Shown: one piece after another, positions 1 to 64,000 of the stretch
Numbering within the stretch: the first letter of the stretch is position 1
Layout: the number at the start of each line of letters is the position of its first letter
Origin: Thermus neutrinimicus
GTDB lineage: Bacteria; Deinococcota; Deinococci; Deinococcales; Thermaceae
DNA: 64,000 nucleotides
Direction of reading: 5' to 3'
NCBI RefSeq assembly: GCF_022760955.1
Contig: NZ_JAKTNU010000001.1
Span: forward strand, 191,507-255,506
Made by a program: the position numbers and the translations under genes
Notes under the pieces: model-generated
The model's input: the letters and a program-made list of their open reading frames with translations, nothing else
What the model was told of the DNA's origin: nothing
The model's database searches: none

Positions 1-11
1 AAAGGGATCCA

Positions 12-1220
12 TCAGGCTTTGGAAAACCGCCCCTTTACGTAGTCTTCCAGGATGTTTAGGAAGTCCTGGGCCAGGTTCTCCCCTTTAAGGATGGTGAGGA
101 GCTTCCCGTCCGCATAGACCGGGGCCTTGGGCTCCTCCCCGCTACCCGGCAAGGAGATGCCGATATGGGCGTGACGGCTTTCCCCAGGGCCGTTCACCAC
201 GCACCCCATCACCGCCACCTTGAGCTCCTCCACCCCGGGGTACTTGGCCCGCCACTCGGGGAGCCTGGCCTTAAGGTGGGCGTTTACGGTTTCTGCCAGC
301 TCCTGGAAGAAGGTGCTTGTGGTGCGGCCGCACCCGGGGCAGCTGGTGACCTCGGGGGCGAAGCTTCTTAAGCCCAGGGCCTGGAGGATCTCTTGGGCCA
401 CCTCCACCTCCTTGGTGCGGGGTTCCTGGGGGCCTGGGGTGAGGGAGATGCGGATGGTGTCCCCGATGCCCTCTAGGAGGAGGGGAGCAAGGGCTGCGGT
501 GCTGGCCACGATTCCCTTCACCCCCATCCCCGCCTCGGTGAGGCCCAGGTGGAGGGGGGCCGGGGTGCGGCGGGCGAGCTCCCGGTAGACCCACACCAGG
601 TCTCTGGCCTTGGATACCTTGGCGGAAAGGACGATCTTGTCCTCCCCTAGACCCAGTTCCCGGGCCGCTTCGTAGGAGCGCACCGCGCTTTCCACCAGGG
701 CCTGGAGAAGGACCTCGTGGGCGGTTTTGGGCTCTGGGCGGCGGGCGTTTTCCTCCATGAGCTCGGTGAGGAGGGCAGGGTCCAGGCTTCCCCAGTTGGC
801 CCCGATGCGCACGGGTTTGCCCAGGTCCATGGCGATCCTCACCATCTCCCCGAAGTTTTCGTCCTTGTGCCGGCCGCGGCCTAAGGTGCCCGGGTTGATG
901 CGGAACTTGTCCAGGGCCTCGGCCATTTGGGGGTATTTCCTGAGAAGCAGGTGGCCGTTGAAGTGGAAATCCCCCACGAGGGGCACCTCCACCCCCTCCT
1001 CCAGGAGCCTTTTCTTGATCTCCGGAACGGCCCGGGCCGCCTCCTCGTCGTTCACCGTGAGGCGCACGATCTCGCTTCCTGCATGAGAGAGGGCCAGGAC
1101 CTGGGCCACCGTGGCCTCCACGTCCCCCGTGGGGGTGTTGGTCATGGACTGCACGGCCACGGGGTGGGCGCCGCCCAGGGGAAGGCGGCCCACCCAGACC
1201 GTGGGGGTAGGGCGTCTCAT
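12..1220 (-). CDS. ispG: 4-hydroxy-3-methylbut-2-en-1-yl diphosphate synthase
   Basis: Converts methylerythritol cyclodiphosphate to HMBPP in the non-mevalonate isoprenoid pathway, using a [4Fe-4S] cluster. The protein is 402 residues, the normal length for the bacterial form. It shows the N-terminal TIM-barrel stretch ([13 protein letters not shown]) and, in the C-terminal third, the cluster cysteines in SCPGCGR and [11 protein letters not shown] chose the ATG at 1220 rather than the in-frame ATG 33 bases upstream because a -10-like TACCAT (reverse strand, 1228-1233) lies 7 nt before it, the leaderless arrangement seen repeatedly here. The upstream ATG would lie beyond that promoter. Identity is confident; the start is inferred. 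Confidence 0.95.
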
Positions 1221-1274
1221 CCTTCCTATGGTACCGGAAGCGGCTAGGACCATATTGGTTTGGGCTACGGGGGC

Positions 1275-2054
1275 TTACTCCAGCTCCATCCCCATGATGT
1301 GGTACCCGGCGTCCACGTAGACCACCTCCCCGGTGATGCCGCTGGCCAGGGGGGAGAGGAGGAATAGCCCCAGGTTCCCCACCTCCTCCTGGGTGATGTT
1401 GCGCCTTAGGGGGGCCACCTGGGCCACCCGGTCGTACATCTTCATGAAGCCCGGGATGCTCCTGGCGGCCACGGTGCGCACGGGGCCTGCGGAGATGGCG
1501 TTCACCCGCACCCCCTTGGGGCCAAGCTCGTAGGCCAGGTAGCGGACGCTGGCCTCGAGGGCCGCCTTGGCGATGGCCATCACGTTGTACCTGGGCACCA
1601 CCTTCTCGCTGGCGTAGTAGGTGAGGGTGACCAGGCTCCCCCCCTCCTTTAGGAGGGGCTCCGCCCGCTGGGCCACGGCCACCAGGGAGTAGGCGGAGAC
1701 CTCGAGGGCCAGAAGCCAGTCCTGGCGTTTCGTGTCCAGGTACCGCCCCTCCATGGCCTCCCGGGGTGCAAAGGCGATGGCGTGGACCAGGTAGTCCAGC
1801 TCCCCCCAAGCCTCCCTAATCCCGGAGAAAAGCCCGTCCAGCTCCTCGTCCTTGGTGACGTCCGCCTGGAAGGTGAGGGCCTTAAGGGGGGCGGCCAGCT
1901 TCTCCACCTCCTCCTTAAGCCTTTCCCCCTGGTAGCTGAAGGCCAAGGTGGCTCCTGCCTGGTGCAGCTTCTCGGCGATGGCGTAACCCAGGCTTCGCTG
2001 GTTGGTGACGCCCATGATGAGGGCTTTTTTGCCGGAAAGGTCCAAGGTGAGCAT
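1275..2054 (-). CDS. fabI: enoyl-[acyl-carrier-protein] reductase (NADH)
   Basis: Reduces the trans-2-enoyl-ACP intermediate in the last step of each fatty-acid elongation cycle. The 259-residue protein is a short-chain dehydrogenase of the FabI branch: an N-terminal nucleotide-binding segment (GVTNQRSLGYAIA) and the FabI-type Tyr-x6-Lys catalytic pair (YNVMAIAK, about residues 156-163). The frame is open upstream, but a perfect TATAAT on the reverse strand (2061-2066) sits 6 nt before the ATG at 2054, so the message is most likely leaderless and starts there. It lies 54 bp upstream of ispG on the same strand; ispG has its own -10, so the two need not be cotranscribed. Confidence 0.96.
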   Translation of the reverse strand: MLTLDLSGKKALIMGVTNQRSLGYAIAEKLHQAGATLAFSYQGERLKEEVEKLAAPLKALTFQADVTKDEELDGLFSGIREAWGELDYLVHAIAFAPREAMEGRYLDTKRQDWLLALEVSAYSLVAVAQRAEPLLKEGGSLVTLTYYASEKVVPRYNVMAIAKAALEASVRYLAYELGPKGVRVNAISAGPVRTVAARSIPGFMKMYDRVAQVAPLRRNITQEEVGNLGLFLLSPLASGITGEVVYVDAGYHIMGMELE

Positions 2055-2060
2055 GGGGGG

Positions 2061-2066
2061 ATTATA
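2061..2066 (-). promoter_or_regulatory. fabI -10 element (leaderless)
   Basis: TATAAT on the reverse strand, 6 nt before the fabI ATG. No ribosome binding site fits in the gap, so transcription would start at or next to the start codon. Confidence 0.7.
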
Positions 2067-2089
2067 CCCAAGGGTGGCGGGGCTGGGGA

Positions 2090-2539
2090 CTAGCCTCCGG
2101 AAGACGGCCCTTGCCCCTCTGCCCTTTCCAGAAGTAAGGACCAGGCCTCTTTCAGGGACAGGACCCACACTCCCCGGACCTTACGCCCCATGAGGGGGCC
2201 GAAATGTTTGCGGTCACCGGTGACGAGGAAGTCGGCCTCGGCCGCCCAGGCTGCGGCAAGAACAGGCGCGTCTTTTGGGGGCAACCCTTGCTTTAAGGCC
2301 TGTTGGACCAACCGGGCTGAGGCTTCAGGAACCAAGGTTACCCTTAGGGAAAGCTCTTGGAAAAGGGGTTCGGTATCCGGTCGCTTGAGGAGGAGATTGC
2401 GTCTAGCTTCCTCTAGGGCGTGAAGGGAGGTGAGGAGTTGCGCTCCTGCCTTTTCCGCTAGAAAAAAGAGGCTGCGGGCCTTTCCCTCCTGCCAGGCAGC
2501 AGCAAAGAGAACATTGGCATCGAGAAAGAGGCGTATCAA
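2090..2539 (-). CDS. PIN-domain toxin (VapC-like ribonuclease)
   Basis: 149-residue protein with the PIN-domain acidic triad: Asp7 in FLDANVLF, Glu43/44 in HALEEARR, Asp90 in PPKDAPVL and Asp109 in VTGDRKHF. Proteins of this kind are Mg2+-dependent RNases, usually toxins of type II modules. Its start codon overlaps the last 4 bases of the AbrB-type gene just upstream, so the two are translationally coupled and form a toxin-antitoxin operon. The C-terminal tail after about residue 130 is variable in the family. Which RNA it cuts cannot be read from sequence. Confidence 0.85.
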   Translation of the reverse strand: MIRLFLDANVLFAAAWQEGKARSLFFLAEKAGAQLLTSLHALEEARRNLLLKRPDTEPLFQELSLRVTLVPEASARLVQQALKQGLPPKDAPVLAAAWAAEADFLVTGDRKHFGPLMGRKVRGVWVLSLKEAWSLLLERAEGQGPSSGG

Positions 2540-2784
2540 CCTTCGCCCAGCACCTTTGCCAAGCGCTCCCTTTCCTTGGGATTAAGTTGATCTTCCTCCA
2601 AAAACTCCTGGATACGGGCCTGGGAATAGATCTCCACGGGATAGACCCCAGCAGGTCTAAGAACGATGGCTCCCTCAGGGGAAAGCTCCACCAGGAAATA
2701 GACCTCCCCCTCGAGGCCTAAGGCCCTTAGGAGGCGCTTGGGAATGGAGACCTGGCCCTTTCGGCTCAGCTTGGCAAGTTCCAT
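2536..2784 (-). CDS. AbrB/MazE-type antitoxin
   Basis: 82-residue DNA-binding protein. The N-terminal half has the swapped-hairpin AbrB signature (LSRKGQVSIPKRLLRALGL). The C-terminal half is acidic and probably wraps the PIN toxin encoded by the next gene, which it overlaps by 4 bases. A 19-bp perfect palindrome (2792-2810) lies directly upstream and overlaps the promoter, so the antitoxin or the toxin-antitoxin complex most likely represses its own operon. The ATG at 2784 is supported by TAAACT 6 nt before it. Confidence 0.88.
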   Translation of the reverse strand: MELAKLSRKGQVSIPKRLLRALGLEGEVYFLVELSPEGAIVLRPAGVYPVEIYSQARIQEFLEEDQLNPKERERLAKVLGEG

Positions 2785-2790
2785 ATCCCC

Positions 2791-2810
2791 AGTTTACCCG
2801 ATGGGTAAAC
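2791..2810 (-). promoter_or_regulatory. palindromic operator overlapping the toxin-antitoxin -10
   Basis: GTTTACCC-GAT-GGGTAAAC is a perfect inverted repeat (arms 2792-2799 and 2803-2810). On the reverse strand one arm overlaps the -10 hexamer TAAACT (2791-2796), which is 6 nt before the antitoxin ATG. A protein bound here would block RNA polymerase. That it is the antitoxin operator is inferred from position. Confidence 0.75.
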
Positions 2811-2881
2811 GGGGTTTCTTCACTTTCGTTCCCTTGCAGGTGGAAGGGACGGACACCCTCGGGATAGCCCAAAAACCGGCT

Positions 2882-3148
2882 TTAGCTGGAGGCCGGGGTT
2901 TCCTCAGCCTGGTACCTGGCCAGCCAAGCGTTGAGGGTGGCCGGGGATACCCCGCGGATGGCTTCTACCAACCCGTTCCACTCCAGGACCACCCCGGCGG
3001 TGGGGCTTCCCACCAGCTCGGCGATCTTCCTGGCCGCTTCCGGGTCCTGCCGGGCATTGACGAACTCAAAGGGCACTCCCTTTTGCGCCAGGAACATCTT
3101 CACGATCTCGCAAGGGCCACAGCCGGGGATGCCGTAAAGGCGCACCAT
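2882..3148 (-). CDS. glutaredoxin-family protein
   Basis: 88-residue thioredoxin-fold protein. It opens with a beta strand followed by the redox motif CGPC (Cys10-Cys13) and has a cis-proline-like turn in GSPTAGVV, so it is a small glutaredoxin or glutaredoxin-like disulfide reductase. CGPC is more typical of thioredoxin than of glutaredoxin (CPYC), so its electron donor could be thioredoxin reductase (trxB lies at 11.7 kb) rather than glutathione. It stands alone between the toxin-antitoxin operon and a gene-poor gap. TACCAT on the reverse strand (3157-3162) is 8 nt before the ATG and lies inside the palindrome CATGGTACCATG. Confidence 0.85.
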   Translation of the reverse strand: MVRLYGIPGCGPCEIVKMFLAQKGVPFEFVNARQDPEAARKIAELVGSPTAGVVLEWNGLVEAIRGVSPATLNAWLARYQAEETPASS

Positions 3149-3491
3149 ACCCCCTCATGGTACCATGCCTTTCCCGGGCGGTATCCTGAGGGCCTGGCGC
3201 CAGGGGGGCGTGAAGCCTTGGGGCTCAGGGAGGGGGACCCCATTCGCCTCCGCTAACGCGTGGCCCATCGGGCCAGGGGCCTTCCCTAAGACCTTATTCC
3301 AGGGACTCGCCTGGTGGACGGGTTGAACCGGGACCGGCGGAAGCTAGGAGAGAGGAGCTGGAGTGAGGGCGGTGCCGGATGCTTCGGCTTCATGGTTCTG
3401 CTTTTGGATGAACCTGGGGCCCAGCGCCCGAACCTCCCAGCCCTTACCGCCCACGCCTCCTGGGGGTGGCTGTGGTGGTGCGCTAGCCGGC
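3149..3491. other. gene-poor interval with a possible AbrB-like remnant
   Basis: About 340 bases without a convincing gene. The open frames present have no start signal and no recognisable domain. One short forward stretch (3195-3256) reads as a peptide ending REALGLREGDPIRLR and then a stop. This resembles the end of an AbrB DNA-binding hairpin and could be a remnant of an antitoxin gene. The rest shows nothing I recognise. Confidence 0.35.
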
Positions 3492-3504
3492 TAGAATGTG
3501 GGCC

Positions 3505-4476
3505 ATGCGCCTAGTGAACCGCCACCCCGAGGTGGATTTGGAAAGGCTCCTGCAAAGCTTTGTGCCCCCGCCCCGTTTCCAATCCGCCACTTTTGCCACC
3601 TATCGGCCCGATCCCCGCTATCCTTCCCAGGCCCTGGCCAAGGAGCGCCTGCGACGATGGACCAAGGACCGCCCCCGGGGCTTCCTCCGGCCCCGGTTTC
3701 CCGGGCCGCAAGGGATCTACCTGGATGGGGGCTTTGGCGTGGGGAAGACCCACCTCCTGGTGGCTGCCTTCTGGGAGGCCCCTCCCCCCAAGGCCTTCCT
3801 CACCTTTGAGGAGCTCACCTACACCCTGGGCCTTATGGGACTAAGGGAAGGGGCCAGGCGCTTTGCCGCCTTGCGCTACCTTTTCCTGGACGAGTTTGAG
3901 CTGGATGACCCCGGCAATGCCCAGATGATCACCCATTTCCTGGCCCTCACCATGGATAGGGGTTTGCGGGTGGCCACCACCTCCAACACCCCGCCCGGGG
4001 CCTTGGGGGAGGGGCGGTTTAACGCCGAGCAGTTCAAGCACCAGATCCAAAGCCTGGCCCGGCGCTTCGCCGTGGAGCGTATTGAGGGGGAGGATTTTCG
4101 CCACCGCGACCCGGATCGGTTTTCCGAGCCCCTTTCCCAAGCCGAGCTCCTTGCCCTCTACCGGGAGGACCCCCGCCGGAAAACCCTAGACGCTTTTCCC
4201 GAGCTTCTTGCCCACCTGCGCGCTTTACACCCCATCCGCTACCGCTACCTGCTGGATGGGGTAGAGGCGGTCTACCTTCAGGGCCTCGAGGCCATTTCCG
4301 ACCCCAACGACGCCCTCCGCTTCGTGCACTTCGTGGACCAGGTGTACAACCTGGGGGTGGCCCTCCGCGTCAGTGGGGTGCCCCTCCAGGAGGTGTTTCC
4401 CGAGACCTACCGGCACGGGGCTTTCGCCAAGAAGTACGGCCGGGCCCTTTCCCGGTTGGCGGAGCTTTTGGGGTAG
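3505..4476 (+). CDS. ZapE/AFG1-like AAA+ ATPase
   Basis: 323-residue P-loop ATPase. Walker A is GGFGVGKTH (about residue 77), Walker B is LFLDEFEL (about 125), and the sensor region [10 protein letters not shown] follows. The RRF and HRD segments downstream fit the AFG1/ZapE family. In proteobacteria ZapE acts at the division ring; the role in Thermus is unknown. The start at 3505 is chosen because TAGAAT (3492-3497) lies 7 nt before it, whereas the ATG at 3496 would overlap that -10. It begins a forward gene run that continues to fmt. Confidence 0.8.
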
Positions 4477-4485
4477 CATGGGGGC

Positions 4486-4740
4486 ATGGAGCTCACGGAA
4501 AAGCTTTCGGAGTTGGCCCAGGCCCTGTCCCAGGCCAGCGCCGCGGTGGGGATCCTCGAGGCCATAGAGGAGGTCTTGGACGAGTACCAGGAGGGAGGGC
4601 TTTCCCTGGAGGAGGCCATGGGGGAGATCCAGGGCCTGGTGGAGGAGTTCCAGGCGGTCCGGGCCCTTTCCGAGATGACCCCGGAGGAGCTCATGGCCCT
4701 GGCGGAGGAAGAGGAGGAAGAGGAGGGCTTGAGGTCTTAA
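4486..4740 (+). CDS. small acidic helical protein of unknown function
   Basis: 84 residues, strongly acidic, predicted nearly all helical, ending in a run of glutamates. No family is recognised. TAGCAT (4474-4479), which overlaps the stop codon of the ZapE-like gene, is 6 nt before the ATG and suggests a leaderless start. Its TAA stop shares one base with the deoB start (TAATG), so the two are translationally coupled. Codon use matches the neighbours, so it is probably real. Confidence 0.7.
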
Positions 4741-5882
4741 TGAAGGTCACGGCCATCGTCCTGGACTCGGTGGGCCTGGGGTATCTGCCGGATGCCCCCT
4801 CCTTCGGGGACGAGGGGGCGGACACCCTGGACCACACGGTGCTGAAGACCGGGGTGGAGCTTCCCCACCTGGCCGCCCTGGGTTTGGGATGGGTCCCCGG
4901 GGTCCACACCCTGCCCCGGCCTAAGCCCCAAGGCGCCTTTGGCCGCATGCGGGAGGTGAACCCGGGCAAGGACACCACCACCGGGCACTGGGAGTTCGTG
5001 GGGGTGTACCTGGAGAAACCCTTCCGCACCTACCCGGAGGGCTTCCCCGAGGAACTCCTCCGGGCCTGGGCCGAGGCCATCGGGGTGGGGGGGTGGCTTT
5101 TGAACCGGCCCTACTCCGGCACCGAGGCCATACGGGACTACGGGGAGGCCCACCGGAAAACGGGCTTTCCCATCGTCTATACCTCCGCGGACAGCGTCTT
5201 CCAGGTGGCGGCCCACCTGGAGGTGGTGCCCCTGGAGGAGCTTTACCGTTGGTGCCAGGTGGCCCGGGAGATGCTTAAGGGGGAGCACCAGGTGGCCCGG
5301 GTCATCGCCCGGCCCTTCGCTGGGGAGCCCGGGAACTTCTACCGGCGGGAGGATTTGCGGAAGGACTTCGCCTTAGAGCCTCCCAGAAACGTCCTGGACC
5401 TCCTGAAGGAGGGGGGCCTCGAGGTGGTGGGGGTGGGGAAGATCCCCGACATCTACGCCCACAGGGGCTTCACCCGGGAGGTGAAGACCAAGGACAACGC
5501 CGACGGCCTGGAGAAGACCCTGGCCCTGATGGGGGAGCCTTTTTCCGGCCTCCTCTTCGCCAACCTGGTGGATTTTGACGCCAAGTATGGGCACCGGAGG
5601 AACCCAAAAGGGTACGCCCAGGCCCTCAAGCAGGTGGACGATTTCCTTCCCAAGCTCCTGGAGGCCTTAGGCCCTAAGGACCATCTCTTTCTGATCTCCG
5701 ATCACGGCAACGACCCCACCTTCTTCGGCACCGACCACACCCGGGAGTACGGGATGCTCCTTTGGGTGGGCCCGGGGGTGAAGGGGGAGCTGGGTACCCG
5801 GGGGAGCTTCGCGGATCTGGGGGCCACCTGGGCTAGGCTCTTTGGGCTTTCCTGGGAGGGCCCCGGGGAGAGCTTGGTCTAG
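4740..5882 (+). CDS. deoB: phosphopentomutase
   Basis: Interconverts ribose/deoxyribose 1-phosphate and 5-phosphate in nucleoside salvage. The 380-residue protein is an alkaline-phosphatase-superfamily metalloenzyme. The N-terminal metal site is in [12 protein letters not shown], the conserved TTTGHWEF follows, and the C-terminal Mn2+ ligands are in ISDHGNDP and GTDHTREY. The length fits the family. It is coupled to the preceding small gene by a one-base overlap and followed after 3 bases by cdaA. Confidence 0.96.
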
Positions 5883-5885
5883 GCC

Positions 5886-6599
5886 ATGCCCTTCACCTGG
5901 CGCGACCTCCTGGACATCCTTCTAGTAGGCATCCTCTTTTACTATCTCTGGCGCCTCATGGCGGGAACCCGCGCCCTGAACCTGGTGCGGGGCGTCTTGG
6001 TCTACCTGGCCGTCTGGTTTTTGGCCAGCCTCCTTGGGCTTTCCGCCCTTTCCTGGCTTTTGGGGAACGCCGCCACCCTGGGGGCCTTCGCCTTGATCGT
6101 GGTCTTCCAGCCGGAGCTCAGGGGGCTTTTGGAGCGCCTTGGCCGGGCCCAGGGGCCCAGGGCCCCCTCCTTGGCCCTGGAGGAGCTCCTTCTGGGCCTG
6201 GCCCGGCTTTCCGAGAGGCGCTACGGGGCCATCCTGGCCTTGGAACGGCGCACCCCCCTGGGGGAGTATGCGGCCACGGGGGAGATCCTCGAGGCCAGGC
6301 TTTCCGCCCGGCTCCTGCAGACGGTGTTCTACCCCGGCACGCCCTTGCACGACGGTGGGGCCATCCTGAGGGGGGATCGGCTTTTCGCCGCGGGGTGCGT
6401 CTTCCCCCTTTCCGAGGCCCGCATGGGCCTGGGCACACGCCACCGGGCGGCCCTGGGGCTTTCCGAGGTTTCCGATGCTCTGGTGATCGTGGTGAGCGAG
6501 GAAACCGGGGCCATAAGGCTGGCGGAGGGGGGGAGGCTTTCCCCACCCATGAGCCTCGAGGCCCTGCGGCAGAAGCTTAAGGAGGTGCTCCGTGCGTGA
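5886..6599 (+). CDS. cdaA: diadenylate cyclase (c-di-AMP synthase)
   Basis: Makes cyclic di-AMP from two ATP at the membrane. The 237-residue protein has two to three hydrophobic helices in the first 85 residues, then the DAC domain with the hallmark DGG motif (PLHDGGAIL) and the RHR motif (TRHRAALGLSE). It is of the CdaA/YbbP type. The following gene, which overlaps by 8 bases, encodes the CdaR/YbbR regulatory partner, the usual pairing. No glmM lies next to it here, unlike in many Firmicutes; glmS is about 9 kb away. Confidence 0.94.
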   Translation: MPFTWRDLLDILLVGILFYYLWRLMAGTRALNLVRGVLVYLAVWFLASLLGLSALSWLLGNAATLGAFALIVVFQPELRGLLERLGRAQGPRAPSLALEELLLGLARLSERRYGAILALERRTPLGEYAATGEILEARLSARLLQTVFYPGTPLHDGGAILRGDRLFAAGCVFPLSEARMGLGTRHRAALGLSEVSDALVIVVSEETGAIRLAEGGRLSPPMSLEALRQKLKEVLRA

Positions 6600-7410
6600 C
6601 TGGGGGAGCTTCCTCATCGCCCTTTTGGCGGCCTTTGCCGTCTGGTACTCCTTAAGGGAAAGGGCCCCGGTGGTAGAGCGAGCGGTGAGTGTGCCCCTAC
6701 AGGTGGTGGGTCTGGGAGGGGAGCGCACGGCGGAAGGGGTGCCCAAGGAGGTCATGTTGCGCCTAAGGGGACCGGCTCCTTTGGTGGAGGGGGCCAGGCT
6801 TCCCGTGTCCGCCTACCTGGACCTCTCCGGGGCCGAGGGGGCCTTTTCCCGGGAGGTGCGGGTGGCCGTGCCCCAAGGGGTGGAGGTCTTGGAGATCCGG
6901 CCCGCCCGGGTGGAGGGCCGGGAGGAGGCCATCCTCACCCGCACCCTGCCGGTGGAGGTCCTTTCCCAGGGGGCGTGGGTGGAAACCAAGCCCGCCTTTG
7001 TGGAGGCCAAGGGGCCGAAAAGCCGGGTGGAGGAGGCGGTGGTGGCCTTGGGCCTGGACCTGGGGGGGGATACGGTGGCCCTCACCGCCTTTGGCCCCCA
7101 GGGGCCCCTTCCCGGGGTGGAGCTTCTTCCCCCCCAGGTGCAGGTGGTGGCGCGGGAGGCCCCTCTTTTTCGCAAGGAGGTCCCCCTGGTCCTGAAGCCT
7201 CCCGCGGGCCTGAGGGTGGTGGACTACACCCCCAGGGCCGTGGAGGTGGTGGGGCCCAAGGAGGCCTTGGAGGGCCTGACCCAGGTGGAGGCGAGGCTGG
7301 AAGGAAGCTTCCGCCCGGGAGAGGTTTCGGCCCCCTTGGTCCTCAACCTGCCTCCGGGGGTGAGGGTTCTGGGAGAGGTTTTGGGAAGGGTGCGGCTTGC
7401 GCTAGAATAG
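6592..7410 (+). CDS. cdaR: CdaR/YbbR-domain regulator of diadenylate cyclase
   Basis: 272 residues: one N-terminal transmembrane helix (about residues 5-20), then extracytoplasmic beta-rich YbbR repeats marked by recurring V..P..V.V.G pairs, for example PRAVEVVGPKEALEG near the C-terminus. It modulates CdaA from the outer face of the membrane. It starts with GTG inside the last codons of cdaA. The terminal codons double as the -10 (TAGAAT, 7403-7408) for def. Confidence 0.88.
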   Translation: MRDWGSFLIALLAAFAVWYSLRERAPVVERAVSVPLQVVGLGGERTAEGVPKEVMLRLRGPAPLVEGARLPVSAYLDLSGAEGAFSREVRVAVPQGVEVLEIRPARVEGREEAILTRTLPVEVLSQGAWVETKPAFVEAKGPKSRVEEAVVALGLDLGGDTVALTAFGPQGPLPGVELLPPQVQVVAREAPLFRKEVPLVLKPPAGLRVVDYTPRAVEVVGPKEALEGLTQVEARLEGSFRPGEVSAPLVLNLPPGVRVLGEVLGRVRLALE

Positions 7411-7415
7411 ACGGG

Positions 7416-7991
7416 ATGATCTACCCCATTCGCCTTTACGGGGATCCGGTACTCAGGAAGAAGGCCCGGCCTGTCCAGGACTTTGCGGGCCTCAAGAAGC
7501 TGGCCGAGGACATGCTGGAGACCATGTTTGAGGCCCGCGGCGTGGGCCTAGCCGCACCCCAGATTGGGCTTTCCCAGCGTCTCTTCGTGGCGGTGGAGTA
7601 TGCCGACGAGCCGGAGGGGGAGGAAAGGCCCCTCCGGGACCTGGTGCGCCGGATCTACGTGGTGGCCAACCCAGTGATCACCCACCGGGAAGGGGAGGTG
7701 GAGGGGATGGAAGGGTGCCTTTCCCTTCCCGGCCTTTACTCCGAGGAGGTGCCCCGGGCGGAGCGCATCCGGGTGGAATACCAGGACGAGGAGGGAAGGC
7801 CCCGCGCCCTGGAGCTGGAGGGGTATATGGCCAGGGTCTTCCAGCACGAGATGGACCATCTGGACGGCATCCTTTTCTTCGAGCGCCTGCCCAAGGCCAA
7901 GCGGGAGGCCTTCCTGGAGGAAAACCGGGCGGAGCTGGCCCGGATGCAGAAGGAGGCCAAGGCGCTTTTGAAGGAGCTTTCCCAGGGATGA
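7416..7991 (+). CDS. def: peptide deformylase
   Basis: Removes the formyl group from N-terminal Met. The 191-residue protein has all three deformylase motifs: GVGLAAPQIG, EGCLSLPG (metal Cys) and QHEMDHLDG (two metal His and the catalytic Glu). The frame is open far upstream, but the start is set at 7416 because TAGAAT (7403-7408) lies 7 nt before this ATG and the protein then begins MIYPIRLYGDPVL, as deformylases do. It overlaps fmt by 4 bases (ATGA), so the formylation and deformylation enzymes are coupled. Confidence 0.96.
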   Translation: MIYPIRLYGDPVLRKKARPVQDFAGLKKLAEDMLETMFEARGVGLAAPQIGLSQRLFVAVEYADEPEGEERPLRDLVRRIYVVANPVITHREGEVEGMEGCLSLPGLYSEEVPRAERIRVEYQDEEGRPRALELEGYMARVFQHEMDHLDGILFFERLPKAKREAFLEENRAELARMQKEAKALLKELSQG

Positions 7992-8902
7992 GGGTGGCCT
8001 TCTTTGGCACGCCCGCCTGGGCGGTGCCGGTACTGGATGCCCTGAACCGCCACCACCAGGTGGTCCTGGTGGTCACCCAGCCGGATAAGCCCAAGGGCCG
8101 GGGCCTGAAGCCCGCCATGAGTCCGGTGGCGGAGTACGCCTCCGCCCACGGGCTTCCCCTTTTGAAGCCCGAACGCCTTAAGGGGAACCGGGAGTTTTTG
8201 GAGGCCTTTAAGGCGGCGGCCCCGGAGGTGGCGGTGACGGCGGCCTATGGCAAGATTCTCCCCAAGGAGGTCCTCGAGGTTCCCCCCTACGGCTTCTTGA
8301 ACCTCCATCCCTCCCTGCTCCCCAAGTACCGCGGCCCGGCCCCGGTGCCCTGGGCCCTGATCCACGGGGAAAGGGAGACCGGGGTGGCCATCATGAAGAC
8401 CGAGGAGGGCCTGGACACCGGCCCCCTCTACGCCCTCTGGCGCACGGGGATAGGCCCCGAGGAGGATGCGGTGGCCCTTTCCGAGCGCCTTAGGGATAAG
8501 GGCATAGAGCTTCTCCTTTGGGTTTTGGAAAACCTTCCCCACCTTACCCCCAGGCCCCAGGAGGGCGAGCCTTCCTATGCGCCCCTCCTCACCAAGGAGG
8601 AAGGGCGTATCCGCTTTGCGGACAGCGCCCAAGCCATCTACAACCGCCACCGGGGGGTGCAACCCTGGCCAGGAAGCCACTTCTTCCACGGGGGCAAGCG
8701 GGTTAAGGTCCTAAAGATGCGCCCCGAGCCGGGTGCGGGGGAGCCTGGGGTGGTGCTGGGAGTGGACAGGGAAGGGGTCTTGGTGGGTGCCGGGGAGGGG
8801 GTCATCCGGCTCGTGGAGGTCCAGCCCGAGGGAAAGCGCCCCATGCCCGCCGCCGACTGGGCCCGGGGATATGGGGTGGGGCCGGGTACCCGCTTGGAAT
8901 GA
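7988..8902 (+). CDS. fmt: methionyl-tRNA formyltransferase
   Basis: Formylates initiator Met-tRNA with 10-formyl-THF. 304 residues: an N-terminal formyltransferase domain with the catalytic Asn-His-Asp set in LNLHPSLLPKYRG and EGLDTGP, and a C-terminal OB-like tRNA-binding domain from about residue 205. It begins MRVAFFGTPAWAVPVL, as the family does. It is the last gene of the forward run and is followed by a strong hairpin. Confidence 0.96.
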   Translation: MRVAFFGTPAWAVPVLDALNRHHQVVLVVTQPDKPKGRGLKPAMSPVAEYASAHGLPLLKPERLKGNREFLEAFKAAAPEVAVTAAYGKILPKEVLEVPPYGFLNLHPSLLPKYRGPAPVPWALIHGERETGVAIMKTEEGLDTGPLYALWRTGIGPEEDAVALSERLRDKGIELLLWVLENLPHLTPRPQEGEPSYAPLLTKEEGRIRFADSAQAIYNRHRGVQPWPGSHFFHGGKRVKVLKMRPEPGAGEPGVVLGVDREGVLVGAGEGVIRLVEVQPEGKRPMPAADWARGYGVGPGTRLE

Positions 8903-8909
8903 AGGGACC

Positions 8910-8936
8910 CCCCGACCCGGTTTAGCCGGGTCGGGG
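8910..8936. terminator. terminator hairpin shared by fmt and the opposing operon
   Basis: CCCCGACCCGG-TTTAG-CCGGGTCGGGG, an 11-bp perfect stem with a 5-nt loop between two converging genes. It has no long T tract, as is common in high-GC genomes, and works as a hairpin on either strand. Confidence 0.75.
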
Positions 8937-8941
8937 AGGCC

Positions 8942-10651
8942 TCAAAACTCCTCGTCCCACTCCACGATGGTTTCGCTGGTGAGGGTGGTGGCGGAGGGTT
9001 TCTGCTCCGCGAGGGTGGCCACCTCCCGGCCCCGTTCCCTGAGAAGGCCAAACTGGGCGGCGATGCCCCTTAAACCCGCCCCGGCGAAGGCGACAACGAG
9101 GAAGGCGGAGATTCCCCAGGCCAGGTAGGGCACCAAGCCTTGGGCAATGGAGAGGTTGGCCAAAAGGCCCAGGATGGGCAGGCCCCCATACTCCGCCAGG
9201 ATGGAGCCCGTGTAGGATACGCCTTCCGCTAGGATGGGAAGTGCGAGGAACAGAAAGGCCAGCCCAAGAAGCGTCCAGTACACATTTCTGCCGCTGAAGG
9301 TGATCCAACCCAGATAAAGGGGGAAGAAGGCCAGGGCCGATGCGAGGAGGAACAGGATGGCCCGGGGAATGCCTAGGAGAAAGAGCTGAAGCTGGACCTG
9401 CAGGGTGTGCCAAGGGCCCAGGGAACCTCCCAGAAGGCGTTCCTCGATTTCCTGAATCTCACCCAGGAGAACGGTGAAGTCCACCGTGCGTAAACCCACT
9501 GCGTTTTGCATGGCCAAGAAGAGGCGGTCAGCCCGTTCAGCCAGCTCAGGGGCGTAGGCTCCCACCACCGGATAAACCTTCAGTCGGAAACGGCTATAGG
9601 CATAGGCGAGTTGGGCCCGGGCTCGGTTATACTGGCCCGCTTCGGTATAGAGCTGGGCCTGGGCTAGGCTACTGCGCACCTCATCCAGAAGGTCCAACCA
9701 GTTGATCAGGCTGGGGATGGCCAGGCGTTGCAACGTCTCGCCTATGCGGGCGGCGGCCTGGGGATCTAGGCGAAGAAGGCTGACTTCCTCCCGGATCTCC
9801 TGGGGAAGGGTGCTTTCCGCTGGGAATACCTGGCTGGTTGAGGGGACAGGGGGGGCGGGTGGGGAAGCAATGGGAGGCGTGGCGGAGGGTTTCCCCGCCG
9901 GGGATGGGACCGGTGCGGGTGGGGGTGCGGAGGTAGCCTTGGGGGAAGCCGTGGCCAGGGTTTGCAAATGCCTTCGCCAGGCCGAGGCTTTTTCCTGCAA
10001 TTCCCTCACCGAGGGCCGGAAGTCCTCCCCGCTGGAGACCTTGCCCAAGGCTTGGATGAAGTCCTGGGCTTTAAGGGTGCTTTGGGGGCTATCCTGGATC
10101 ACCAGAAAGCGGGCGTAGGCCCGGGCCAGGGCCAGGTAGGCCTGGGGTCGGGAGCTCGCGGAAAGGGCCTGGCCCAGGTCCTCGGCCATGAGCTTCAGGT
10201 AGGCGGCTTCCAGCCTGCGCCGGGCTTCCTCCGGAGCTAGGCTTTCCGCCCCCTGGGCTACCGCCTGGGATAAACCCGTGGCCCGGACCAGGCGGGTGAG
10301 GTAAGGGGTTTTTTGGCCAGCGGGAGCCTGGAAGAAGGCGTCGTAGAGGGCTTTGCCCAATAGGTGGCGCACCAGAAGGAGGCGGGCCTCGAGGTCCGCC
10401 CGGCTTTGCCTAGGCACCGCCTGCCGGGCATCCTGCAGGTGCACGAGGATGGCGTCCCGCAACACGGGGGGAAGCCCCTCGCTTTCCTGGCGCAGAAGGC
10501 TTTGCGCCCGGTCCAGGGCGGAAAGGGCCTGGGTGGGGTTTTCCAGGCGCACCTGCCTTAGGGTTTCCTCCAGGCGGTCATAGACCTGGGGCAGGGGGGC
10601 GGCCAGGGCTAAAAGGCCGAGGAACCAGGCTAGGGCAAAGCATCTCTTCAT
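8942..10651 (-). CDS. secreted/membrane protein of unknown function
   Basis: 569 residues. It has a signal peptide (residues 1-18, cleavage near LAAPLP). A helical region of about 215 residues with many Ala/Leu/Arg repeats follows, then a Pro/Ala-rich linker (about 240-290), a second helical segment, and a C-terminal block of four to five hydrophobic helices (about 415-545). The tail is acidic. I recognise no catalytic motif or family. The layout suggests an exported helical sensor or scaffold anchored by its C-terminus. It overlaps the upstream gene by 4 bases, so the two form an operon. Confidence 0.8.
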   Translation of the reverse strand: MKRCFALAWFLGLLALAAPLPQVYDRLEETLRQVRLENPTQALSALDRAQSLLRQESEGLPPVLRDAILVHLQDARQAVPRQSRADLEARLLLVRHLLGKALYDAFFQAPAGQKTPYLTRLVRATGLSQAVAQGAESLAPEEARRRLEAAYLKLMAEDLGQALSASSRPQAYLALARAYARFLVIQDSPQSTLKAQDFIQALGKVSSGEDFRPSVRELQEKASAWRRHLQTLATASPKATSAPPPAPVPSPAGKPSATPPIASPPAPPVPSTSQVFPAESTLPQEIREEVSLLRLDPQAAARIGETLQRLAIPSLINWLDLLDEVRSSLAQAQLYTEAGQYNRARAQLAYAYSRFRLKVYPVVGAYAPELAERADRLFLAMQNAVGLRTVDFTVLLGEIQEIEERLLGGSLGPWHTLQVQLQLFLLGIPRAILFLLASALAFFPLYLGWITFSGRNVYWTLLGLAFLFLALPILAEGVSYTGSILAEYGGLPILGLLANLSIAQGLVPYLAWGISAFLVVAFAGAGLRGIAAQFGLLRERGREVATLAEQKPSATTLTSETIVEWDEEF

Positions 10652-11259
10652 CCGCTAACCTCCGCTGGGGATGTAAGCCGCCTCAAGGCGTGAAGCAGGC
10701 GGCCGATATTGGCTTCCTTTCTGGCCAGGAGGCCGATGTATCCCTGGGACAGGGGTCTTAAGGCCACGATCTCCCTTTCCAAAAGGGCGTAGAACACCCT
10801 ATACCCCTGGCGCCGGAGGAGGGGGTAGGCCAGGTCCAGGGGGACGGGCTCCCCGGAAAAAAGCTCCTCCTTGCCGTTTTTACCCGCCACCACCACCCCC
10901 GTTACCCCCTCCAAGCGGGCGAGCCTTTTGGCCAGGAGCTGGCGGGCCGAGGGGTCCTCGAGGTCCACGGCCTCCAAGGAGAGCTCTTCCTCCTCGGTTT
11001 CCCCCTCCCCGGCCTCCGCCACCTGGGAGGAGGCCAGCTCCCTCCACTCCCGCGCCAGGGCCTTGAGCTCCGGAGGCATCTCCCGGAAGGGCAGGAGGCG
11101 GCATAGTTCGGGCCAGAGGATTTCCTCCAAAAGGTGAGCCCACTCCCCTGGCGAGGTGGGCATCCTCCCGGCCAGGGCCCGCCTCACCAGGTTCTCCGCA
11201 GCCCTGGGGGAAACATACCGGCTTAGAGCTTCCAAAAGGCTTTCCTCGTTCACCGCCAT
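10648..11259 (-). CDS. unknown protein, possible roadblock-like C-terminal domain
   Basis: 203 residues, helical N-terminal half with an acidic run (about residues 95-112). The C-terminal half opens LARLEGVTGVVVAG and faintly recalls the roadblock/LC7 (MglB-like) fold; this is only an impression. The start at 11259 avoids an N-terminal extension that would run through tRNA-Gln, and lies downstream of a -10 TATGGT (reverse of 11301-11306). It is translationally coupled (4-base overlap) to the membrane protein gene that follows. Confidence 0.75.
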   Translation of the reverse strand: MAVNEESLLEALSRYVSPRAAENLVRRALAGRMPTSPGEWAHLLEEILWPELCRLLPFREMPPELKALAREWRELASSQVAEAGEGETEEEELSLEAVDLEDPSARQLLAKRLARLEGVTGVVVAGKNGKEELFSGEPVPLDLAYPLLRRQGYRVFYALLEREIVALRPLSQGYIGLLARKEANIGRLLHALRRLTSPAEVSG

Positions 11260-11276
11260 AGAGGGCACCCTGGGGC

Positions 11277-11330
11277 TTGCCAATCTGCCCTTCAGAGTGT
11301 ACCATAACCTCTGCCCGAGGGATCGGGCAA
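11277..11330. promoter_or_regulatory. divergent promoters with overlapping -10 elements
   Basis: Forward, for the tRNA cluster: -35 TTGCCA (11277-11282), 17-bp spacer, -10 TACCAT (11300-11305). Reverse, for the 203-residue gene: -35 TTGCCC (complement of 11325-11330), 18-bp spacer, -10 TATGGT (complement of 11301-11306). The two -10 boxes share five base pairs, so polymerase can load in only one direction at a time. Confidence 0.7.
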
Positions 11331-11337
11331 AAGCCGC

Positions 11338-11411
11338 TGGGGTGTCGTCTAACGGCAGGACAGCGGACTCTGGATCCGCCGGTCGTGGTTCGAGTCCACG
11401 CACCCCAGCCA
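11338..11411 (+). tRNA. tRNA-Gln (anticodon CTG)
   Basis: Acceptor TGGGGTG pairs with CACCCCA, the anticodon stem GCGGA/TCCGC closes the loop CTCTGGA, the T-arm has GGTTCGAGTCC, and CCA is encoded. The anticodon CTG reads CAG. It is the first of three tRNA genes sharing the promoter at 11277-11305. Confidence 0.95.
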
Positions 11412-11417
11412 AAACCT

Positions 11418-11492
11418 GGCCCCATCGACTAGTGGTTAGGTCACCGCCCTTTCAAGGCGGCGGCGGGGGTTCGAGTCCCCCTGGGGTCACCA
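11418..11492 (+). tRNA. tRNA-Glu (anticodon TTC)
   Basis: Acceptor GGCCCCA/TGGGGTC (with one G-T pair), anticodon loop CTTTCAA within CCGCC/GGCGG, T-loop GGTTCGAGTCC, CCA encoded. Six bases after tRNA-Gln. Confidence 0.96.
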
Positions 11493-11495
11493 GAA

Positions 11496-11606
11496 GCAGT
11501 CCGAGCCGCGCATGGCCCCATCGTCTAGAGGCCTAGGACACGGCCCTCTCAAGGCCGAGACGGGGGTTCGAATCCCCCTGGGGTCACCAGATGCGGCTCG
11601 GACTGC
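11496..11606 (+). repeat. inverted repeat enclosing tRNA-Glu(CTC)
   Basis: GCAGTCCGAGCCGC (11496-11509) and its exact complement GCGGCTCGGACTGC (11593-11606) flank the last tRNA. In the primary transcript they would form a long stem bringing the tRNA ends together, like a processing stalk. The downstream arm is followed by CTTT and may also take part in termination. Confidence 0.7.
11514..11589 (+). tRNA. tRNA-Glu (anticodon CTC)
   Basis: Same acceptor and T-arm as the preceding tRNA-Glu, with loop CTCTCAA within CGGCC/GGCCG. The anticodon CTC reads GAG, a very common codon here. It is enclosed by a 14-bp inverted repeat (11496-11509 and 11593-11606). Confidence 0.96.
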
Positions 11607-11665
11607 CTTTATGCCTGGGCCAGCTTTCCCTTGACGGGCGGCTTGGGCTTGGGGGAAACTGGGTG

Positions 11666-11700
11666 GGCTATACCCCCACTGGGTATCTGGGGGTGTAGCC
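11666..11700 (+). promoter_or_regulatory. hairpin/dyad upstream of trxB
   Basis: GGCTATACCCCC (11666-11677) pairs with GGGGGTGTAGCC (11689-11700) with one T-G wobble, 11-nt loop. It ends 19 nt before the trxB ATG, just ahead of the ribosome binding site. It could be an RNA hairpin in the leader or a protein operator overlapping promoter-like TATACC. Confidence 0.5.
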
Positions 11701-11719
11701 TGAAAGGAGGAGGTATCCC

Positions 11720-12694
11720 ATGGAGTTCACCCTCACCGGGCTTGCGGGAAGTGGGGAAAAGGAGGAGCGGTACGACGTGGTCATCATCGGTGGGGGGCCT
11801 GCGGGCCTCACCGCGGGGATTTACGCCGGACGGGCCCAGCTCAAGACCGTCATCCTGGAAAAGGGCCTTCCCGGGGGTCAGATCGCCCAGACCGACGAGG
11901 TGGAGAACTACCCGGGCTTCCCCGAGGGCATCTCCGGACCGGAGCTGGCCAGCCGCATGGTACAGCAGGCGGAGAAGTTCGGGGCCAGGATCGTCATGGA
12001 CGAGGTCCTGGGCCTCGAGGCCCAGGAGGGGGGCTTTCTGGTGCGGGGGTTTGAGCGCGCCTACTTCGGGCGCGCGGTCATCATCGCCACCGGCGCCAAT
12101 CCCAGGAAGCTCGGGGTGCCCGGAGAGGAGAAGTTCTATGGCCGGGGGGTTTCCACCTGCGCCACCTGCGACGGCTTCTTCTACCGCGACAAGGAGGTGG
12201 TGGTGGTGGGCGGCGGGGATGCGGCCGTGGAGGAGGGGCTTTTCCTCACCAAGTTCGCCCGCAAGGTAACCCTCATCCACCGCCGGGACGAGCTAAGGGC
12301 CAACAAGGTGGCCCAGGCTCGGGCTTTCCAGAACCCCAAGATGCACTTCCTTTTCTCCCACATCGTCACCGAGATTCTGGGGGAGGACCAGGTCACGGGG
12401 GTTAGGCTGAAAAACCTAAAAACCGGGGAGGAGTACGTCTACCCCACGGATGGGGTCTTCGTCTTCATCGGCCACGAGCCCAACACCGCCTTCCTCAAGG
12501 GGGTGGTGGAGCTAAGGCCCGACGGCTACGTGGCGGTGCGGGACGAGGTCTTCACCTCGGTGCCCGGCATCTTCGCCGCCGGGGATGTGGCCGACCCCAT
12601 CTACCGCCAGCTCACCACCAGCGTGGGGGCGGGCACCCGGGCGGCCATGATGGCGGAGCGCTACCTGGCGGAGGCCCACGAGAGGGTGAGTTAG
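11720..12694 (+). CDS. trxB: thioredoxin reductase
   Basis: FAD-dependent NAD(P)H:thioredoxin oxidoreductase, 324 residues. FAD motif [14 protein letters not shown] (about residue 26), redox pair CATC in the middle domain, nucleotide motif [12 protein letters not shown], and the C-terminal FAD motif AGDVADP. It carries about 15 extra N-terminal residues compared with typical TrxB. A strong ribosome binding site (GGAGGAGG) precedes the ATG. A dyad symmetry element in the leader may regulate it. Confidence 0.95.
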
Positions 12695-12702
12695 GGCCTG
12701 GG

Positions 12703-13932
12703 GTGCGGGGCCTGGGGCTTTTGGGGGTTTTCCTTTGGGGTTTGGGCCTGGCCCAAGCCCCCATCCTTTACCTGCCCCTGGACGACCGCCCTCCCAACTG
12801 GGCCCCCTGCACCTGGGGCCTGGTGGCCTGCCCACCCCAGGAGGCCTACCGCGCCTCCTTGGGGGCGGACCTCCCCCCTCTACGGGCTTGGCTCCTTTCC
12901 ACCCCGGGAAAGACCTTGGTGGCCAGCCTGGATGCCCTGGCCTATGGCGGGCTCCTGCAAAGCCGCCACCTGGCCCTGCCGGCGGAGGATGCCCTGGCCC
13001 GGCTCGGGCCCCTGCTTTCCTGGAAAGTCCGGCATGGAGGGGAGGTTTTCCTTTTTGGGGTGGTCCCCCGGTGGGACGCCAGCCAGCGGCAAAGAAACCT
13101 GGCGGTCCTAAGGGCCCTGGCCCCCTGGCCGGGGCTTCCCGGAGTTTATCTGGAGGCGGTTTGGGACGATGCCCTGCGCCACTCTCCCGCGCCCCAGGAG
13201 GCCAAGACCCTTCCCTACCCCAGCCGCCCCGGGGCGGACGAGGCGGGGCAGGTGCTTCTCCTAAGGGCCCTTAGGCCTGGCCTAAGGGTGGCCGTGGTCT
13301 ACGAGGAGGAGGCCCTGGCCGGGCGCACCACCCCCTATGAGGGGGTTCCCCTGCGGGACACGGTGGTGGGGGTGTTGCAAAGCGCCCTGGCCCAGGGGGT
13401 TTCCCTGGAAGAGGGGCCGGACCTGGTCCTTTACGTCCACGGGGGCCAGAATCCCCGGAGGGTTGTCCAGGACCTGCTTCGCCTGATGCCCCGCTTCCCC
13501 GTGGCCCTGGCGGATCTCTCCCGGGTGAACCGGGGGGATCCCGGCCTCATGGCCTACCTGCTGGGCCTCGGGCTTTACCCCCGCCTGGCCTCCTATGCCT
13601 CCTGGGGTACCCCCGCCAACAACCTGGGAAGCGCCTTGGCCCAGGGAGGACTCTTCCTTGGGGATGGGGAGGGAAGGCTCAGGCGCCTGGCCGAGGCCTA
13701 TTTCGCCTACTGGTGGGGGGAGGTGGGCCGTCCTTGGGTGCGGGCTCATTTCCCCGAGCCCTTGCCCCTGGAGGCCCAGGGGGTGGCGGCCCTTTGGCCG
13801 TATCCGGAGCTGGAGGGGTACCGGGTAGAGCTTAGATCCATCCGTTTTCCATGGGGAAGGGCTTTTGAAGCGGAGGCCCAGTTGGACTTGGTCCTTCCCT
13901 CCTGGGCTGGCCGGGGTGGCCTGGTAGAGTGA
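12703..13932 (+). CDS. DUF4127 family secreted protein
   Basis: 409 residues. N-terminal signal peptide (GTG start at 12703, hydrophobic to about residue 18), then the family hallmark LYLPLDDRPPN and further conserved stretches (SLDALAYGGLLQSR, WGTPANNLGSALA). DUF4127 proteins are extracytoplasmic and of unknown activity; the conserved Asp/Asn patches resemble a hydrolase pocket. It follows trxB by 8 bases but the two need not be linked in function. Confidence 0.85.
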   Translation: MRGLGLLGVFLWGLGLAQAPILYLPLDDRPPNWAPCTWGLVACPPQEAYRASLGADLPPLRAWLLSTPGKTLVASLDALAYGGLLQSRHLALPAEDALARLGPLLSWKVRHGGEVFLFGVVPRWDASQRQRNLAVLRALAPWPGLPGVYLEAVWDDALRHSPAPQEAKTLPYPSRPGADEAGQVLLLRALRPGLRVAVVYEEEALAGRTTPYEGVPLRDTVVGVLQSALAQGVSLEEGPDLVLYVHGGQNPRRVVQDLLRLMPRFPVALADLSRVNRGDPGLMAYLLGLGLYPRLASYASWGTPANNLGSALAQGGLFLGDGEGRLRRLAEAYFAYWWGEVGRPWVRAHFPEPLPLEAQGVAALWPYPELEGYRVELRSIRFPWGRAFEAEAQLDLVLPSWAGRGGLVE

Positions 13933-13941
13933 AGGGGCGTC

Positions 13942-15546
13942 ATGGCCCCCATGCAGCCCGAAGGACCCCAGGACGCGAGCCTCGAGGCCCGGGAGCTAAG
14001 GCGTCTGCAGGTTTTGGCGGAAGCCTGGCGCCTGCTTGCCCCTTTGGAGCGGCCGGAGGAGGTGTACCGGACCGTGGTGGAAACCGCCAAGGGGGCCACC
14101 CGGGCGGTTTCCGTCCTCCTCTTCCTCCATCGTTCCCAGGAGGATGTGCTGGAGCTGGTGGCGGCCGCGGGCCTAAGCCAGGACAAGGTGGGCCTTAGGC
14201 TTCCCCGGGGGGTGGGGATTTCCTGGGTGGTGCTGGAGAGGGGAGAGCCCCTCTACCTGGAGGACGTGACCCGGGAGCCTCGGGTCATCTTTCTTTCCGG
14301 CAAGACCCAGCCTGGGGTCTACTTGGGCGTACCCTTGCGGGATGCCAAGGGAAGGGCTTTTGGGGTACTTTCCATGGACACCGCTGGCGGCGTGGGGGAG
14401 ATCCTTCCCGAGGAGAGGTTCTGGATCCAGGCCCTGGCAGAGGCGGCGGGTTTGGTGTTGGACCGCATAGAGGCCTTGGAGCGGGCCAAGGCCGAGGCCT
14501 CCCGGGCCCAGGCCCTTCTGGAGCTTTCCCTGGCCTTGGAGGCAGCCCGCGATCCCCTGGCCATGGCCAAGGAAGCCCTGGAAACCCTTCTTCGCCTCAC
14601 CCCTTATCACGCTGGGGCCCTTTACCTGTTCCAGGAGGGAACGGTGCGGCCTGCGGTGATGGCGGGGCGGTATCCCGAGGGCTTCCCCCGGCTTTACCAG
14701 GAGCACCCCATTCGCTTTGGCGAGGGGCTTTTAGGCCATCCCAGGTTGTGGGAGGGGCCGGTATATGTGGAGGACTACGCCCGCTTTCCCAAGGCCCTGG
14801 AGCCCTATGGGGAAAGCGGGCTTCGCTCCGCCCTCCTGGTGCCCCTTAAGCCCGAGGGCAGGAGGTATGGGGTTTTGGCCCTGGGTTCCTTCTGGGAGAC
14901 CGTGCTCTATCGTCCTGAGGACGAAAAGGTGTTGCGGTTGGTGGCCAGGAGGCTGGAAGAGGCCCTGGAACGCCTTTCCCAACTGCGAACCCTGAACTTG
15001 ACCCGGGAGGCTGCTCTTAAGGCCCTGGCCCAGGTCCTCGAGTACCGAGACCTGGAGACCAAGGGCCACACGGAGCGGGTGGCGGAGCTCTCCTTGCGCC
15101 TGGGGAAGGCGGTGGAGTTCCCTGACCTCGAGGGCCTTCGCCTGGGGGCTTACTTCCACGATCTGGGCAAGCTGGCCCTGCCCGACGGGATCTTGCGCAA
15201 GCCCAAAGCCCTTTCCCCGGAGGAATGGCGGCAGGTGAAAACCCACCCGGAGGTGGGCCTGAACATCCTCAAAAACCTGCCCTTCCTTCCCAAAACTGCC
15301 TTAAACGTGGTTCTCTACCACCATGAGCGCTGGGACGGCTCGGGGTACCCAAAGGGATTAAAAGGGGAGGAGATCCCCCTCGAGGCCCGCATCTTCGCGG
15401 TGGCGGACGTCTACGACGCCCTCCTTTCCGAGCGGCCCTACAAGCGGGCCTGGACCCTCGAGGAAGCCCAAGAAGAGCTCAGGGCCCAGGCCGGCAAGGG
15501 CCTGGACCCCAAGCTGGTGGCGGTGTTCTTGGACCTAGTCCGCTAG
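13942..15546 (+). CDS. GAF-GAF-HD-GYP cyclic-di-GMP phosphodiesterase
   Basis: 534 residues in three parts: GAF domain 1 (about 30-175), GAF domain 2 (about 195-350) and an HD-GYP domain (about 355-530). The latter has HTERVAEL, the metal motif FHDLGKLALPD, HPEVGLNIL, YHHERWDGSGYPKGL (GYP present) and FAVADVYDALLSERPYK. All expected catalytic residues are present, so it should degrade c-di-GMP in response to a GAF ligand. It is cytoplasmic; no membrane segment is seen. A second ATG lies 9 bases downstream. It converges on glmS with 1 base between the stop codons. Confidence 0.9.
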   Translation: MAPMQPEGPQDASLEARELRRLQVLAEAWRLLAPLERPEEVYRTVVETAKGATRAVSVLLFLHRSQEDVLELVAAAGLSQDKVGLRLPRGVGISWVVLERGEPLYLEDVTREPRVIFLSGKTQPGVYLGVPLRDAKGRAFGVLSMDTAGGVGEILPEERFWIQALAEAAGLVLDRIEALERAKAEASRAQALLELSLALEAARDPLAMAKEALETLLRLTPYHAGALYLFQEGTVRPAVMAGRYPEGFPRLYQEHPIRFGEGLLGHPRLWEGPVYVEDYARFPKALEPYGESGLRSALLVPLKPEGRRYGVLALGSFWETVLYRPEDEKVLRLVARRLEEALERLSQLRTLNLTREAALKALAQVLEYRDLETKGHTERVAELSLRLGKAVEFPDLEGLRLGAYFHDLGKLALPDGILRKPKALSPEEWRQVKTHPEVGLNILKNLPFLPKTALNVVLYHHERWDGSGYPKGLKGEEIPLEARIFAVADVYDALLSERPYKRAWTLEEAQEELRAQAGKGLDPKLVAVFLDLVR

Positions 15547-15547
15547 G

Positions 15548-17362
<1,815 letters not shown>

Positions 17363-17375
17363 AGGGCATCCTTGG

Positions 17376-17399
17376 GGGTGGCCAGGCCTTTGGCCACCC
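17376..17399 (-). promoter_or_regulatory. hairpin directly upstream of glmS
   Basis: GGGTGGCCA/TGGCCACCC, 9-bp perfect stem with a 6-nt loop, ending 13 nt before the glmS ATG. The ribosome binding site (AAGGAT) lies between stem and start. It could control ribosome access, or protect the mRNA left after ribozyme cleavage. Confidence 0.6.
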
Positions 17400-17400
17400 A

Positions 17401-17590
17401 GAACCTCCCATCCTTTCGCCCTGCCCCGCGGTTGTCCCTAAAGAGGGCTTTCCCTTGGGGCTTTTCTCAGGCGGGCGGGGCGGGCACACCCCGGGCGGCA
17501 TCCGCGGATTCCTCGATCTTTCCCGGCCCTGGCCGGTTATCCCCATCCTGGGGTCCGCCACCTCGTCAGGCCCCTTGGGCCCCCTGCGCT
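17401..17590 (-). ncRNA. glmS self-cleaving ribozyme/riboswitch (divergent form)
   Basis: Read on the reverse strand, the leader of glmS carries the conserved glmS ribozyme elements in order. The cleavage-site block AGCGC has A(-1) at 17590 and G1 at 17589. P1 follows (GGCCC-AAG-GGGCC, 17581-17569), then TGACGAGG (17568-17561), P2.1 5' strand GGCGG (17559-17555), ATCGA (17517-17513), the core strand TCCGCGGATG (17508-17499), P2.1 3' strand CCGCC (17498-17494) and a P3 hairpin CGGGG/CCCCG (17493-17476). Known ribozymes read AGCGCC...UGACGAGG...AUCGA...UCGGCGGAUG, so the match is close and sits exactly upstream of glmS. It differs by two small hairpins inserted inside P2.1. In known ribozymes GlcN6P acts as cofactor for cleavage and so lowers glmS expression. 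The 3' boundary (P4 region) is uncertain. Confidence 0.85.
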
Positions 17591-17654
17591 TCCCGCCTTC
17601 CTCCTGCCCTTGGCTTGCCGGCGTCTACTTCCTCCCACCCCCTTCCCTCGGCGG

Positions 17655-17660
17655 AGTATA
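17655..17660 (-). promoter_or_regulatory. -10 element for the glmS leader RNA
   Basis: TATACT on the reverse strand. Transcription from here would start near 17648, giving about 58 nt before the ribozyme cleavage site and about 285 nt before the glmS start codon. The -35 is not obvious. Confidence 0.55.
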
Positions 17661-17683
17661 GCAAAACCTTAAGGCCAGGAGGC

Positions 17684-17713
17684 TTGACAAGGTTCGGGTG
17701 AGGCTTTTATGAT
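17684..17713 (+). promoter_or_regulatory. slpA promoter
   Basis: Near-consensus TTGACA (17684-17689), 18-bp spacer, TATGAT (17708-17713). Thermus S-layer promoters are known to be among the strongest in the genus. It is divergent from the glmS promoter 24 bp away. Confidence 0.85.
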
Positions 17714-17719
17714 AGCAGC

Positions 17720-17842
17720 GGACGCAAGGCGAATTTCTTGGCGAGAAGCCACGTCTTGCGTCCCGGAGAGCGCCCTTTGGGGAGGAAACGCGGCAACTCG
17801 CCCAAAGGAGCTTCCGAAACCCTAAAGGGGGTGTAAGGGAGT
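17720..17842 (+). promoter_or_regulatory. structured 5' leader of slpA
   Basis: About 120 nt of untranslated leader with two hairpins: GGACGCAAG/CTTGCGTCC (17720-17728, 17755-17763) and CCTTTGGG/CCCAAAGG (17774-17781, 17801-17808). A leading hairpin of this kind stabilises abundant mRNAs. The second could also be a protein-binding site. Confidence 0.65.
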
Positions 17843-20695
17843 ATGAAGAAAAGGCTAGTCATGCTACTGGCAGGGCTTTTGACCGTGCTCTCCATGGGCT
17901 TCGGTCTGGCCCAGTTCTCGGACGTGCCCGCCGGCCACTGGGCCAAGGAGGCGGTGGAGGCCCTGGCGGCCAAGGGGATCATCGTGGGCTTCCCCGATGG
18001 CACCTACCGGGGCAATGAGACCCTCACCCGCTACCAGGCGGCCCTCATCATCTACCGCCTCCTGCAGCAGATCGAGGAGGAGCTTAAGGCCAAGGGTGAG
18101 TCCCCCACCCTGCAGGCCATGTCCTCTGAGGACCTCGAGGCCCTGAAGAACGCGGTGCAGGAGCTGGCCGCGGAGCTGGCCGCTTTGGGCGTGCGGGTCT
18201 CGGCCCTGGAGGACAGCGCCGCCACCAAGGAGGACATCGCCCGCCTCGAGGCCATGATCCAGGAGCTCAAGGCCATGCCCATGCCTGAGCCCGGCGTGGA
18301 CCAGGCCGCCCTCCAGGACCTGGCCGACCGGGTGGAGGCCGCCTCCATTGCCGCGGACACCGCCTTGGCCCAGGCCCAGCAACTTTCTGAGCAACTGGAT
18401 GCCCTGGCCCAGGACGTGGAAGGGGTGAAGGGGGATCTTGCCGCCCTTGGCACCCAGGTGGAGGCCAACGCCCAGGCCATCCAGGCCTTGAACGAGCTGG
18501 CCGTGCTCCTCAACCAGGACGTCCTGGCCCTGCAGGACCGGGTGACCGCCCTGGAGAAGCTGGTCTCCGAAGGTCCAGAGCTTCCCGACCTGGAGCAGTT
18601 TGCCACCAAGGAGGATGTGGCCGCGGTGCAGGAGTTCGCCGCTGCCCTCCGCTCCGACCTGGTGGGGCTTTCCGAGAGGGTCTCCAAGCTGGAGGGCCAG
18701 GTGGCGGAGCTTTCCAAGGTGCAGTACTCTATTTCTGGCTCCCTTTCGACCACTTACGGAGGCATCGGCCTCACCAGTGGGACCACCAATTTTGACATTG
18801 ATCGCCTATTCCCCGGGAACAAGTTCAGCAGTGGTTCTTCGGGCCCTGCCTTCCGGGGCAACGAGTATAACTTTGCCGATACCACCCAGACCTTCACTGA
18901 GGGCGATCTCTCCCTGAGCCTGGGGGTTAAGGTGGCCCAGCCGGGCCAGAGTGGGGTTAACTTGTCCGAGGCTACCGTGGCCCTAAGCGCGACTGCCTTT
19001 AGCGGTGCAACCACGGTGAGCGTGGACGGCGCTTCCCTGAAGGGCAACGTGGATGGGCAGGGCTTTGGCGTAACCTTCTCCAACGGGGGGAGCACCTTCA
19101 AGTTCAACGACTACCTCTTTGCTAATGCCAACGACCCCGACGAGCGGGTTACCCGTCAGGGGGTGGTGGCCACCTTCCAGGGTACCCTTTTCCCCTTGAG
19201 CCCTGAGGTGACGTTGGTGGCAGGCTACGCTACGCCGAACCCTGATACAGTTCTCAACGGGGATTACTTCGGTGTGCGTTTGGCTCTTAAGCCCATCCAG
19301 GCTACGGTTTTCGCCCTAAGCTACGCTGAGAACCCTGGTAATCGCGTTGCTGTGGCTGCGGACTTCACCACCAAAAAGCTCCTGGGTCTGTTGGACCTGG
19401 ACGGGGCCTATGTGGTCTCTAAGGATTGGTCTGTGGCGGGCACCATCTTTGATAACTGGGGCACCGCCAACGTGGATGAGGCCTTCTACGTTCGGGGTAC
19501 CCTGGCTTTGGGCCCGGTAACTGTGCGGGGCAACTACCGGGCTATAGATCCGGCTTACCTGAACGGTACGGCCAGCATGTCTGCAGATCAGACCGCCTTC
19601 TACAGCGGCGAGATTATTGGCTTCTACCCGGCCCCCTTTGGCTCTAACACCCGCGGCTTCGGTGCTGAAGCCACGGTGAACCTGGGCTTTGCCACCTTGG
19701 GTGGATACTATGATCGCATCACGGATTTTGCTCAAAGCCCAGGCACCGAACGGGAGGCCTTTGGGGCTAACGTGCAGGTACCCCTACCCGCAGGTTTCAG
19801 GTTAAGCGGCTTCTATAGTCAGGCCTCAGTAGCGGCAACCCAAGCCACCTTTTTCGGGGCTGACCCCCTCTTCAACCAAGGCACGCCTTACTTCCAGTTC
19901 TACGCCTACCCTAGGGATCGCTATGTTTCCGGCTTCGGGGCGGCCCTGAGCCATGACGGCAAGGCTAAGGAGGCCTTGGTCTCCAACCTTAACCTCACTG
20001 CGCGTTATCAGCAATACTACAACGACGTGACAGGCAACTATGACTACAGGGACATCGTGGCTTTCGCAGACTACAGCCTTGACCTTGGTCCCATTACCCT
20101 GAAGCCTGGTATTTTCTTCCGCTCCTACAACAACGACAACGCTGGAGCTGCCGTTCCCGCGGGCACTTCCCCTAGCCGTCCAGGAGCCTTTACTGAGAAC
20201 CCCAGCTTCACCACCTTGAAGTGGGGTATCCAGGCTAGCACCCAGGCCCTGGACATTCCCTTAAAGCCTAGTCTCGAAGGGTTCTTCGCTACCCGGACCA
20301 CGGACTTTTCGGGCACGACCAGCGACGCTCAGGAAACCTATTACCGGGTTGGCCTCAAGCTAAACGAATTCTTAGTAAAGGGTAGCACATTCAGCGTGAG
20401 CTACGCTTACTGGGAGGGGGCGAATCATTTGGGTTCTCCTTCCGTGGGAAGCGCCTATAACCCCTTTACCTTCACGCGAGACCGTATCTTCCGTAACCCC
20501 GATGTCAGCGCAGCGGGAGCCCCTTGGGCTGTCCTCCCCGGCACCTTTGCTGGCAATACTAGCGGTGTCTATCTGGAGTGGAACTTCTACTCCCTGAGCG
20601 TGGCGGCTGGTTGGTTTGACTACAACCAGACCGCGCCTACCGCTGATAGTTCGTCCGCCATAGGCCTTAAGGTGAGCTACGAGGTCAAATTCTAG
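17843..20695 (+). CDS. slpA: S-layer protein SlpA
   Basis: 950-residue major envelope protein. Signal peptide (1-24). One SLH domain (about 26-80, [22 protein letters not shown]) binds the pyruvylated secondary cell-wall polymer. A long coiled coil (about 80-295) crosses the periplasm. The last ~650 residues are rich in Tyr/Phe/Ser/Thr alternation and end in an aromatic-flanked strand (LKVSYEVKF), as in an outer-membrane beta barrel. This is the architecture of Thermus SlpA, which acts as lattice, tether and porin. The first 300 codons are strongly GC-biased; the barrel part uses more A/T at third positions and is likely more variable between strains. It has its own strong promoter, leader and terminator. 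Confidence 0.95.
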
Positions 20696-20711
20696 CTTTT
20701 CTGTTCCTGGT

Positions 20712-20732
20712 CCCCCGCCCGAAGGGCGGGGG
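20712..20732 (+). terminator. slpA terminator
   Basis: CCCCCGCCC-GAA-GGGCGGGGG, a 9-bp GC stem 16 bases after the slpA stop, followed by CTTTGCT. The uvrB -10 starts 7 bases later. Confidence 0.85.
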
Positions 20733-20751
20733 GCTTTGCTATGGTGGAGGT

Positions 20752-22749
20752 ATGCCCTTCCGCTACCGAGGGCCTACCCCTAGGGGAGACCAGCCCAAGG
20801 CCATCCGGGAGCTGGTGGAGGCCTTGGGGGATGGGGAAAGGTTTGTCACCCTCCTGGGGGCCACGGGCACGGGGAAGACGGTGACCATGGCCAAGGTGAT
20901 CGAGGCCCTGGGGAGGCCTGCTTTGGTCCTGGCCCCCAACAAGATACTGGCGGCCCAGCTGGCCGCGGAGTTCCGGGAGCTATTCCCGGAAAACGCGGTG
21001 GAGTACTTCATCAGCTACTACGACTACTACCAGCCCGAGGCCTACGTGCCGGGGAAGGACCTCTACATCGAGAAGGACGCCAGCATCAACCCCGAGATCG
21101 AGCGCCTGCGGCACTCCACCACCCGTAGCCTCCTCACCCGCAAGGACGTGGTGGTGGTGGCCTCGGTCTCCGCCATCTACGGCCTGGGGGACCCCCGGGA
21201 GTACCGGGAGAGGAACCTGGTGGTGGAAAGGGGGGCCCATTACCCCCGGGAGGCCCTTTTGGAAAGGCTTTTGGAGCTCGGGTACCAGCGCAACGACATC
21301 GACCTCTCCCCGGGCCGGTTCCGGGCCAGGGGGGAGGTCTTGGAGATCTTCCCCGCCTACGAGACGGAGCCCATCCGGGTGGAGCTTTTCGGGGATGAGG
21401 TGGAGCGGATCCTCCAGGTGCACCCCATCACCGGGGAGAGGCTTAGGGAGCTTCCCGGCTTCGTGCTCTTCCCCGCCACCCACTACCTTTCCCCCGAGGG
21501 GCTGGAGGGGATCCTGAAGGAGATAGAGAAGGAGCTGTGGGAACAGGTCCGCTACTTTGAGGAAAGGGGGGAGGTCCTCTACGCCCAGCGCCTTAAGGAG
21601 CGCACCCTTTACGACCTGGAGATGCTCCGGGTCATGGGCACCTGCCCCGGGGTGGAGAACTACGCCCGCTACTTCACCGGCAAGGCCCCCGGGGAGCCCC
21701 CCTACACCCTCCTGGACTACTTCCCCGAGGACTTCCTGGTCTTCCTGGACGAGTCCCACGTGACCGTGCCCCAGCTTCAGGGCATGTACCGGGGGGACTA
21801 CGCCCGCAAGAAAACCCTGGTGGACTACGGCTTCCGCCTGCCCAGCGCTCTGGACAACCGCCCCCTTCGCTTTGAGGAGTTCTTGGAGAAGGTGCCCCAG
21901 GTGGTCTTCGTCTCCGCCACCCCGGGGCCCTTAGAGCTTGGGCACTCGGGGCGCATCGTGGAGCAGATCATCCGCCCCACGGGGCTTCTGGACCCCTTGG
22001 TGGTGGTGAAGCCCACGGAAAACCAGATCCTGGACCTCATGGAGGGGATCCGGGAGCGGGCAGAAAGGGGGGAGCGCACCCTGGTCACCGTCCTAACCGT
22101 GCGCATGGCGGAGGAGCTCACCGCCTTCTTGCAGGAGCACGGCATCAGGGCCCGCTACCTGCACCACGAGCTGGATGCCTTTGAGCGCCAGGCCCTGATC
22201 CGGGACCTGCGCCTGGGGCATTTCGACGCCCTGGTGGGCATCAACCTCCTGAGGGAGGGCCTGGACATCCCCGAGGTTTCCCTGGTGGCCATCCTGGATG
22301 CGGACAAGACGGGCTTTTTGCGGAGCGAACGGAGCCTCATCCAGACCATCGGCCGGGCGGCCAGGAACGCCCAGGGGGAGGTGTGGCTTTACGCGGATAC
22401 CATTTCCGAGGCCATGGAGAGGGCCATCCAGGAGACCCGGCGCAGAAGGGCCCTGCAGGAGGCCTACAACCGGGAGCACGGCATCGTCCCGGAGACCGTG
22501 CGGAAGGAGGTCAGGGCCATCATCCGGCCTGAGGAGTACGGGGAGGCTCCCTTGGAGGTCTCCGAGGGGGAGGACCTGAAGGAGCGGATCGCCGAGCTGG
22601 AGCTGGCCATGTGGCAGGCGGCGGAGGCCTTGGACTTTGAGCGGGCGGCGAGGCTGAGGGACGAGCTACGGGCCCTCGAGGCCCGCCTGCAAGGCCTCGT
22701 GCCCCAAGAGCCCGTGCCGGGAAGCCGGAAGCGGCGCAAGCGGCGCTAG
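20752..22749 (+). CDS. uvrB: excinuclease ABC subunit B
   Basis: DNA-damage-verifying helicase of nucleotide excision repair; 665 residues. Walker [14 protein letters not shown], the beta-hairpin region [10 protein letters not shown], helicase motif FLDESHV, motifs V/VI in [13 protein letters not shown] and QTIGRAARN, and a C-terminal UVR coiled-coil (about 615-650) for UvrC/UvrA contact. TATGGT (20740-20745) is 6 nt before the ATG, so it may be read as a leaderless mRNA, although GGAGGT also occupies the gap. Its TAG stop interlocks with the opposing gene's TAG in a single CTAG. Confidence 0.97.
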
Positions 22750-23861
22750 GCCAGGAGCAGCACGGGGTTTTCCAGGTAGAGGGCCACCCGTTCCAGGAGT
22801 TTCCGGGCGAGGGGGGCCTCGAGGCCCGAGGCGGCCAGCACCCCCTCTCGGGAGAGGAAAAGGCTCGGGCGGCCCGTGTGCACCTCCTCCTCCCCCACGA
22901 AGCAAAGAAGCCCTTCCCCTTCCTCCCCCTCCGGCTGGCGGAAGAGGGCGAGGAAGCTACCCATGGGCCTTATGCCCCGCACCTCCTCCCCCGCCACCTG
23001 GCCCAGGAGGGGCCTTAAGGGGAGTTCCAGCTCCGCCAAGGCCCTTTCCGCCGCCCGTAGCAGGAAGGGCAGGGGGGTTTGGGGTACCCCATGGACCCGG
23101 TGGAAGGCCTCCAGGGCCATCTCCAGCCTCCCGGGGTCAAACCGCAGGCGCTGGACCCGCAAGGGGGATGGAGCCGGGGCTTGGGCGGCGGTGAGGCCCG
23201 GGGCCGGGCTGGGCGGAGGGACGGGGGCAACCGGGGGCGGGGGTGTTTCCTCCTGGGCCTTAAGGGGTTCTGGGGGAGGCGCTTCCTGGGTTTGGCCGAG
23301 AAGCAGGTCCTCTTCCAGTTCCAGCTCCTCCGGCTCAGGGGGAAGCGCCTCCCCCTCGGAGCGGAGAAGCTCTTCCAACTCCTCCTCCGTGGGTTCCAGC
23401 AAGGGGGTTTCCTCTTCCTGGGGTTCGGGCAGAGGGGAGGTTTCCTCCTCGGGCAAAGCCTGGGCGTCCAGGGTGGGCTCCTCGGCCAGGAGGAGGTCCT
23501 CCTCCAGGTCTAGGTCCAGGTCCTCCAGGAGGGCGGGCTCGAGGTCCAGCTCCTCCTCCGCCACCTCCTCCACCGCCAGGGTGGGGGCCTTGGGGGCCTC
23601 GGGGAGGACGTCCTCCAGCTCCACGCCTTCCCGGCTCAGGACCTCCTGTACCCGTTTCAGCTCCTCTTCCGGGGGAAGGGGCGGGGCCTCCTCGGGCATG
23701 GGGGGCAGGTCCACCTCCCCGGCCATCACCTTAGCCAGGAAGGCCAGGATGTCCCGCTCCACGATGGTGCCCTCGGGACCGGTGCCCTGGAGCCTGCGCC
23801 AGTCTATGCCGTTCTCCTCGGCAAGACGCCGGGCCAAGGGCGTGATCTTGGGTTCGGCCAT
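22746..23861 (-). CDS. E2-like protein: E3-binding domain plus degenerate acyltransferase core
   Basis: 371 residues. Residues 3-40 are a typical peripheral subunit-binding domain of 2-oxo-acid dehydrogenase E2 ([19 protein letters not shown] followed by [14 protein letters not shown]). A very acidic, Pro/Glu/Leu-rich linker of about 190 residues follows. The last ~130 residues resemble a shortened E2 catalytic domain and end [17 protein letters not shown], like E2 C-termini. The lipoyl domain is absent, and the catalytic DHRxxDG motif is replaced by a segment reading ASGLEAP. It cannot be a working acyltransferase and may be a scaffold or E3-binding protein. It shares a -10 region with the divergent aminopeptidase gene. 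Confidence 0.75.
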
Positions 23862-23869
23862 CTTGGCCC

Positions 23870-23876
23870 TATGATA
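23870..23876. promoter_or_regulatory. symmetric bidirectional -10
   Basis: TATGATA reads as TATGAT forward (23870-23875, 6 nt before the aminopeptidase GTG) and as TATCAT on the reverse strand (23871-23876, 9 nt before the E2-like ATG). One 7-bp element can open in either direction. Confidence 0.7.
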
Positions 23877-23881
23877 ACAAA

Positions 23882-24970
23882 GTGGAAGCTGCCTTCGCTC
23901 AACTCCTGGCGGAGTACTGCCTCGAGGCCCAGGAAGGGGAGACCATCCTGGTGGAGGCGGAGACCCCGGCCCTGCCCCTCCTTCCCCATCTGAAAAGGGC
24001 CTTCCTGAAGCGGGGGGCCTACCCCCTTTTCCGCTTGGGCTACCCCGGGGAAGGGCGGGATTTCCTCCTCCACGGGGGGGCTTGGCTGGAAAGGATACCG
24101 GAGGTGGAGCGCGCTCTTTATGAGAGGGCGGACAAGTTCCTGCGCATCCTTTCCGCGGAAAACCCCTTGGAGGGGGCCTCTTTAGACCCCGGGCTTTCCC
24201 TTAAGTACCAGCGGGCCTGGCGGCCTTTGGCCGAGCTCCGCCTGCAAAAGCGCTGGGCCCTTACCCTCTACCCCACGGTGGGGTATGCGGTGGGGGCGGG
24301 GATGGGGACGGAGGAGTTCCGGGAGTACCTCATGGGGGCCTTATTCCTGGACCGGGAGGACCCGGTGGGCGCCTGGCGGGCCCTCTCCCGCTTCCAGGAG
24401 GCCCTGATCGGGAGGCTTTCCCAGGGGAAGGAGCTTCGCATCCAGGCCCCGGGCACGGACTTAAGGCTTTCCGTGGCGGGGAGGAGGTGGATCAACTCCG
24501 ATGGCCGGCGCAACATGCCCTCGGGGGAGGTGTTCACCGGGCCCCTCGAGGATTCCGCCGAGGGCGAGGTGCGCTTTAACCTTCCCGCCTTCGCCGGGGG
24601 CAGGCGGGTGGAGGGGGTTTACCTGCGCTTCAAGGGGGGCGAGGTGGTGGAGGCCCGGGCGGAGGTGGGGGAGGAGTACCTGCTGGCGGCCCTAGCCACG
24701 GATGAGGGGGCCAGGCGGCTTGGCGAGGTGGGGATCGGCACCAACTTTGGCCTCACCCGGCCCACGGGCCTTATCCTCCTGGACGAGAAGATGGGGGGTA
24801 CCGTGCACCTGGCCCTGGGCCGGAGCTACCCGGAAACCGGTGGGAAAAACCCAAGCGCCCTGCACTGGGACCTGGTGCTTTCCCTAAGGGAAGGGAGGCT
24901 TCTCCTAGACGGCAAGCCCCTGGTGGAGAAAGGGCGCTTTGTGGGCCTCTCTGAACCCCATCCCCTCTAG
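23882..24970 (+). CDS. aminopeptidase T (M29 family)
   Basis: Thermophilic metalloaminopeptidase of the AmpT/AmpS/PepS family, 362 residues. The metal-binding residues sit in SGEVFTGP, in VGIGTN and, near the C-terminus, in the His-rich segments GTVHLALG and ALHWDLV. The GTG start at 23882 follows TATGAT by 6 nt (leaderless). M29 enzymes are broad-specificity, double-metal, dimeric. It is monocistronic and converges with the ABC permease gene with a 4-base overlap. Confidence 0.9.
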   Translation: MEAAFAQLLAEYCLEAQEGETILVEAETPALPLLPHLKRAFLKRGAYPLFRLGYPGEGRDFLLHGGAWLERIPEVERALYERADKFLRILSAENPLEGASLDPGLSLKYQRAWRPLAELRLQKRWALTLYPTVGYAVGAGMGTEEFREYLMGALFLDREDPVGAWRALSRFQEALIGRLSQGKELRIQAPGTDLRLSVAGRRWINSDGRRNMPSGEVFTGPLEDSAEGEVRFNLPAFAGGRRVEGVYLRFKGGEVVEARAEVGEEYLLAALATDEGARRLGEVGIGTNFGLTRPTGLILLDEKMGGTVHLALGRSYPETGGKNPSALHWDLVLSLREGRLLLDGKPLVEKGRFVGLSEPHPL

Positions 24971-25737
24971 AGGTCCTTGCGCTCGAAAACCAAAGCCGCC
25001 AGGAAGGCGAAGCCCAGGGTGTAGATGAGGAGGAGGGGAAGGCCAAGTCCCGCCGCCTGGGGCCTTAGGTATAGATCCAGGTAAGTGGTGAGGAGGAAGG
25101 GGGTAAGGGCGGGGAAGGCCACCAACAGCCGCATGAGAAGCAGGGTGGCCACCGCCGCCAAGGCGCTTGCCGTAGTGGAGAGGAAGATGGTGGCGTAGAG
25201 GAGGGCCAAGGCGCCGAGGGGTAAGAGGATGATCCCTGCCAGGAGGTGGGCGAAAAGGAGCTGGCCCAGGGCTTCCTGGGCACCCAGAAAGCCTACCCCG
25301 GCAAACCCCCCTGCCCCAAGCCCCGTGCCCCCGTAGAACCCCCCTAACCCGTGGGGCAAGCCCGCCAGGAGGCTTCCCAGGAAGCTTGCCCCAAGGAGGA
25401 CGAAGGGGTAGAGGAGGGTGGCGAGGAGCTTGGCCAGGATCAGCCGGGTCCGGGAAAGGGGGTGGAGAAGGAGGCTTTTTAGGGTGCCTTGGGCCACCTC
25501 GCTCCCTAAGGACTCGCTTGCTGCCATCACCACCAGAAAGGGAAAGAGGAACTCCATCCCCGCCATGAGGCTTAGGGAAACCACCTGCCAGCCCGAGGCC
25601 AGGACCAGGCCGTACACCTCCTTAAGCCCCGGGGCCAGGGCCCACAGGAAGGGGAGAAGGAAGGCGGCCAGAAGCCCAAGCTGCACCGAGCGCAGGCGGA
25701 AGAGCTTGTAGAGCTCAAAGACCAGAAGCCTAAGCAT
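24967..25737 (-). CDS. ABC-2 type transporter permease
   Basis: 256 residues with six hydrophobic segments (about 18-38, 55-72, 100-125, 140-170, 175-200, 225-250). It lacks a signal peptide or binding-protein partner, so it is an exporter-type ABC-2 membrane subunit. The ATPase gene directly upstream overlaps by 8 bases. The substrate is not evident. Confidence 0.85.
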   Translation of the reverse strand: MLRLLVFELYKLFRLRSVQLGLLAAFLLPFLWALAPGLKEVYGLVLASGWQVVSLSLMAGMEFLFPFLVVMAASESLGSEVAQGTLKSLLLHPLSRTRLILAKLLATLLYPFVLLGASFLGSLLAGLPHGLGGFYGGTGLGAGGFAGVGFLGAQEALGQLLFAHLLAGIILLPLGALALLYATIFLSTTASALAAVATLLLMRLLVAFPALTPFLLTTYLDLYLRPQAAGLGLPLLLIYTLGFAFLAALVFERKDL

Positions 25738-26608
25738 GCTTCACCCTTTCCTGGTAGTAAAGCCTCAGGTCAAAGCCCTGGGGGTGCAGGGCCTTCACCC
25801 GGTACCCCTCCCTGAGAAGGGCCCCCAGGGCTGCCTCCACCTCGCCCTCAAAGAGGATGGCCCCCCCTTGGATCCGGGCGGAACCCACCTGGGGCAGGGC
25901 CTTGAGGAGGGCCAGGGCGCCTTCCAGGGGCTCGGCCTCGAGGCGGTAGGCCTTTCGCCCCTCCAGGGCCACCTCGTCCAGAAGCCTGCCCCCTCCCAGG
26001 ATGCCCACCCTGTGGGCGTACCGGCTTACCTCCTCGAGGTGGTGGGTGGAAAGGAGAACCGCTGCTCCCTCCCTTGCCACCTCCTGCAAGAGGCCATGGA
26101 CCAGCTCCACCCCCTCGGGGTCCAGGCCGCTGGTGGGCTCGTCCAGGACCAGGACCTTGGGCCGGTGCAGGAGGGCCGCCGCCAGGCCCAGGCGCTGGCG
26201 TTGCCCCAAGGAGTAGCTTCCCACCTTCTGGTCGGCCACGGCCAGGAGCCTTAACCGGGCCAGTACCTCGCCGATGCGGTTTTCCTCCCTGACCCCGGCC
26301 AGGTAGGCCCGCATCCTGAGGTTCTCCCGGCCCGTGAGGTAGGGGTAGAAGGCGGCCGGCGCCTCCACCACCGCCCCCAGGTGGCGCCGGGCCTCTGGGT
26401 TCCGGTGCACGTCCTCCCCCAGGAGGAGGGCCCTCCCCTCGCTGGGAAAGGCCAGGCCCGTGACCAGGCGGATGAGGGTGGTCTTCCCCGAGCCGTTGGG
26501 CCCCGCCAGGGCATACACCTCCCCGGGACGTACGGAGAGGCTTATCTTCTCCAGGATGGGTTTGCGCCCGTAGCGCTTGCCCAGGCCCTCTAGCCTTAGG
26601 GCTTCCAT
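25730..26608 (-). CDS. ABC transporter ATPase (ABC-2/CcmA type)
   Basis: 292 residues. Walker A GPNGSGKTTLIR, a signature region with YSLGQRQRLGLA in place of LSGGQ, Walker B VLVLDEPTSGLD, and switch His in STHHLEEVS. The C-terminal extension (~215-292) is typical of bacitracin- and drug-export-type ATPases. Start at 26608: TAGTAT on the reverse strand (26616-26621) is 7 nt before it. Together with the permease it forms a two-gene exporter. Confidence 0.92.
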   Translation of the reverse strand: MEALRLEGLGKRYGRKPILEKISLSVRPGEVYALAGPNGSGKTTLIRLVTGLAFPSEGRALLLGEDVHRNPEARRHLGAVVEAPAAFYPYLTGRENLRMRAYLAGVREENRIGEVLARLRLLAVADQKVGSYSLGQRQRLGLAAALLHRPKVLVLDEPTSGLDPEGVELVHGLLQEVAREGAAVLLSTHHLEEVSRYAHRVGILGGGRLLDEVALEGRKAYRLEAEPLEGALALLKALPQVGSARIQGGAILFEGEVEAALGALLREGYRVKALHPQGFDLRLYYQERVKHA

Positions 26609-26614
26609 GGGTGC

Positions 26615-26621
26615 TATACTA
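26615..26621. promoter_or_regulatory. symmetric bidirectional -10 (SRP RNA / ABC exporter)
   Basis: TATACTA contains TATACT forward (26615-26620), placing a start 7 nt on at the first base of the SRP RNA, and TAGTAT in reverse (26616-26621), placing a start at the ABC ATPase ATG. Confidence 0.7.
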
Positions 26622-26626
26622 CCCAA

Positions 26627-26726
26627 GCCCCCGGTCCAGCGCGACGGTCCGGGCGTGAACCGGGTCAGGTCCGGAAGGAAGCAGCCCTAAGCGCCACGGG
26701 TCGGGTGCCGCTGGGGTGCCGGGGGC
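26627..26726 (+). ncRNA. ffs: signal recognition particle RNA (4.5S-type)
   Basis: About 100 nt. Ends pair GCCCCCGG/CCGGGGGC. The apical domain IV is intact: GGTCAGGTCCGGAAGGAAGCAGCC with the GGAA tetraloop, symmetric loop and AGCAGCC, the Ffh-binding site. It is the short bacterial form without an Alu domain. The start fits a -10 TATACT 7 nt upstream. Confidence 0.95.
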
Positions 26727-26728
26727 AG

Positions 26729-26749
26729 TTATCCACAAGGTTATCCACA
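26729..26749 (+). promoter_or_regulatory. two perfect DnaA boxes
   Basis: TTATCCACA at 26729-26737 and again at 26741-26749, same orientation, 12 bp apart start to start. They lie immediately after the SRP RNA. No dnaA, dnaN or AT-rich unwinding element is seen nearby, so a replication origin is unlikely. DnaA titration or DnaA-linked regulation is possible. Confidence 0.75.
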
Positions 26750-26765
26750 GGTTAAAAGAACCTGT
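26747..26765 (+). terminator. weak hairpin after the SRP RNA
   Basis: ACAGGTT-AAAAG-AACCTGT, 7-bp stem whose left arm uses the end of the second DnaA box. Possible terminator for ffs; no T tract. Confidence 0.4.
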
Positions 26766-26812
26766 CCCTAGCGGGTCGGAGGCGAAAGGGCCCTTGAGAA
26801 CGAGGATTTTGC

Positions 26813-28015
26813 TCACCGCCCCTCCTTGGCCTGGGTGCGGACCACACCCTTTTCCACAAGCCGGGCCACCTCCTCCGGGGTATAGCCCGCCTCCCTGAGC
26901 ACGTCCTCCGTGTGCTCCCCTAGTAGGGGCGGGGGCAGGGAGGGGCTTGCCGGGGTTCGGGACAGGAAGCGCAAGGGGTTCGCCAGGGTGGGCAAAGGGC
27001 CCAGAAGGGGGTGGGAAAGGGTCCAGATGGCCCCCCGGGCCTGGGCCTGGGGGTCTTGGAAGGCCTCGGCCAGGTCGTTGACCGGGGCGGCGGGGATGCC
27101 CCTTTCCCCGAACCTTTGCAGCCAGTGAGCCCGGGGTTGGGTCTTTAGCACTTGGGAAATCGCCTCCACCACCTCTTCCCGCCCCTCCACCCTCGCCGCG
27201 TTGGTGGGAAACCGCGCCAAGAGGTCCGGGAGGTTTAGGGCCTGGCAGAGCCTAGCGAACTGCTCGTCGTTCCCCACCGCCAAAACAAGCCAGCCGTCCG
27301 CCGCGGGAAAGGCCCCGTAGGGCACGATCTGGGCGTGGGCGTTGCCTAGGCGCTTGGGGGGCTTGCCCGTGAGGAGGTAGCTTTCCCCCAGGTTGGCCAG
27401 GGCGAAGAGGCCCACGTCGAAGAGGGAAAGGTCCACCTGCTGACCCAGCCCGCTCCTTTCCCTTTCGTAAAGGGCGGAAAGCACCGCCACCGCCCCCATC
27501 ATCCCCGTCATCACGTCGATCCAGGCTACCCCCACCTTCATGGGTGGGCCTTGGGGCTCCCCGGTTACGGACATGATGCCGGTGTAGCCCTGCAAGGCGG
27601 CATCGTATCCGGGTTCCTGGGCCCTTGGTCCCGTGTGGCCGAAGCCGGTGATGGAGAGGTAGACCAGGCGGGGATTAAGCTCCCTCAGGCTTTCGTAGTC
27701 CAGGCCGTAACGCTTCAGGTCCCCGGTCTTGAAGTTTTCCACCAGGACATCGGCCCCTTGGGCTAGCCTCCGCACCACCTCCTGGCCCTCGAGGGTCTTG
27801 AGGTCCAGGGCCAGGCTCTTCTTACCCCGGTTCACCGAGAGGAAGTAGGCGCTTTCCCCCTTCGCAAAAGGGGGTCCCCAGCCCCGGGTCTCATCCCCCC
27901 AGGGGGGTTCCACCTTGATGACCTCCGCCCCTAAGTCCGCCAGGATCATGGTGCAAAGGGGTCCCGCCAGCACCCGGGAGAGGTCCAGCACCTTGATGCC
28001 GGAAAGAGGCTGCAT
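26813..28015 (-). CDS. CaiB/BaiF family (class III) CoA transferase
   Basis: 400 residues. N-terminal LSGIKVLDLSRVLAGPL, the conserved EVIKVEPPWGDETR, and the active-site Asp in VGVAWIDVMTGM (about residue 169), which forms an acyl anhydride in this family. These enzymes move CoA between carboxylic acids (formate/oxalate, carnitine, succinate and others); the substrate cannot be assigned. It is monocistronic, with no acyl-CoA dehydrogenase or ligase gene beside it. Confidence 0.9.
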   Translation of the reverse strand: MQPLSGIKVLDLSRVLAGPLCTMILADLGAEVIKVEPPWGDETRGWGPPFAKGESAYFLSVNRGKKSLALDLKTLEGQEVVRRLAQGADVLVENFKTGDLKRYGLDYESLRELNPRLVYLSITGFGHTGPRAQEPGYDAALQGYTGIMSVTGEPQGPPMKVGVAWIDVMTGMMGAVAVLSALYERERSGLGQQVDLSLFDVGLFALANLGESYLLTGKPPKRLGNAHAQIVPYGAFPAADGWLVLAVGNDEQFARLCQALNLPDLLARFPTNAARVEGREEVVEAISQVLKTQPRAHWLQRFGERGIPAAPVNDLAEAFQDPQAQARGAIWTLSHPLLGPLPTLANPLRFLSRTPASPSLPPPLLGEHTEDVLREAGYTPEEVARLVEKGVVRTQAKEGR

Positions 28016-28059
28016 GGGAGCATCTTAAGGCCCGGGCCCCTTTGGGGTATATTGGGCGC

Positions 28060-28845
28060 GTGGGCCGGGCTTTGGGGCACCTTTTGGTCGTTTTGACCTT
28101 GCTTTTTGTCCTCCTTCCCTTCCTATGGATGGCCTACGCCGCCTTCATGCCCAAGGAGGCGGTGTACTCAGGGGAGCTCTTCTCCAAGGTGGGCTTTAGC
28201 CTGGAAAACCTACAGGGCTTGGCCAAGGAGGGGTTTTGGGGCCGGCTTCTCTTCTCCCTGGGGCTTTCCTCGGGGGTGGTGCTCCTTCAGCTTTTCACCG
28301 CCCTTTTGGCCGCCTACGCCCTGAGGGCGGGGCTTGGGCTTCTGCCCTTTTACCTGGTGCTGATGGCCATACCCGCCGAGCTCCTCCTGGTGCCCCTCTA
28401 TGGCATCCTCAAGGGGCTTTCCCTCCTGGATACCGCCTTGGCCTTGGTCCTGCCCTTCGCCGCCAGCCCCTTTGTCATCTACCTGGTCTACCAGGCCATG
28501 CGGGCGGTGCCGGAGGAGCTTTTGGAAGCCGCTCGACTCGATGGAGCGGGGCACCGGGTGCTTCTTTTCGGCATCCTTTTCCCCTTGGTGCGCCCCACCC
28601 TGGTGGCGGCTGGGGTTTTGGCCTTTGCCGCTCACTGGAACCTGGTGCTCTACCCCAGGGTAATGGTTTCCGACCCCAGGCTCTGGACCCTGCAGACCTG
28701 GCTTACGGACCTCCAGCGCAAGTACCCCACGGACTGGGGCCTGCTCTCGGCGGCGGCCCTCTTCTCCGTGCTCCCCATCGCCCTCCTATACGTGCTCTTT
28801 GAAAGACGGGTAGTGGCTACCTTTGAGGAGGGGTTAAAGGGGTGA
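28060..28845 (+). CDS. carbohydrate ABC transporter permease (MalG-type), orphan
   Basis: 261 residues with six transmembrane helices and the EAA loop (VPEELLEAARLDGAG) that docks to the ATPase. It belongs to the MalG/UgpE branch that normally pairs with a MalF-type permease and a binding protein. Neither partner nor an ATPase is encoded nearby. TATATT (28048-28053) is 6 nt before GTG 28060, so I place the start there rather than at the in-frame TTG 18 bases upstream, which precedes that -10. Confidence 0.85.
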   Translation: MGRALGHLLVVLTLLFVLLPFLWMAYAAFMPKEAVYSGELFSKVGFSLENLQGLAKEGFWGRLLFSLGLSSGVVLLQLFTALLAAYALRAGLGLLPFYLVLMAIPAELLLVPLYGILKGLSLLDTALALVLPFAASPFVIYLVYQAMRAVPEELLEAARLDGAGHRVLLFGILFPLVRPTLVAAGVLAFAAHWNLVLYPRVMVSDPRLWTLQTWLTDLQRKYPTDWGLLSAAALFSVLPIALLYVLFERRVVATFEEGLKG

Positions 28846-29009
28846 GGAAGGCCGCGGTAGGGTGGGGAACTTCTCCCGGCTTCGGAACGCTTCCCACCAG
28901 TTTCTTTGCCGTTCCGATGCGCTTCGTTGGGGGCTAGGTAGCCAGGGCTTGGAAGATGCTTGCACGGGGCCTTCCAGGGGGCTATCCTCGAGGCTAAGGG
29001 GGTGAAGCC

Positions 29010-29531
29010 ATGCGGGCGCTTTTGGCGGCCTTGGCCTTGGTGCTGGCCGGCTGTCTACCGGTGGCGGTGTTGCGCACCCCGGAGCCGGTTTCCGGAAGGA
29101 GCCTGGCCTTGGGCCTGAGCGCGGTGGCGCTGGAAGGAGGTGTGGCGCTACTCCCCTATGCCGCCTATGCCCAGGGAGATGGCCAGACCGAGTATAACTT
29201 TTCCGTCCAGATGGGCTTCAGGGCGGGGATCAAGCAGGCCTTGGCCCCCGGGCTTTCCTTGGATATGGGCCTAACCTTGCCTCCCGTGCTGGGTGGGGAT
29301 GCGGTGCCCTTGGCCCTGGATGCTGGGCTTTTGCTAGGGCTAGGGGGGGTCTACCTCTCTCCCCGGGTGCACTGGATAGGATTCCAGTCCCAGAATACCA
29401 GCGTGTCGGGCCTTCTCTACCAGGCCACCTTGGGCTATGCAGGGAATGGGTTTCTCGGGGAGGGAAGCCTCCTTTTTAGCCCCCAAGAAGGGGCTGTGCT
29501 TTTCGTGGTTTCCACGGCCGTGCGTCTATAA
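29010..29531 (+). CDS. lipoprotein of unknown function (paralogue 1)
   Basis: 173 residues with a lipoprotein signal (lipobox LAGC, Cys at about 15). The mature part is beta-rich with alternating aromatic strands, as in a small periplasmic or outer-membrane beta protein. After the Cys it reads LPVAVLRTPEPVSG, nearly the same as the next gene ([14 protein letters not shown]), so the two arose by tandem duplication. It has a GGGGGTGAAG ribosome binding site. Confidence 0.75.
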   Translation: MRALLAALALVLAGCLPVAVLRTPEPVSGRSLALGLSAVALEGGVALLPYAAYAQGDGQTEYNFSVQMGFRAGIKQALAPGLSLDMGLTLPPVLGGDAVPLALDAGLLLGLGGVYLSPRVHWIGFQSQNTSVSGLLYQATLGYAGNGFLGEGSLLFSPQEGAVLFVVSTAVRL

Positions 29532-29541
29532 GGAGGCGGGT

Positions 29542-30096
29542 ATGCGGGCTTTGACGGTTTTAGCCCTTCTTTTGGTGGGGTGTGCGCCCATCGCCGTGCT
29601 CCGCCCACCGGAGCCGGTGCAGGGAAACGTTTTCACCCTAGGGGGTAGCCTTTTCCCAAGCCCCCAGGGCCAGTACCCGGTCTGGGCTGTACCCTACGCG
29701 GGGTATGCGGGAGGGGACGGAACGTGGGAGTTTAACTTCTCCATCCAGGGGAGCGTTAGGGTGGGAGGAAAGCTCAAACTGGCCCCAGGTTTAAGCTTGG
29801 ATGGCGGCGTCAGCCTTCTCCCGGGAGATGCCTGGTTTGGGGACGTGGATCTGGGTCTGATCTTGGGTGGGGATGGCTTCTACCTCTCTCCTCGCCTGCA
29901 CGCCCTGAGCTATAGGGATCAATCCCGTTCCCGTACCGACCTCGCCTTCCAGGTGAGCCTGGGCTACTGGGGGAAGGGCTGGGCTGTGGAGGTGGGCTAC
30001 GGCCCCTGTGGCTATTGCCAGGTGGGTTGGGATTATAGCCGCTTGCACCAGGGGCCCTACGTGGCCTTGGGCCTCACTTTCGGAACCGCTCCCTAA
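29542..30096 (+). CDS. lipoprotein of unknown function (paralogue 2)
   Basis: 184 residues with lipobox LVGC and the same post-Cys motif, YLSPR segment and C-terminal aromatic strands as the preceding gene. The start at 29542 is preceded by AAGGAGGCGGG. It contains two extra cysteines (GPCGYC) near residue 155. It lies 10 bases after paralogue 1 and overlaps the end of the opposing rarA gene by 23 bases. Confidence 0.75.
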
Positions 30097-31321
30097 GGGC
30101 CTTGAGCCTCTCCCGCACCCGCTCCTCCCAGCCCTCCCCCGTGGCCTCAAAGAGGAGGAGGCCTTCCAGGCCCTCGGGCAGGTAGGCTTGGGCAAAGCTT
30201 CCTTCCTTGTCCTCGTGGTAGTAGGCGTACCCCTTGCCGTGGCCCAGGGCCCGTTGAAGGCCGGTGGGGGCGTTCCTGAGGTTCAGGGGAACGGGGGCGT
30301 GGGGATGGGCCCCGGCTGCCCCTTCTGCCTTCTTCCAGGCGGTGTAGAGGCTGTTGGACTTGGGGGCCAGGGCCAGGTAGACCGTGGCCTCCACCAGGGC
30401 CAGCTCCCCTTCCGGGCTTCCCAGGGCCTCATAGGCCTCCTTGGCCGCTACCGCCAGCCGCAGGGCCAAGGGATCGGCGAGGCCCACATCCTCCACCGCC
30501 ACCCGGATGAGGCGCCGGGCCAGGTATAGGGGGTCGGCCCCGGCCCTAAGAAGCCTGGCCAGGTAGTAGAGGCTTGCGTCCACATGGCTTCCCCTAAGGC
30601 TTTTGTGGAGGGCGGAAACCAGGTCGTAAAACTGGTCCCCTTCCCGGTCCATGGCGAAGCGCTCCGCTCCCAGGGCCTCCTTCACGCTATGGGCGTCCAC
30701 CCGGCCCAAGGAGGCGGCCAGTTCCAGGGTGTTGAGGGCAAAGCGGGCATCCCCTCCGGCAGCCTGGGCCAGGAGGCGGAGGGCCTCCTCCTCAAAAGGG
30801 GTTCCTGGGAGGCCCCTGGGGTCCGTGAGGGCCTTCTTCAGGAGGGTGAGGAGGTCCTCCTCGGAAAGGGGTCTTAGGGGAAGGAAGCGGAGGCGGGAGC
30901 GCAGGGCGGGGGTGAGCTGAAAGGCCGGGTTTTCCGCGGTGGCCCCGATCAGGGTGAGGAGGCCGGATTCCAGGTGGGGCAAAAGGGAGTCCTGCTGGGT
31001 GCGGTTGAAGCGGTGCGCCTCATCCAGGAAGAGGACCAGACCCCCCTCCTTCCTGGCCCTTTCCACCACCGCCCTTACCTCTTTCACCCCGGCCTCCACC
31101 GCGGAAAGCCTTAGGAAGGGTTTGCCCACCCCTTCCGCCAGGATCTGGGCCAGGGTGGTCTTGCCCGTGCCCGGAGGACCGAAGAGGACCATGGAGGAAA
31201 GCCTTTTCGCCTCCAGCATCCGCCTTAAAAGCCCTTTAGGCCCCGTGAGGTGGGGCTGGCCCAGGACCTCGTCCAGGGAACGGGGCCTAAGGCGCTCGGC
31301 AAGGGGCTCCATCCCCTTCAT
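30074..31321 (-). CDS. rarA: replication-associated recombination protein A (AAA ATPase)
   Basis: 415 residues: clamp-loader-like AAA+ core with Walker [10 protein letters not shown] (about residue 50), Walker [11 protein letters not shown], sensor 1 GATAENP and sensor 2 in ALRSRL. The C-terminal tetramerisation domain shows the family segment [10 protein letters not shown]-like [17 protein letters not shown]. It acts at stalled replication forks. The Met at 31312 is an alternative start. It is monocistronic. Confidence 0.93.
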
Positions 31322-31365
31322 GCTAAGGCCAGGGTAAGGGGAGGCATGGTAGGCTTGGAAGGAGC

Positions 31366-32049
31366 ATGCGCTGGCTTTTCCTCCTGCCCTGGGCCCTTTT
31401 CCTGTTGGGGCTTCTTCCCTTGGCCCTTTTCGAACCCCTGGGCCAGGTGGAGCGGGGGCTAGGCCTTCTTTTCGCCGCCCTTTTGCTGGCGGCCACGGGA
31501 AGCCTGTTCTCCCGGTTCCCCGTGGCCTTTTCCGTGCAGTTTTTCCTGGTGCTGGGCCTGGGCTTCCTGGCTTTTCAGCTGGCCTTGGAGAGCACCTTGG
31601 CCTTCGCGGGGTTGGGGGGTTCGGGGTACACGGCCCTTGGGGGGGTTCTGGGGGCCTTGGCCCTGGCCATGGCCTTCTTCCTGGGCACCGGCAGGGAGGC
31701 TCCCCTTTTGCCGGCCCTCGAGGGGGTGGGTAACCGGGAGGACCTCCTGCGCCTGGCCGGGGCCTTGGAGGGGCTGGCCCTTAGGCGCCCTTTGGTGCTG
31801 GTGTACCTCTCCACCTCCGTACCTCCCGAGCGGCTTCAAGCGGAGCTCCGCCGGGGGGATTTGGCCTTCCGCCTGGCGGGAGGGTATCTTTTGGTCCTCC
31901 AGGGAAGCCGGCCTGAGGATGCGGCGGGGATGGTGCGTAGGCTGAGGGAGCGGTTTCCCCTTTCCTCCTATGCGGTGGAGCGCTGGCAAGGGGGAAGCTT
32001 GGAGAGCGTCCTGGCCCGCCTCGAGGCGGAGGCCCTCCTCCAGTCCTGA
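31366..32049 (+). CDS. membrane protein with a soluble C-terminal domain
   Basis: 227 residues. Four hydrophobic helices in the first ~105 residues, then a cytoplasmic-looking domain of about 120 residues ([32 protein letters not shown]). This has the rhythm of a degenerate GGDEF-like alpha/beta fold: a strand, then an exchange to a hydrophobic strand where GGDEF would lie. No catalytic motif remains, so the link is weak. A terminator follows. Confidence 0.7.
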
Positions 32050-32073
32050 GGGTTTTGGTGTAAGGAACAGAGG

Positions 32074-32104
32074 GTACACCGGCCGCAAGGTGTACGGGTT
32101 TTTT
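32074..32104 (+). terminator. Rho-independent terminator
   Basis: GTACACC-GGCCGCAA-GGTGTAC, 7-bp stem, then GGG and TTTTTT. One of the few canonical T-tract terminators in the window. Confidence 0.9.
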
Positions 32105-32162
32105 CTTTACCTTGGCCCGCCCCTTCCTCCCGCCCCTTACCCTTAGGCTCAGGGAGGTCAAG

Positions 32163-32237
32163 ATGGAGCAGGCCAAGGAGATCAGCCAGGCGTGGCAGGA
32201 AGCCCTGGAAACCTACGGGGAGCGGGAAGAGGAGTAG
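32163..32237 (+). CDS. possible 24-residue small protein
   Basis: A short frame (MEQAKEISQAWQEALETYGE and four more residues) preceded by GGGAGG 6 nt before the ATG. It sits between a terminator and another hairpin, so it could be a separate transcript. The peptide is amphipathic and acidic. Too short to judge by composition alone; homologues in other Thermus genomes would decide. Confidence 0.4.
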   Translation: MEQAKEISQAWQEALETYGEREEE

Positions 32238-32251
32238 GGGGGAAGGTCATA

Positions 32252-32280
32252 GGGGGCCGGGTCCAAAGAACCTGGCCCCT
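32252..32280. terminator. hairpin between the small frame and typA
   Basis: Imperfect inverted repeat AGGGGGCCGGGT / AACCTGGCCCCT with a short loop, just downstream of the typA stop on the reverse strand. Likely typA terminator; works on either strand. Confidence 0.6.
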
Positions 32281-32282
32281 GC

Positions 32283-34046
32283 CTACTTCCCCACCAGGCG
32301 CTTCCGCTTGGAAGGGTCCAGCACCTTCTTGCGCAGGCGAAGGCTTTGGGGGGTTACCTCCAGAAGCTCATCCTCGGCGAGAAACTCCAGGGCCTCCTCG
32401 AGGGAAAGCTTTCTAGGAGGAATCAGGCGGATGTTCTCGTCAGAGCCCGCGGCCCGGATGTTGGTGAGCTTCTTGGCGGTGGTGACGTTCACATCCAGAT
32501 CGTTTTCCCGCACGTGCTCCCCCAGGATCATACCCACGTAGACCTCCGTGCCCGGCTCGATGAAAAACCGCACCCGCTCCTGCAGGCGGTTGAGGCTATA
32601 GGCGGTGGCCACCCCCGCCTCCATGGCCACGGCGCTTCCCGTGGTGCGGGTAGGGATGGGACCCGCCTCGGGGCCGAAGCCGTGGAAAGTGTGGCTTAGA
32701 AGGCCCTCTCCCCCCGTGAGGGAAAGGAAAAGGCTCCGGAGGCCAAAAAGGGCCCGGGCTGGGACCACGAACTCCGCCCGCACCCTTTCCCCCACCTCCA
32801 TGTGCACCATCTCCGCCCGCCGGGCCCCCAGGGCCTCCATGACGCTTCCAAAGCGGTCCTGGGGTACCTCAACCACCAAAAGCTCGTAGGGCTCGAGGCC
32901 ATCCTTGGTGAGCACCCGGGGCTGGCCCACGCTGAACTCGTAGCCTTCCCGGCGCATGGTTTCCAAGAGGATGGCCAGGTGGAGCTCTCCCCGGCCCCTA
33001 AGCTCAAAGACCTCGGGGCCCACCTCCTCCACCTGAAGGGCCAGGTTGGTGCGAAGCTCCCTAAGTAGGCGTTCCTTCAACTTCTGGCCCGTCACGTGCA
33101 CGCCCTCCCGTCCGGCGAAGGGGGAGGTGTTGGGGGTGAGGGTGAGGGCCACGGTGGGCTCGTCCACCTTAAGGCGGGGAAGGGCCTCAGGGGCTTCTTT
33201 GGCGGCCAAGGTGTCCCCGATTTCAACCCCCTCCACCCCCGCCAGGGCCACGATGTCCCCGGGAAGGCTTTCCTCTACCTCCATCCGTTCCAGGCCCTGG
33301 TGGGTGTAGACCGCCACCACCCTGGCGGAAAGGGTCTCGTTTTCCTTCAAGATGGCCACGCTTTCCCCTTTGCCCACCCGGCCCCGGGCCACCTTGCCGA
33401 TGGCGATCCGCCCCAGGTAGGGGGAGTGGTCCAGACTGGCCACCAGAAGCTGGAAAGGTCCCTCCTCCCACCTGGGGGAGGGGATGTGCTCGAGGATGGT
33501 CTGGAAAAGCTCCGAGAGATCTTCCCGGGGTGCTTCCCGCCAGGCCCGACCCTCGCGACCGATGGCGTAGAGGTAGGGGAAGTCCAGCTGCTCCTCCGTG
33601 GCCCCCAGCTCCACCATGAGGTCGAAGGTGAGGCTCAGCACCTCGTCGGGGCGGGCCTCCTTCTTGTCCACCTTGTTGAGCACCACGATGGGCTTGAGCC
33701 CAGCTTGGAGGGCCTTTCGCAGGACAAAGCGGGTCTGGGGCATGGGGCCTTCGGCGGCATCCACCAGGAGAAGAACACCGTCCACCAGGGAGAGGGCCCG
33801 TTCCACCTCCCCGCCGAAGTCAGCATGGCCAGGGGTGTCCACGATGTTGATCTTCACCCCACCCCAGACTACGGCGGTGTTCTTGGCCAGGATGGTAATG
33901 CCCCGCTCCTTCTCCAGGTCGCCCGAGTCCAGGATCCGTTCCCCTTCCTCCTTGGACAAGGCCTTGGCCTGACGGAGCATGGCGTCCACCAGGGTGGTTT
34001 TCCCGTGATCCACGTGGGCAATGATGGCAATATTTCTAATATCCAT
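32283..34046 (-). CDS. typA: translational GTPase TypA/BipA
   Basis: 587 residues. G1 [10 protein letters not shown]3 [12 protein letters not shown]4 [10 protein letters not shown], then domains II, III, V and the TypA-specific C-terminal domain. It binds ribosomes and helps large-subunit assembly and stress adaptation. The start at 34046 gives the family N-terminus [15 protein letters not shown]; the open frame upstream belongs to no conserved part. Confidence 0.95.
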
Positions 34047-34098
34047 GGGCGCACCCAATCCCCCCACTCTACCACGCGAGGGCGCGTAGGATAGGAGC

Positions 34099-36009
<1,911 letters not shown>

Positions 36010-36047
36010 GCCCAGGGCCACATAGGGAGCGAACCGGGGGTGGCAAG

Positions 36048-36656
36048 ATGGAACGCAAGATGGTGGAGCTCGAGGATACGGGTCTTACCTTTGAAACCCA
36101 CGTGGACCTGGGGCGCCTAAGGCGCCTTGCGGCGGAATGGCTGGAGGTCATCGGGGAGGATCCCAGCCGGGAGGGCCTCCTGAAGACCCCCGAGCGGGTG
36201 GCCAAGGCCTGGGCCTTCCTCACCCGGGGCTACCGCCAGGACCTGAAGGCCATCGTCAACGGGGCCATCTTCCCCGCCGAGGGGAGCGAGATGGTGGTGG
36301 TGAAGGGCATAGAGTTCTACTCCATGTGCGAGCACCACCTCCTTCCCTTTTTCGGCCAGGTGCACATCGGCTACATTCCGGGCGAGAAGATCCTGGGCCT
36401 TTCCAAGTTCGCCCGCATCGTGGACATGTTTGCAAGAAGGCTTCAGGTGCAGGAGCGCCTGGCCGTTCAGATCGCCGAGGCCATTCAGGAGATCCTCGAG
36501 CCCCAGGGGGTAGGGGTGGTGGTGGAGGGGGTGCACCTTTGCATGATGATGCGGGGTGTGGAAAAGCAGCACTCCCGCACCGTGACCAGCGCCATGCTGG
36601 GGGTCTTGCGGGAGAGCCAGAAGACCCGGGAAGAGTTTCTGAGCCACCTAAAGTGA
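36048..36656 (+). CDS. folE: GTP cyclohydrolase I
   Basis: First enzyme of tetrahydrofolate synthesis: GTP to dihydroneopterin triphosphate. 202 residues with zinc ligands in [11 protein letters not shown] and HLCMMMRGV, and the conserved [15 protein letters not shown] and QVQERL. The start at 36048 gives the usual length; the in-frame GTG at 36006 lies in the end of the preceding gene. It ends the forward cluster and is followed by two hairpins. Confidence 0.95.
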
Positions 36657-36726
36657 TACCCTTGCTCGCTATACCCCGCTCCTGGGGTGCCTGAGAACCT
36701 GGCCTAGAGAAGGGATGTGCCGGGGT

Positions 36727-36753
36727 CCCCACCTTGGCTGCGCCAAGGTGGGG
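36727..36753 (+). terminator. hairpin 1 after folE
   Basis: CCCCACCTTGG-CTGCG-CCAAGGTGGGG, 11-bp perfect stem. Confidence 0.65.
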
Positions 36754-36760
36754 TGGTATG

Positions 36761-36787
36761 AACCCCCCTGCCTGGGCAGGGGGGTTT
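36761..36787. terminator. hairpin 2 between folE and the surface locus
   Basis: AACCCCCCTGCC/GGCAGGGGGGTT, 11-12 bp stem with T residues on its 3' side in both directions. Likely a bidirectional terminator for converging transcripts. Confidence 0.75.
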
Positions 36788-36799
36788 GGCCCAGGGCTT

Positions 36800-37231
36800 T
36801 TACTCGGGGTTTTGCGGCGGCGCAGGCACCTCGCATCCCGGCACTGCCATTTCAGGGGAGATGCCTTCCACCGCAATGGGGATTTCCGCATCCCCCACGC
36901 CTTCCACGTGAACCCTGAGGATCCCGCTTTCCGCTCCCATGGGTACGCGGAACATCAAGGTTGCGGGATCCTCAGCCTGGGTGATCTCGGGGTTTTGTGC
37001 GGGCAGGCCCGGATCCGGGGGAAAAAGGGCGCGGTGGATGCCCGCATCCCATTCCTCTTGGGTGCCGAAGGTGTTGCCCTTGAGGGCCATCCAATCCCCG
37101 GCCCGCACGGTGCACCCAAAGACCACGTCGGGTTGGACGCTCTGGATGCGCAGCTTTCCCGTGGTCCTGATGCCCTGAGGCGCTGAGCAGGCTGCAAGGC
37201 TGAGGATCAGGAGCCAGACGATCTTTTTCAT
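36800..37231 (-). CDS. small lipoprotein of the surface locus
   Basis: 143 residues; lipobox LAAC, then APQGIRTTGKL. The mature part is beta-rich with two extra Cys (GCTVRAG and PGCEVPA), perhaps a disulfide. No family recognised. It is the last gene of the reverse-strand surface locus, separated from the gene before it by a strong hairpin (37247-37275). The ribosome binding site GGAGGAAGC is clear. Confidence 0.75.
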   Translation of the reverse strand: MKKIVWLLILSLAACSAPQGIRTTGKLRIQSVQPDVVFGCTVRAGDWMALKGNTFGTQEEWDAGIHRALFPPDPGLPAQNPEITQAEDPATLMFRVPMGAESGILRVHVEGVGDAEIPIAVEGISPEMAVPGCEVPAPPQNPE

Positions 37232-37246
37232 GCTTCCTCCAGAAGC

Positions 37247-37275
37247 TTCCCAGAGGGCCAGAGGCCCTCTGGGAA
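37247..37275 (-). terminator. intercistronic hairpin between the two lipoprotein genes
   Basis: TTCCCAGAGGGCC-AGA-GGCCCTCTGGGAA (forward-strand reading), a perfect 13-bp stem. Likely terminator or 3' stabiliser limiting read-through to the last gene. Confidence 0.75.
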
Positions 37276-37282
37276 GGAACCT

Positions 37283-38449
37283 TTACTCTGAGCAATGGCC
37301 TGGACCGATGAGGCCATTGTTGTAGCTGTCCAGGGTGGCGGCGTATCCCTTGGCCTGGTTGGCCAGGGGCTTGCTCAGGGAGTCGCTGGGCTCATAGGTG
37401 CCGAAGAAGCTTTCCGCCCAGGCCAAGGCCGCATCCACCTCGGAGGTGGTGGAGGCCCCGTTCAGGATGTTCAGCTTGGCGGCAATATACTGGTGGGCCA
37501 GGATGTAGTAGGCGTTACCGCTCGGTGAGGTCCAGAGAACCCCGTGGTAGCTCTGTCCGGAATTGAAGAAGGAGGTGTCCTCGCCTACCTTAGCCCAGGT
37601 GTCGTCGTAGGGGGCGGGGCCGTAGCGGGAATGGGTTTTCCAGTAACCCTGGGTTAGGGTGCACCCACCCGTACAGGGCACGGAAACCTTTACCGTGGCC
37701 GAGGCGGAACCCTGGGTCAGGGTGGTGGAGGTGGTGAAGGTGGCGGTGTTGTCCACCTGGTACTCCCCGCATCCCTCAAAGCTGACCCAGCGCTCAAAGA
37801 AGTAGGTCTGGGAGATCACGCCCTCAGGAGTGATGCCGCTGATGGCCTTGACCAGGGTGGCCGAGGGGTCGCTTACCTGCACGCTACCGTCCACCACCTG
37901 GGTGGGGGTGCTGAAGGCGAAGCTGGCCTGGCCCGAGGCAGTGCCGCTTTCCCCATTGCCGCTCCAGTTCACCGTGGCGGTGTTGGTGCGGCTTTGCCCG
38001 TCCGGCAAGGGTTGGCTGTAGGTGCAGCTAAGGGTTTGCCCTGCGGGCAGGGTGTAGGGGAAGCTTACGCCGCAGCTAAGGGCCACGGTTTCCCCTGTGG
38101 AGAGGGTATCGCTGGGGGCTTGCAGGAGGACGTCCACGCTGCCGGTGTTCTTGAGGGTGACCGTCCCCTCCACCTGGAAGTCCGAATCCGTGGGGGTGCC
38201 CAGCAGGTACACCGCATACTTGACCAGGTAGGACTGCCCTGGAGCCAGGGTAAGGTTTCCGCTTGCCGGGTCCGTCACCTTCTTCTCCATGGTCCAGCGG
38301 TAAGTGCGCTTGAACTTGGGCACCGCCGTCTTTTCCACCGTCACCGAGGCGCCTACCGCCACCTGGGGCTTCACGCCTTGGGGAGCCTGGGAGCAGGCCC
38401 CAAGGAACCCCACTGCTAAAAGAATCCCGTACCAATACCGCATACCCAT
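37283..38449 (-). CDS. surface lipoprotein with Ig-like repeats and a TQGYWKTH domain
   Basis: 388 residues. Lipobox LGAC; the mature sequence begins SQAPQG, like the small lipoprotein gene downstream. Residues ~30-240 are Ser/Thr-rich beta repeats of the DUF11/Ig type. From about 260 comes the extracellular motif CTLTQGYWKTHSRYGPAP with paired cysteines, which is found in secreted proteins of many phyla. Probably displayed on the cell surface as part of, or a partner to, the structure assembled by the usher-like protein encoded upstream. An alternative ATG lies 6 bases in. Confidence 0.75.
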   Translation of the reverse strand: MGMRYWYGILLAVGFLGACSQAPQGVKPQVAVGASVTVEKTAVPKFKRTYRWTMEKKVTDPASGNLTLAPGQSYLVKYAVYLLGTPTDSDFQVEGTVTLKNTGSVDVLLQAPSDTLSTGETVALSCGVSFPYTLPAGQTLSCTYSQPLPDGQSRTNTATVNWSGNGESGTASGQASFAFSTPTQVVDGSVQVSDPSATLVKAISGITPEGVISQTYFFERWVSFEGCGEYQVDNTATFTTSTTLTQGSASATVKVSVPCTGGCTLTQGYWKTHSRYGPAPYDDTWAKVGEDTSFFNSGQSYHGVLWTSPSGNAYYILAHQYIAAKLNILNGASTTSEVDAALAWAESFFGTYEPSDSLSKPLANQAKGYAATLDSYNNGLIGPGHCSE

Positions 38450-38474
38450 CCTCTCCTTTCCTAAATCCTTTACC

Positions 38475-41400
38475 TCAATGGTTTGCGCTCTCCGAGGGGA
38501 TGCCCAGCTCCAGTGGTCCTAGCGTTTCCCCGTCGGCCAGCACCAAAAGGGTGTAGCGACCGGGGCCCAAGGGCACTTCCCCGGTCCAGGAGTAGCCGTC
38601 TTCGCTCTTTAGGGCGAAGCTTTGGCCTTTTTCCGTGAGGACCACCTGGGTGGCCCGGAAGCGTAGGGTGATCTTCACCTTAGGGCCCTCGAGGGAACGG
38701 GGGTTGTAAAGAGGGCCGGGAACCACCTGAAGGAAAAGAGGGGCTTCCACTTCCTCCTGACCCCTAGCCTTCACGGACAGGGAGTGGAACCCTGGAGGTA
38801 GGGTTAGGCGTATCCGAGCTGTGTAGAAGTTTCCCTCCTGGCGGGCCAGGGGAACCGGACCCGAGGGTAGGTCCAAAAAGACCCGCTCTGCTTCTCCTTG
38901 GATCAATGCCTTGACCTCCACCTCCGCTCCGGCGATGGGGGCGGTGGGGTCGGCGGTGGCCACCAAGCTAAGGCGGCCTGCGGTATAGGTCACCTCCACC
39001 TCCCGCTTGGGGGGGAGGGCCACCACCTGGATAGCCCTGGGGGGTGCGCTGGGGTCCACCTGGGCCTGGACCCCGCCCTCCTGCCGGTAGCCCTCGGGCA
39101 GGTAGCGGGGGTCGGCGTAGACCCGGTATTCCCCGCGGAAAAGCCCGCCGATGAGGGCATGGCCGTTGGCATCTGCCCGGGTGCAGCGCTTCACCACCCC
39201 TTCCGCACAGACGCCAGCGAAGGCTAGGCCCTGCTCGTTCCCACCGTCCCGCACCTGAACGGCCAGGGTGGTGGCGGGGGCGAAGGGGAGGTTCTTTTCC
39301 AGGCTGGCGTTTAAGCTTACCTGTACCCGTTCCTCCCCCAGAAGGGCAAAGGTGGCGGGCAGGTTGGGGAAGGTAAGGATGCCTTCCCCAGCGGCCACGA
39401 AGAGGCGGTAGCGGCCTTCTGTGTCGGTGGTTTCGCAGATCTTTCCCAGGCAGATCCGGAGATTCGCCAGGGGAGCTTCGCCTGGGTCCAGGCGTCCATT
39501 GAGGTTCTCGTCGCGGAAGGCCTGGCCTACCACCTCGCCTCCCTTGCGACCGCCAAAGAGGTCCACCATCTCCTTCGGGGTGGTGAAGGCAAAGGTCTGG
39601 GTGTAGGCCAGGCTGAGGCCAAAGGCGTGGCGGGCTTCCCCGGGCTGCAGGATGAGGGTGTAGGAGGCTCCCAAGGAGAGGCCGGCTTCTAGGAAGTTGC
39701 GCTGGGCTAGGGAAAGGCCCAGGCGCTGGCTGGAGGCCTCCTCCAAGCGGTACTCGTAGAAAAGGCGGCTTTGCAGGCTCCCGGGCCAGAGTTGGTTCCA
39801 GGCGGCTCCGTAGAGGGTGAAGTCCTTTTCCGTTCCCCGCTTGATCAGGTACTGCCCCTCGAGGCTCCCTCCCTCCAGGGCCATCCGGAGCAAGAGACTG
39901 CCTTCCCACAAAGGATGTTCCTGAAGGAGGTAGCGCAGGTAGCCAGAAAGGCTTAGGTCACGGGTGCCCAGGGTGAGGCTGGCCTGATAGCTCTGGCTCT
40001 CCAGGGCTTCCCCGGAAAGCCTTCGGTTCAAGCCGTAGCCCAGGCTGAGGCTTCCGGTGTAGACCCCGGGTTCGCCGAAGGTGGTGCTGAGGCTTGGGGC
40101 GAGGCCGAAGCTGCGGCTTTCCCCCTGTTGGCGGTAACTCCCCCCCAGGCTCAAGAAGGCTCCGGCCACGGGTTGGGCGTAGAGGGTGAGCTGGCTTTGC
40201 CAAAGGCCCTGGTTGGGGCCAAGCTGCCAGCTGGTGCTTCCGCGGAGGCCAAAGGGATAAAGGCTCCGGGTACCTCCCGCCAGGCCCAGGGTGTGAAGGC
40301 CAGCCAGGGGTATGCCCCCATAGCTTTGCACCAGCTCCAGATCCTGGGTCTGCCAGGTGAGGCTTTGACTCAAGCCTAGGGACAGGCGGTAGCCCTCCCC
40401 GGTCTGGCCGCTGAGGTCGGTGCCCAGGCCCAGGCTGAGGCCTCCCTCCAAGGGAAGCCGGTAGCGCAGGTTTAGGTTGTCCTGCCGGCCCGTGGGGGCG
40501 GTCTGGGTGGAGAGGGCCCCTTGCAGGTCCAGGTTCTTGTCCAGGCTCACCGCGCTGGCCCTAAGGCCCAGGGCCTCCGGGCGGTAGTTGCCCTCGAGGC
40601 TCACCCGCGCTGGGTCCAGGCGAAAAGTGGTGGCCAGGCCGAAGCTTCCCTGCCCCCCCTGGGCCCGGGCCTCCCAGCCCTCTCCCTTGAGGCTTAAGGT
40701 GAGGGTCTGGGGCAGGCGAAGGGGCTCGGCCAGGCTCCCCGTGAGGGGGCTTGAGGCCGCGGTGGCGGTCACGTAGTCCGAGAGGGCTCCGCTCAGGCTC
40801 GGGGCCAAGAGGTAGCCCACCTGTCCCTGGAGTTGGCCTCGTTCCAAGGTGGCTCCCAGGCTCAAGGCCACACCCAGGCCCAGGATGAGCTCGGGGTCCT
40901 GGCCCTTTGGGCCGCTTGCCAGAAAGGGGTCCTTAAAGAGCACGATGACTCCGGCTTCCTTCCGGGCCTCGGGCCTTGTCCTGGGGGTGACGCGAAGCTT
41001 CAGGTAAAAGCGGTATCCTGCGGAGATCTCCCCTTGGGGGTTCACCAGCACCCGCACCACCCCGGTTTCCCCGGGAGCCAGGCTTAGGCCTGGTGGGTTT
41101 AAAAACACCTGGAACATAGCGGCTTCCGCTTGTAGAAGGAACTCCTCCTTTTGGTTGGAACGGTTGCTGACGTAGACCGGGAACTCGAAGGGTCCTCCCA
41201 AGCTGGCCTCGAGGGTGGCCGGGGCGGAGAGGGCCACCTGGATCAAGGGCAACACCCTTAACGCCACCTCGGCCCTGGCCGCCTCCTTTTCCCCTTGGTA
41301 GGCCACCACCAAGGCCTTGCCCTGGGTGCCCGCGGGCAGGGGCGGTACCCTGAGGGTGAAGCCAAGGGTTTCCTCCTTCCCCTCCAGCACCGCTTGCCTT

Positions 41401-41588
41401 TCCTGGGAAAGGGCCTGCCACCCCTCCGGGGGGAAGAGGCGGAAGCGCACCGGCCCTGTTCCCTCCACCCTCAGGCTCAGGGTGAGGTAATCCCCCGGGG
41501 CCCCGGCGAGGCCAGGGCTGGGAAGGAAGCGCACCTGGGCCCAGGCCAGGCCCAAGAGGAGGGGGAAAAGGACCAAAAGACGCCTCAT
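38475..41588 (-). CDS. usher-like outer-membrane beta-barrel protein
   Basis: 1037 residues. Signal peptide (1-17). Two Ig-like domains (about 18-115 and 116-225) come first. Then about 430 residues (235-665) of short alternating strands with Gly/Leu/Ser/Tyr and polar turns, enough for roughly two dozen barrel strands. An SdrD-B-like domain (GQAFRDENLNGRLDPGEAPL, about 690-760) with its calcium-loop pattern follows, then a carboxypeptidase-regulatory-like domain and two further Ig-like domains. The order periplasmic domain, large barrel, terminal Ig domains resembles fimbrial ushers, though I see no FimD signature. The flanking genes encode a PapD-like chaperone and subunit-like proteins, which supports the usher reading. 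Confidence 0.65.
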   Translation of the reverse strand: MRRLLVLFPLLLGLAWAQVRFLPSPGLAGAPGDYLTLSLRVEGTGPVRFRLFPPEGWQALSQERQAVLEGKEETLGFTLRVPPLPAGTQGKALVVAYQGEKEAARAEVALRVLPLIQVALSAPATLEASLGGPFEFPVYVSNRSNQKEEFLLQAEAAMFQVFLNPPGLSLAPGETGVVRVLVNPQGEISAGYRFYLKLRVTPRTRPEARKEAGVIVLFKDPFLASGPKGQDPELILGLGVALSLGATLERGQLQGQVGYLLAPSLSGALSDYVTATAASSPLTGSLAEPLRLPQTLTLSLKGEGWEARAQGGQGSFGLATTFRLDPARVSLEGNYRPEALGLRASAVSLDKNLDLQGALSTQTAPTGRQDNLNLRYRLPLEGGLSLGLGTDLSGQTGEGYRLSLGLSQSLTWQTQDLELVQSYGGIPLAGLHTLGLAGGTRSLYPFGLRGSTSWQLGPNQGLWQSQLTLYAQPVAGAFLSLGGSYRQQGESRSFGLAPSLSTTFGEPGVYTGSLSLGYGLNRRLSGEALESQSYQASLTLGTRDLSLSGYLRYLLQEHPLWEGSLLLRMALEGGSLEGQYLIKRGTEKDFTLYGAAWNQLWPGSLQSRLFYEYRLEEASSQRLGLSLAQRNFLEAGLSLGASYTLILQPGEARHAFGLSLAYTQTFAFTTPKEMVDLFGGRKGGEVVGQAFRDENLNGRLDPGEAPLANLRICLGKICETTDTEGRYRLFVAAGEGILTFPNLPATFALLGEERVQVSLNASLEKNLPFAPATTLAVQVRDGGNEQGLAFAGVCAEGVVKRCTRADANGHALIGGLFRGEYRVYADPRYLPEGYRQEGGVQAQVDPSAPPRAIQVVALPPKREVEVTYTAGRLSLVATADPTAPIAGAEVEVKALIQGEAERVFLDLPSGPVPLARQEGNFYTARIRLTLPPGFHSLSVKARGQEEVEAPLFLQVVPGPLYNPRSLEGPKVKITLRFRATQVVLTEKGQSFALKSEDGYSWTGEVPLGPGRYTLLVLADGETLGPLELGIPSESANH

Positions 41589-41589
41589 C

Positions 41590-42078
41590 TCAAGGTTGCC
41601 TCAAAGCGGTGACCAGGGCCTGGACCACGTAACTACCCGCCCGCTCGTTCCCGAGAAGCTCGAGGGCAAACTCCAGGCGGATCTCCATCCAGTCCCCTGT
41701 GGGGCCCGTCTGGGTGTAGACGATCTGAGGGGTGCCGTCGGCCCTAAGCCAAAGCCCCCCGTTCACCCGGTAGAGGACCTGTCGGGCAGGCAGAAGCAAT
41801 ACCCCGTTTTGGTCCTTGAGGTCTGGGATCTGCAGGAGGAGGCTCCAAACCCCGGGGGCGTTGGAGAAAACCTGTACCGGGAGGATGCCACCTTCCAGGT
41901 TACTGGCGGGGTAGGTGGCGGGGAAGGCCTTGGGGGGATAGTCCTTAAGGTCAAAGGCGATCTGGGTGGTGGGGGTGCGGAGGGCGATGGTCTCGGGGAT
42001 CAGGGTCTGCACGATCCAGGTGGCCTGGGCCAGGGCTGGGGTAGCCAGCAAGAGGAGAAGGGTCAGCCAACTTCTCAT
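41590..42078 (-). CDS. secreted subunit-like protein (minor pilin candidate)
   Basis: 162 residues with signal peptide (1-17). Beta-rich throughout. Near the mature N-terminus, LIPETIALRTPTTQIAFDL parallels LPKATALHLDVTTLTFDLT of the 277-residue protein, so the two are probably related subunits. The end (AGSYVVQALVTAL) is like the last strand of spore-coat-U/fimbrial subunits. Its start overlaps the chaperone stop by 4 bases, and one base separates it from the usher-like gene, so the three are tightly coupled. Confidence 0.65.
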   Translation of the reverse strand: MRSWLTLLLLLATPALAQATWIVQTLIPETIALRTPTTQIAFDLKDYPPKAFPATYPASNLEGGILPVQVFSNAPGVWSLLLQIPDLKDQNGVLLLPARQVLYRVNGGLWLRADGTPQIVYTQTGPTGDWMEIRLEFALELLGNERAGSYVVQALVTALRQP

Positions 42079-42917
42079 GGGGTATTTCCTTTCTCCCCCT
42101 CGTCCGCAGGAGGCGCGGGAGGGGCGGCCAAGGGGGTGCGCAGGGTAAAGGGGAGGTCTGCGGCCACGTCCTTGGTGGGGTCGCCGTAGTTGAGGATGGC
42201 CAAGGCGGTGTAGTTGCCCACGGGCAAGGGACCCACTAGGGCGACGGGCAGGATGCGTACCTGGCCTGGAAGGACCACCACTTCCTCCACTTCCACCTCC
42301 GCCACCTTGCGACCTGCTCCGTCCCGCACTTCAAAGCGGCCCGAGAGCTTTTGGGCGGTGTTTCCCGTGTTTTGGTACTGGACGGCAAAGCGATAGGGCT
42401 CCCGAGGTTCCCGTGGGGGACTGGGCACAATCCCGGTGATGCGCCCTGAGGTTGTTAGAGGGGGCACGTTCACGTAGAAGACGTGGGCCATGCGCACCCG
42501 GAAGTTGGCTAAGGGGACCCCGGGAGGTGGGTTAGGATCCTCGGATTCCAGGAAGAGGATGCCCCAGTGGGTGCCCGAGGTGGCCTCCTTGGGAACGGTG
42601 AGGGTGTAGGTGAGGGGCCGGCTCTGCTTCGGCTCAAGCAGGAACTCCGCCGGAGCAAAGGTGACCCATGGGCTTGCGCTTACCTTCAAGGCGCCTGTGG
42701 GGAGGAACTGGATCTTTCCCATGGGGTCGTAGGTCCAGTCCCCCAGGCTGGCCCTTACCCGCACCGGACGGGTGCCCACGTTGTAGACCGTGAGGGTTTG
42801 GGTGAGCACCTCCCCCGGCTTGGCCTCCTTGAGGAGGACGGGGGGCTCTACACCCAGGGTGCTTTGGGCCAGGGCGCCGAGGGCCAGGGTGAGGAGGAGG
42901 GGAAAGATTCGCTTCAT
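42075..42917 (-). CDS. periplasmic PapD-like chaperone
   Basis: 280 residues with signal peptide (1-17). The first domain (about 20-160) has the layout of a PapD/major-sperm-protein-like Ig fold: GVEPPVLLKEAKPGE, LTVYNVGTRPVRVRA, FAPAEFLLEPKQSRPLTYTL, then GTHWGILFLES. A second Ig-like domain (about 175-265) follows with NTGNTAQKLSGRFEV. In chaperone-usher systems such proteins cap subunits in the periplasm. The conserved Arg/Lys pair of classical FimC is not evident, so it is a distant relative. Confidence 0.7.
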   Translation of the reverse strand: MKRIFPLLLTLALGALAQSTLGVEPPVLLKEAKPGEVLTQTLTVYNVGTRPVRVRASLGDWTYDPMGKIQFLPTGALKVSASPWVTFAPAEFLLEPKQSRPLTYTLTVPKEATSGTHWGILFLESEDPNPPPGVPLANFRVRMAHVFYVNVPPLTTSGRITGIVPSPPREPREPYRFAVQYQNTGNTAQKLSGRFEVRDGAGRKVAEVEVEEVVVLPGQVRILPVALVGPLPVGNYTALAILNYGDPTKDVAADLPFTLRTPLAAPPAPPADEGEKGNTP

Positions 42918-42934
42918 GGTTCACCGAAAGGGCG

Positions 42935-42960
42935 AAGGCCTGGCCCCAGGGCCAGGCCTT
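42935..42960 (-). terminator. hairpin between the major subunit and the chaperone gene
   Basis: AAGGCCTGGCC/GGCCAGGCCTT, 11-bp stem with a 4-nt loop, followed on the transcribed strand by CGCCCTTT. Probably a partial terminator allowing more subunit mRNA than chaperone/usher mRNA. Confidence 0.65.
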
Positions 42961-42969
42961 CAAGGTCGC

Positions 42970-43803
42970 TTACCAAGCAGTCGTGGCCAGGGTGTAGGTG
43001 AGGTTCGCGGTGCTCTTGCCCCAGAGATCGCTGTTGACCTTGACGGCCACCACCACCAGGTCATCCAGCCAGCTCTTGTAGCCGCACCGCTCGGGGTTGT
43101 TGCCGGAACGGGTCCCCGTGGGGCCGGCCTGCAGGTTCCGGGGCACCAGTTCCAGGCTGGCGCCATTGGGAAGCTCGTAGAGGCCCGTGGCCGCGCCGAA
43201 GGTGTCGCAGGGGTTGTCCTGGATGTAGAGGTGCTGGATCCCTTGGGCGCTTTCGGGGTCGTTGCGGTTCACGGTGAGGTGCCACTGCTTCCCGTTAGAG
43301 AACTTCTGCAGGATGAAGGTGCGGTAGCAGACGAAGTAGTTCTTGCTCCCCGGCACCAGCTCCCCGTTCTTATCCAGCTTGATGGGGGGATAGGCGGTCA
43401 CCGCCCCGCCCCCGTTGATGCTGATGTTGGGCCAGGTGGCCGTGCTGTAGCTGGTGCCCAGGGGCAGGGTCTGCACCTGGTTGTAGAAGTTGTCCCCCAG
43501 CTGGGTCTTCACGTCCTGGTCCGTAAGCCCGTAGACGCAGACCATCTGCCCGCCGAAATCCGGGGTGGAGTTGGGCCAGTTGGCCCCGTCCAGCCCCGTG
43601 AGGTCAAAGGTCAGGGTGGTCACGTCCAGGTGCAGGGCCGTGGCCTTGGGGAGGATGAGCTCGATGGTCTGGTTCACGGCGGCCGAGTCGGCGCCCTTGG
43701 CGTAGGCGTCGGGGCCGTTCCCCTTGGTGGGGGCCACCGTGGGGGCCTGGGCCAGGGCCAGGGGTGCCAAAGCCAATACTGCTACCAAAATGCCTTTGCG
43801 CAT
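42970..43803 (-). CDS. secreted subunit-like protein (major subunit candidate)
   Basis: 277 residues with signal peptide (1-19, ending ALAQAP). Mature sequence is rich in Asn/Thr/Gly/Tyr and beta-strand patterns. It has five or six Cys that could form disulfides (MVCVYG, FVCYRT, NPCDTF, ERCGYK). It ends NLTYTLATTAW, a plausible donor/terminal strand. It is first in the operon, directly after the promoter, and is followed by a hairpin, as expected for the most abundant subunit. Ribosome binding site GGAGGGAT is clear. No homologue is recognised from sequence alone. Confidence 0.65.
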   Translation of the reverse strand: MRKGILVAVLALAPLALAQAPTVAPTKGNGPDAYAKGADSAAVNQTIELILPKATALHLDVTTLTFDLTGLDGANWPNSTPDFGGQMVCVYGLTDQDVKTQLGDNFYNQVQTLPLGTSYSTATWPNISINGGGAVTAYPPIKLDKNGELVPGSKNYFVCYRTFILQKFSNGKQWHLTVNRNDPESAQGIQHLYIQDNPCDTFGAATGLYELPNGASLELVPRNLQAGPTGTRSGNNPERCGYKSWLDDLVVVAVKVNSDLWGKSTANLTYTLATTAW

Positions 43804-43853
43804 ATATCCCTCCGAATCTGCCCCTCGAGGTGGTGGCCTCTCAGGACGCCCTC

Positions 43854-43889
43854 ACCCTAAGGGGAAGGGCGTTACGGGGGCGTTACGGG
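43854..43889 (-). promoter_or_regulatory. tandem 11-bp repeat operator and -10 of the surface operon
   Basis: On the reverse strand CCCGTAACGCC occurs twice in perfect tandem (43889-43879 and 43878-43868). Then come exactly 8 bases and the -10 TAGGGT (43859-43854). SARP-type activators of Streptomyces bind 11-bp-spaced direct repeats ending 8 bp before the -10, replacing the -35. No -35 is seen here either. The divergent regulator gene is the natural binder. Confidence 0.7.
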
Positions 43890-43927
43890 AAGGAGGCCCG
43901 TGGCTCAAAGAGCCTCTGGGTTCGTGG

Positions 43928-43933
43928 TAGAAT
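43928..43933 (+). promoter_or_regulatory. -10 of the regulator gene
   Basis: TAGAAT, with an in-frame ATG inside it (43932) that cannot be the start of an mRNA made from this promoter. This favours the TTG at 43956. Confidence 0.6.
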
Positions 43934-43955
43934 GAAGGGCAAGGAAGGTAACGCT

Positions 43956-45677
43956 TTGAAACGCCCCCTTAACGATCCGGTTTATGCCCTGCCCCTTTTT
44001 GGCCGGGCTCGGGTGGTTTCCCAGGGCACGGAGCTGCGGGTTTCCCGCAAGGGATTGGCCCTGCTTTACTACCTGGCCCTGGAGGGGCCCACCTCGAGGG
44101 GCCGCCTGGCCGACCTCCTTTACGGTCACGGCTCGGCCCTGCAAAACCTTCGGGTGGAGCTCCACCGCTTAAGCCAAGCCTTGGGACGGGAGGTTTTCCC
44201 CAAGGGGCAGGACCCTTTGGGTTTGCCTTCCTGGCTCAAGCTGGAGACCTTGGGGCACGGGGAGGTTCTGGAGGGCCTGGAGGATGTGGGGGGCTTGTGG
44301 GAGTGGGTGCAGGAGGTGCGCACCCGCTACGAGGCCGTTCCTGGCCTTTCCTGCCGTCAGGAACTCTTGCGGGAGCTTTCCCCTTTGCGCCCTCCCTTTC
44401 TCTTGGTGTTAAGGGGGCGCCTTGGGGCAGGCCAGCGCCAGCTGGCCCAGGAGCTGGCCCGGGTTCTGGGCTTGGCCTTCCACCAAAGCCTGCGCCCGGA
44501 GGGCTTGGTCTACCTGGAGTCCCCCTATCCCCAGGTGCCCTTGCGGGAACTCCTGCGCTCCAAGGCCTTTTTGGTCCTGAGCCTGGACCCCGGGGAGGAG
44601 CCCCGCTTCTTCCTGGAGCTTCGCGCCCACTATCCTCCGGAGCGCATGCGGGTGCTGGAGCTATCCCCGTTACCCTGGCTCGAGGCCCGGCAGGGGCTCT
44701 TGGCTGGATATGGCTTCCAGCAAGCTGCCAGGGCCTACTTCCTGGCGGGAGGTCAGCCCGAATGGATCCCCGAGTGGCTGGTTTCGGCCAGCTTTCCTCA
44801 GCGCCTTCTGGCTCAGCTTCGCCTGCAAGCCCGTTGGCTTAGTGAACCCGCCCGCGTGGCCCTGGAGCGGCTATCCGTGGCCTTTGGGCCCATTCCCGAG
44901 CAGGTCCTGGACGCCCTGGGGGCCCTGCCTTACCTGGAGGAGCTGGAGCGCAAGGGATGGCTGGTTTACGGGGAAGGCTACGGCTTTGCTAAGGAGGCGG
45001 AGCGCCGCTTTTTTTATTCCGCTCTCCCTGAAGGCCGAAGGCGCGAGCTCCATGAGCGGGCGGCCACCGCCTTGGCTCTTGCGGGTCATAACCAGGAGGA
45101 GGCCCTGCACCGGAAGGCCTTGGGGGAGGGGTACGAAGGCCTCCTTGGCCCACGCCTACGCCAGGCCCTGTTTGGGGAAGGGAGGGTTTGGGAAAGAAGG
45201 GGGTTGGGACGGGAACTGGCCTTGCTCGTACAGGCCGGCCAAGGGGTCTTCCCTTTGGGACAAGGGTTTGGCCTGGCCCTTTTGGAGCCCACGGATAGGG
45301 TCCACCTGGACTTTGCCTCCTTGGAGGAGGAGGCGGTGTTGGAGCTGGTGGGAGAAGCCTATGCTCCCCAGGACTCCTGGGGCCTTCTTTTGGCCTTGCG
45401 GGGGGCCTGGGGGGAAAGGTATATCCGGCTGGAAGGGGCTTTCGCCCACCGCATGCTCCTTCCCCCTGGGCCTTTCCGCCTGCGTTTTTCCGGTTTGGGG
45501 GTGGCGGAGTTTTCCCTGCGGGCTCATAGGATCGGGCGTGGGGGTGGGAGACTGGCGTTGGACAAAGGTCTAGTGGAGGTCTGGAACCTAGCGGCGAAGA
45601 AGGGTGAGGAGGTTCCAAAGCAGGGTGAGGAGAAGGGAAAGGACCAGGGCGGAAGCAATGGGGATGTATACCTTTAG
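43956..45677 (+). CDS. winged-helix transcriptional regulator with degenerate P-loop domain
   Basis: 573 residues from the TTG at 43956, which has AAGGAAGG 7 nt before it. Residues ~10-95 are an OmpR/SARP-like winged helix (LFGRARVVSQGTEL, SRKGLALLYYLALEG, ALQNLRVELHRLSQALG). An AAA/STAND-like region follows, whose P-loop reads LRGRLGAGQRQLAQ, lacking the GK[ST] needed for ATP. A helical region and a beta-rich C-terminal domain complete it. The last ~30 residues are charged low-complexity and lie opposite the DUF2905 gene. It faces the surface operon and is its probable activator. SARP-like regulators outside actinobacteria are little studied. Confidence 0.75.
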   Translation: MKRPLNDPVYALPLFGRARVVSQGTELRVSRKGLALLYYLALEGPTSRGRLADLLYGHGSALQNLRVELHRLSQALGREVFPKGQDPLGLPSWLKLETLGHGEVLEGLEDVGGLWEWVQEVRTRYEAVPGLSCRQELLRELSPLRPPFLLVLRGRLGAGQRQLAQELARVLGLAFHQSLRPEGLVYLESPYPQVPLRELLRSKAFLVLSLDPGEEPRFFLELRAHYPPERMRVLELSPLPWLEARQGLLAGYGFQQAARAYFLAGGQPEWIPEWLVSASFPQRLLAQLRLQARWLSEPARVALERLSVAFGPIPEQVLDALGALPYLEELERKGWLVYGEGYGFAKEAERRFFYSALPEGRRRELHERAATALALAGHNQEEALHRKALGEGYEGLLGPRLRQALFGEGRVWERRGLGRELALLVQAGQGVFPLGQGFGLALLEPTDRVHLDFASLEEEAVLELVGEAYAPQDSWGLLLALRGAWGERYIRLEGAFAHRMLLPPGPFRLRFSGLGVAEFSLRAHRIGRGGGRLALDKGLVEVWNLAAKKGEEVPKQGEEKGKDQGGSNGDVYL

Positions 45678-45761
45678 CCCGTCCCGTTCTATGCGGATAT
45701 CCCCCGGCAGGTGGCCGAACCAGGAGAGAAGCTTAGGGGCATAGAGGAAAAGGAGTCCCAA
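45588..45761 (-). CDS. DUF2905 small membrane protein
   Basis: 57 residues if it starts at the TTG at 45761. It reads FGHLPGDIRIERDGLKVYIP followed by a hydrophobic helix and LLRR at the end, the DUF2905 signature of two membrane helices around a GDIRIER turn. No ATG or GTG is available: in-frame stops bound the frame a short way upstream, and only TTG 45761 or CTG 45770 could serve. The first helix is shorter than usual. It lies downstream of the ROK gene in the same frame, after two stop codons, and overlaps the antisense end of the regulator gene by 90 bases. Confidence 0.7.
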   Translation of the reverse strand: MGLLFLYAPKLLSWFGHLPGDIRIERDGLKVYIPIASALVLSLLLTLLWNLLTLLRR

Positions 45762-45806
45762 GAGGACCAGGGGGCTGGGCTTTCAAGAGGGTTTGATCCG
45801 AATGGC

Positions 45807-46712
45807 TCACGCCTTGTCCCTCACCTCCAGATGGGCGGTGAGGGCAGCCCCCAGAAGCCCTGCTTCCCCGCCCAGAAGGGCCCGGCGCAAGGGGGGTACC
45901 TCCCAGCCCGAGAGGTAATGCCGGTAGGTTTCCTCCAAGGCCTCCCAGTACGCCTGGGGGGCGTTCAGGGCCAGTCCCCCGCCCACCACCACCACCCCGG
46001 GGTCAAAGGCCTTGACCAGGCTGGCCAGGCCGATTCCCACGTAGCGGGCCGCCTGCAGGAGGATGCGCCTTGCCTTGGCCTCGCCTTCCAGAAAAAGCTG
46101 GAAGAGCTCCTTGGTGTCCACCTTCCGGTGGTAGGCGTAGGAGGCCTCCCGCTCCAGGGCCCTGCCCGCGGCCAGGGCCTCGAGGCACCCCTCCAGCCCG
46201 CAGCCGCACACCGGCCCCCCAGGGAGCAGGGTGATGTGCCCTAGCTCCCCCCCTTGCCCCCTTTCCCCCCTCAGGACCCTTCCCCCCAGAACCACTCCGC
46301 CCCCGATTCCGGTGGAAACGGTGAGGAAGAGGGAGGTATCCTCTCCCCGGGCTGCCCCCAGGTGGTGTTCGGCCAAGGCGGCGGCGTTGGCGTCGTTTTC
46401 CAGGTACACGGGCCTACCCGTGGCCTCTTCCAGAAGGCGGCGGATGGGAAAGTTCACCAGGCCCCGGATGTTGGGGGTAAAGCGGATCACCCCCTCCTTG
46501 AAGTCCAGGGGACCCGGGGTGCCCAGGCCGAGGGCCACCCCCTTCACCCCGGCCTCCGCCTCCGCCTGGGCCGTGGCCTCGGCCAGGGCCTGTACCACCG
46601 CCATCCCCCCTGCGGCGGGGGTGGGGAGGACCACCTGGGAAAGAAGCCTTTCCCCGTCAAAGACCCCGGCGGCGATCTTGGTGCCCCCTAGGTCCAGGCC
46701 CACCACGGTCAT
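45807..46712 (-). CDS. ROK-family glucokinase
   Basis: 301 residues. N-terminal phosphate loop VGLDLGGTKIA, catalytic and sugar-binding ENDANAAALAEHHLG, STGIGGGVV, and the ROK zinc signature CGCGLEGCLEALA. It phosphorylates glucose and perhaps other hexoses; the length equals Thermus glucokinase. The start at 46712 overlaps the preceding small gene by 4 bases, so it belongs to the reverse-strand run from the TrmH gene onward. Confidence 0.92.
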   Translation of the reverse strand: MTVVGLDLGGTKIAAGVFDGERLLSQVVLPTPAAGGMAVVQALAEATAQAEAEAGVKGVALGLGTPGPLDFKEGVIRFTPNIRGLVNFPIRRLLEEATGRPVYLENDANAAALAEHHLGAARGEDTSLFLTVSTGIGGGVVLGGRVLRGERGQGGELGHITLLPGGPVCGCGLEGCLEALAAGRALEREASYAYHRKVDTKELFQLFLEGEAKARRILLQAARYVGIGLASLVKAFDPGVVVVGGGLALNAPQAYWEALEETYRHYLSGWEVPPLRRALLGGEAGLLGAALTAHLEVRDKA

Positions 46713-46945
46713 GGGATCTCCTCCTCCAGGGCTACCTCCGCCTCCCCCAGAAGGGCCTCGGGCACAAAGAGGTTCACATCCCCCATGTAGGTGCCCAAGG
46801 CGGCCTCGGGCAGGCCGGAAAAGGGGGTTTCCAGGATGACGGGGATGCCCCTGGCCTGAAGCCTCGCCTTCACGCCCTCGGCCACGGGCCGGGGGGCGGT
46901 AAGGAGCTTGCGGTAGGGGATGCCGGCGATCAGGCGGCGTTCCAT
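46709..46945 (-). CDS. small conserved protein, possibly DUF2007-like
   Basis: 78 residues: MERRLIAGIPYRKLLTAPRP, then a helix, a strand (GIPVILET), and DVNLFVPEALLGEAEVAL near the end. The final segment recalls DUF2007-type proteins (VxVPEEDLExA). Function unknown. It overlaps its neighbours on both sides (16 and 4 bases), which supports its being real and cotranslated. Confidence 0.7.
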   Translation of the reverse strand: MERRLIAGIPYRKLLTAPRPVAEGVKARLQARGIPVILETPFSGLPEAALGTYMGDVNLFVPEALLGEAEVALEEEIP

Positions 46946-48000
46946 AAAGCCTCCACCAGGCGCACGTAGTCCTGGGCGGCCCCTTCCACCTCGGCCAAGG
47001 GGATATGCTCCCTGGGGGTGTGGGCCAGGGAGGGGTCCCCCGGGCCGTAGCCCAGGACGGGAGCCCTGGCTCCCAGGTAGGGGGCGTCGGTGGTGAAGGG
47101 CCAAAGGCCGGCCCTTTCCTGGCCCAGGGCCTTAAGGGCCACCAGGAGCAAGGGGTGGTCCTCCGGCAGGCGGTAGGGGGGCCAGAGGGCGGGGATGAGG
47201 AGGCGCACCTCTCCCGAGGCCCGCTCCTCCTCGGGGATGTAGACCGAGGCATCCCCCAGGGCCTTGAGCCTCTGCAAAAGGCCCTCCAGGTCGGCCTCGG
47301 GTTCATAGCGCACGTCCAGGTACAGGCGCACCACCCCGGGGGTCTGGTTTTTGGCCCCAGGGTAGGTATCCACCCGGGTGGGGGTGAGCTTGAGGCCGGG
47401 GGGAAGGGGGAGCTCCCTTAGGGCCAGGAGGTACTCCCCCAGGCCGAAGAGGGGGTTTTCCGGGCCCGAAAGGGCGGCGTGGGCCTCCTCCCCCTCAAAG
47501 TCCGCCCAGACCTCCGCCCGGCCCCGGTGGCCCCGCATGAGCCTTCTTCCCGAGGGTTCCCCCAGGATGAAGGCCAAAGGGGAAAGCCTTTCCGCGGCGT
47601 GGCGGCTTCCCAAGCCCCCCACCTCCTCTTGCACCGTGGCGAGGAAGCGCACCCGCCCCTTGAGGGGTTTTTGCGAAAGGGCCTCGAGGGCCAGGAGCAT
47701 GGCCACCAAAGGGCCTTTCATGTCCACCGCCCCCCGGCCCCAAAGGGCACCCTGGGCTACGGCGCCCTGGGGGTAGGGCCAGTGGGCGGGGTCCCCCGCG
47801 GGCACCACGTCCAGGTGCCCGGTTAGGACCACCTCGGGTTCCTTCTCCCCCAGAAGGGCCTCCACGTTTCCCGCCTCGTCCAGGGTGGCCGCCAAGCCCA
47901 TGCCCTTAAGGGCCTCCAGGAGAAGGGCCGCCGCTTCCCCTTCCCTCCCGGGGAGGCTTTCCGCCTGGAGGAGGCGGGAAAGAAGCCGGATCCAGTCCAC
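46930..48000 (-). CDS. lysK: M20-family deacylase, probably LysK-type [LysW]-lysine hydrolase
   Basis: 356 residues, metallo-peptidase of the ArgE/DapE/LysK group. Metal motifs LTGHLDVVP (His, Asp), GRGAVDMKGP (Asp), TVQEEVGGLGS (catalytic and metal Glu) and ILGEPSG, with the C-terminal ligand region SLAHTPREHIP. Thermus makes lysine through alpha-aminoadipate with LysW as carrier, and LysK releases the product; length and the start MDWIRLL fit it. No other lys genes are here, so ArgE/DapE or another amidohydrolase remains possible. Confidence 0.75.
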   Translation of the reverse strand: MDWIRLLSRLLQAESLPGREGEAAALLLEALKGMGLAATLDEAGNVEALLGEKEPEVVLTGHLDVVPAGDPAHWPYPQGAVAQGALWGRGAVDMKGPLVAMLLALEALSQKPLKGRVRFLATVQEEVGGLGSRHAAERLSPLAFILGEPSGRRLMRGHRGRAEVWADFEGEEAHAALSGPENPLFGLGEYLLALRELPLPPGLKLTPTRVDTYPGAKNQTPGVVRLYLDVRYEPEADLEGLLQRLKALGDASVYIPEEERASGEVRLLIPALWPPYRLPEDHPLLLVALKALGQERAGLWPFTTDAPYLGARAPVLGYGPGDPSLAHTPREHIPLAEVEGAAQDYVRLVEALWNAA

Positions 48001-48004
48001 CCCC

Positions 48005-48721
48005 CTATCCTACACCCCGGCCCAAGGCGGCCATGTAGAGGGCTATCCCTAAGGCCACGGAGGCGTTCAGGGACTCGGCCTCCTCCCGGATGGGGATACG
48101 GAAAAGCTCGTCGCAGCTTTCCCTCACCAACCGGCGCATCCCTTCCCCTTCCGAGCCCACCACCAAGGCCAGGGGCCTTTGGAAGTCCAGCTCCTTGGGG
48201 GTTTTCCCCCCCCGTAGGTCCAGGCCGTACACCCAAAGCCCCCTTTGCTTGACCTCCTCGAGGGCCCGGGGAAGGTTTTTCACCTTCACCACGGGAAGCT
48301 TTAAGGCGGCCCCGGCGCTGGCCTTCAGGGCCAGGGGGGAAAGGGGGGCGCTTCGGCGCTCCTCGGAGACCACCCCGTGGGCCCCTAGGGCCAAGGCGCT
48401 TCGGATCATGGCCCCGTAGTTCCTGGGGTCGGTGATGCCGTCTAAGAAGACCAAAAGGGGAGGCTCCTTGCGGGCTTCCGCCAGAAGGAAGGCTTCCTCC
48501 AGGGGGGCGTAGCGGGGCTCCTCCACCTCCGCGGCCAGGCCCTGGTGGTGGGTGGTCCTCAGGAGGGTGTCCAGCTGGATGCGGGGCACCAGGGTGTACT
48601 CCGCCCCCAGCCTCTCCAGCTCCCTCAGAAGCCAGGCCTCCACCCCCCTGGCCACCAGAACGCGCCTCACCCGGCCCTCCTTCAGGGCCTCGAGGACCGG
48701 GTTCCTTCCGTAGATCCACAT
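48005..48721 (-). CDS. TrmH/SpoU-family rRNA 2'-O-methyltransferase (RlmB-like)
   Basis: 238 residues. N-terminal substrate-binding domain (WIYGRNPVLEALKEGRV) and C-terminal SPOUT knot with the three motifs: DGITDPRNYGAMIRSA, LVVGSEGEGMRRLV and SLNASVALGIALY. The first domain marks the RlmB-like (23S rRNA G2251) group rather than tRNA TrmH. It begins the reverse run to ROK. Confidence 0.9.
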   Translation of the reverse strand: MWIYGRNPVLEALKEGRVRRVLVARGVEAWLLRELERLGAEYTLVPRIQLDTLLRTTHHQGLAAEVEEPRYAPLEEAFLLAEARKEPPLLVFLDGITDPRNYGAMIRSALALGAHGVVSEERRSAPLSPLALKASAGAALKLPVVKVKNLPRALEEVKQRGLWVYGLDLRGGKTPKELDFQRPLALVVGSEGEGMRRLVRESCDELFRIPIREEAESLNASVALGIALYMAALGRGVG

Positions 48722-48741
48722 GGCCTGAGTTTACGGCTGGG

Positions 48742-48747
48742 TATTAT
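48742..48747 (+). promoter_or_regulatory. -10 of the UspA gene
   Basis: TATTAT, with a normal leader that follows and the ribosome binding site AAGGAGG 8 nt before the ATG; this is a non-leaderless message. Confidence 0.6.
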
Positions 48748-48767
48748 GGGGGTGAAGGAGGCGAGGC

Positions 48768-49202
48768 ATGTACAAAACCATCCTGATGCCCACGGACGGA
48801 AGCCCCTGTAGCTTCCAGGCCCTGGAGCAGGGCCTTTCCCTGGCCAAGGCCCTGGGGGCCAGGGTTCACTTCCTCTACGTGCTGGAGAACCCTGCCCAAG
48901 CCATCTGGATCGCTCCCGAGAGCGTCCCCTATGGCCTCGAGCTCCTGGAGGACCTGAAAAAGGCGGGGGAGGAGGCCATCGCCAAGGCCCTTAACCTGGC
49001 CCAGGAGAAGGGGGTGGAGGCCACGGGGGAGGTGAAGGAGGGGGTGCCGATACCCACCATCGTGGAGGCGGCCAAGGGGTTTGACCTCCTGGTCATGGGC
49101 ACCCACGGGCGCACCGGGCTGGACAAGCTCCTTTTGGGCTCGGTGACCGAGGGGGTCTTGCACCGGGTGGGGATACCCGTTCTGGTGGTGCGGTGCCGTT
49201 AA
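48768..49202 (+). CDS. universal stress protein (UspA family)
   Basis: 144 residues, single Usp domain. The ATP-binding pattern G-2x-G-9x-G-S is present (GTHGRTGLDKLLLGSVTEG), so it is of the ATP-binding class. The start MYKTILMPTDGS is typical. Followed by a terminator hairpin. Confidence 0.94.
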   Translation: MYKTILMPTDGSPCSFQALEQGLSLAKALGARVHFLYVLENPAQAIWIAPESVPYGLELLEDLKKAGEEAIAKALNLAQEKGVEATGEVKEGVPIPTIVEAAKGFDLLVMGTHGRTGLDKLLLGSVTEGVLHRVGIPVLVVRCR

Positions 49203-49230
49203 CCCCACCCTGCCCGGCCCCGGGGTGGGG
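49203..49230 (+). terminator. terminator after the UspA gene
   Basis: CCCCACCC/GGGTGGGG, 8-bp stem with a 12-nt GC-rich loop, starting at the stop codon. Confidence 0.65.
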
Positions 49231-49244
49231 TGGGAGCCAGGGCC

Positions 49245-49766
49245 ATGAGGATGCGGCTCCTTAGCGTTTTCGTCTCCTCCAGGGTTTCCCCGGATGACCC
49301 CTTGTACCCTCGCCTGGTCCGCTACGGGGAGGTGCTGGCCGAGGAGGGCTTCGGCCTGGCCTGCGGGGGCTACCAGGGAGGGATGGAGGCCTTGGCCCGG
49401 GGGGTGAAGGCCAAGGGGGGGATGGTGGTGGGGGTTACGGCCCCAGCCCTTTTCCCTGAGCGCAAGGGGCCAAGCCCCTATGTGGACCTGGAGCTGCCCG
49501 CCCCTTCCTTGCCCGAGCGTATCGGGAGGCTTTTGGACCTGGGGGCGGGGTACCTGGCCTTGCCCGGGGGGGTGGGAACCTTGGCCGAGCTCACCCTGGC
49601 CTGGAACCTCCTCTACCTACGGCGGGGCTGGGGACGGCCCCTGGCGGTGGACCCCTACTGGCTTTCCCTCCTTAAGGTCCACGGGGAGATCGCCCCGGAG
49701 GACCTGGCCCTTTTGCGGGTGGTGGCCGGCGAGGAGGATTTGCGGGCGTTTCTCAGGAGCCTATGA
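49245..49766 (+). CDS. LOG-family protein (TIGR00725-like)
   Basis: 173 residues, Rossmann-like fold with the family motifs [10 protein letters not shown] (nucleotide-binding Gly-rich loop) and [11 protein letters not shown] (PGGxGTxxE). LOG proteins include cytokinin-riboside phosphoribohydrolases; in bacteria they may clear nucleotide monophosphates. The start at 49245 has GGGAG 9 nt before it; an in-frame GTG lies 15 bases upstream. It overlaps the next gene by 4 bases. Confidence 0.88.
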
Positions 49767-50146
49767 GCGAAACCCTTGTGGTGTACGTGCCGGATTTGGG
49801 CCAGGGGGTGAGCTTTTACCAGGCTTTGGGGCTGGCCCTCGAGGAGCTGATCCCGGAACGGGAAGCCCTTTTGGCCCCCCTCGAGGGGCCCCTGCTCCTC
49901 CTGCGCCCGGGGAGCGGGGGAGTGGAGCAGGGGCCCAACCGCCCCCGGCCCGAGGGGCAGGGGTTTGCCCGGGTGGGGGTGGAGGAGGGCCGCCTGGTGT
50001 TCTTGGTGGAGAACCTGGAGCACGAAAAGCTTCGGCTTTCCAAGTACGGCCTTTCCTTCCGCGAGGCAGGGGAGCACCTCCTCCTCTTTGACCCGGGGGA
50101 AAACCCGGTCTTGGTGCGGGAGCCTCCCCTGGAAAAGCATTCCTGA
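49763..50146 (+). CDS. VOC/glyoxalase-superfamily protein
   Basis: 127 residues in one VOC-type beta-alpha-beta-beta-beta repeat pair: [19 protein letters not shown] at the start and [15 protein letters not shown] at the end. Of the usual metal ligands (His/Glu) few are clearly conserved, so it may bind a ligand without catalysis. Coupled to the LOG gene (ATGA) and followed 13 bases later by the HAD gene. Confidence 0.8.
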
Positions 50147-50159
50147 CCCAAGGAGATCC

Positions 50160-50909
50160 ATGAAGCTTTGGCTTTTGGACCTGGACGATACCCTTCTTGT
50201 GGACCACCGGGTGAGCGAGGAGGTTTTAGGCCGCTTGGGGCAGGAGGTGGGGGTGGAGGGGCTACCCCAGGCGGTCCGGAGAAGGGCAGAGGGGTTCTTC
50301 CGGCAGGCTCCCTTCTACCCCTGGGCGGAGCGCATCGGCCACTCGGCCCTGGAGGCCCTTTGGGCCCGCTACTCCACCCCGGGGCTGGAAGCCCTGGCGG
50401 CGTGGGCCTGGCCCTTTCGGGAAAGGGTTTTCCGGGAGGCCCTTAGGGAGCTTGGCGGTCCTGTGGAGCGGGCAAGGGAGCTGGCGGAGGCCTTTTTTCA
50501 GGAGAGGCGCCGCTACCCCCTTTTCCCCGAGGTGCCGGACTTTTTGGAAGCCCTGAGGGCCAAGGGCGCCATCCTGGTCCTCCTCACCAACGGGGTGCCG
50601 GACCTGCAACGGGAAAAGCTCTTCGGGGCAGGCCTGGGGGAGGCCTTTTCCCTCGCCTTGGTTTCCGGGGAAGTGGGGCTTGGCAAACCCGATCCCAGGC
50701 TTTTCCGCATGGCCCTTTGCGCCTTTGATCTGGCCCCGGGGGAGGCGGTGATGGTGGGGGATAACCCCGAGCGGGACATCCAGGGGGCCCTTTTGGCGGG
50801 CCTCAGGGCGGTCTGGGTGGACCGGGGCCACCGCCCCAAGGACCCCCGGTATCCCGCCCACCTGGAGGTGCGGGACCTGAGGGAGGCCCTGCCCCTTTTG
50901 GGGGTTTGA
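50160..50909 (+). CDS. HAD-superfamily hydrolase
   Basis: 249 residues. Motif I LLDLDDTLL, motif II LLTNG, motif III in GLGKPDPRLF, motif IV MVGDNPERDIQGA; a helical cap (about 20-95) is of type C1. This is a phosphatase of small metabolites of the YjjG/PGP type; substrate unknown. Start at 50160 supported by AAGGAGATCC. Confidence 0.9.
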   Translation: MKLWLLDLDDTLLVDHRVSEEVLGRLGQEVGVEGLPQAVRRRAEGFFRQAPFYPWAERIGHSALEALWARYSTPGLEALAAWAWPFRERVFREALRELGGPVERARELAEAFFQERRRYPLFPEVPDFLEALRAKGAILVLLTNGVPDLQREKLFGAGLGEAFSLALVSGEVGLGKPDPRLFRMALCAFDLAPGEAVMVGDNPERDIQGALLAGLRAVWVDRGHRPKDPRYPAHLEVRDLREALPLLGV

Positions 50910-50987
50910 CCCTCCTCTGCCCTGGGTTCTGGTGCCCTTTGTGATTTTCTTCCGGGGACCAAGGGCTTGCCGGGATAGCCTTGGGCT

Positions 50988-51377
50988 ATGTTCGAGGCGA
51001 TCCTCTTCGTGCACAACCTGGTGCGTTGGGCGGTCTTGGCCTTTGGCCTCCTGGCCCTTTGGCGCTTTAGGGCCAGGGAAGGGGCCTTTTTCGCCCACAC
51101 CCTCACCCTGCAGGTGGTGTTGGGGATCCTCTTGGCCTTCGTAAGCCCTCTCTTTCAGGGGGCCTTGGCCAACCTCGAGGCCACCATGCAAACCCCGGGC
51201 GAGGCCCGCTACTTTGTGGCGGAACACTGGGTGGGGGGGCTTGTCGCCCTGGGGCTGGCCCACGCGGGGCTTTCCCAGGCGCGAAAGGGAAGACCCCAGG
51301 CCCGGATTTTCTTCGCCCTGGCCTTGGCCCTCCTCATCCTTTCCATTCCCTGGTTCCGGCCCCTTCTTAGGCTCTAG
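50988..51377 (+). CDS. small four-helix membrane protein
   Basis: 129 residues with four transmembrane helices (about 6-25, 38-57, 76-96, 105-123). His residues (HNLVRW, FAHTL, EHWVGG, AHAGL) sit in or near helices and could hold a heme or metal, but this is only suggested. TAGCCT (50976-50981) is 6 nt before the ATG. No family is recognised with confidence. Confidence 0.75.
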   Translation: MFEAILFVHNLVRWAVLAFGLLALWRFRAREGAFFAHTLTLQVVLGILLAFVSPLFQGALANLEATMQTPGEARYFVAEHWVGGLVALGLAHAGLSQARKGRPQARIFFALALALLILSIPWFRPLLRL

Positions 51378-51471
51378 CCCAGACCGGTAAGCCTCCCCTA
51401 AGGGGGCCACCTGGTTCATCTTGGGGAAACGCTCGGGTAAACCGCCTGCCCGCTGGGGTTATGGCCTCACC

Positions 51472-52275
51472 CTAGGGTGGACCTTCCTCCAGGTAGGCCA
51501 CCGCGGCGTAGCCCACCACGCGGCTTGCATCCTTAGAGGCCTCGGCGCTGGTGGCATAGGCGAGAAGCGTGGGCTTCCAGCCCAAGCCCCTGGCCAGGGC
51601 GGTGAGGGTGGCCCAGGGAAGGTGGCCGCAGGCTTCCCCTTGGGCCACTCCCTCCACGTCCAAGGCCAAGGCCTTTCCCAGGGTCTTTTGATCCCGGCTT
51701 CTGGCCACGGGGTCGGGATGGTAGTGGGAAAGGTCGCTGGAAGCCACCACCAGGTCCCCTTCCCCCAGCTCCGACAAGAGGGCCCCGGCCACCCCTTTAG
51801 GGTCCACCTCCCCGAAGAGGAGGGGGAGGATGGGCGTCTTGGGCAAGGCCACCTGGAGGAAGGGGAGGAGGACCTCGAGGCTATGTTCCTCCCGGAAGGG
51901 CTCCTCGTAGATCAAAAAGGGAGGACCCTTGGCCACAAGCCGGCTTCCCCCTTCCAGGTCCACCGCCACCTCCCCCAAGGGGGTGGCCCAGGCCCGGTAG
52001 GGGTAAAAGGCCACCCCCAAGAAGGGCACGAAGTGGCTGGGCCCCAGGAGGAGGATTCTCCTCGCCCTTCCCCGCCAGGCGGAAAGCACCTTAAAGCCCT
52101 CCGCCGCCACCTTCCCCGAGTAAGGGTAGCCGGCATGGGGGGAAAGAAGCCCCCTTGCCCTTGGGTCAGGGGGGGCTTGGGCTCCTTGCAGGAGACCTTC
52201 CACCTCCTGCCAAAGGCGCCTTGCCTCCAGGGGGTAGAAGTAGCCTGCCACCGCCGGCGGCCTCACCAGGTCCAT
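51472..52275 (-). CDS. AmmeMemoRadiSam system protein B (Memo-like)
   Basis: 267 residues of the Memo/extradiol-dioxygenase-like fold: RPPAVAGYFYP at the start, SPHAGYPYSGKVAAEG, GPSHFVPFLGVAF, SSDLSHYHPDP. Memo proteins bind metal through His residues in these motifs. The downstream-overlapping gene order with the radical-SAM enzyme marks the AmmeMemoRadiSam system, whose product is unknown. The start at 52275 is chosen for the family N-terminus. Confidence 0.9.
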   Translation of the reverse strand: MDLVRPPAVAGYFYPLEARRLWQEVEGLLQGAQAPPDPRARGLLSPHAGYPYSGKVAAEGFKVLSAWRGRARRILLLGPSHFVPFLGVAFYPYRAWATPLGEVAVDLEGGSRLVAKGPPFLIYEEPFREEHSLEVLLPFLQVALPKTPILPLLFGEVDPKGVAGALLSELGEGDLVVASSDLSHYHPDPVARSRDQKTLGKALALDVEGVAQGEACGHLPWATLTALARGLGWKPTLLAYATSAEASKDASRVVGYAAVAYLEEGPP

Positions 52276-53315
52276 ACCCCGGGAATCCTCCTCCCGCACC
52301 CCGGGCAGACCCCGGGGACCTGCCAAAGGGGCTCCACCCGAAAGCCTAGGCGGCGGAGGAGGAGCCTTCCGCAATCCGGGCAGCGGGTGGAGCTTCTTTC
52401 CTCGTCCAGGACGTTGCCCACGTACACAAACTTAAGCCCCTCCTCCTTGGCGATCCCATAGGCCCGCACCAGGGTGCTGTGCCGGGTGGGCCTCAGGTCC
52501 AGCATGCGGTAGTCGGGGTGGGCGGCGGTGAGGTGCCAGGGGATCTCGGGGGAAAGGCCCTTGAGGAAGCGGGCCATGGCCCGGACCTCCTCCGGGGAGT
52601 CGTTGTAGCCCTCCAGGAGGAGGGTGGTCACCTCCACCCAGACCCCTTGGGCCACAAGGTGCTCGAGGCTCTCCAGGACCGGCTTCAGCCGGGCCCCGCA
52701 GATCCTCCGGTAGAACTCCTCGGTGAAGCCCTTCAGGTCCACGTTGGCGGCATCCAGAAAGGGGTGGATGTACTCCCAGGCCTCCTTGGTTTCAAAGCCG
52801 CTGGTGACGAAGACGTTTTTCATGCCCCGTTCCTTGGCCAGCTTGGCCGTGTCGTGGGCGTATTCTATCCAGACGGCGGGCTCGTTGTAGGTGTAGGCGA
52901 TGAGCCTCACCCCCAGGGCCTCGGCCTTCTCCACGATGGCCTCGGGGGGCCAGTCCTCCCCGATGGGCCGGTTTAGGTGGCCTTCTGGCGTAACCTTGAA
53001 CTCCCGGAACTGGGAGATCTGCCAGTTTTGGCAGAAGGCGCAGAAGAGGTTGCACCCCACGGTGCCCAGGGAAAGGATTCCTTCCCCGGGATGGAAGTGG
53101 TAAAGGGGTTTTTTCTCCACCGGGTCCAGGTGAACCGCGGCGGCCTTTCCATAGGTCACCAGGTACAGCCTGCCCCCAAAGTTGCGCCGGACGCCGCATT
53201 TCCCCGCTTCCCCTTCCGCGATGGCGCAGTAGTGGGCGCAGGCCCGGCACTGCACATAGCCCCTGGGCAAGGGGCGTTTAAGATCCGCTTCCCTGAGGGT
53301 AACCGTCAGGGTCAT
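52263..53315 (-). CDS. amrS: AmmeMemoRadiSam system radical SAM enzyme
   Basis: 350 residues. The radical-SAM Cys triad is in CNLFCAFCQNW (CxxxCxxC, about residue 80). N-terminal Cys motif CRACAHYC and the C-terminal CPDCGRLLLR and CPGCGRRIPG zinc-ribbon-like pairs are typical of this group, related to pyruvate formate-lyase activating enzymes. It overlaps the Memo-like gene by 13 bases. The third usual component (AMMECR1 protein) is not in this window. Confidence 0.92.
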   Translation of the reverse strand: MTLTVTLREADLKRPLPRGYVQCRACAHYCAIAEGEAGKCGVRRNFGGRLYLVTYGKAAAVHLDPVEKKPLYHFHPGEGILSLGTVGCNLFCAFCQNWQISQFREFKVTPEGHLNRPIGEDWPPEAIVEKAEALGVRLIAYTYNEPAVWIEYAHDTAKLAKERGMKNVFVTSGFETKEAWEYIHPFLDAANVDLKGFTEEFYRRICGARLKPVLESLEHLVAQGVWVEVTTLLLEGYNDSPEEVRAMARFLKGLSPEIPWHLTAAHPDYRMLDLRPTRHSTLVRAYGIAKEEGLKFVYVGNVLDEERSSTRCPDCGRLLLRRLGFRVEPLWQVPGVCPGCGRRIPGVWTW

Positions 53316-53387
53316 TTCATAGGCTTCTCATCCCATGGTACCACGCCCAGGGGGTTTCCCTCCCATGGCAAGCCTTAAACTGATCCC

Positions 53388-54797
53388 GTGCCCGCTTTCC
53401 CCCCCAGGGAGGAAGGGGACTTTGCCTCCCTTGTTCCCCAGGAGGTGTTGCGCCGGGGGCTGGCCTATTACAAGGAGGGCCGGGTGCTCAGGGTCTACCG
53501 GGTGGGGGAGAAGGTGTTGGGCCTGGTGCAGGGCTCCGCGGAGGTGCCCTACCAGGTGGAGGTGGGCCCGGGGCTTTGGGGCCATTGCACCTGCCCCTAT
53601 CCCGAGTTCCCTTGCAAACATGCGGTGGCCCTCCTCTACGCCTATGTGGAGGGAAAGGCCCCGGACCTGGCACCCCTGATTGAGGCCCTGGCCCCTGAGG
53701 AGGCCAGGGGTCTCCTGAAGGGGCTCGCCCTCCTTCCCGAGGTGGGCCTTTACCTGGCGGAAGCCCTGGCCCCAAAGAAGGCCTTCCTGGAAGGGGTGAA
53801 GGACCTGCGCCGGGCGTTTAGGCTGGGGGGAGGGGAGGGGGAGGCCCGGGCCTTGTCCTTGCGCCTGGACCGGGTAGGGAGGGAGGAGGTGGAGGCCTAC
53901 CTGGAGGCGCTGCTGGGAGCCCCCTTTGACCCGGAGCCCTACTTGCGGATAGCCCTGGAGCGCTACCTGTCCCTTACCCCTAGGCTTTCCTTCCTCCTGG
54001 ACCTTTACCTGAGGTACCCTTCCGAGGCCTTGCGGGAGGCTTTCTTGGGGGTGGCGGGGGAAAGGGGGGAGGAGGCCCTCCAGCTTCTAAGGGGTGGGGA
54101 CGGCTTGGAGCTTAAGCGGGCCCTTAGGGCCGAGCTTCTCTTTCGCCTGGGGCGGGTGGAGGAGGGGCTTGCCGCCTTGCGGGAGGGACTGGAAGGGGTT
54201 GAGGACTACCTCCTTCTGGTGGAGCGCCTTGTGGCCCTGGGCCGGGTGGGGGAGGCCTTAAGGTATGCGGAGGAGGCCCGGGACTGGTTCGGCAAGGACC
54301 CCAGGCTCCTGCCCCTTCTGGACCTTTTGGTGGCCCATCGGGGGCTTCCTGAGGACCACAGGGCCCGGTTTGAGGTGAGGCCGAACCTCGAGGACTACCT
54401 GGCCCTAAAGGCCAAGCTGGGCCGGGGATTTTTTGCGGAGCGGAAGGCCCTTCTGCGCCGGGTGCAAGACCCTGTCCTCCTGGCCCGCATCTACCTCCTC
54501 GAGGAGGACTGGAAGGCCCTGGACCGCCTCTTAAGGGGTGCTCCCCTCGAGGCCTACCCCCGCCTGGCGGAGGTCCTGGAGGAGAGGCTTCCCGAGGAGG
54601 CCAAAGGGCTTTACCGGGAGGCGGCCAGGCGTGAGGTGGAAAGGGGAAGCCGCCAGGCCTACCGCCAGGCCCGGGTGCTTCTTGAGCGCCTTTCCCGCCT
54701 GGACCCCAAGGCGGCCAAGGAGGCGGCCTTGGCCCTGGTCCTGGCCTACCCCAGGCGGCCTGCCCTGAAGGAGGAACTGGCTCCCCTGCTGGGCTAG
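53388..54797 (+). CDS. SWIM zinc-finger protein
   Basis: 469 residues. Near the N-terminus is the SWIM motif CxCx(n)CxH, in HCTCPYPEFPCKHAVALLY (about residues 64-82). The rest (about 100-465) is helical, rich in Leu/Glu/Arg repeats like TPR-type solenoids. SWIM domains bind DNA or proteins. No Swi2/Snf2 helicase gene is adjacent. GTG start with TAAACT (53376-53381) 6 nt before it. Confidence 0.88.
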   Translation: MPAFPPREEGDFASLVPQEVLRRGLAYYKEGRVLRVYRVGEKVLGLVQGSAEVPYQVEVGPGLWGHCTCPYPEFPCKHAVALLYAYVEGKAPDLAPLIEALAPEEARGLLKGLALLPEVGLYLAEALAPKKAFLEGVKDLRRAFRLGGGEGEARALSLRLDRVGREEVEAYLEALLGAPFDPEPYLRIALERYLSLTPRLSFLLDLYLRYPSEALREAFLGVAGERGEEALQLLRGGDGLELKRALRAELLFRLGRVEEGLAALREGLEGVEDYLLLVERLVALGRVGEALRYAEEARDWFGKDPRLLPLLDLLVAHRGLPEDHRARFEVRPNLEDYLALKAKLGRGFFAERKALLRRVQDPVLLARIYLLEEDWKALDRLLRGAPLEAYPRLAEVLEERLPEEAKGLYREAARREVERGSRQAYRQARVLLERLSRLDPKAAKEAALALVLAYPRRPALKEELAPLLG

Positions 54798-54975
54798 GGG
54801 TTCTCCCGGGGGCATGGATGTCCTGGGCTTATCTCTTTTCGGGCAGGATGCGGAAGGGCTCCTCTTGTTTGGGGGGAGTCCCCCGGTAGGGTTCTCCTTC
54901 TCGCCTAATCGCTGTGCACCACACGATCGCGCTCCCCGGCAGGCCGTAGCCTGCTGGGTGGGTAAAAATATCGCT

Positions 54976-55992
54976 ATGGAGCGCTTTCCCTGGGTGGAGG
55001 TTTTCCGGGGCCTGGCCATTTTGGAGGTGGTCCTGCATCACGTGACGGGCCGCTTCCTGCGGGAGCTTTCCCCGGGAAGCCTAGAGTGGCACCTCCTGGC
55101 GGCGGCGAACCGCACCCTGCACTTTGCCGTGCCCGCCTTCCTCTTCATGACCACCCTGGTCTTAGGAGCCAGTTTCCTAAGGGAGTTCCGTTTAGGCCGC
55201 TATCTGAGAAACCGGGCCCTTCGCCTCCTATGGCCCTACCTCCTCTGGAGCGGGGTTTATCTGGCCTTCCGCTACTGGGATTATGGGGTTTTTCAGCCGG
55301 AACGCCTTCCCCACCAGCTCCTTTGGGGAAAGGCCTACTTTCACCTCTACTTCCTGGCGGTGGCCCTGCAGCTTACCCTCCTCCTGCCCCTTTTCCTTCC
55401 CCTCCTAAGGCGGCGGCCCCCGGGCTGGGCCTTCCTCGTCCTGGGGGTGGGGCTTACCTTGGGGGTCTACTTCCTGAACCGCCACTACTGGCTTTTGCCC
55501 TATCCGGCCAGCTTCGTTCTTTGGTACACCCCAGCCATTGCCTTGGGGCTTTACTTGGCAAGCCGCCTCGAGCACCTACCCCGTCTTCTCCGCCTTTGGC
55601 CCCTAGCCCTTTTCGTGGCCGGGCTTGGGCTATGGGGGTACTTGCCCTTGGCTCTGGAGGTGCTTAAGCGCCTCCCCGTGAACACCTTCCTCTACCAGGC
55701 CTCCCACTGGCTGTACACCACCGGCATGGCCTTCCTCCTCCTGGCCTTGGCCTACGCCTTGTCCCGTACTCCCCTGCGGGCACCCTTGGCCTTTCTGGGG
55801 CGCTATTCCTTACAGATCTACCTGGTCCACCCCATGGTGGTGCGCCTTCTGGAGAAGTACCCGGACTTTCCCGAGCCCTTGGGGCTTAAGCCTGCTTTTG
55901 TCGTCTACCTGGCCTTGGCCCTCCTCGTCCCCCTTTCCCTGGCCTACCTCCTGGGGAGGGCCAGGGTGTCCCCCGCCATCTTCGGCCGATGA
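54976..55992 (+). CDS. acyltransferase-3 family membrane protein
   Basis: 338 residues with about ten transmembrane helices. The N-terminal motif FRGLAILEVVLHHVTG has the catalytic-type His of the OafA/NodX family; FLGRYSLQIYLVHPMVV lies near the end. Such enzymes O-acylate surface sugars or polysaccharides. Start at 54976, where the family sequence begins. It is coupled by a 4-base overlap to a secreted hydrolase, so the pair may modify envelope glycans. Confidence 0.88.
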   Translation: MERFPWVEVFRGLAILEVVLHHVTGRFLRELSPGSLEWHLLAAANRTLHFAVPAFLFMTTLVLGASFLREFRLGRYLRNRALRLLWPYLLWSGVYLAFRYWDYGVFQPERLPHQLLWGKAYFHLYFLAVALQLTLLLPLFLPLLRRRPPGWAFLVLGVGLTLGVYFLNRHYWLLPYPASFVLWYTPAIALGLYLASRLEHLPRLLRLWPLALFVAGLGLWGYLPLALEVLKRLPVNTFLYQASHWLYTTGMAFLLLALAYALSRTPLRAPLAFLGRYSLQIYLVHPMVVRLLEKYPDFPEPLGLKPAFVVYLALALLVPLSLAYLLGRARVSPAIFGR

Positions 55993-56894
55993 GAGCCTTC
56001 GCGGTTTGGCTCTTGGTCCTATCCCTGGGCCTATTCTGGGGGCTAGGGTGGGCAAGCCCGGGGCTTAAGCGGGTGGAGGGGGGTGTGGTCTATGGGCGGG
56101 ATGGCCTCACCCTGTTCGCCCAGGTATGCCCTGCTCGAGGGGCCGCGGACCGGGCGGTGATCCTGGTGCCCGGTGGGTTCGGCCCACCCACGGCGGACAT
56201 GGAAAAGCGGTGCCGTCTCTACGCGGGAAAGGGAGTTATGGCCCTGGTGCCCCACCTGAGGGGCCGGGGGAAAAGCGAAGGCAAGCCCACCGGCTGCCTG
56301 GAGGAGGCCGAGGACCTGGCCCTTCTGGCCCGCCTGCTGACGAGGCTTGGGATAAGGTACCACGCCTATGCCGGTTACTCCTTGGGAGCCTGCGTGGCCC
56401 TGAAGGCAGCGGCCTTGGAGGGGAGGGCCAGGGGCGTGGCCTTTGTCATCGGCCCCGTGGACTTCGCCGAGCAGGTGGAGATCCTACGCCGAACCCGCCC
56501 GGATGCCCTTGCCCGCTGGCGGGAGGTTTTCGGTGGGCTTCCAGAGGATTGCCCGGACTGCTACGCCCGGCAGAGCCCCTTGCCCTATGCCCCCCGCCTG
56601 GGGGCTCCCCTCCTCATCCTGCATGCGGGCAACGACCCCCTTATCCCCCCCACGCAGGCCTGCCGCCTGAGGGATGTGCGGGAGAAAGCAGGCCGCAGGG
56701 TGTACCAGGTGGCCCTGACCCGGGAGGGCGAACCCTGGACCCGGCCCCTCACCAAGGGTCGGGCCTGCCTTAGGCCCACGGGGTTTGGCCCTTGGGAGGA
56801 GGACCACCTAATCCTTTTCCCCGACCTCCACCATGCGGTGACCCCTGCCATGGAGGCCTTGGTGGAACGGTTTGTCCTGGCCCGGCTCCGTTAG
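55989..56894 (+). CDS. secreted alpha/beta hydrolase
   Basis: 301 residues with signal peptide (1-23). Nucleophile motif GYSLGA (Ser about 133), acid in HAGNDPLIPP and His in DLHHAVTP complete the triad. Four Cys in the mature protein (KRC, TGC, LPEDCPDC) suggest disulfides, fitting export. Related to dienelactone-hydrolase/prolyl-oligopeptidase-type esterases. It follows the acyltransferase gene by overlap; removal or transfer of acyl groups is plausible but unproven. Confidence 0.85.
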   Translation: MRAFAVWLLVLSLGLFWGLGWASPGLKRVEGGVVYGRDGLTLFAQVCPARGAADRAVILVPGGFGPPTADMEKRCRLYAGKGVMALVPHLRGRGKSEGKPTGCLEEAEDLALLARLLTRLGIRYHAYAGYSLGACVALKAAALEGRARGVAFVIGPVDFAEQVEILRRTRPDALARWREVFGGLPEDCPDCYARQSPLPYAPRLGAPLLILHAGNDPLIPPTQACRLRDVREKAGRRVYQVALTREGEPWTRPLTKGRACLRPTGFGPWEEDHLILFPDLHHAVTPAMEALVERFVLARLR

Positions 56895-57182
56895 GGGGTC
56901 AAAAGGGGGATGGCCTGGGCCAGCATCCGCCTAAGAAGGGGTTCTAAGGTCCTTGCTTCCTCCTCCGTGTAGGCATGGAGCTCCACCGGAAGGCCCTTAA
57001 AGGCCTTCCACGCCAGGCGGTGGAGGAGGGCCTTCGTAGATGAGGAGAAGGTCCACGTCGCTTCCCGGTAGCGCCCGGCCCGTGGCCCAGGAGCCGAAGA
57101 GGTAGGCCTGTCGTAGGGCTTAGCACCCTAAGCCCCTCCTTCAGGCGCCTTAGGATTTCCTCCTTAGTCCATGGGGGGAAGA
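56891..57182 (-). pseudogene. nucleotidyltransferase (MNT) remnant with several frameshifts
   Basis: Pieces of one small nucleotidyltransferase lie in different reverse frames. TKEEILRRLKEGLRVLSP is followed, in another frame, by AYLFGSWATG and SDVDLLLIYEG (the MNT active site GS...DVD), then HRLAWKAFKGLPVELHAYTE in a third, and LLRRMLAQAIPLLTP at the end. At least three single-base changes are needed to join them. It lies directly after the HEPN remnant, as in HEPN-MNT toxin-antitoxin modules. Confidence 0.8.
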
Positions 57183-57558
57183 AGACCCTGGCAGAAGGCA
57201 TAGATTTCCTCGGTATAGCGCAAAAGCCTTTCGGCCTCAGGGCGCCGGTACCGCTCAAAGGGGGCTCCTTCGGGGAGGGCATCGGGATAGCGGGTGGGGA
57301 TGTAGGCCTTATCCAGCTCGCTGGCCCCATCTAGTAGGGCCTCGCTTACGGGTGCTTCTGGGTTAGCTCCTGCAAAAGCCCCAGCACCGCATGCCCCCAG
57401 GCCACGGCGCCCATGTGCTGAAAAACCGCCTTAACCGCTTTCGCTGCTGCTTGTTGGGCGGAGAAGGTGGCCCACCCGTAAAACCCCTTTTTCCAGGCGA
57501 AGCGGGCGTGTTCCAGGTCCCTTCGGGCTTGAAGAATAAAGTCCCGGCTTCGCTGCAC
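57164..57558 (-). pseudogene. HEPN-domain protein, broken by one frameshift
   Basis: The N-terminal ~70 residues read as a HEPN domain (SRDFILQARRDLEHARFAWKK, FYGWATFSAQQAAAKAVKA) and end at a premature TAA after QKHP. One base restored at about 57347 continues into VSEALLDGASELDKAYIPTR and on to LLPPMD, a normal HEPN C-terminus. A TATACT 6 nt before the GTG at 57558 is still intact. With the decayed MNT gene next to it, the module is dead or dying. Confidence 0.82.
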
Positions 57559-57581
57559 AAGGGCAGTATAGCCCATTCCGA

Positions 57582-57610
57582 TTGACAAGCGGAGACGCTT
57601 GCCGCATAGT
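57582..57610 (+). promoter_or_regulatory. promoter of the tRNA-Ser pair
   Basis: TTGACA (57582-57587), 17-bp spacer, CATAGT (57605-57610); start near 57617, 14 nt before the first tRNA. Confidence 0.7.
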
Positions 57611-57630
57611 AAAGGTTGCGGCCATACCTT

Positions 57631-57721
57631 GGAGGGTTGGCCGAGCGGTTGAAGGCGGCGGTCTTGAAAACCGCTGTGGGCCTCCAGCCCACCGGGGGTT
57701 CGAATCCCTCACCCTCCGCCA
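57631..57721 (+). tRNA. tRNA-Ser (anticodon TGA)
   Basis: Class II tRNA: acceptor GGAGGGT/ACCCTCC, anticodon loop CTTGAAA in GCGGT/ACCGC, long variable arm (TGGGCCTCCAGCCCA), T-arm GGTTCGAATCC, CCA encoded. Confidence 0.95.
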
Positions 57722-57729
57722 GAAGGCTT

Positions 57730-57822
<93 letters not shown>

Positions 57823-57826
57823 CAGG

Positions 57827-57845
57827 GCCCGGTCTTGGACCGGGC
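57827..57845 (+). terminator. tRNA-Ser terminator merged with the sfsA promoter
   Basis: GCCCGGTC-TTG-GACCGGGC, 8-bp stem. The following TAAAGTTTT is both a short T tail and the -10 (TAAAGT, 57846-57851) placed 7 nt before the sfsA ATG. Confidence 0.75.
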
Positions 57846-57858
57846 TAAAGTTTTGGTC

Positions 57859-58569
57859 ATGCTGGCCTTGCCCTTGCCTCCCCTAAAGCCCTGCCGCTTC
57901 CTGGAACGGAAAAACCGCTTCCTGGTGGCGTCGGATGTGGGTCCTTTGCACCTTCCCAACTCCGGGCGGATGGCGGAGCTCCTCCTACCCGGAAGCCCTT
58001 GCTTTTACCATCCCAGGGTCACCCCCAAGACGGTGGGGCGGCTTCTTCTTTTGGAAAGCCGGGGTGTGCTGGTGGGGGTGGATGCCTCCTTGGCCAACCG
58101 CCTCCTGGAGCTCCTTTTGAAGGAGGGGGTTTTCGGCTCCCTTGCGGATTTGAGGAATTAGGTACGCCTGGAAGGGGAGAGGCTGGACTTCTCCGCCCGG
58201 ATCGGGGGTAAGGAGGCTTTATTGGAAGCCAAGAACTGCAACCGGGTTGAGGGAGGCCTGGCCCTTTTTCCCGATGCCCCCACCCTCCGCGGGGCTAGGC
58301 ACCTTAGCCTATTGGCGGACTTCGCCCGGGGTGGGGGCCTCGCCTATGCGGTGTGGATGGTCCAGCATCCCCTGGCCCGGGCCTTCGCCCTAGACCCTGA
58401 GGACCGGGCTCTTCACCGGGCAGCCCAGGAAGCGGAGCGGGCTGGGGTACAGCTCCTGGCCTACCGGGTGCGGCCGACCCTCGAGGCCCTCCACCTGGAG
58501 GAACAGCTCCCCTGGATCTGGCTACCCTCCCAGGAGAATCTGGAAGGCCACCATCAGGGCGGCCGCTAG
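57859..58569 (+). pseudogene. sfsA: sfsA homologue interrupted by an in-frame amber codon
   Basis: Sugar-fermentation-stimulation-like protein (SfsA, nuclease-like fold, about 235 residues). The part before the stop has RFLERKNRFLV, LPNSGRMAELL and VDASLANRLL. The frame then meets TAG at 58159-58161 and continues without any shift into LDFSARIGGKEALLEAK, LFPDAPTLRGARHL and QLLAYRV, the rest of SfsA. Restoring one sense codon would give a full protein. It could be a recent pseudogene, a sequencing error or two pieces. The last 48 bases overlap the opposing ZIP gene. Confidence 0.85.
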
Positions 58570-59268
58570 GGTGAGCACCGTGGCCACTCCTTCCGCCTTG
58601 GCTTCCCTCAAGGCTTCGGGGAGGATCTCTGCCGCCACCATCCAGATCATGGCCCCGGCGGCGAAGCCCAGGCCCACGGGGAGGGCGGGCTTGAAGACCT
58701 CCACGAAGAGGAAGGCGGGCACGGCCATAAGGGGCTGGGGCAGGCTGGAGAAGACGCTCCAAAGGGCAGCGCCCAGGACGCTAACCCCCCTGGGGATCAG
58801 GACCAGGCTGATGGCCAAGCCCTCTGGGATGTTGTGCACGGCGATGGCCAGGGTGATGAAAACCCCCAAAGCCTCCCCACCCCCGAAGGCCACCCCTACG
58901 CCGATCCCCTCGGCAAAGGAGTGCAGGGTCATGATCCCCACCATCATGAGGGCCTTGCGGGCATCCAGGCCGTTCAGGTTTCCGAAGCTCACCTCCCGGC
59001 CGTGGAGAAAGCGGTGGGAAAGCTGGATGAAGAAAAGGCCCAGCACCACCCCCAAGAGGGTGCGGCCCAGGTGGTAGTGCACCCCCTCGTAGATGAGGCC
59101 GAAGCTGGCTGAGAGCATCAGGCCGGCGGCTGCGGCGTTGGCCAGGCCCAGGTGGTGGGCCAGGATGCGGCGGGTGGAGAGAAAGGGCAGGGCCCCTAGA
59201 CCGGTGGCGATGGCGGTGAGGAGGGCGTACAGGAAAACGGTCCAGGGAGAGATGGATGTGGGTTCCAT
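58522..59268 (-). CDS. ZIP-family metal transporter
   Basis: 248 residues with eight hydrophobic helices. Metal-site helices are intact: TLHSFAEGIGVGVAF and VHNIPEGLAISLVL (ZupT/GufA-type). Imports Zn2+ or related divalent metals. Start at 59268: TAAGAT (reverse, 59276-59281) lies 7 nt before it; two in-frame upstream ATGs (59304 and 59277) are within or before that -10. A 16-bp AT-rich palindrome (59292-59307) just upstream could be a metal-responsive operator. Confidence 0.88.
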   Translation of the reverse strand: MEPTSISPWTVFLYALLTAIATGLGALPFLSTRRILAHHLGLANAAAAGLMLSASFGLIYEGVHYHLGRTLLGVVLGLFFIQLSHRFLHGREVSFGNLNGLDARKALMMVGIMTLHSFAEGIGVGVAFGGGEALGVFITLAIAVHNIPEGLAISLVLIPRGVSVLGAALWSVFSSLPQPLMAVPAFLFVEVFKPALPVGLGFAAGAMIWMVAAEILPEALREAKAEGVATVLTLAAALMVAFQILLGG

Positions 59269-59281
59269 GCCTTCCATCTTA

Positions 59282-59977
59282 TTACAAGTGATTATTGTTA
59301 GCAATAAGCCAGTCCCGCACCGCCAGGGCCACCGCCTCCCGGTCCTGGTCCAGAAGCAGGTCGTGGCCGCTTTCGGGGAAGACCAAGTAGTCCTTCCTTT
59401 GGCTACCCAAAAGGGCGTGGTAGCCCCGCACCCCAGCGGAAGCCACCACCTTGTCCCGGCCCGCCTCCACCACCAGGGCGTGGGCCTTCACCCTGGGCAA
59501 GACCTCCGGGGTGCGCCGCATCAGGGCCAGAAGCTGGAGCAAAGCCCGGGTGGGGAAGTAGGGGTAGTTGGGGTTTGACCTCTTGAGTTCGGGGTCCTGG
59601 ATGGAGTCGGGGCCGGGGAAGCGGGGAATGAGCCAGGCGAGGAGGGGGGCCAGGGGGGCAAGGGGATGCTTTAGGGCTAAGGCGGGGGCCAGGGCCACCA
59701 GGGCCTGGGTGGGGGCTTCCGCCGCCAGGTGCGCGGAAAGCAGGGCTCCCATGGAAAGCCCCACCACCCCTCGAGGCTCGGGCAGTTCCCGGTAGGCAGC
59801 CCGGGCTGTTTCCAGCCAGTCCTGCCAGCGCACCTTAAGGAGGTCCTCGGGGCGGGTGCCGTGGCCGGGAAGGGCCGGCTGGCTCACCTGGAACCCAGCC
59901 TCCCGCAACACCTGGGGCAAGGGACCTAGGGTGAGGACCGGATGCGAGGTAAACCCGTGGAGCAAGAGGAGGTTCAT
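59282..59977 (-). CDS. alpha/beta hydrolase (carboxylesterase/monoacylglycerol lipase type)
   Basis: 231 residues. Oxyanion LLLHGFTSHP, nucleophile elbow GLSMGA (Ser about 87), Asp in EAGRDKVV and His in ESGHDLLLD: the Est30-like cytoplasmic carboxylesterase layout. The last codons (ANNNHL) are unusually AT-rich and hold the palindrome in front of the ZIP gene. Transcribed from its own start and probably read through into the ZIP gene. Confidence 0.9.
   Translation of the reverse strand: MNLLLLHGFTSHPVLTLGPLPQVLREAGFQVSQPALPGHGTRPEDLLKVRWQDWLETARAAYRELPEPRGVVGLSMGALLSAHLAAEAPTQALVALAPALALKHPLAPLAPLLAWLIPRFPGPDSIQDPELKRSNPNYPYFPTRALLQLLALMRRTPEVLPRVKAHALVVEAGRDKVVASAGVRGYHALLGSQRKDYLVFPESGHDLLLDQDREAVALAVRDWLIANNNHL
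59292..59307. promoter_or_regulatory. AT-rich palindrome upstream of the ZIP gene
   Basis: TTATTG-TTAG-CAATAA, perfect 6-bp arms, 11 bp upstream of the ZIP -10 and inside the 3' end of the esterase gene. Possible Zur/DtxR-type operator; the position is the only support. Confidence 0.4.
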
Positions 59978-60053
59978 GCCCCTAGCTTACGCAAAGGGGT
60001 TCGCCCTTCGGGCAAAGCCCCAGGATACCCTGCCTGGACGCTTGGGAGGCGGC

Positions 60054-60884
60054 ATGGTAAAACAGGGGGGAATGCTGGGCCATCCTGGTCAACCTTCTGG
60101 CCACCTTGAAGGCAACCTTGCGGAGTTCCCCTTCTCGGCTCTGGTGGGGGCTTTGATGAGCACCGGGCGCACGGGAAGACTTCTCGTTCGCACCCCTTAC
60201 CTGGAGGGAGAGGTCTATTTGCGAAGCGGCCAGGTGGCCCACGCCCGGGTGCGCTCGGGGGAAAAGGCCCTGGAGGGGGAGGAGGCCTTGGACCTCCTCA
60301 CGGGGATCCGGCGGGCCCCCTACCGCTTCGAGCCCGAGGTCTCGCCCCCCCACACCACCCTCCTTGGGGGGCTTGCGGTGCCCGCCCGCCTGGCGGAGGC
60401 TGAGGCCCAGTGGCGGGGGCTTGCGCTTCCCGCCGACTGGGGGTATGTCCTGCGCCTGCCCGCCAAGGGGGGTGCGGTGGAACTGGGTCTCGAGGCCTTG
60501 CGGGTTCTTGCCCAGGTGGAGGGTAAGCGCATCGTGGAGGTGCTCCTGGCCCCCGGGGTGTTGCGCTTGGCCCGCATCCTGCACACCCTTTTGCAGATGG
60601 GGGCCCTCGAGGCGGTGCCCCTGGTGGAGGTACCGCCCGTTTCCCTTCTGGTCCTTCCCATCTACGGTCCTGGGTCCGGGGTAGCCTACGTGGACGAGGC
60701 CCTTTACGCCGAGTGGGCCCGGGCCATCCGCCATGGGTTCCGCCTGCGCCTAAAGCCTCCCGAGGCGGTGATGGAGGTGCGGCCCAGGCCCAATATCCCG
60801 GGGCGGCTTGGCCTCTTGGAGGAGGACATCAAGCGCCTCCGCCTCAGGCGGGGGGATAGGGTGGAGGTGGCGCCGGAGGTATAG
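60054..60884 (+). CDS. DUF4388 domain protein
   Basis: 276 residues. Residues ~20-110 form a DUF4388 (PATAN-related) domain: GNLAEFPFSALVGALMSTGRTG, then GEVYLRSGQVAHAR. These domains occur in two-component and gliding-related proteins as interaction modules. The rest is a winged-helix-like segment and a C-terminal domain (NIPGRLGLLEEDIKRLRLR). Start at 60054 with GGAGG 5 nt before it; an ATG at 60072 is an alternative. It is followed 2 bases later by the symporter gene. Confidence 0.8.
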   Translation: MVKQGGMLGHPGQPSGHLEGNLAEFPFSALVGALMSTGRTGRLLVRTPYLEGEVYLRSGQVAHARVRSGEKALEGEEALDLLTGIRRAPYRFEPEVSPPHTTLLGGLAVPARLAEAEAQWRGLALPADWGYVLRLPAKGGAVELGLEALRVLAQVEGKRIVEVLLAPGVLRLARILHTLLQMGALEAVPLVEVPPVSLLVLPIYGPGSGVAYVDEALYAEWARAIRHGFRLRLKPPEAVMEVRPRPNIPGRLGLLEEDIKRLRLRRGDRVEVAPEV

Positions 60885-60886
60885 CC

Positions 60887-62245
60887 ATGGATATCCTGGC
60901 CTTAAACGAGTATCTTAATCGGTTCGTATACGGCTTTCCCATGAAGCTGGTCTTCCTCCTGGTGGGGGCGTATCTGGTCATCTTCCAGATCCGCTGGTTC
61001 AGCGCCCCCTTGCGGATGATGCGGGTTTCCTTCAGCGAAACCCTGGGGGCCATCCGCGAGCGCGCCTACGGTTTCGGCGGGCAGATCACCCCCTTCCAGG
61101 CCACCATGGTGGCCCTCTCCGCCACGGTGGGGAACGGGCACCTTTTGGGCATGCTGGCGGCGGTGCTCCTCGGGGGGCCCGGGGCGGTCTTTTGGATGTG
61201 GCTGGGCTACTTCTTCGGCACGGGCACCAAGTTCGCCGAGGCCACCTTAGCGGTGCATTTCCGCCGCCGTTTTGCCGATGGCTCGGTTTCCGGTGGACCC
61301 ATGTACTACCTGTACCGGGGTCTCCCCAGGCTCCGCTTTCTGGCGTATCTCTTCGCCTTCTTCGCCGCCGTGGCCGCCTTTGGCATCGGCAACCTCTCCC
61401 AGGCCGGGGCGGTGGGGGGCGCCCTGGCTCCTTTGGGGGTGCCTCCAGCGTTGGTGGGGCTTTTCCTGGCCCTGCTGGTGGGGGTGGTGTTGGGCGGGGG
61501 CATTGTGCGGGTAGCCCGCTTCGCCCAGGTGGTGGTGCCCTTGAAGCTCCTGCTTTTCCTGGTGGCAGTGGTTCCCCTTCTGGTGGTCTATGGGGGCCAG
61601 ATCCCAGAGGCCCTGGCCCTGGTCTTCCAGGCGGCCTTCAGCCCGGAGGCCGCCTTGGGAGGAGCGGCAGGGTACAGCCTCTTCGCCGCCATCAACGCCG
61701 GGCTTGGCCGGGGCATCTTTGCCAACGAGGCGGGCTTGGGATCCGCCCCCATCGCCCACGCCCAGGCCCAGGTGGACCATCCCGTGCGCCAGGGCTTCTG
61801 GGGGGTCACGGAGATGTTCGTGAGCTTCCTGGTGACCAGCCTCACCGCCCTCACCTTCATCGCCTCGGGGCTTTGGCGGGGAGGAGGGAGCGCGGCCGAG
61901 GCCGCCAGCGCCCTCTTCCAGGCCCACCCCCTGGGGGGGCTTATCCTGGCCGGCACCGTGGCGGTTTTCGCCCTGGGAACCATGGTGTCCTGGGGGTTTT
62001 ACGGGGAGGAGGCGGCAGCCTTTCTCTTTGGCGAGGGAATCCGCTGGCCCTACCGCCTCACCTTTGCCGTCTTGGCCTTCGTGGGGCCTTTGGGAGGCCT
62101 CGAGGCCTTCTTAGCCATCTCCGACACCCTAAACGGCCTCATGGCCATACCCAATCTCCTGGGCCTCCTCCTCCTGGGGCCGGTGGTGGCCCGGCTGGTG
62201 TACGGCTTCTTCCGGGGCGAGCCCTGGATACCGCCCCGCGGATAG
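60887..62245 (+). CDS. sodium:alanine symporter (AGCS family)
   Basis: 452 residues with about eleven transmembrane helices. Family signature region in ALSATVGNGHLLGM and WMWLGYFFGTGTKFAEATLAV, and NEAGLGSAPIAHAQAQ in the C-terminal half (Na+ and substrate site). It takes up alanine or glycine with Na+. The classical motif reads GNIAGVA around residue 90; here it is GNGHLLGM, a deviation that may change substrate. GGAGGT ribosome binding site lies 6 nt before the ATG. Confidence 0.88.
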   Translation: MDILALNEYLNRFVYGFPMKLVFLLVGAYLVIFQIRWFSAPLRMMRVSFSETLGAIRERAYGFGGQITPFQATMVALSATVGNGHLLGMLAAVLLGGPGAVFWMWLGYFFGTGTKFAEATLAVHFRRRFADGSVSGGPMYYLYRGLPRLRFLAYLFAFFAAVAAFGIGNLSQAGAVGGALAPLGVPPALVGLFLALLVGVVLGGGIVRVARFAQVVVPLKLLLFLVAVVPLLVVYGGQIPEALALVFQAAFSPEAALGGAAGYSLFAAINAGLGRGIFANEAGLGSAPIAHAQAQVDHPVRQGFWGVTEMFVSFLVTSLTALTFIASGLWRGGGSAAEAASALFQAHPLGGLILAGTVAVFALGTMVSWGFYGEEAAAFLFGEGIRWPYRLTFAVLAFVGPLGGLEAFLAISDTLNGLMAIPNLLGLLLLGPVVARLVYGFFRGEPWIPPRG

Positions 62246-62288
62246 ATGCCTGGGGACGTCCACCAGGGGCTGGGCTTTCTTTCCCCGC
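62246..62288. other. short convergent spacer
   Basis: CCTGG...CCAGG pairing around 62251-62270, then GGCTGGGCTTTCTTT; a weak terminator for the symporter gene. Confidence 0.35.
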
Positions 62289-62687
62289 CTAGCGGAACAG
62301 GGCCCGTATAGCCCCTTCCAGCTCCTCCCCCGTTTTGCGGTCCAGGGTGAGCTTGACCTTGAGGGCCACCCTTAGGGCTTCCTCCTCGAGGGCCTCCCGG
62401 CTTCTGCACCCCTCCAGGCGGGCCACAAAGGGGCCCGCCCTGGGGCCAAGCCGGGTTTTGAGGAGGTCCACCAGCTTCTGGCAAAGCTCCCTAACGCCCT
62501 CCACGGGCAGGATCAGGCCCCGCTTGAGTAGGGCGGCCAGGATGACGTAGGCCTCTTCTCCAAGGCCACTTTCCCGCACCACCTCCTCCTCGGTGCGCTG
62601 GCCGTCGCAGAGGGTGTAGACCCGCCACTCCTCGGGGGTGGGCTTCCAGTCGGTTTCCGGAGGGTTGGGATTGCGGCGGAAGACCAT
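62289..62687 (-). CDS. unknown protein with winged-helix-like N-terminus
   Basis: 132 residues. The first ~60 (EEWRVYTLCDGQRTEEEVVRESGLGEEAYVILAALLKRGLI) look like the wHTH often found after DUF4388 domains. The rest is helical. Function unknown. Follows the next small membrane gene on the reverse strand by 2 bases. Confidence 0.75.
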   Translation of the reverse strand: MVFRRNPNPPETDWKPTPEEWRVYTLCDGQRTEEEVVRESGLGEEAYVILAALLKRGLILPVEGVRELCQKLVDLLKTRLGPRAGPFVARLEGCRSREALEEEALRVALKVKLTLDRKTGEELEGAIRALFR

Positions 62688-62689
62688 GG

Positions 62690-62974
62690 CTACAAGGAGG
62701 CCACGATGGCGTCCACCAAGCGCAGGACCATGTAGACAAAGACCGCCCCCAGGAGGAGGATCAGGGAGAGGAGGAAGAGGAGGAGGCTTGTGGGTTCGTT
62801 CCAGGTGAGGATCAGGACCACCAGGTAGGCCAAGGCGAAGAAGACGATGAGCCCCAGCATCTGCCCGCCCCTTTCCCCCATGACCCCTCCGGGGATGGCC
62901 CGCTTGAGCCGGAAGCCGTAAAGGACGTTATACACCATGACCAAAAGGCCCAGGAGCAACGCGAGTTTTTCCAT
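62690..62974 (-). CDS. small three-helix membrane protein
   Basis: 94 residues with three hydrophobic helices (about 3-18, 38-58, 64-88). No family recognised. It lies between two other small genes of the same strand. Confidence 0.75.
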   Translation of the reverse strand: MEKLALLLGLLVMVYNVLYGFRLKRAIPGGVMGERGGQMLGLIVFFALAYLVVLILTWNEPTSLLLFLLSLILLLGAVFVYMVLRLVDAIVASL

Positions 62975-62983
62975 GGCCCCATT

Positions 62984-63262
62984 TTAACCCCTCCATTCCC
63001 GGATAGGTATAAGCTCTCCCCCCTCAATGCTTTTGCGCACGGGGCGGTAGCGGCTGTCAAACCAGATCTCCAAAACCGCCCGGTCCAGGCTCTTGGGGGC
63101 CACGATCTCCTTGCGCACGTAATAGCCTCCCTCCACCGGGCTGATCTCCATGCTCTTGGAGAGCCTAAGCTCCACCACCTCGCCGCTTTTCGTGCGCACC
63201 CGCACCCGGAAGGCCAAGGGTCCTTCGGGCTTCACGTGGGGGTCTGTGCGGAAAAACCACAC
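62984..63262 (-). CDS. conserved small beta-rich protein, unknown
   Basis: 92 residues, beta-rich (FRVRVRTKSGEVVELRLSKS, GGYYVRKEIVAPKSL). No membrane segment or motif. It begins one base after the YbaK stop and is probably cotranscribed with it. Confidence 0.7.
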   Translation of the reverse strand: MWFFRTDPHVKPEGPLAFRVRVRTKSGEVVELRLSKSMEISPVEGGYYVRKEIVAPKSLDRAVLEIWFDSRYRPVRKSIEGGELIPIREWRG

Positions 63263-63263
63263 G

Positions 63264-63740
63264 CTAGACCTCCTTGAGGTCCGCCACCTGGGCCCCGGTG
63301 AGGGCCAGGAGCTCCTTTGGGCTCAGGGAGAAGAGGGCCTTGGGGGTACCCCCTGCGGCCCAGACCAGGGGGTAGGCCAGGAGGTCCTGATCCAAAAAGG
63401 CGGGAAGAGGGGTTTCGTGCCCCACGGGGGGCACCCCGCCGATGGCGTAGCCGGTTAGGGCGCGCACCTCCTCTGGGGTAGCCCGCCTCACGGCTTCGCC
63501 CGTGGCCCTTTGGGCCTTGGAGGGGTTCAGGCGGTTTCTCCCGCTCATCAGGAAGAGGTAGGCCCCCTTTTCTCCCAGGAAGACCAGGCTTTTCACAATC
63601 TGACCCACCTCGGCCCCCACGGCCTCTGCCGCCTCTTGGGCGGTGCGGGTGGAGGTGGGAAGCTCCACCACCCTTAGGTGGCCGAACCCCTTTTCCTCCA
63701 AGAACCTTTGCACCTTTTTTGCGGAAGGGGAGAGGCTCAT
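63264..63740 (-). CDS. YbaK/EbsC-type aminoacyl-tRNA deacylase
   Basis: 158 residues. INS/YbaK fold with QIVKSLVFLG and AIGGVPPVGH (the GXXXP loop), as in Cys-tRNA(Pro)/Pro-tRNA deacylases. It removes misacylated residues from tRNA. Overlaps the M20 peptidase gene upstream by 4 bases. Confidence 0.9.
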   Translation of the reverse strand: MSLSPSAKKVQRFLEEKGFGHLRVVELPTSTRTAQEAAEAVGAEVGQIVKSLVFLGEKGAYLFLMSGRNRLNPSKAQRATGEAVRRATPEEVRALTGYAIGGVPPVGHETPLPAFLDQDLLAYPLVWAAGGTPKALFSLSPKELLALTGAQVADLKEV

Positions 63741-64000
63741 AGGGCATAGAGGAGTTCGGCCAGAAGGGCGGCGCGCCTGGGGATTTCCGAGACCACCACG
63801 TACTCGGTCTTCTGGTGGGCATCGCCGCCCAAAAGGCCGAGGCCGTCCAGGGTGGGCACCCCCAAGGCGGCGGTGAAGTTTCCATCCGATCCCCCGCCCA
63901 CCCGCCCTGGGCGCAGGGAGAGGCCCAGGGCCTCGCCGATGGCCCGGGCCTTTTCAAAGAGGGCTAGGCTTTCCGCTGTGGGCTCCATGGGGGGACGGTT
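63737..64000 (-). CDS. M20-family metallopeptidase, C-terminal fragment (cut by window end)
   Basis: Only the last ~87 codons are visible; the frame is open to the window edge. It shows GGGSDGNFTAALGVPTLDG and GDAHQKTEYVVV, the C-terminal metal-binding part of carboxypeptidase-G2/ArgE-type peptidases. The beginning lies outside the window. Confidence 0.85.
   Translation of the reverse strand, partial: NRPPMEPTAESLALFEKARAIGEALGLSLRPGRVGGGSDGNFTAALGVPTLDGLGLLGGDAHQKTEYVVVSEIPRRAALLAELLYAL

Follow-up and report, generated by a model that had tools for sequence, protein, structure and literature searches.

A candidate chaperone-usher-like surface assembly locus with a WxLIP-type chaperone in Thermus and other Deinococcota

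Three types of described surface systems resemble the locus that we analyze here. In the WxL/WxLIP (Csc) clusters of Bacilli and in actinobacterial DUF916 gene pairs, the gene for a DUF916 protein with two Ig domains has one to three neighbors that encode small secreted beta proteins. The CscA proteins of WxL clusters have a membrane anchor (PMC1534035), and for WxLIP the insertion of a strand into the partner WxL protein has been predicted (PMC10599100). The archaic and alternative chaperone-usher systems (Csu, CFA/I, ECP) offer the gene set subunit-chaperone-subunit-barrel, a chaperone with a two-Ig fold and a large barrel in the outer membrane that carries Ig-like domains at its C-terminus. 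Finally, the inverse autotransporters of the intimin/invasin type combine a periplasmic part, a barrel, which in intimin has 12 strands, and an Ig-like C-terminus in one chain. In our literature search we found no paper that treats DUF916 together with an usher; WxL and donor strand appeared together only in a broad review, where each is mentioned once.

The locus lies in a 64,000-nucleotide stretch of the Thermus neutrinimicus genome (the window; contig NZ_JAKTNU010000001.1, positions 191,507 to 255,506). Six minus-strand genes, S1, C, S2, U, LP1 and LP2, form a single unit, from which the regulator gene REG diverges (Table 1). The first-pass annotation had proposed that these genes encode one chaperone-usher-like machine with two secreted subunits, two lipoproteins and a dedicated regulator. 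Its coordinates and lengths for the six genes are correct, and so are the tight junctions around the central three: C and S2 overlap by 4 bases (ATGA), and 1 base separates S2 from U. The other gaps measure 52 (S1-C), 25 (U-LP1) and 51 bases (LP1-LP2). By eye, Sec-type signal peptides are present on S1, C, S2 and U, and both lipoproteins possess a lipobox. Only the start codon of REG had to be corrected. The reading frame as first listed overlaps S1, and since the homologues, which give matches to Trans_reg_C/BTAD and AAA/P-loop-like domains, align only from residue ~69-76 onward, the ATG at 43932 is the likelier start, which puts the divergent genes ~128 bp apart. No promoter emerged from a simple scan. 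The LP1-LP2 gap holds a hairpin of its own (Table 1); in the relative L081 this gap is short and contains none.

Table 1. Features of the locus (positions in the window) and of its paralogue on contig 6 of the same genome (positions on that contig).
Feature	Position	Strand	Description
S1	43803-42970	-	277 aa, secreted, beta-rich; candidate major structural subunit
Hairpin S1/C	42934..42961	-	12-bp stem, -28 kcal/mol, without T-run
C	42917-42075	-	280 aa, secreted, two Ig domains; DUF916/WxLIP-family chaperone candidate
S2	42078-41590	-	162 aa, secreted subunit candidate, S1 homologue, between C and U
U	41588-38475	-	1037 aa, predicted usher-like outer-membrane protein
LP1	38449-37283	-	388 aa lipoprotein; lipobox LGAC
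Hairpin LP1/LP2	37247-37275		perfect 13-bp stem, -32 kcal/mol
LP2	37231-36800	-	143 aa lipoprotein; lipobox LAAC
REG	43932..45677	+	divergent regulator; start moved from GTG 43764
Paralogous locus	35404-43710		type 2, contig 6
Paralogous U	35404-38262		952 aa
Paralogous S2	38266-38739
Paralogous C	38736-39518
Paralogous S1-type genes	39577-41899		three genes
Paralogous REG	42016-43710		own regulator

The core S1-C-S2-U is found across Deinococcota, where nearly all of its genes are annotated as hypothetical. Two alignments of U offered no stretch with enough conservation to scan the genome collection, so S1 served as the query for related loci. The gene order proved to be kept not only in Thermus but also in other families of its order, and in MAGs that bear the names Thermaceae and Deinococcales. 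A divergent REG homologue adjoins most orthologous loci; the proposed dedicated regulator is supported. A profile search of 111 genomes gave 72 C matches in 53 of them; in 58 of the 72 cases U lies within 3.5 kb (50 on the same strand, 8 on the opposite one), and 48 genomes have both. Many of the C matches with no U nearby sit on small contigs. The genes are hence not separated in most genomes, and the conserved order together with the co-occurrence of C and U bears out the proposed single machine. Chance is not the explanation for the gene set, given that its order is met again in distant genomes and in a paralogous second locus of the same genome, which we call type 2. Within Thermus the distribution is patchy, with type 1 in 13 and type 2 in 9 of 27 genomes. 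Type-2 loci carry up to three S1-type genes. LP2 is kept with most type-1 loci across families, also outside Thermus, and LP1 accompanies the locus only in Thermus and its nearest genus.

Four Deinococcus plasmids carry S1-C-S2-U as well. Three of these sets are annotated as wholly hypothetical; in the fourth only U is named, after a carboxypeptidase-like regulatory domain. Loci L117-L120 and L121 lie on large Deinococcus plasmids; on plasmid 2 of D. deserti the C homologue is annotated as FimB/Mfa2, and an 839-aa carboxypeptidase-regulatory-like protein occupies the place of U. A third, more divergent arrangement, in which the C and U homologues stand ~1 kb apart on opposite strands, occurs in other families (L074, G058, G059:C2, G061:C137, G062, G080, G096-G098). 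U homologues split into at least two frames (L078, 6498-9613, in G030; G023 contig 5, 66989-68148; G042 contig 32, 7214-8119) suggest that the locus is decaying in some Thermus, unless they are errors of assembly. Outside the phylum, actinobacterial plasmids (L122, L123, L125, L130-L132) have a gene for a small, apparently secreted protein directly before the DUF916 gene, a minimal likeness to the S-C pair that comes without U; in Curtobacterium this small neighbour is annotated as WxL.

The protein C had been proposed to be a PapD-like two-domain chaperone. Its AF2 model (pLDDT 80), which like that of U derives from a shallow alignment of 12 sequences, indeed consists of two Ig domains; the F1 (115-126) and G1 (137-149) strands are long, and a low-confidence loop connects them. 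The top Foldseek matches are the E. faecium WxLIP structures 9i25/9i1y (E 2.5e-11), followed by RbmA, CfaA, CsuC, FimC, CupB2, SafB and Caf1M. For CfaA, CsuC, FimC, Caf1M and SafB the E-values range from 1e-8 to 2e-7 at TM-scores of 0.3-0.47, which are modest perhaps because the angle between the domains differs; ciliary Ig proteins are matched too. By sequence, membership of the PapD family had to be rejected: an HMM search found no PF00345 in C, profile-profile comparison with five E. coli PapD-type chaperones gave no match, and EcpB/EcpE matched weakly (64%). The WxLIP peptidoglycan-binding domain PF06030, in contrast, was seen in 9 of 12 C orthologues with E-values down to 9e-4, below the Pfam cut-off. 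A tblastn search of plasmids with C returned Deinococcus and then actinobacterial DUF916 proteins, and the latter align with C over both domains (hhalign 99.2%, E 1.8e-19, 225 columns), compared with 52% for the DUF916 proteins of Bacilli. From the profile-profile and Foldseek matches we conclude that C is a WxLIP-family protein whose predicted fold is common to donor-strand chaperones. The two-Ig chaperone fold of the original proposal thus stands, and the PapD family gives way to DUF916/WxLIP.

S1 is a homologue of S2 (hhalign 94%, E 1.1e-7, 92 columns), and the S1 proteins of type-1 loci share four conserved Cys. Neither has informative relatives in Pfam or the PDB. Searches for fimbrial and SCPU families were negative; four S1 proteins matched AHD weakly, and profile-profile comparison gave no match to E. 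coli pilins including FimA. PF05229 (SCPU) had no match in the organism's own genome, but the control genomes likewise had none, which makes this absence uninformative. In both proteins a W-x-L stretch, together with a strand near the C-terminus of the kind (L/V)(T/L)(W/Y/F)TL, is reminiscent of WxL domains. Against WxL profiles from Firmicutes and actinobacteria, in several groupings, WxL was mostly the best comparison, but never a significant one: the best S1-WxL alignment, at the C-terminal motif, reached p ~0.01 and a probability of ~5%. Because the likeness is not significant, we do not claim a WxL identity for S1 and S2.

In all 13 type-1 loci examined and in two type-2 loci, a GC-rich hairpin separates C from the last S1-type gene. 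When eight loci were compared with shuffled sequences, seven gave z-scores of -3.0 to -6.0 and one gave -1.4. The stem sequences vary between lineages, and where type-2 loci have several S1-type genes in a row, no comparable hairpin parts them. The hairpin is likely an mRNA element for processing or partial termination that raises S1 over the assembly genes, as expected if S1 is an abundant structural subunit.

These data also bear on a reading without polymerization, in which U would display a static complex of C and its subunits, as the Gram-positive WxL/WxLIP clusters do on their walls. It would account for the fact that C is closest to WxLIP in both sequence and structure, for the gene content of the monoderm clusters, where a single DUF916 gene is likewise joined by one, two or three WxL genes, and for the best, if insignificant, match of S1, which is to WxL domains. 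The locus differs from those clusters in its diderm host and in subunits that are not demonstrably WxL domains. Against a static complex, C ends in a Pro/Glu-rich tail and has no C-terminal membrane helix that could anchor it, U adds a large outer-membrane barrel unknown in WxL clusters, and the hairpin suggests that S1 is made in excess. We therefore consider such a static complex unlikely.

The domain reading of U in the first-pass annotation, two N-terminal Ig domains, a barrel of about 430 residues and C-terminal SdrD/Ig domains, agrees with the AF2 model (12-sequence alignment, pLDDT 82, pTM 0.43). The model places the Ig domains at 19-120 and 121-219 and the barrel, for which it predicts ~28 consecutive strands, in the 437 residues 233-669; SdrD-B/CarboxypepD_reg/Ig domains follow at 683-1030, with SdrD-B solidly assigned by sequence (PDB 10ps, E 6.5e-11). 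An usher, in comparison, has 24 strands, a plug, an NTD and two CTDs, whereas U shows no plug-sized insertion in its modeled barrel, carries the Ig pair instead of the NTD and extends into a long SdrD-type C-terminus. Type-2 U has a shorter barrel region, so the strand number is not fixed; if it is even, both ends of U would lie in the periplasm, as in ushers. The absence of a FimD signature, noted at first by eye, was borne out: PF00577 gave no match to U at E<=10, and four E. coli ushers gave none in profile-profile comparison. Nor did PF00577 match anything in the organism's own genome or in 111 genomes of the phylum, a sample that may contain few or no Deinococcus proper; the E. coli control was positive. 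Archaic chaperone-usher systems have been reported from the phylum (PMC4654587). In structure, FimD and PapC nevertheless rank above all other outer-membrane barrels listed for the U model (Foldseek E 3e-14), ahead of TonB receptors and LptD near 1e-7 and Cir at ~3e-7, with the proviso that TM-scores to ushers are only 0.2-0.36 and that the Ig domains contribute to the E-value. Compared by profile, the N-terminal Ig pair matches actinobacterial DUF916 proteins at 96% (E 1.3e-9) and C at 86%. Since a match with Bacilli DUF916 was not seen, this likeness of the Ig pair to DUF916 is suggestive only.

The order of periplasmic N-terminal domains, barrel and Ig repeats, together with SdrD-B domains typical of adhesins, could also mean that U is itself the adhesin, anchored by its barrel like intimin or invasin and displaying its C-terminal SdrD/Ig domains, with S1, S2 and C as partners. 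The ~28 predicted strands form a barrel much larger than the 12 strands of intimin, which led us to reject U as a 12-strand inverse autotransporter. Moreover, with an even strand number the C-terminus would have to be threaded through the pore to leave the periplasm, ushers rank above other barrels, and the constant link with a dedicated chaperone and subunits would be left unexplained. Taken together, this makes the adhesin reading quite improbable. Still more doubtful is an ordinary export or porin locus with U as a large channel, C as an Ig protein that binds solutes or the wall, and S1 and S2 secreted with no assembly role: this reading gains from how common two-Ig-domain proteins are and from the matches of C to RbmA and to ciliary Ig proteins, but the homologous S1 and S2 are inherited together with C and U in the paralogous locus and in lineages far apart, and C matches donor-strand chaperones over its whole length.

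In summary, the locus probably encodes a chaperone-usher-like assembly pathway of the Deinococcota envelope, outside the known clades and with a WxLIP-type chaperone. In the pathway that we infer from the computed gene content, conservation, homologies, predicted folds and hairpin, Sec would export S1, S2 and C to the periplasm, where C, with its WxLIP/PapD-like fold, would hold S1 and S2 and most likely supply their incomplete sandwich with strand G1 from its first Ig domain. U in the outer membrane would take over the C-subunit complexes through its own DUF916-like Ig pair, and the subunits would leave through the wide barrel. Polymerized S1 may form the bulk of the surface structure; S2, encoded between C and U, may start, end or anchor it. 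LP2 would be accessory, and REG would switch the operon. The original idea of an independent or very divergent chaperone-usher system survives in the usher-like barrel; given that C is a DUF916/WxLIP homologue, it is better recast as an usher-like barrel with a WxLIP-type rather than a PapD-type chaperone. Tentatively, one may go further and see here an additional class of the chaperone-usher type, seen to date in Deinococcota alone; its chaperone, and perhaps its subunits too, could share ancestry with the Gram-positive WxL/WxLIP clusters.

The locus may thereby join two systems thought to be unrelated, the Gram-positive WxL clusters and outer-membrane assembly. If true, Thermus and Deinococcus would possess an undescribed surface assembly machine, WxLIP would be explained as a chaperone relative, and the origin of the chaperone-usher pathway would become testable across the monoderm/diderm divide. 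Since Thermus lends itself to genetics and has stable proteins, the structures are within reach. Should the shared-ancestry reading hold, donor-strand chaperoning would span monoderm walls and diderm outer membranes, and ushers would have been acquired or evolved more than once.
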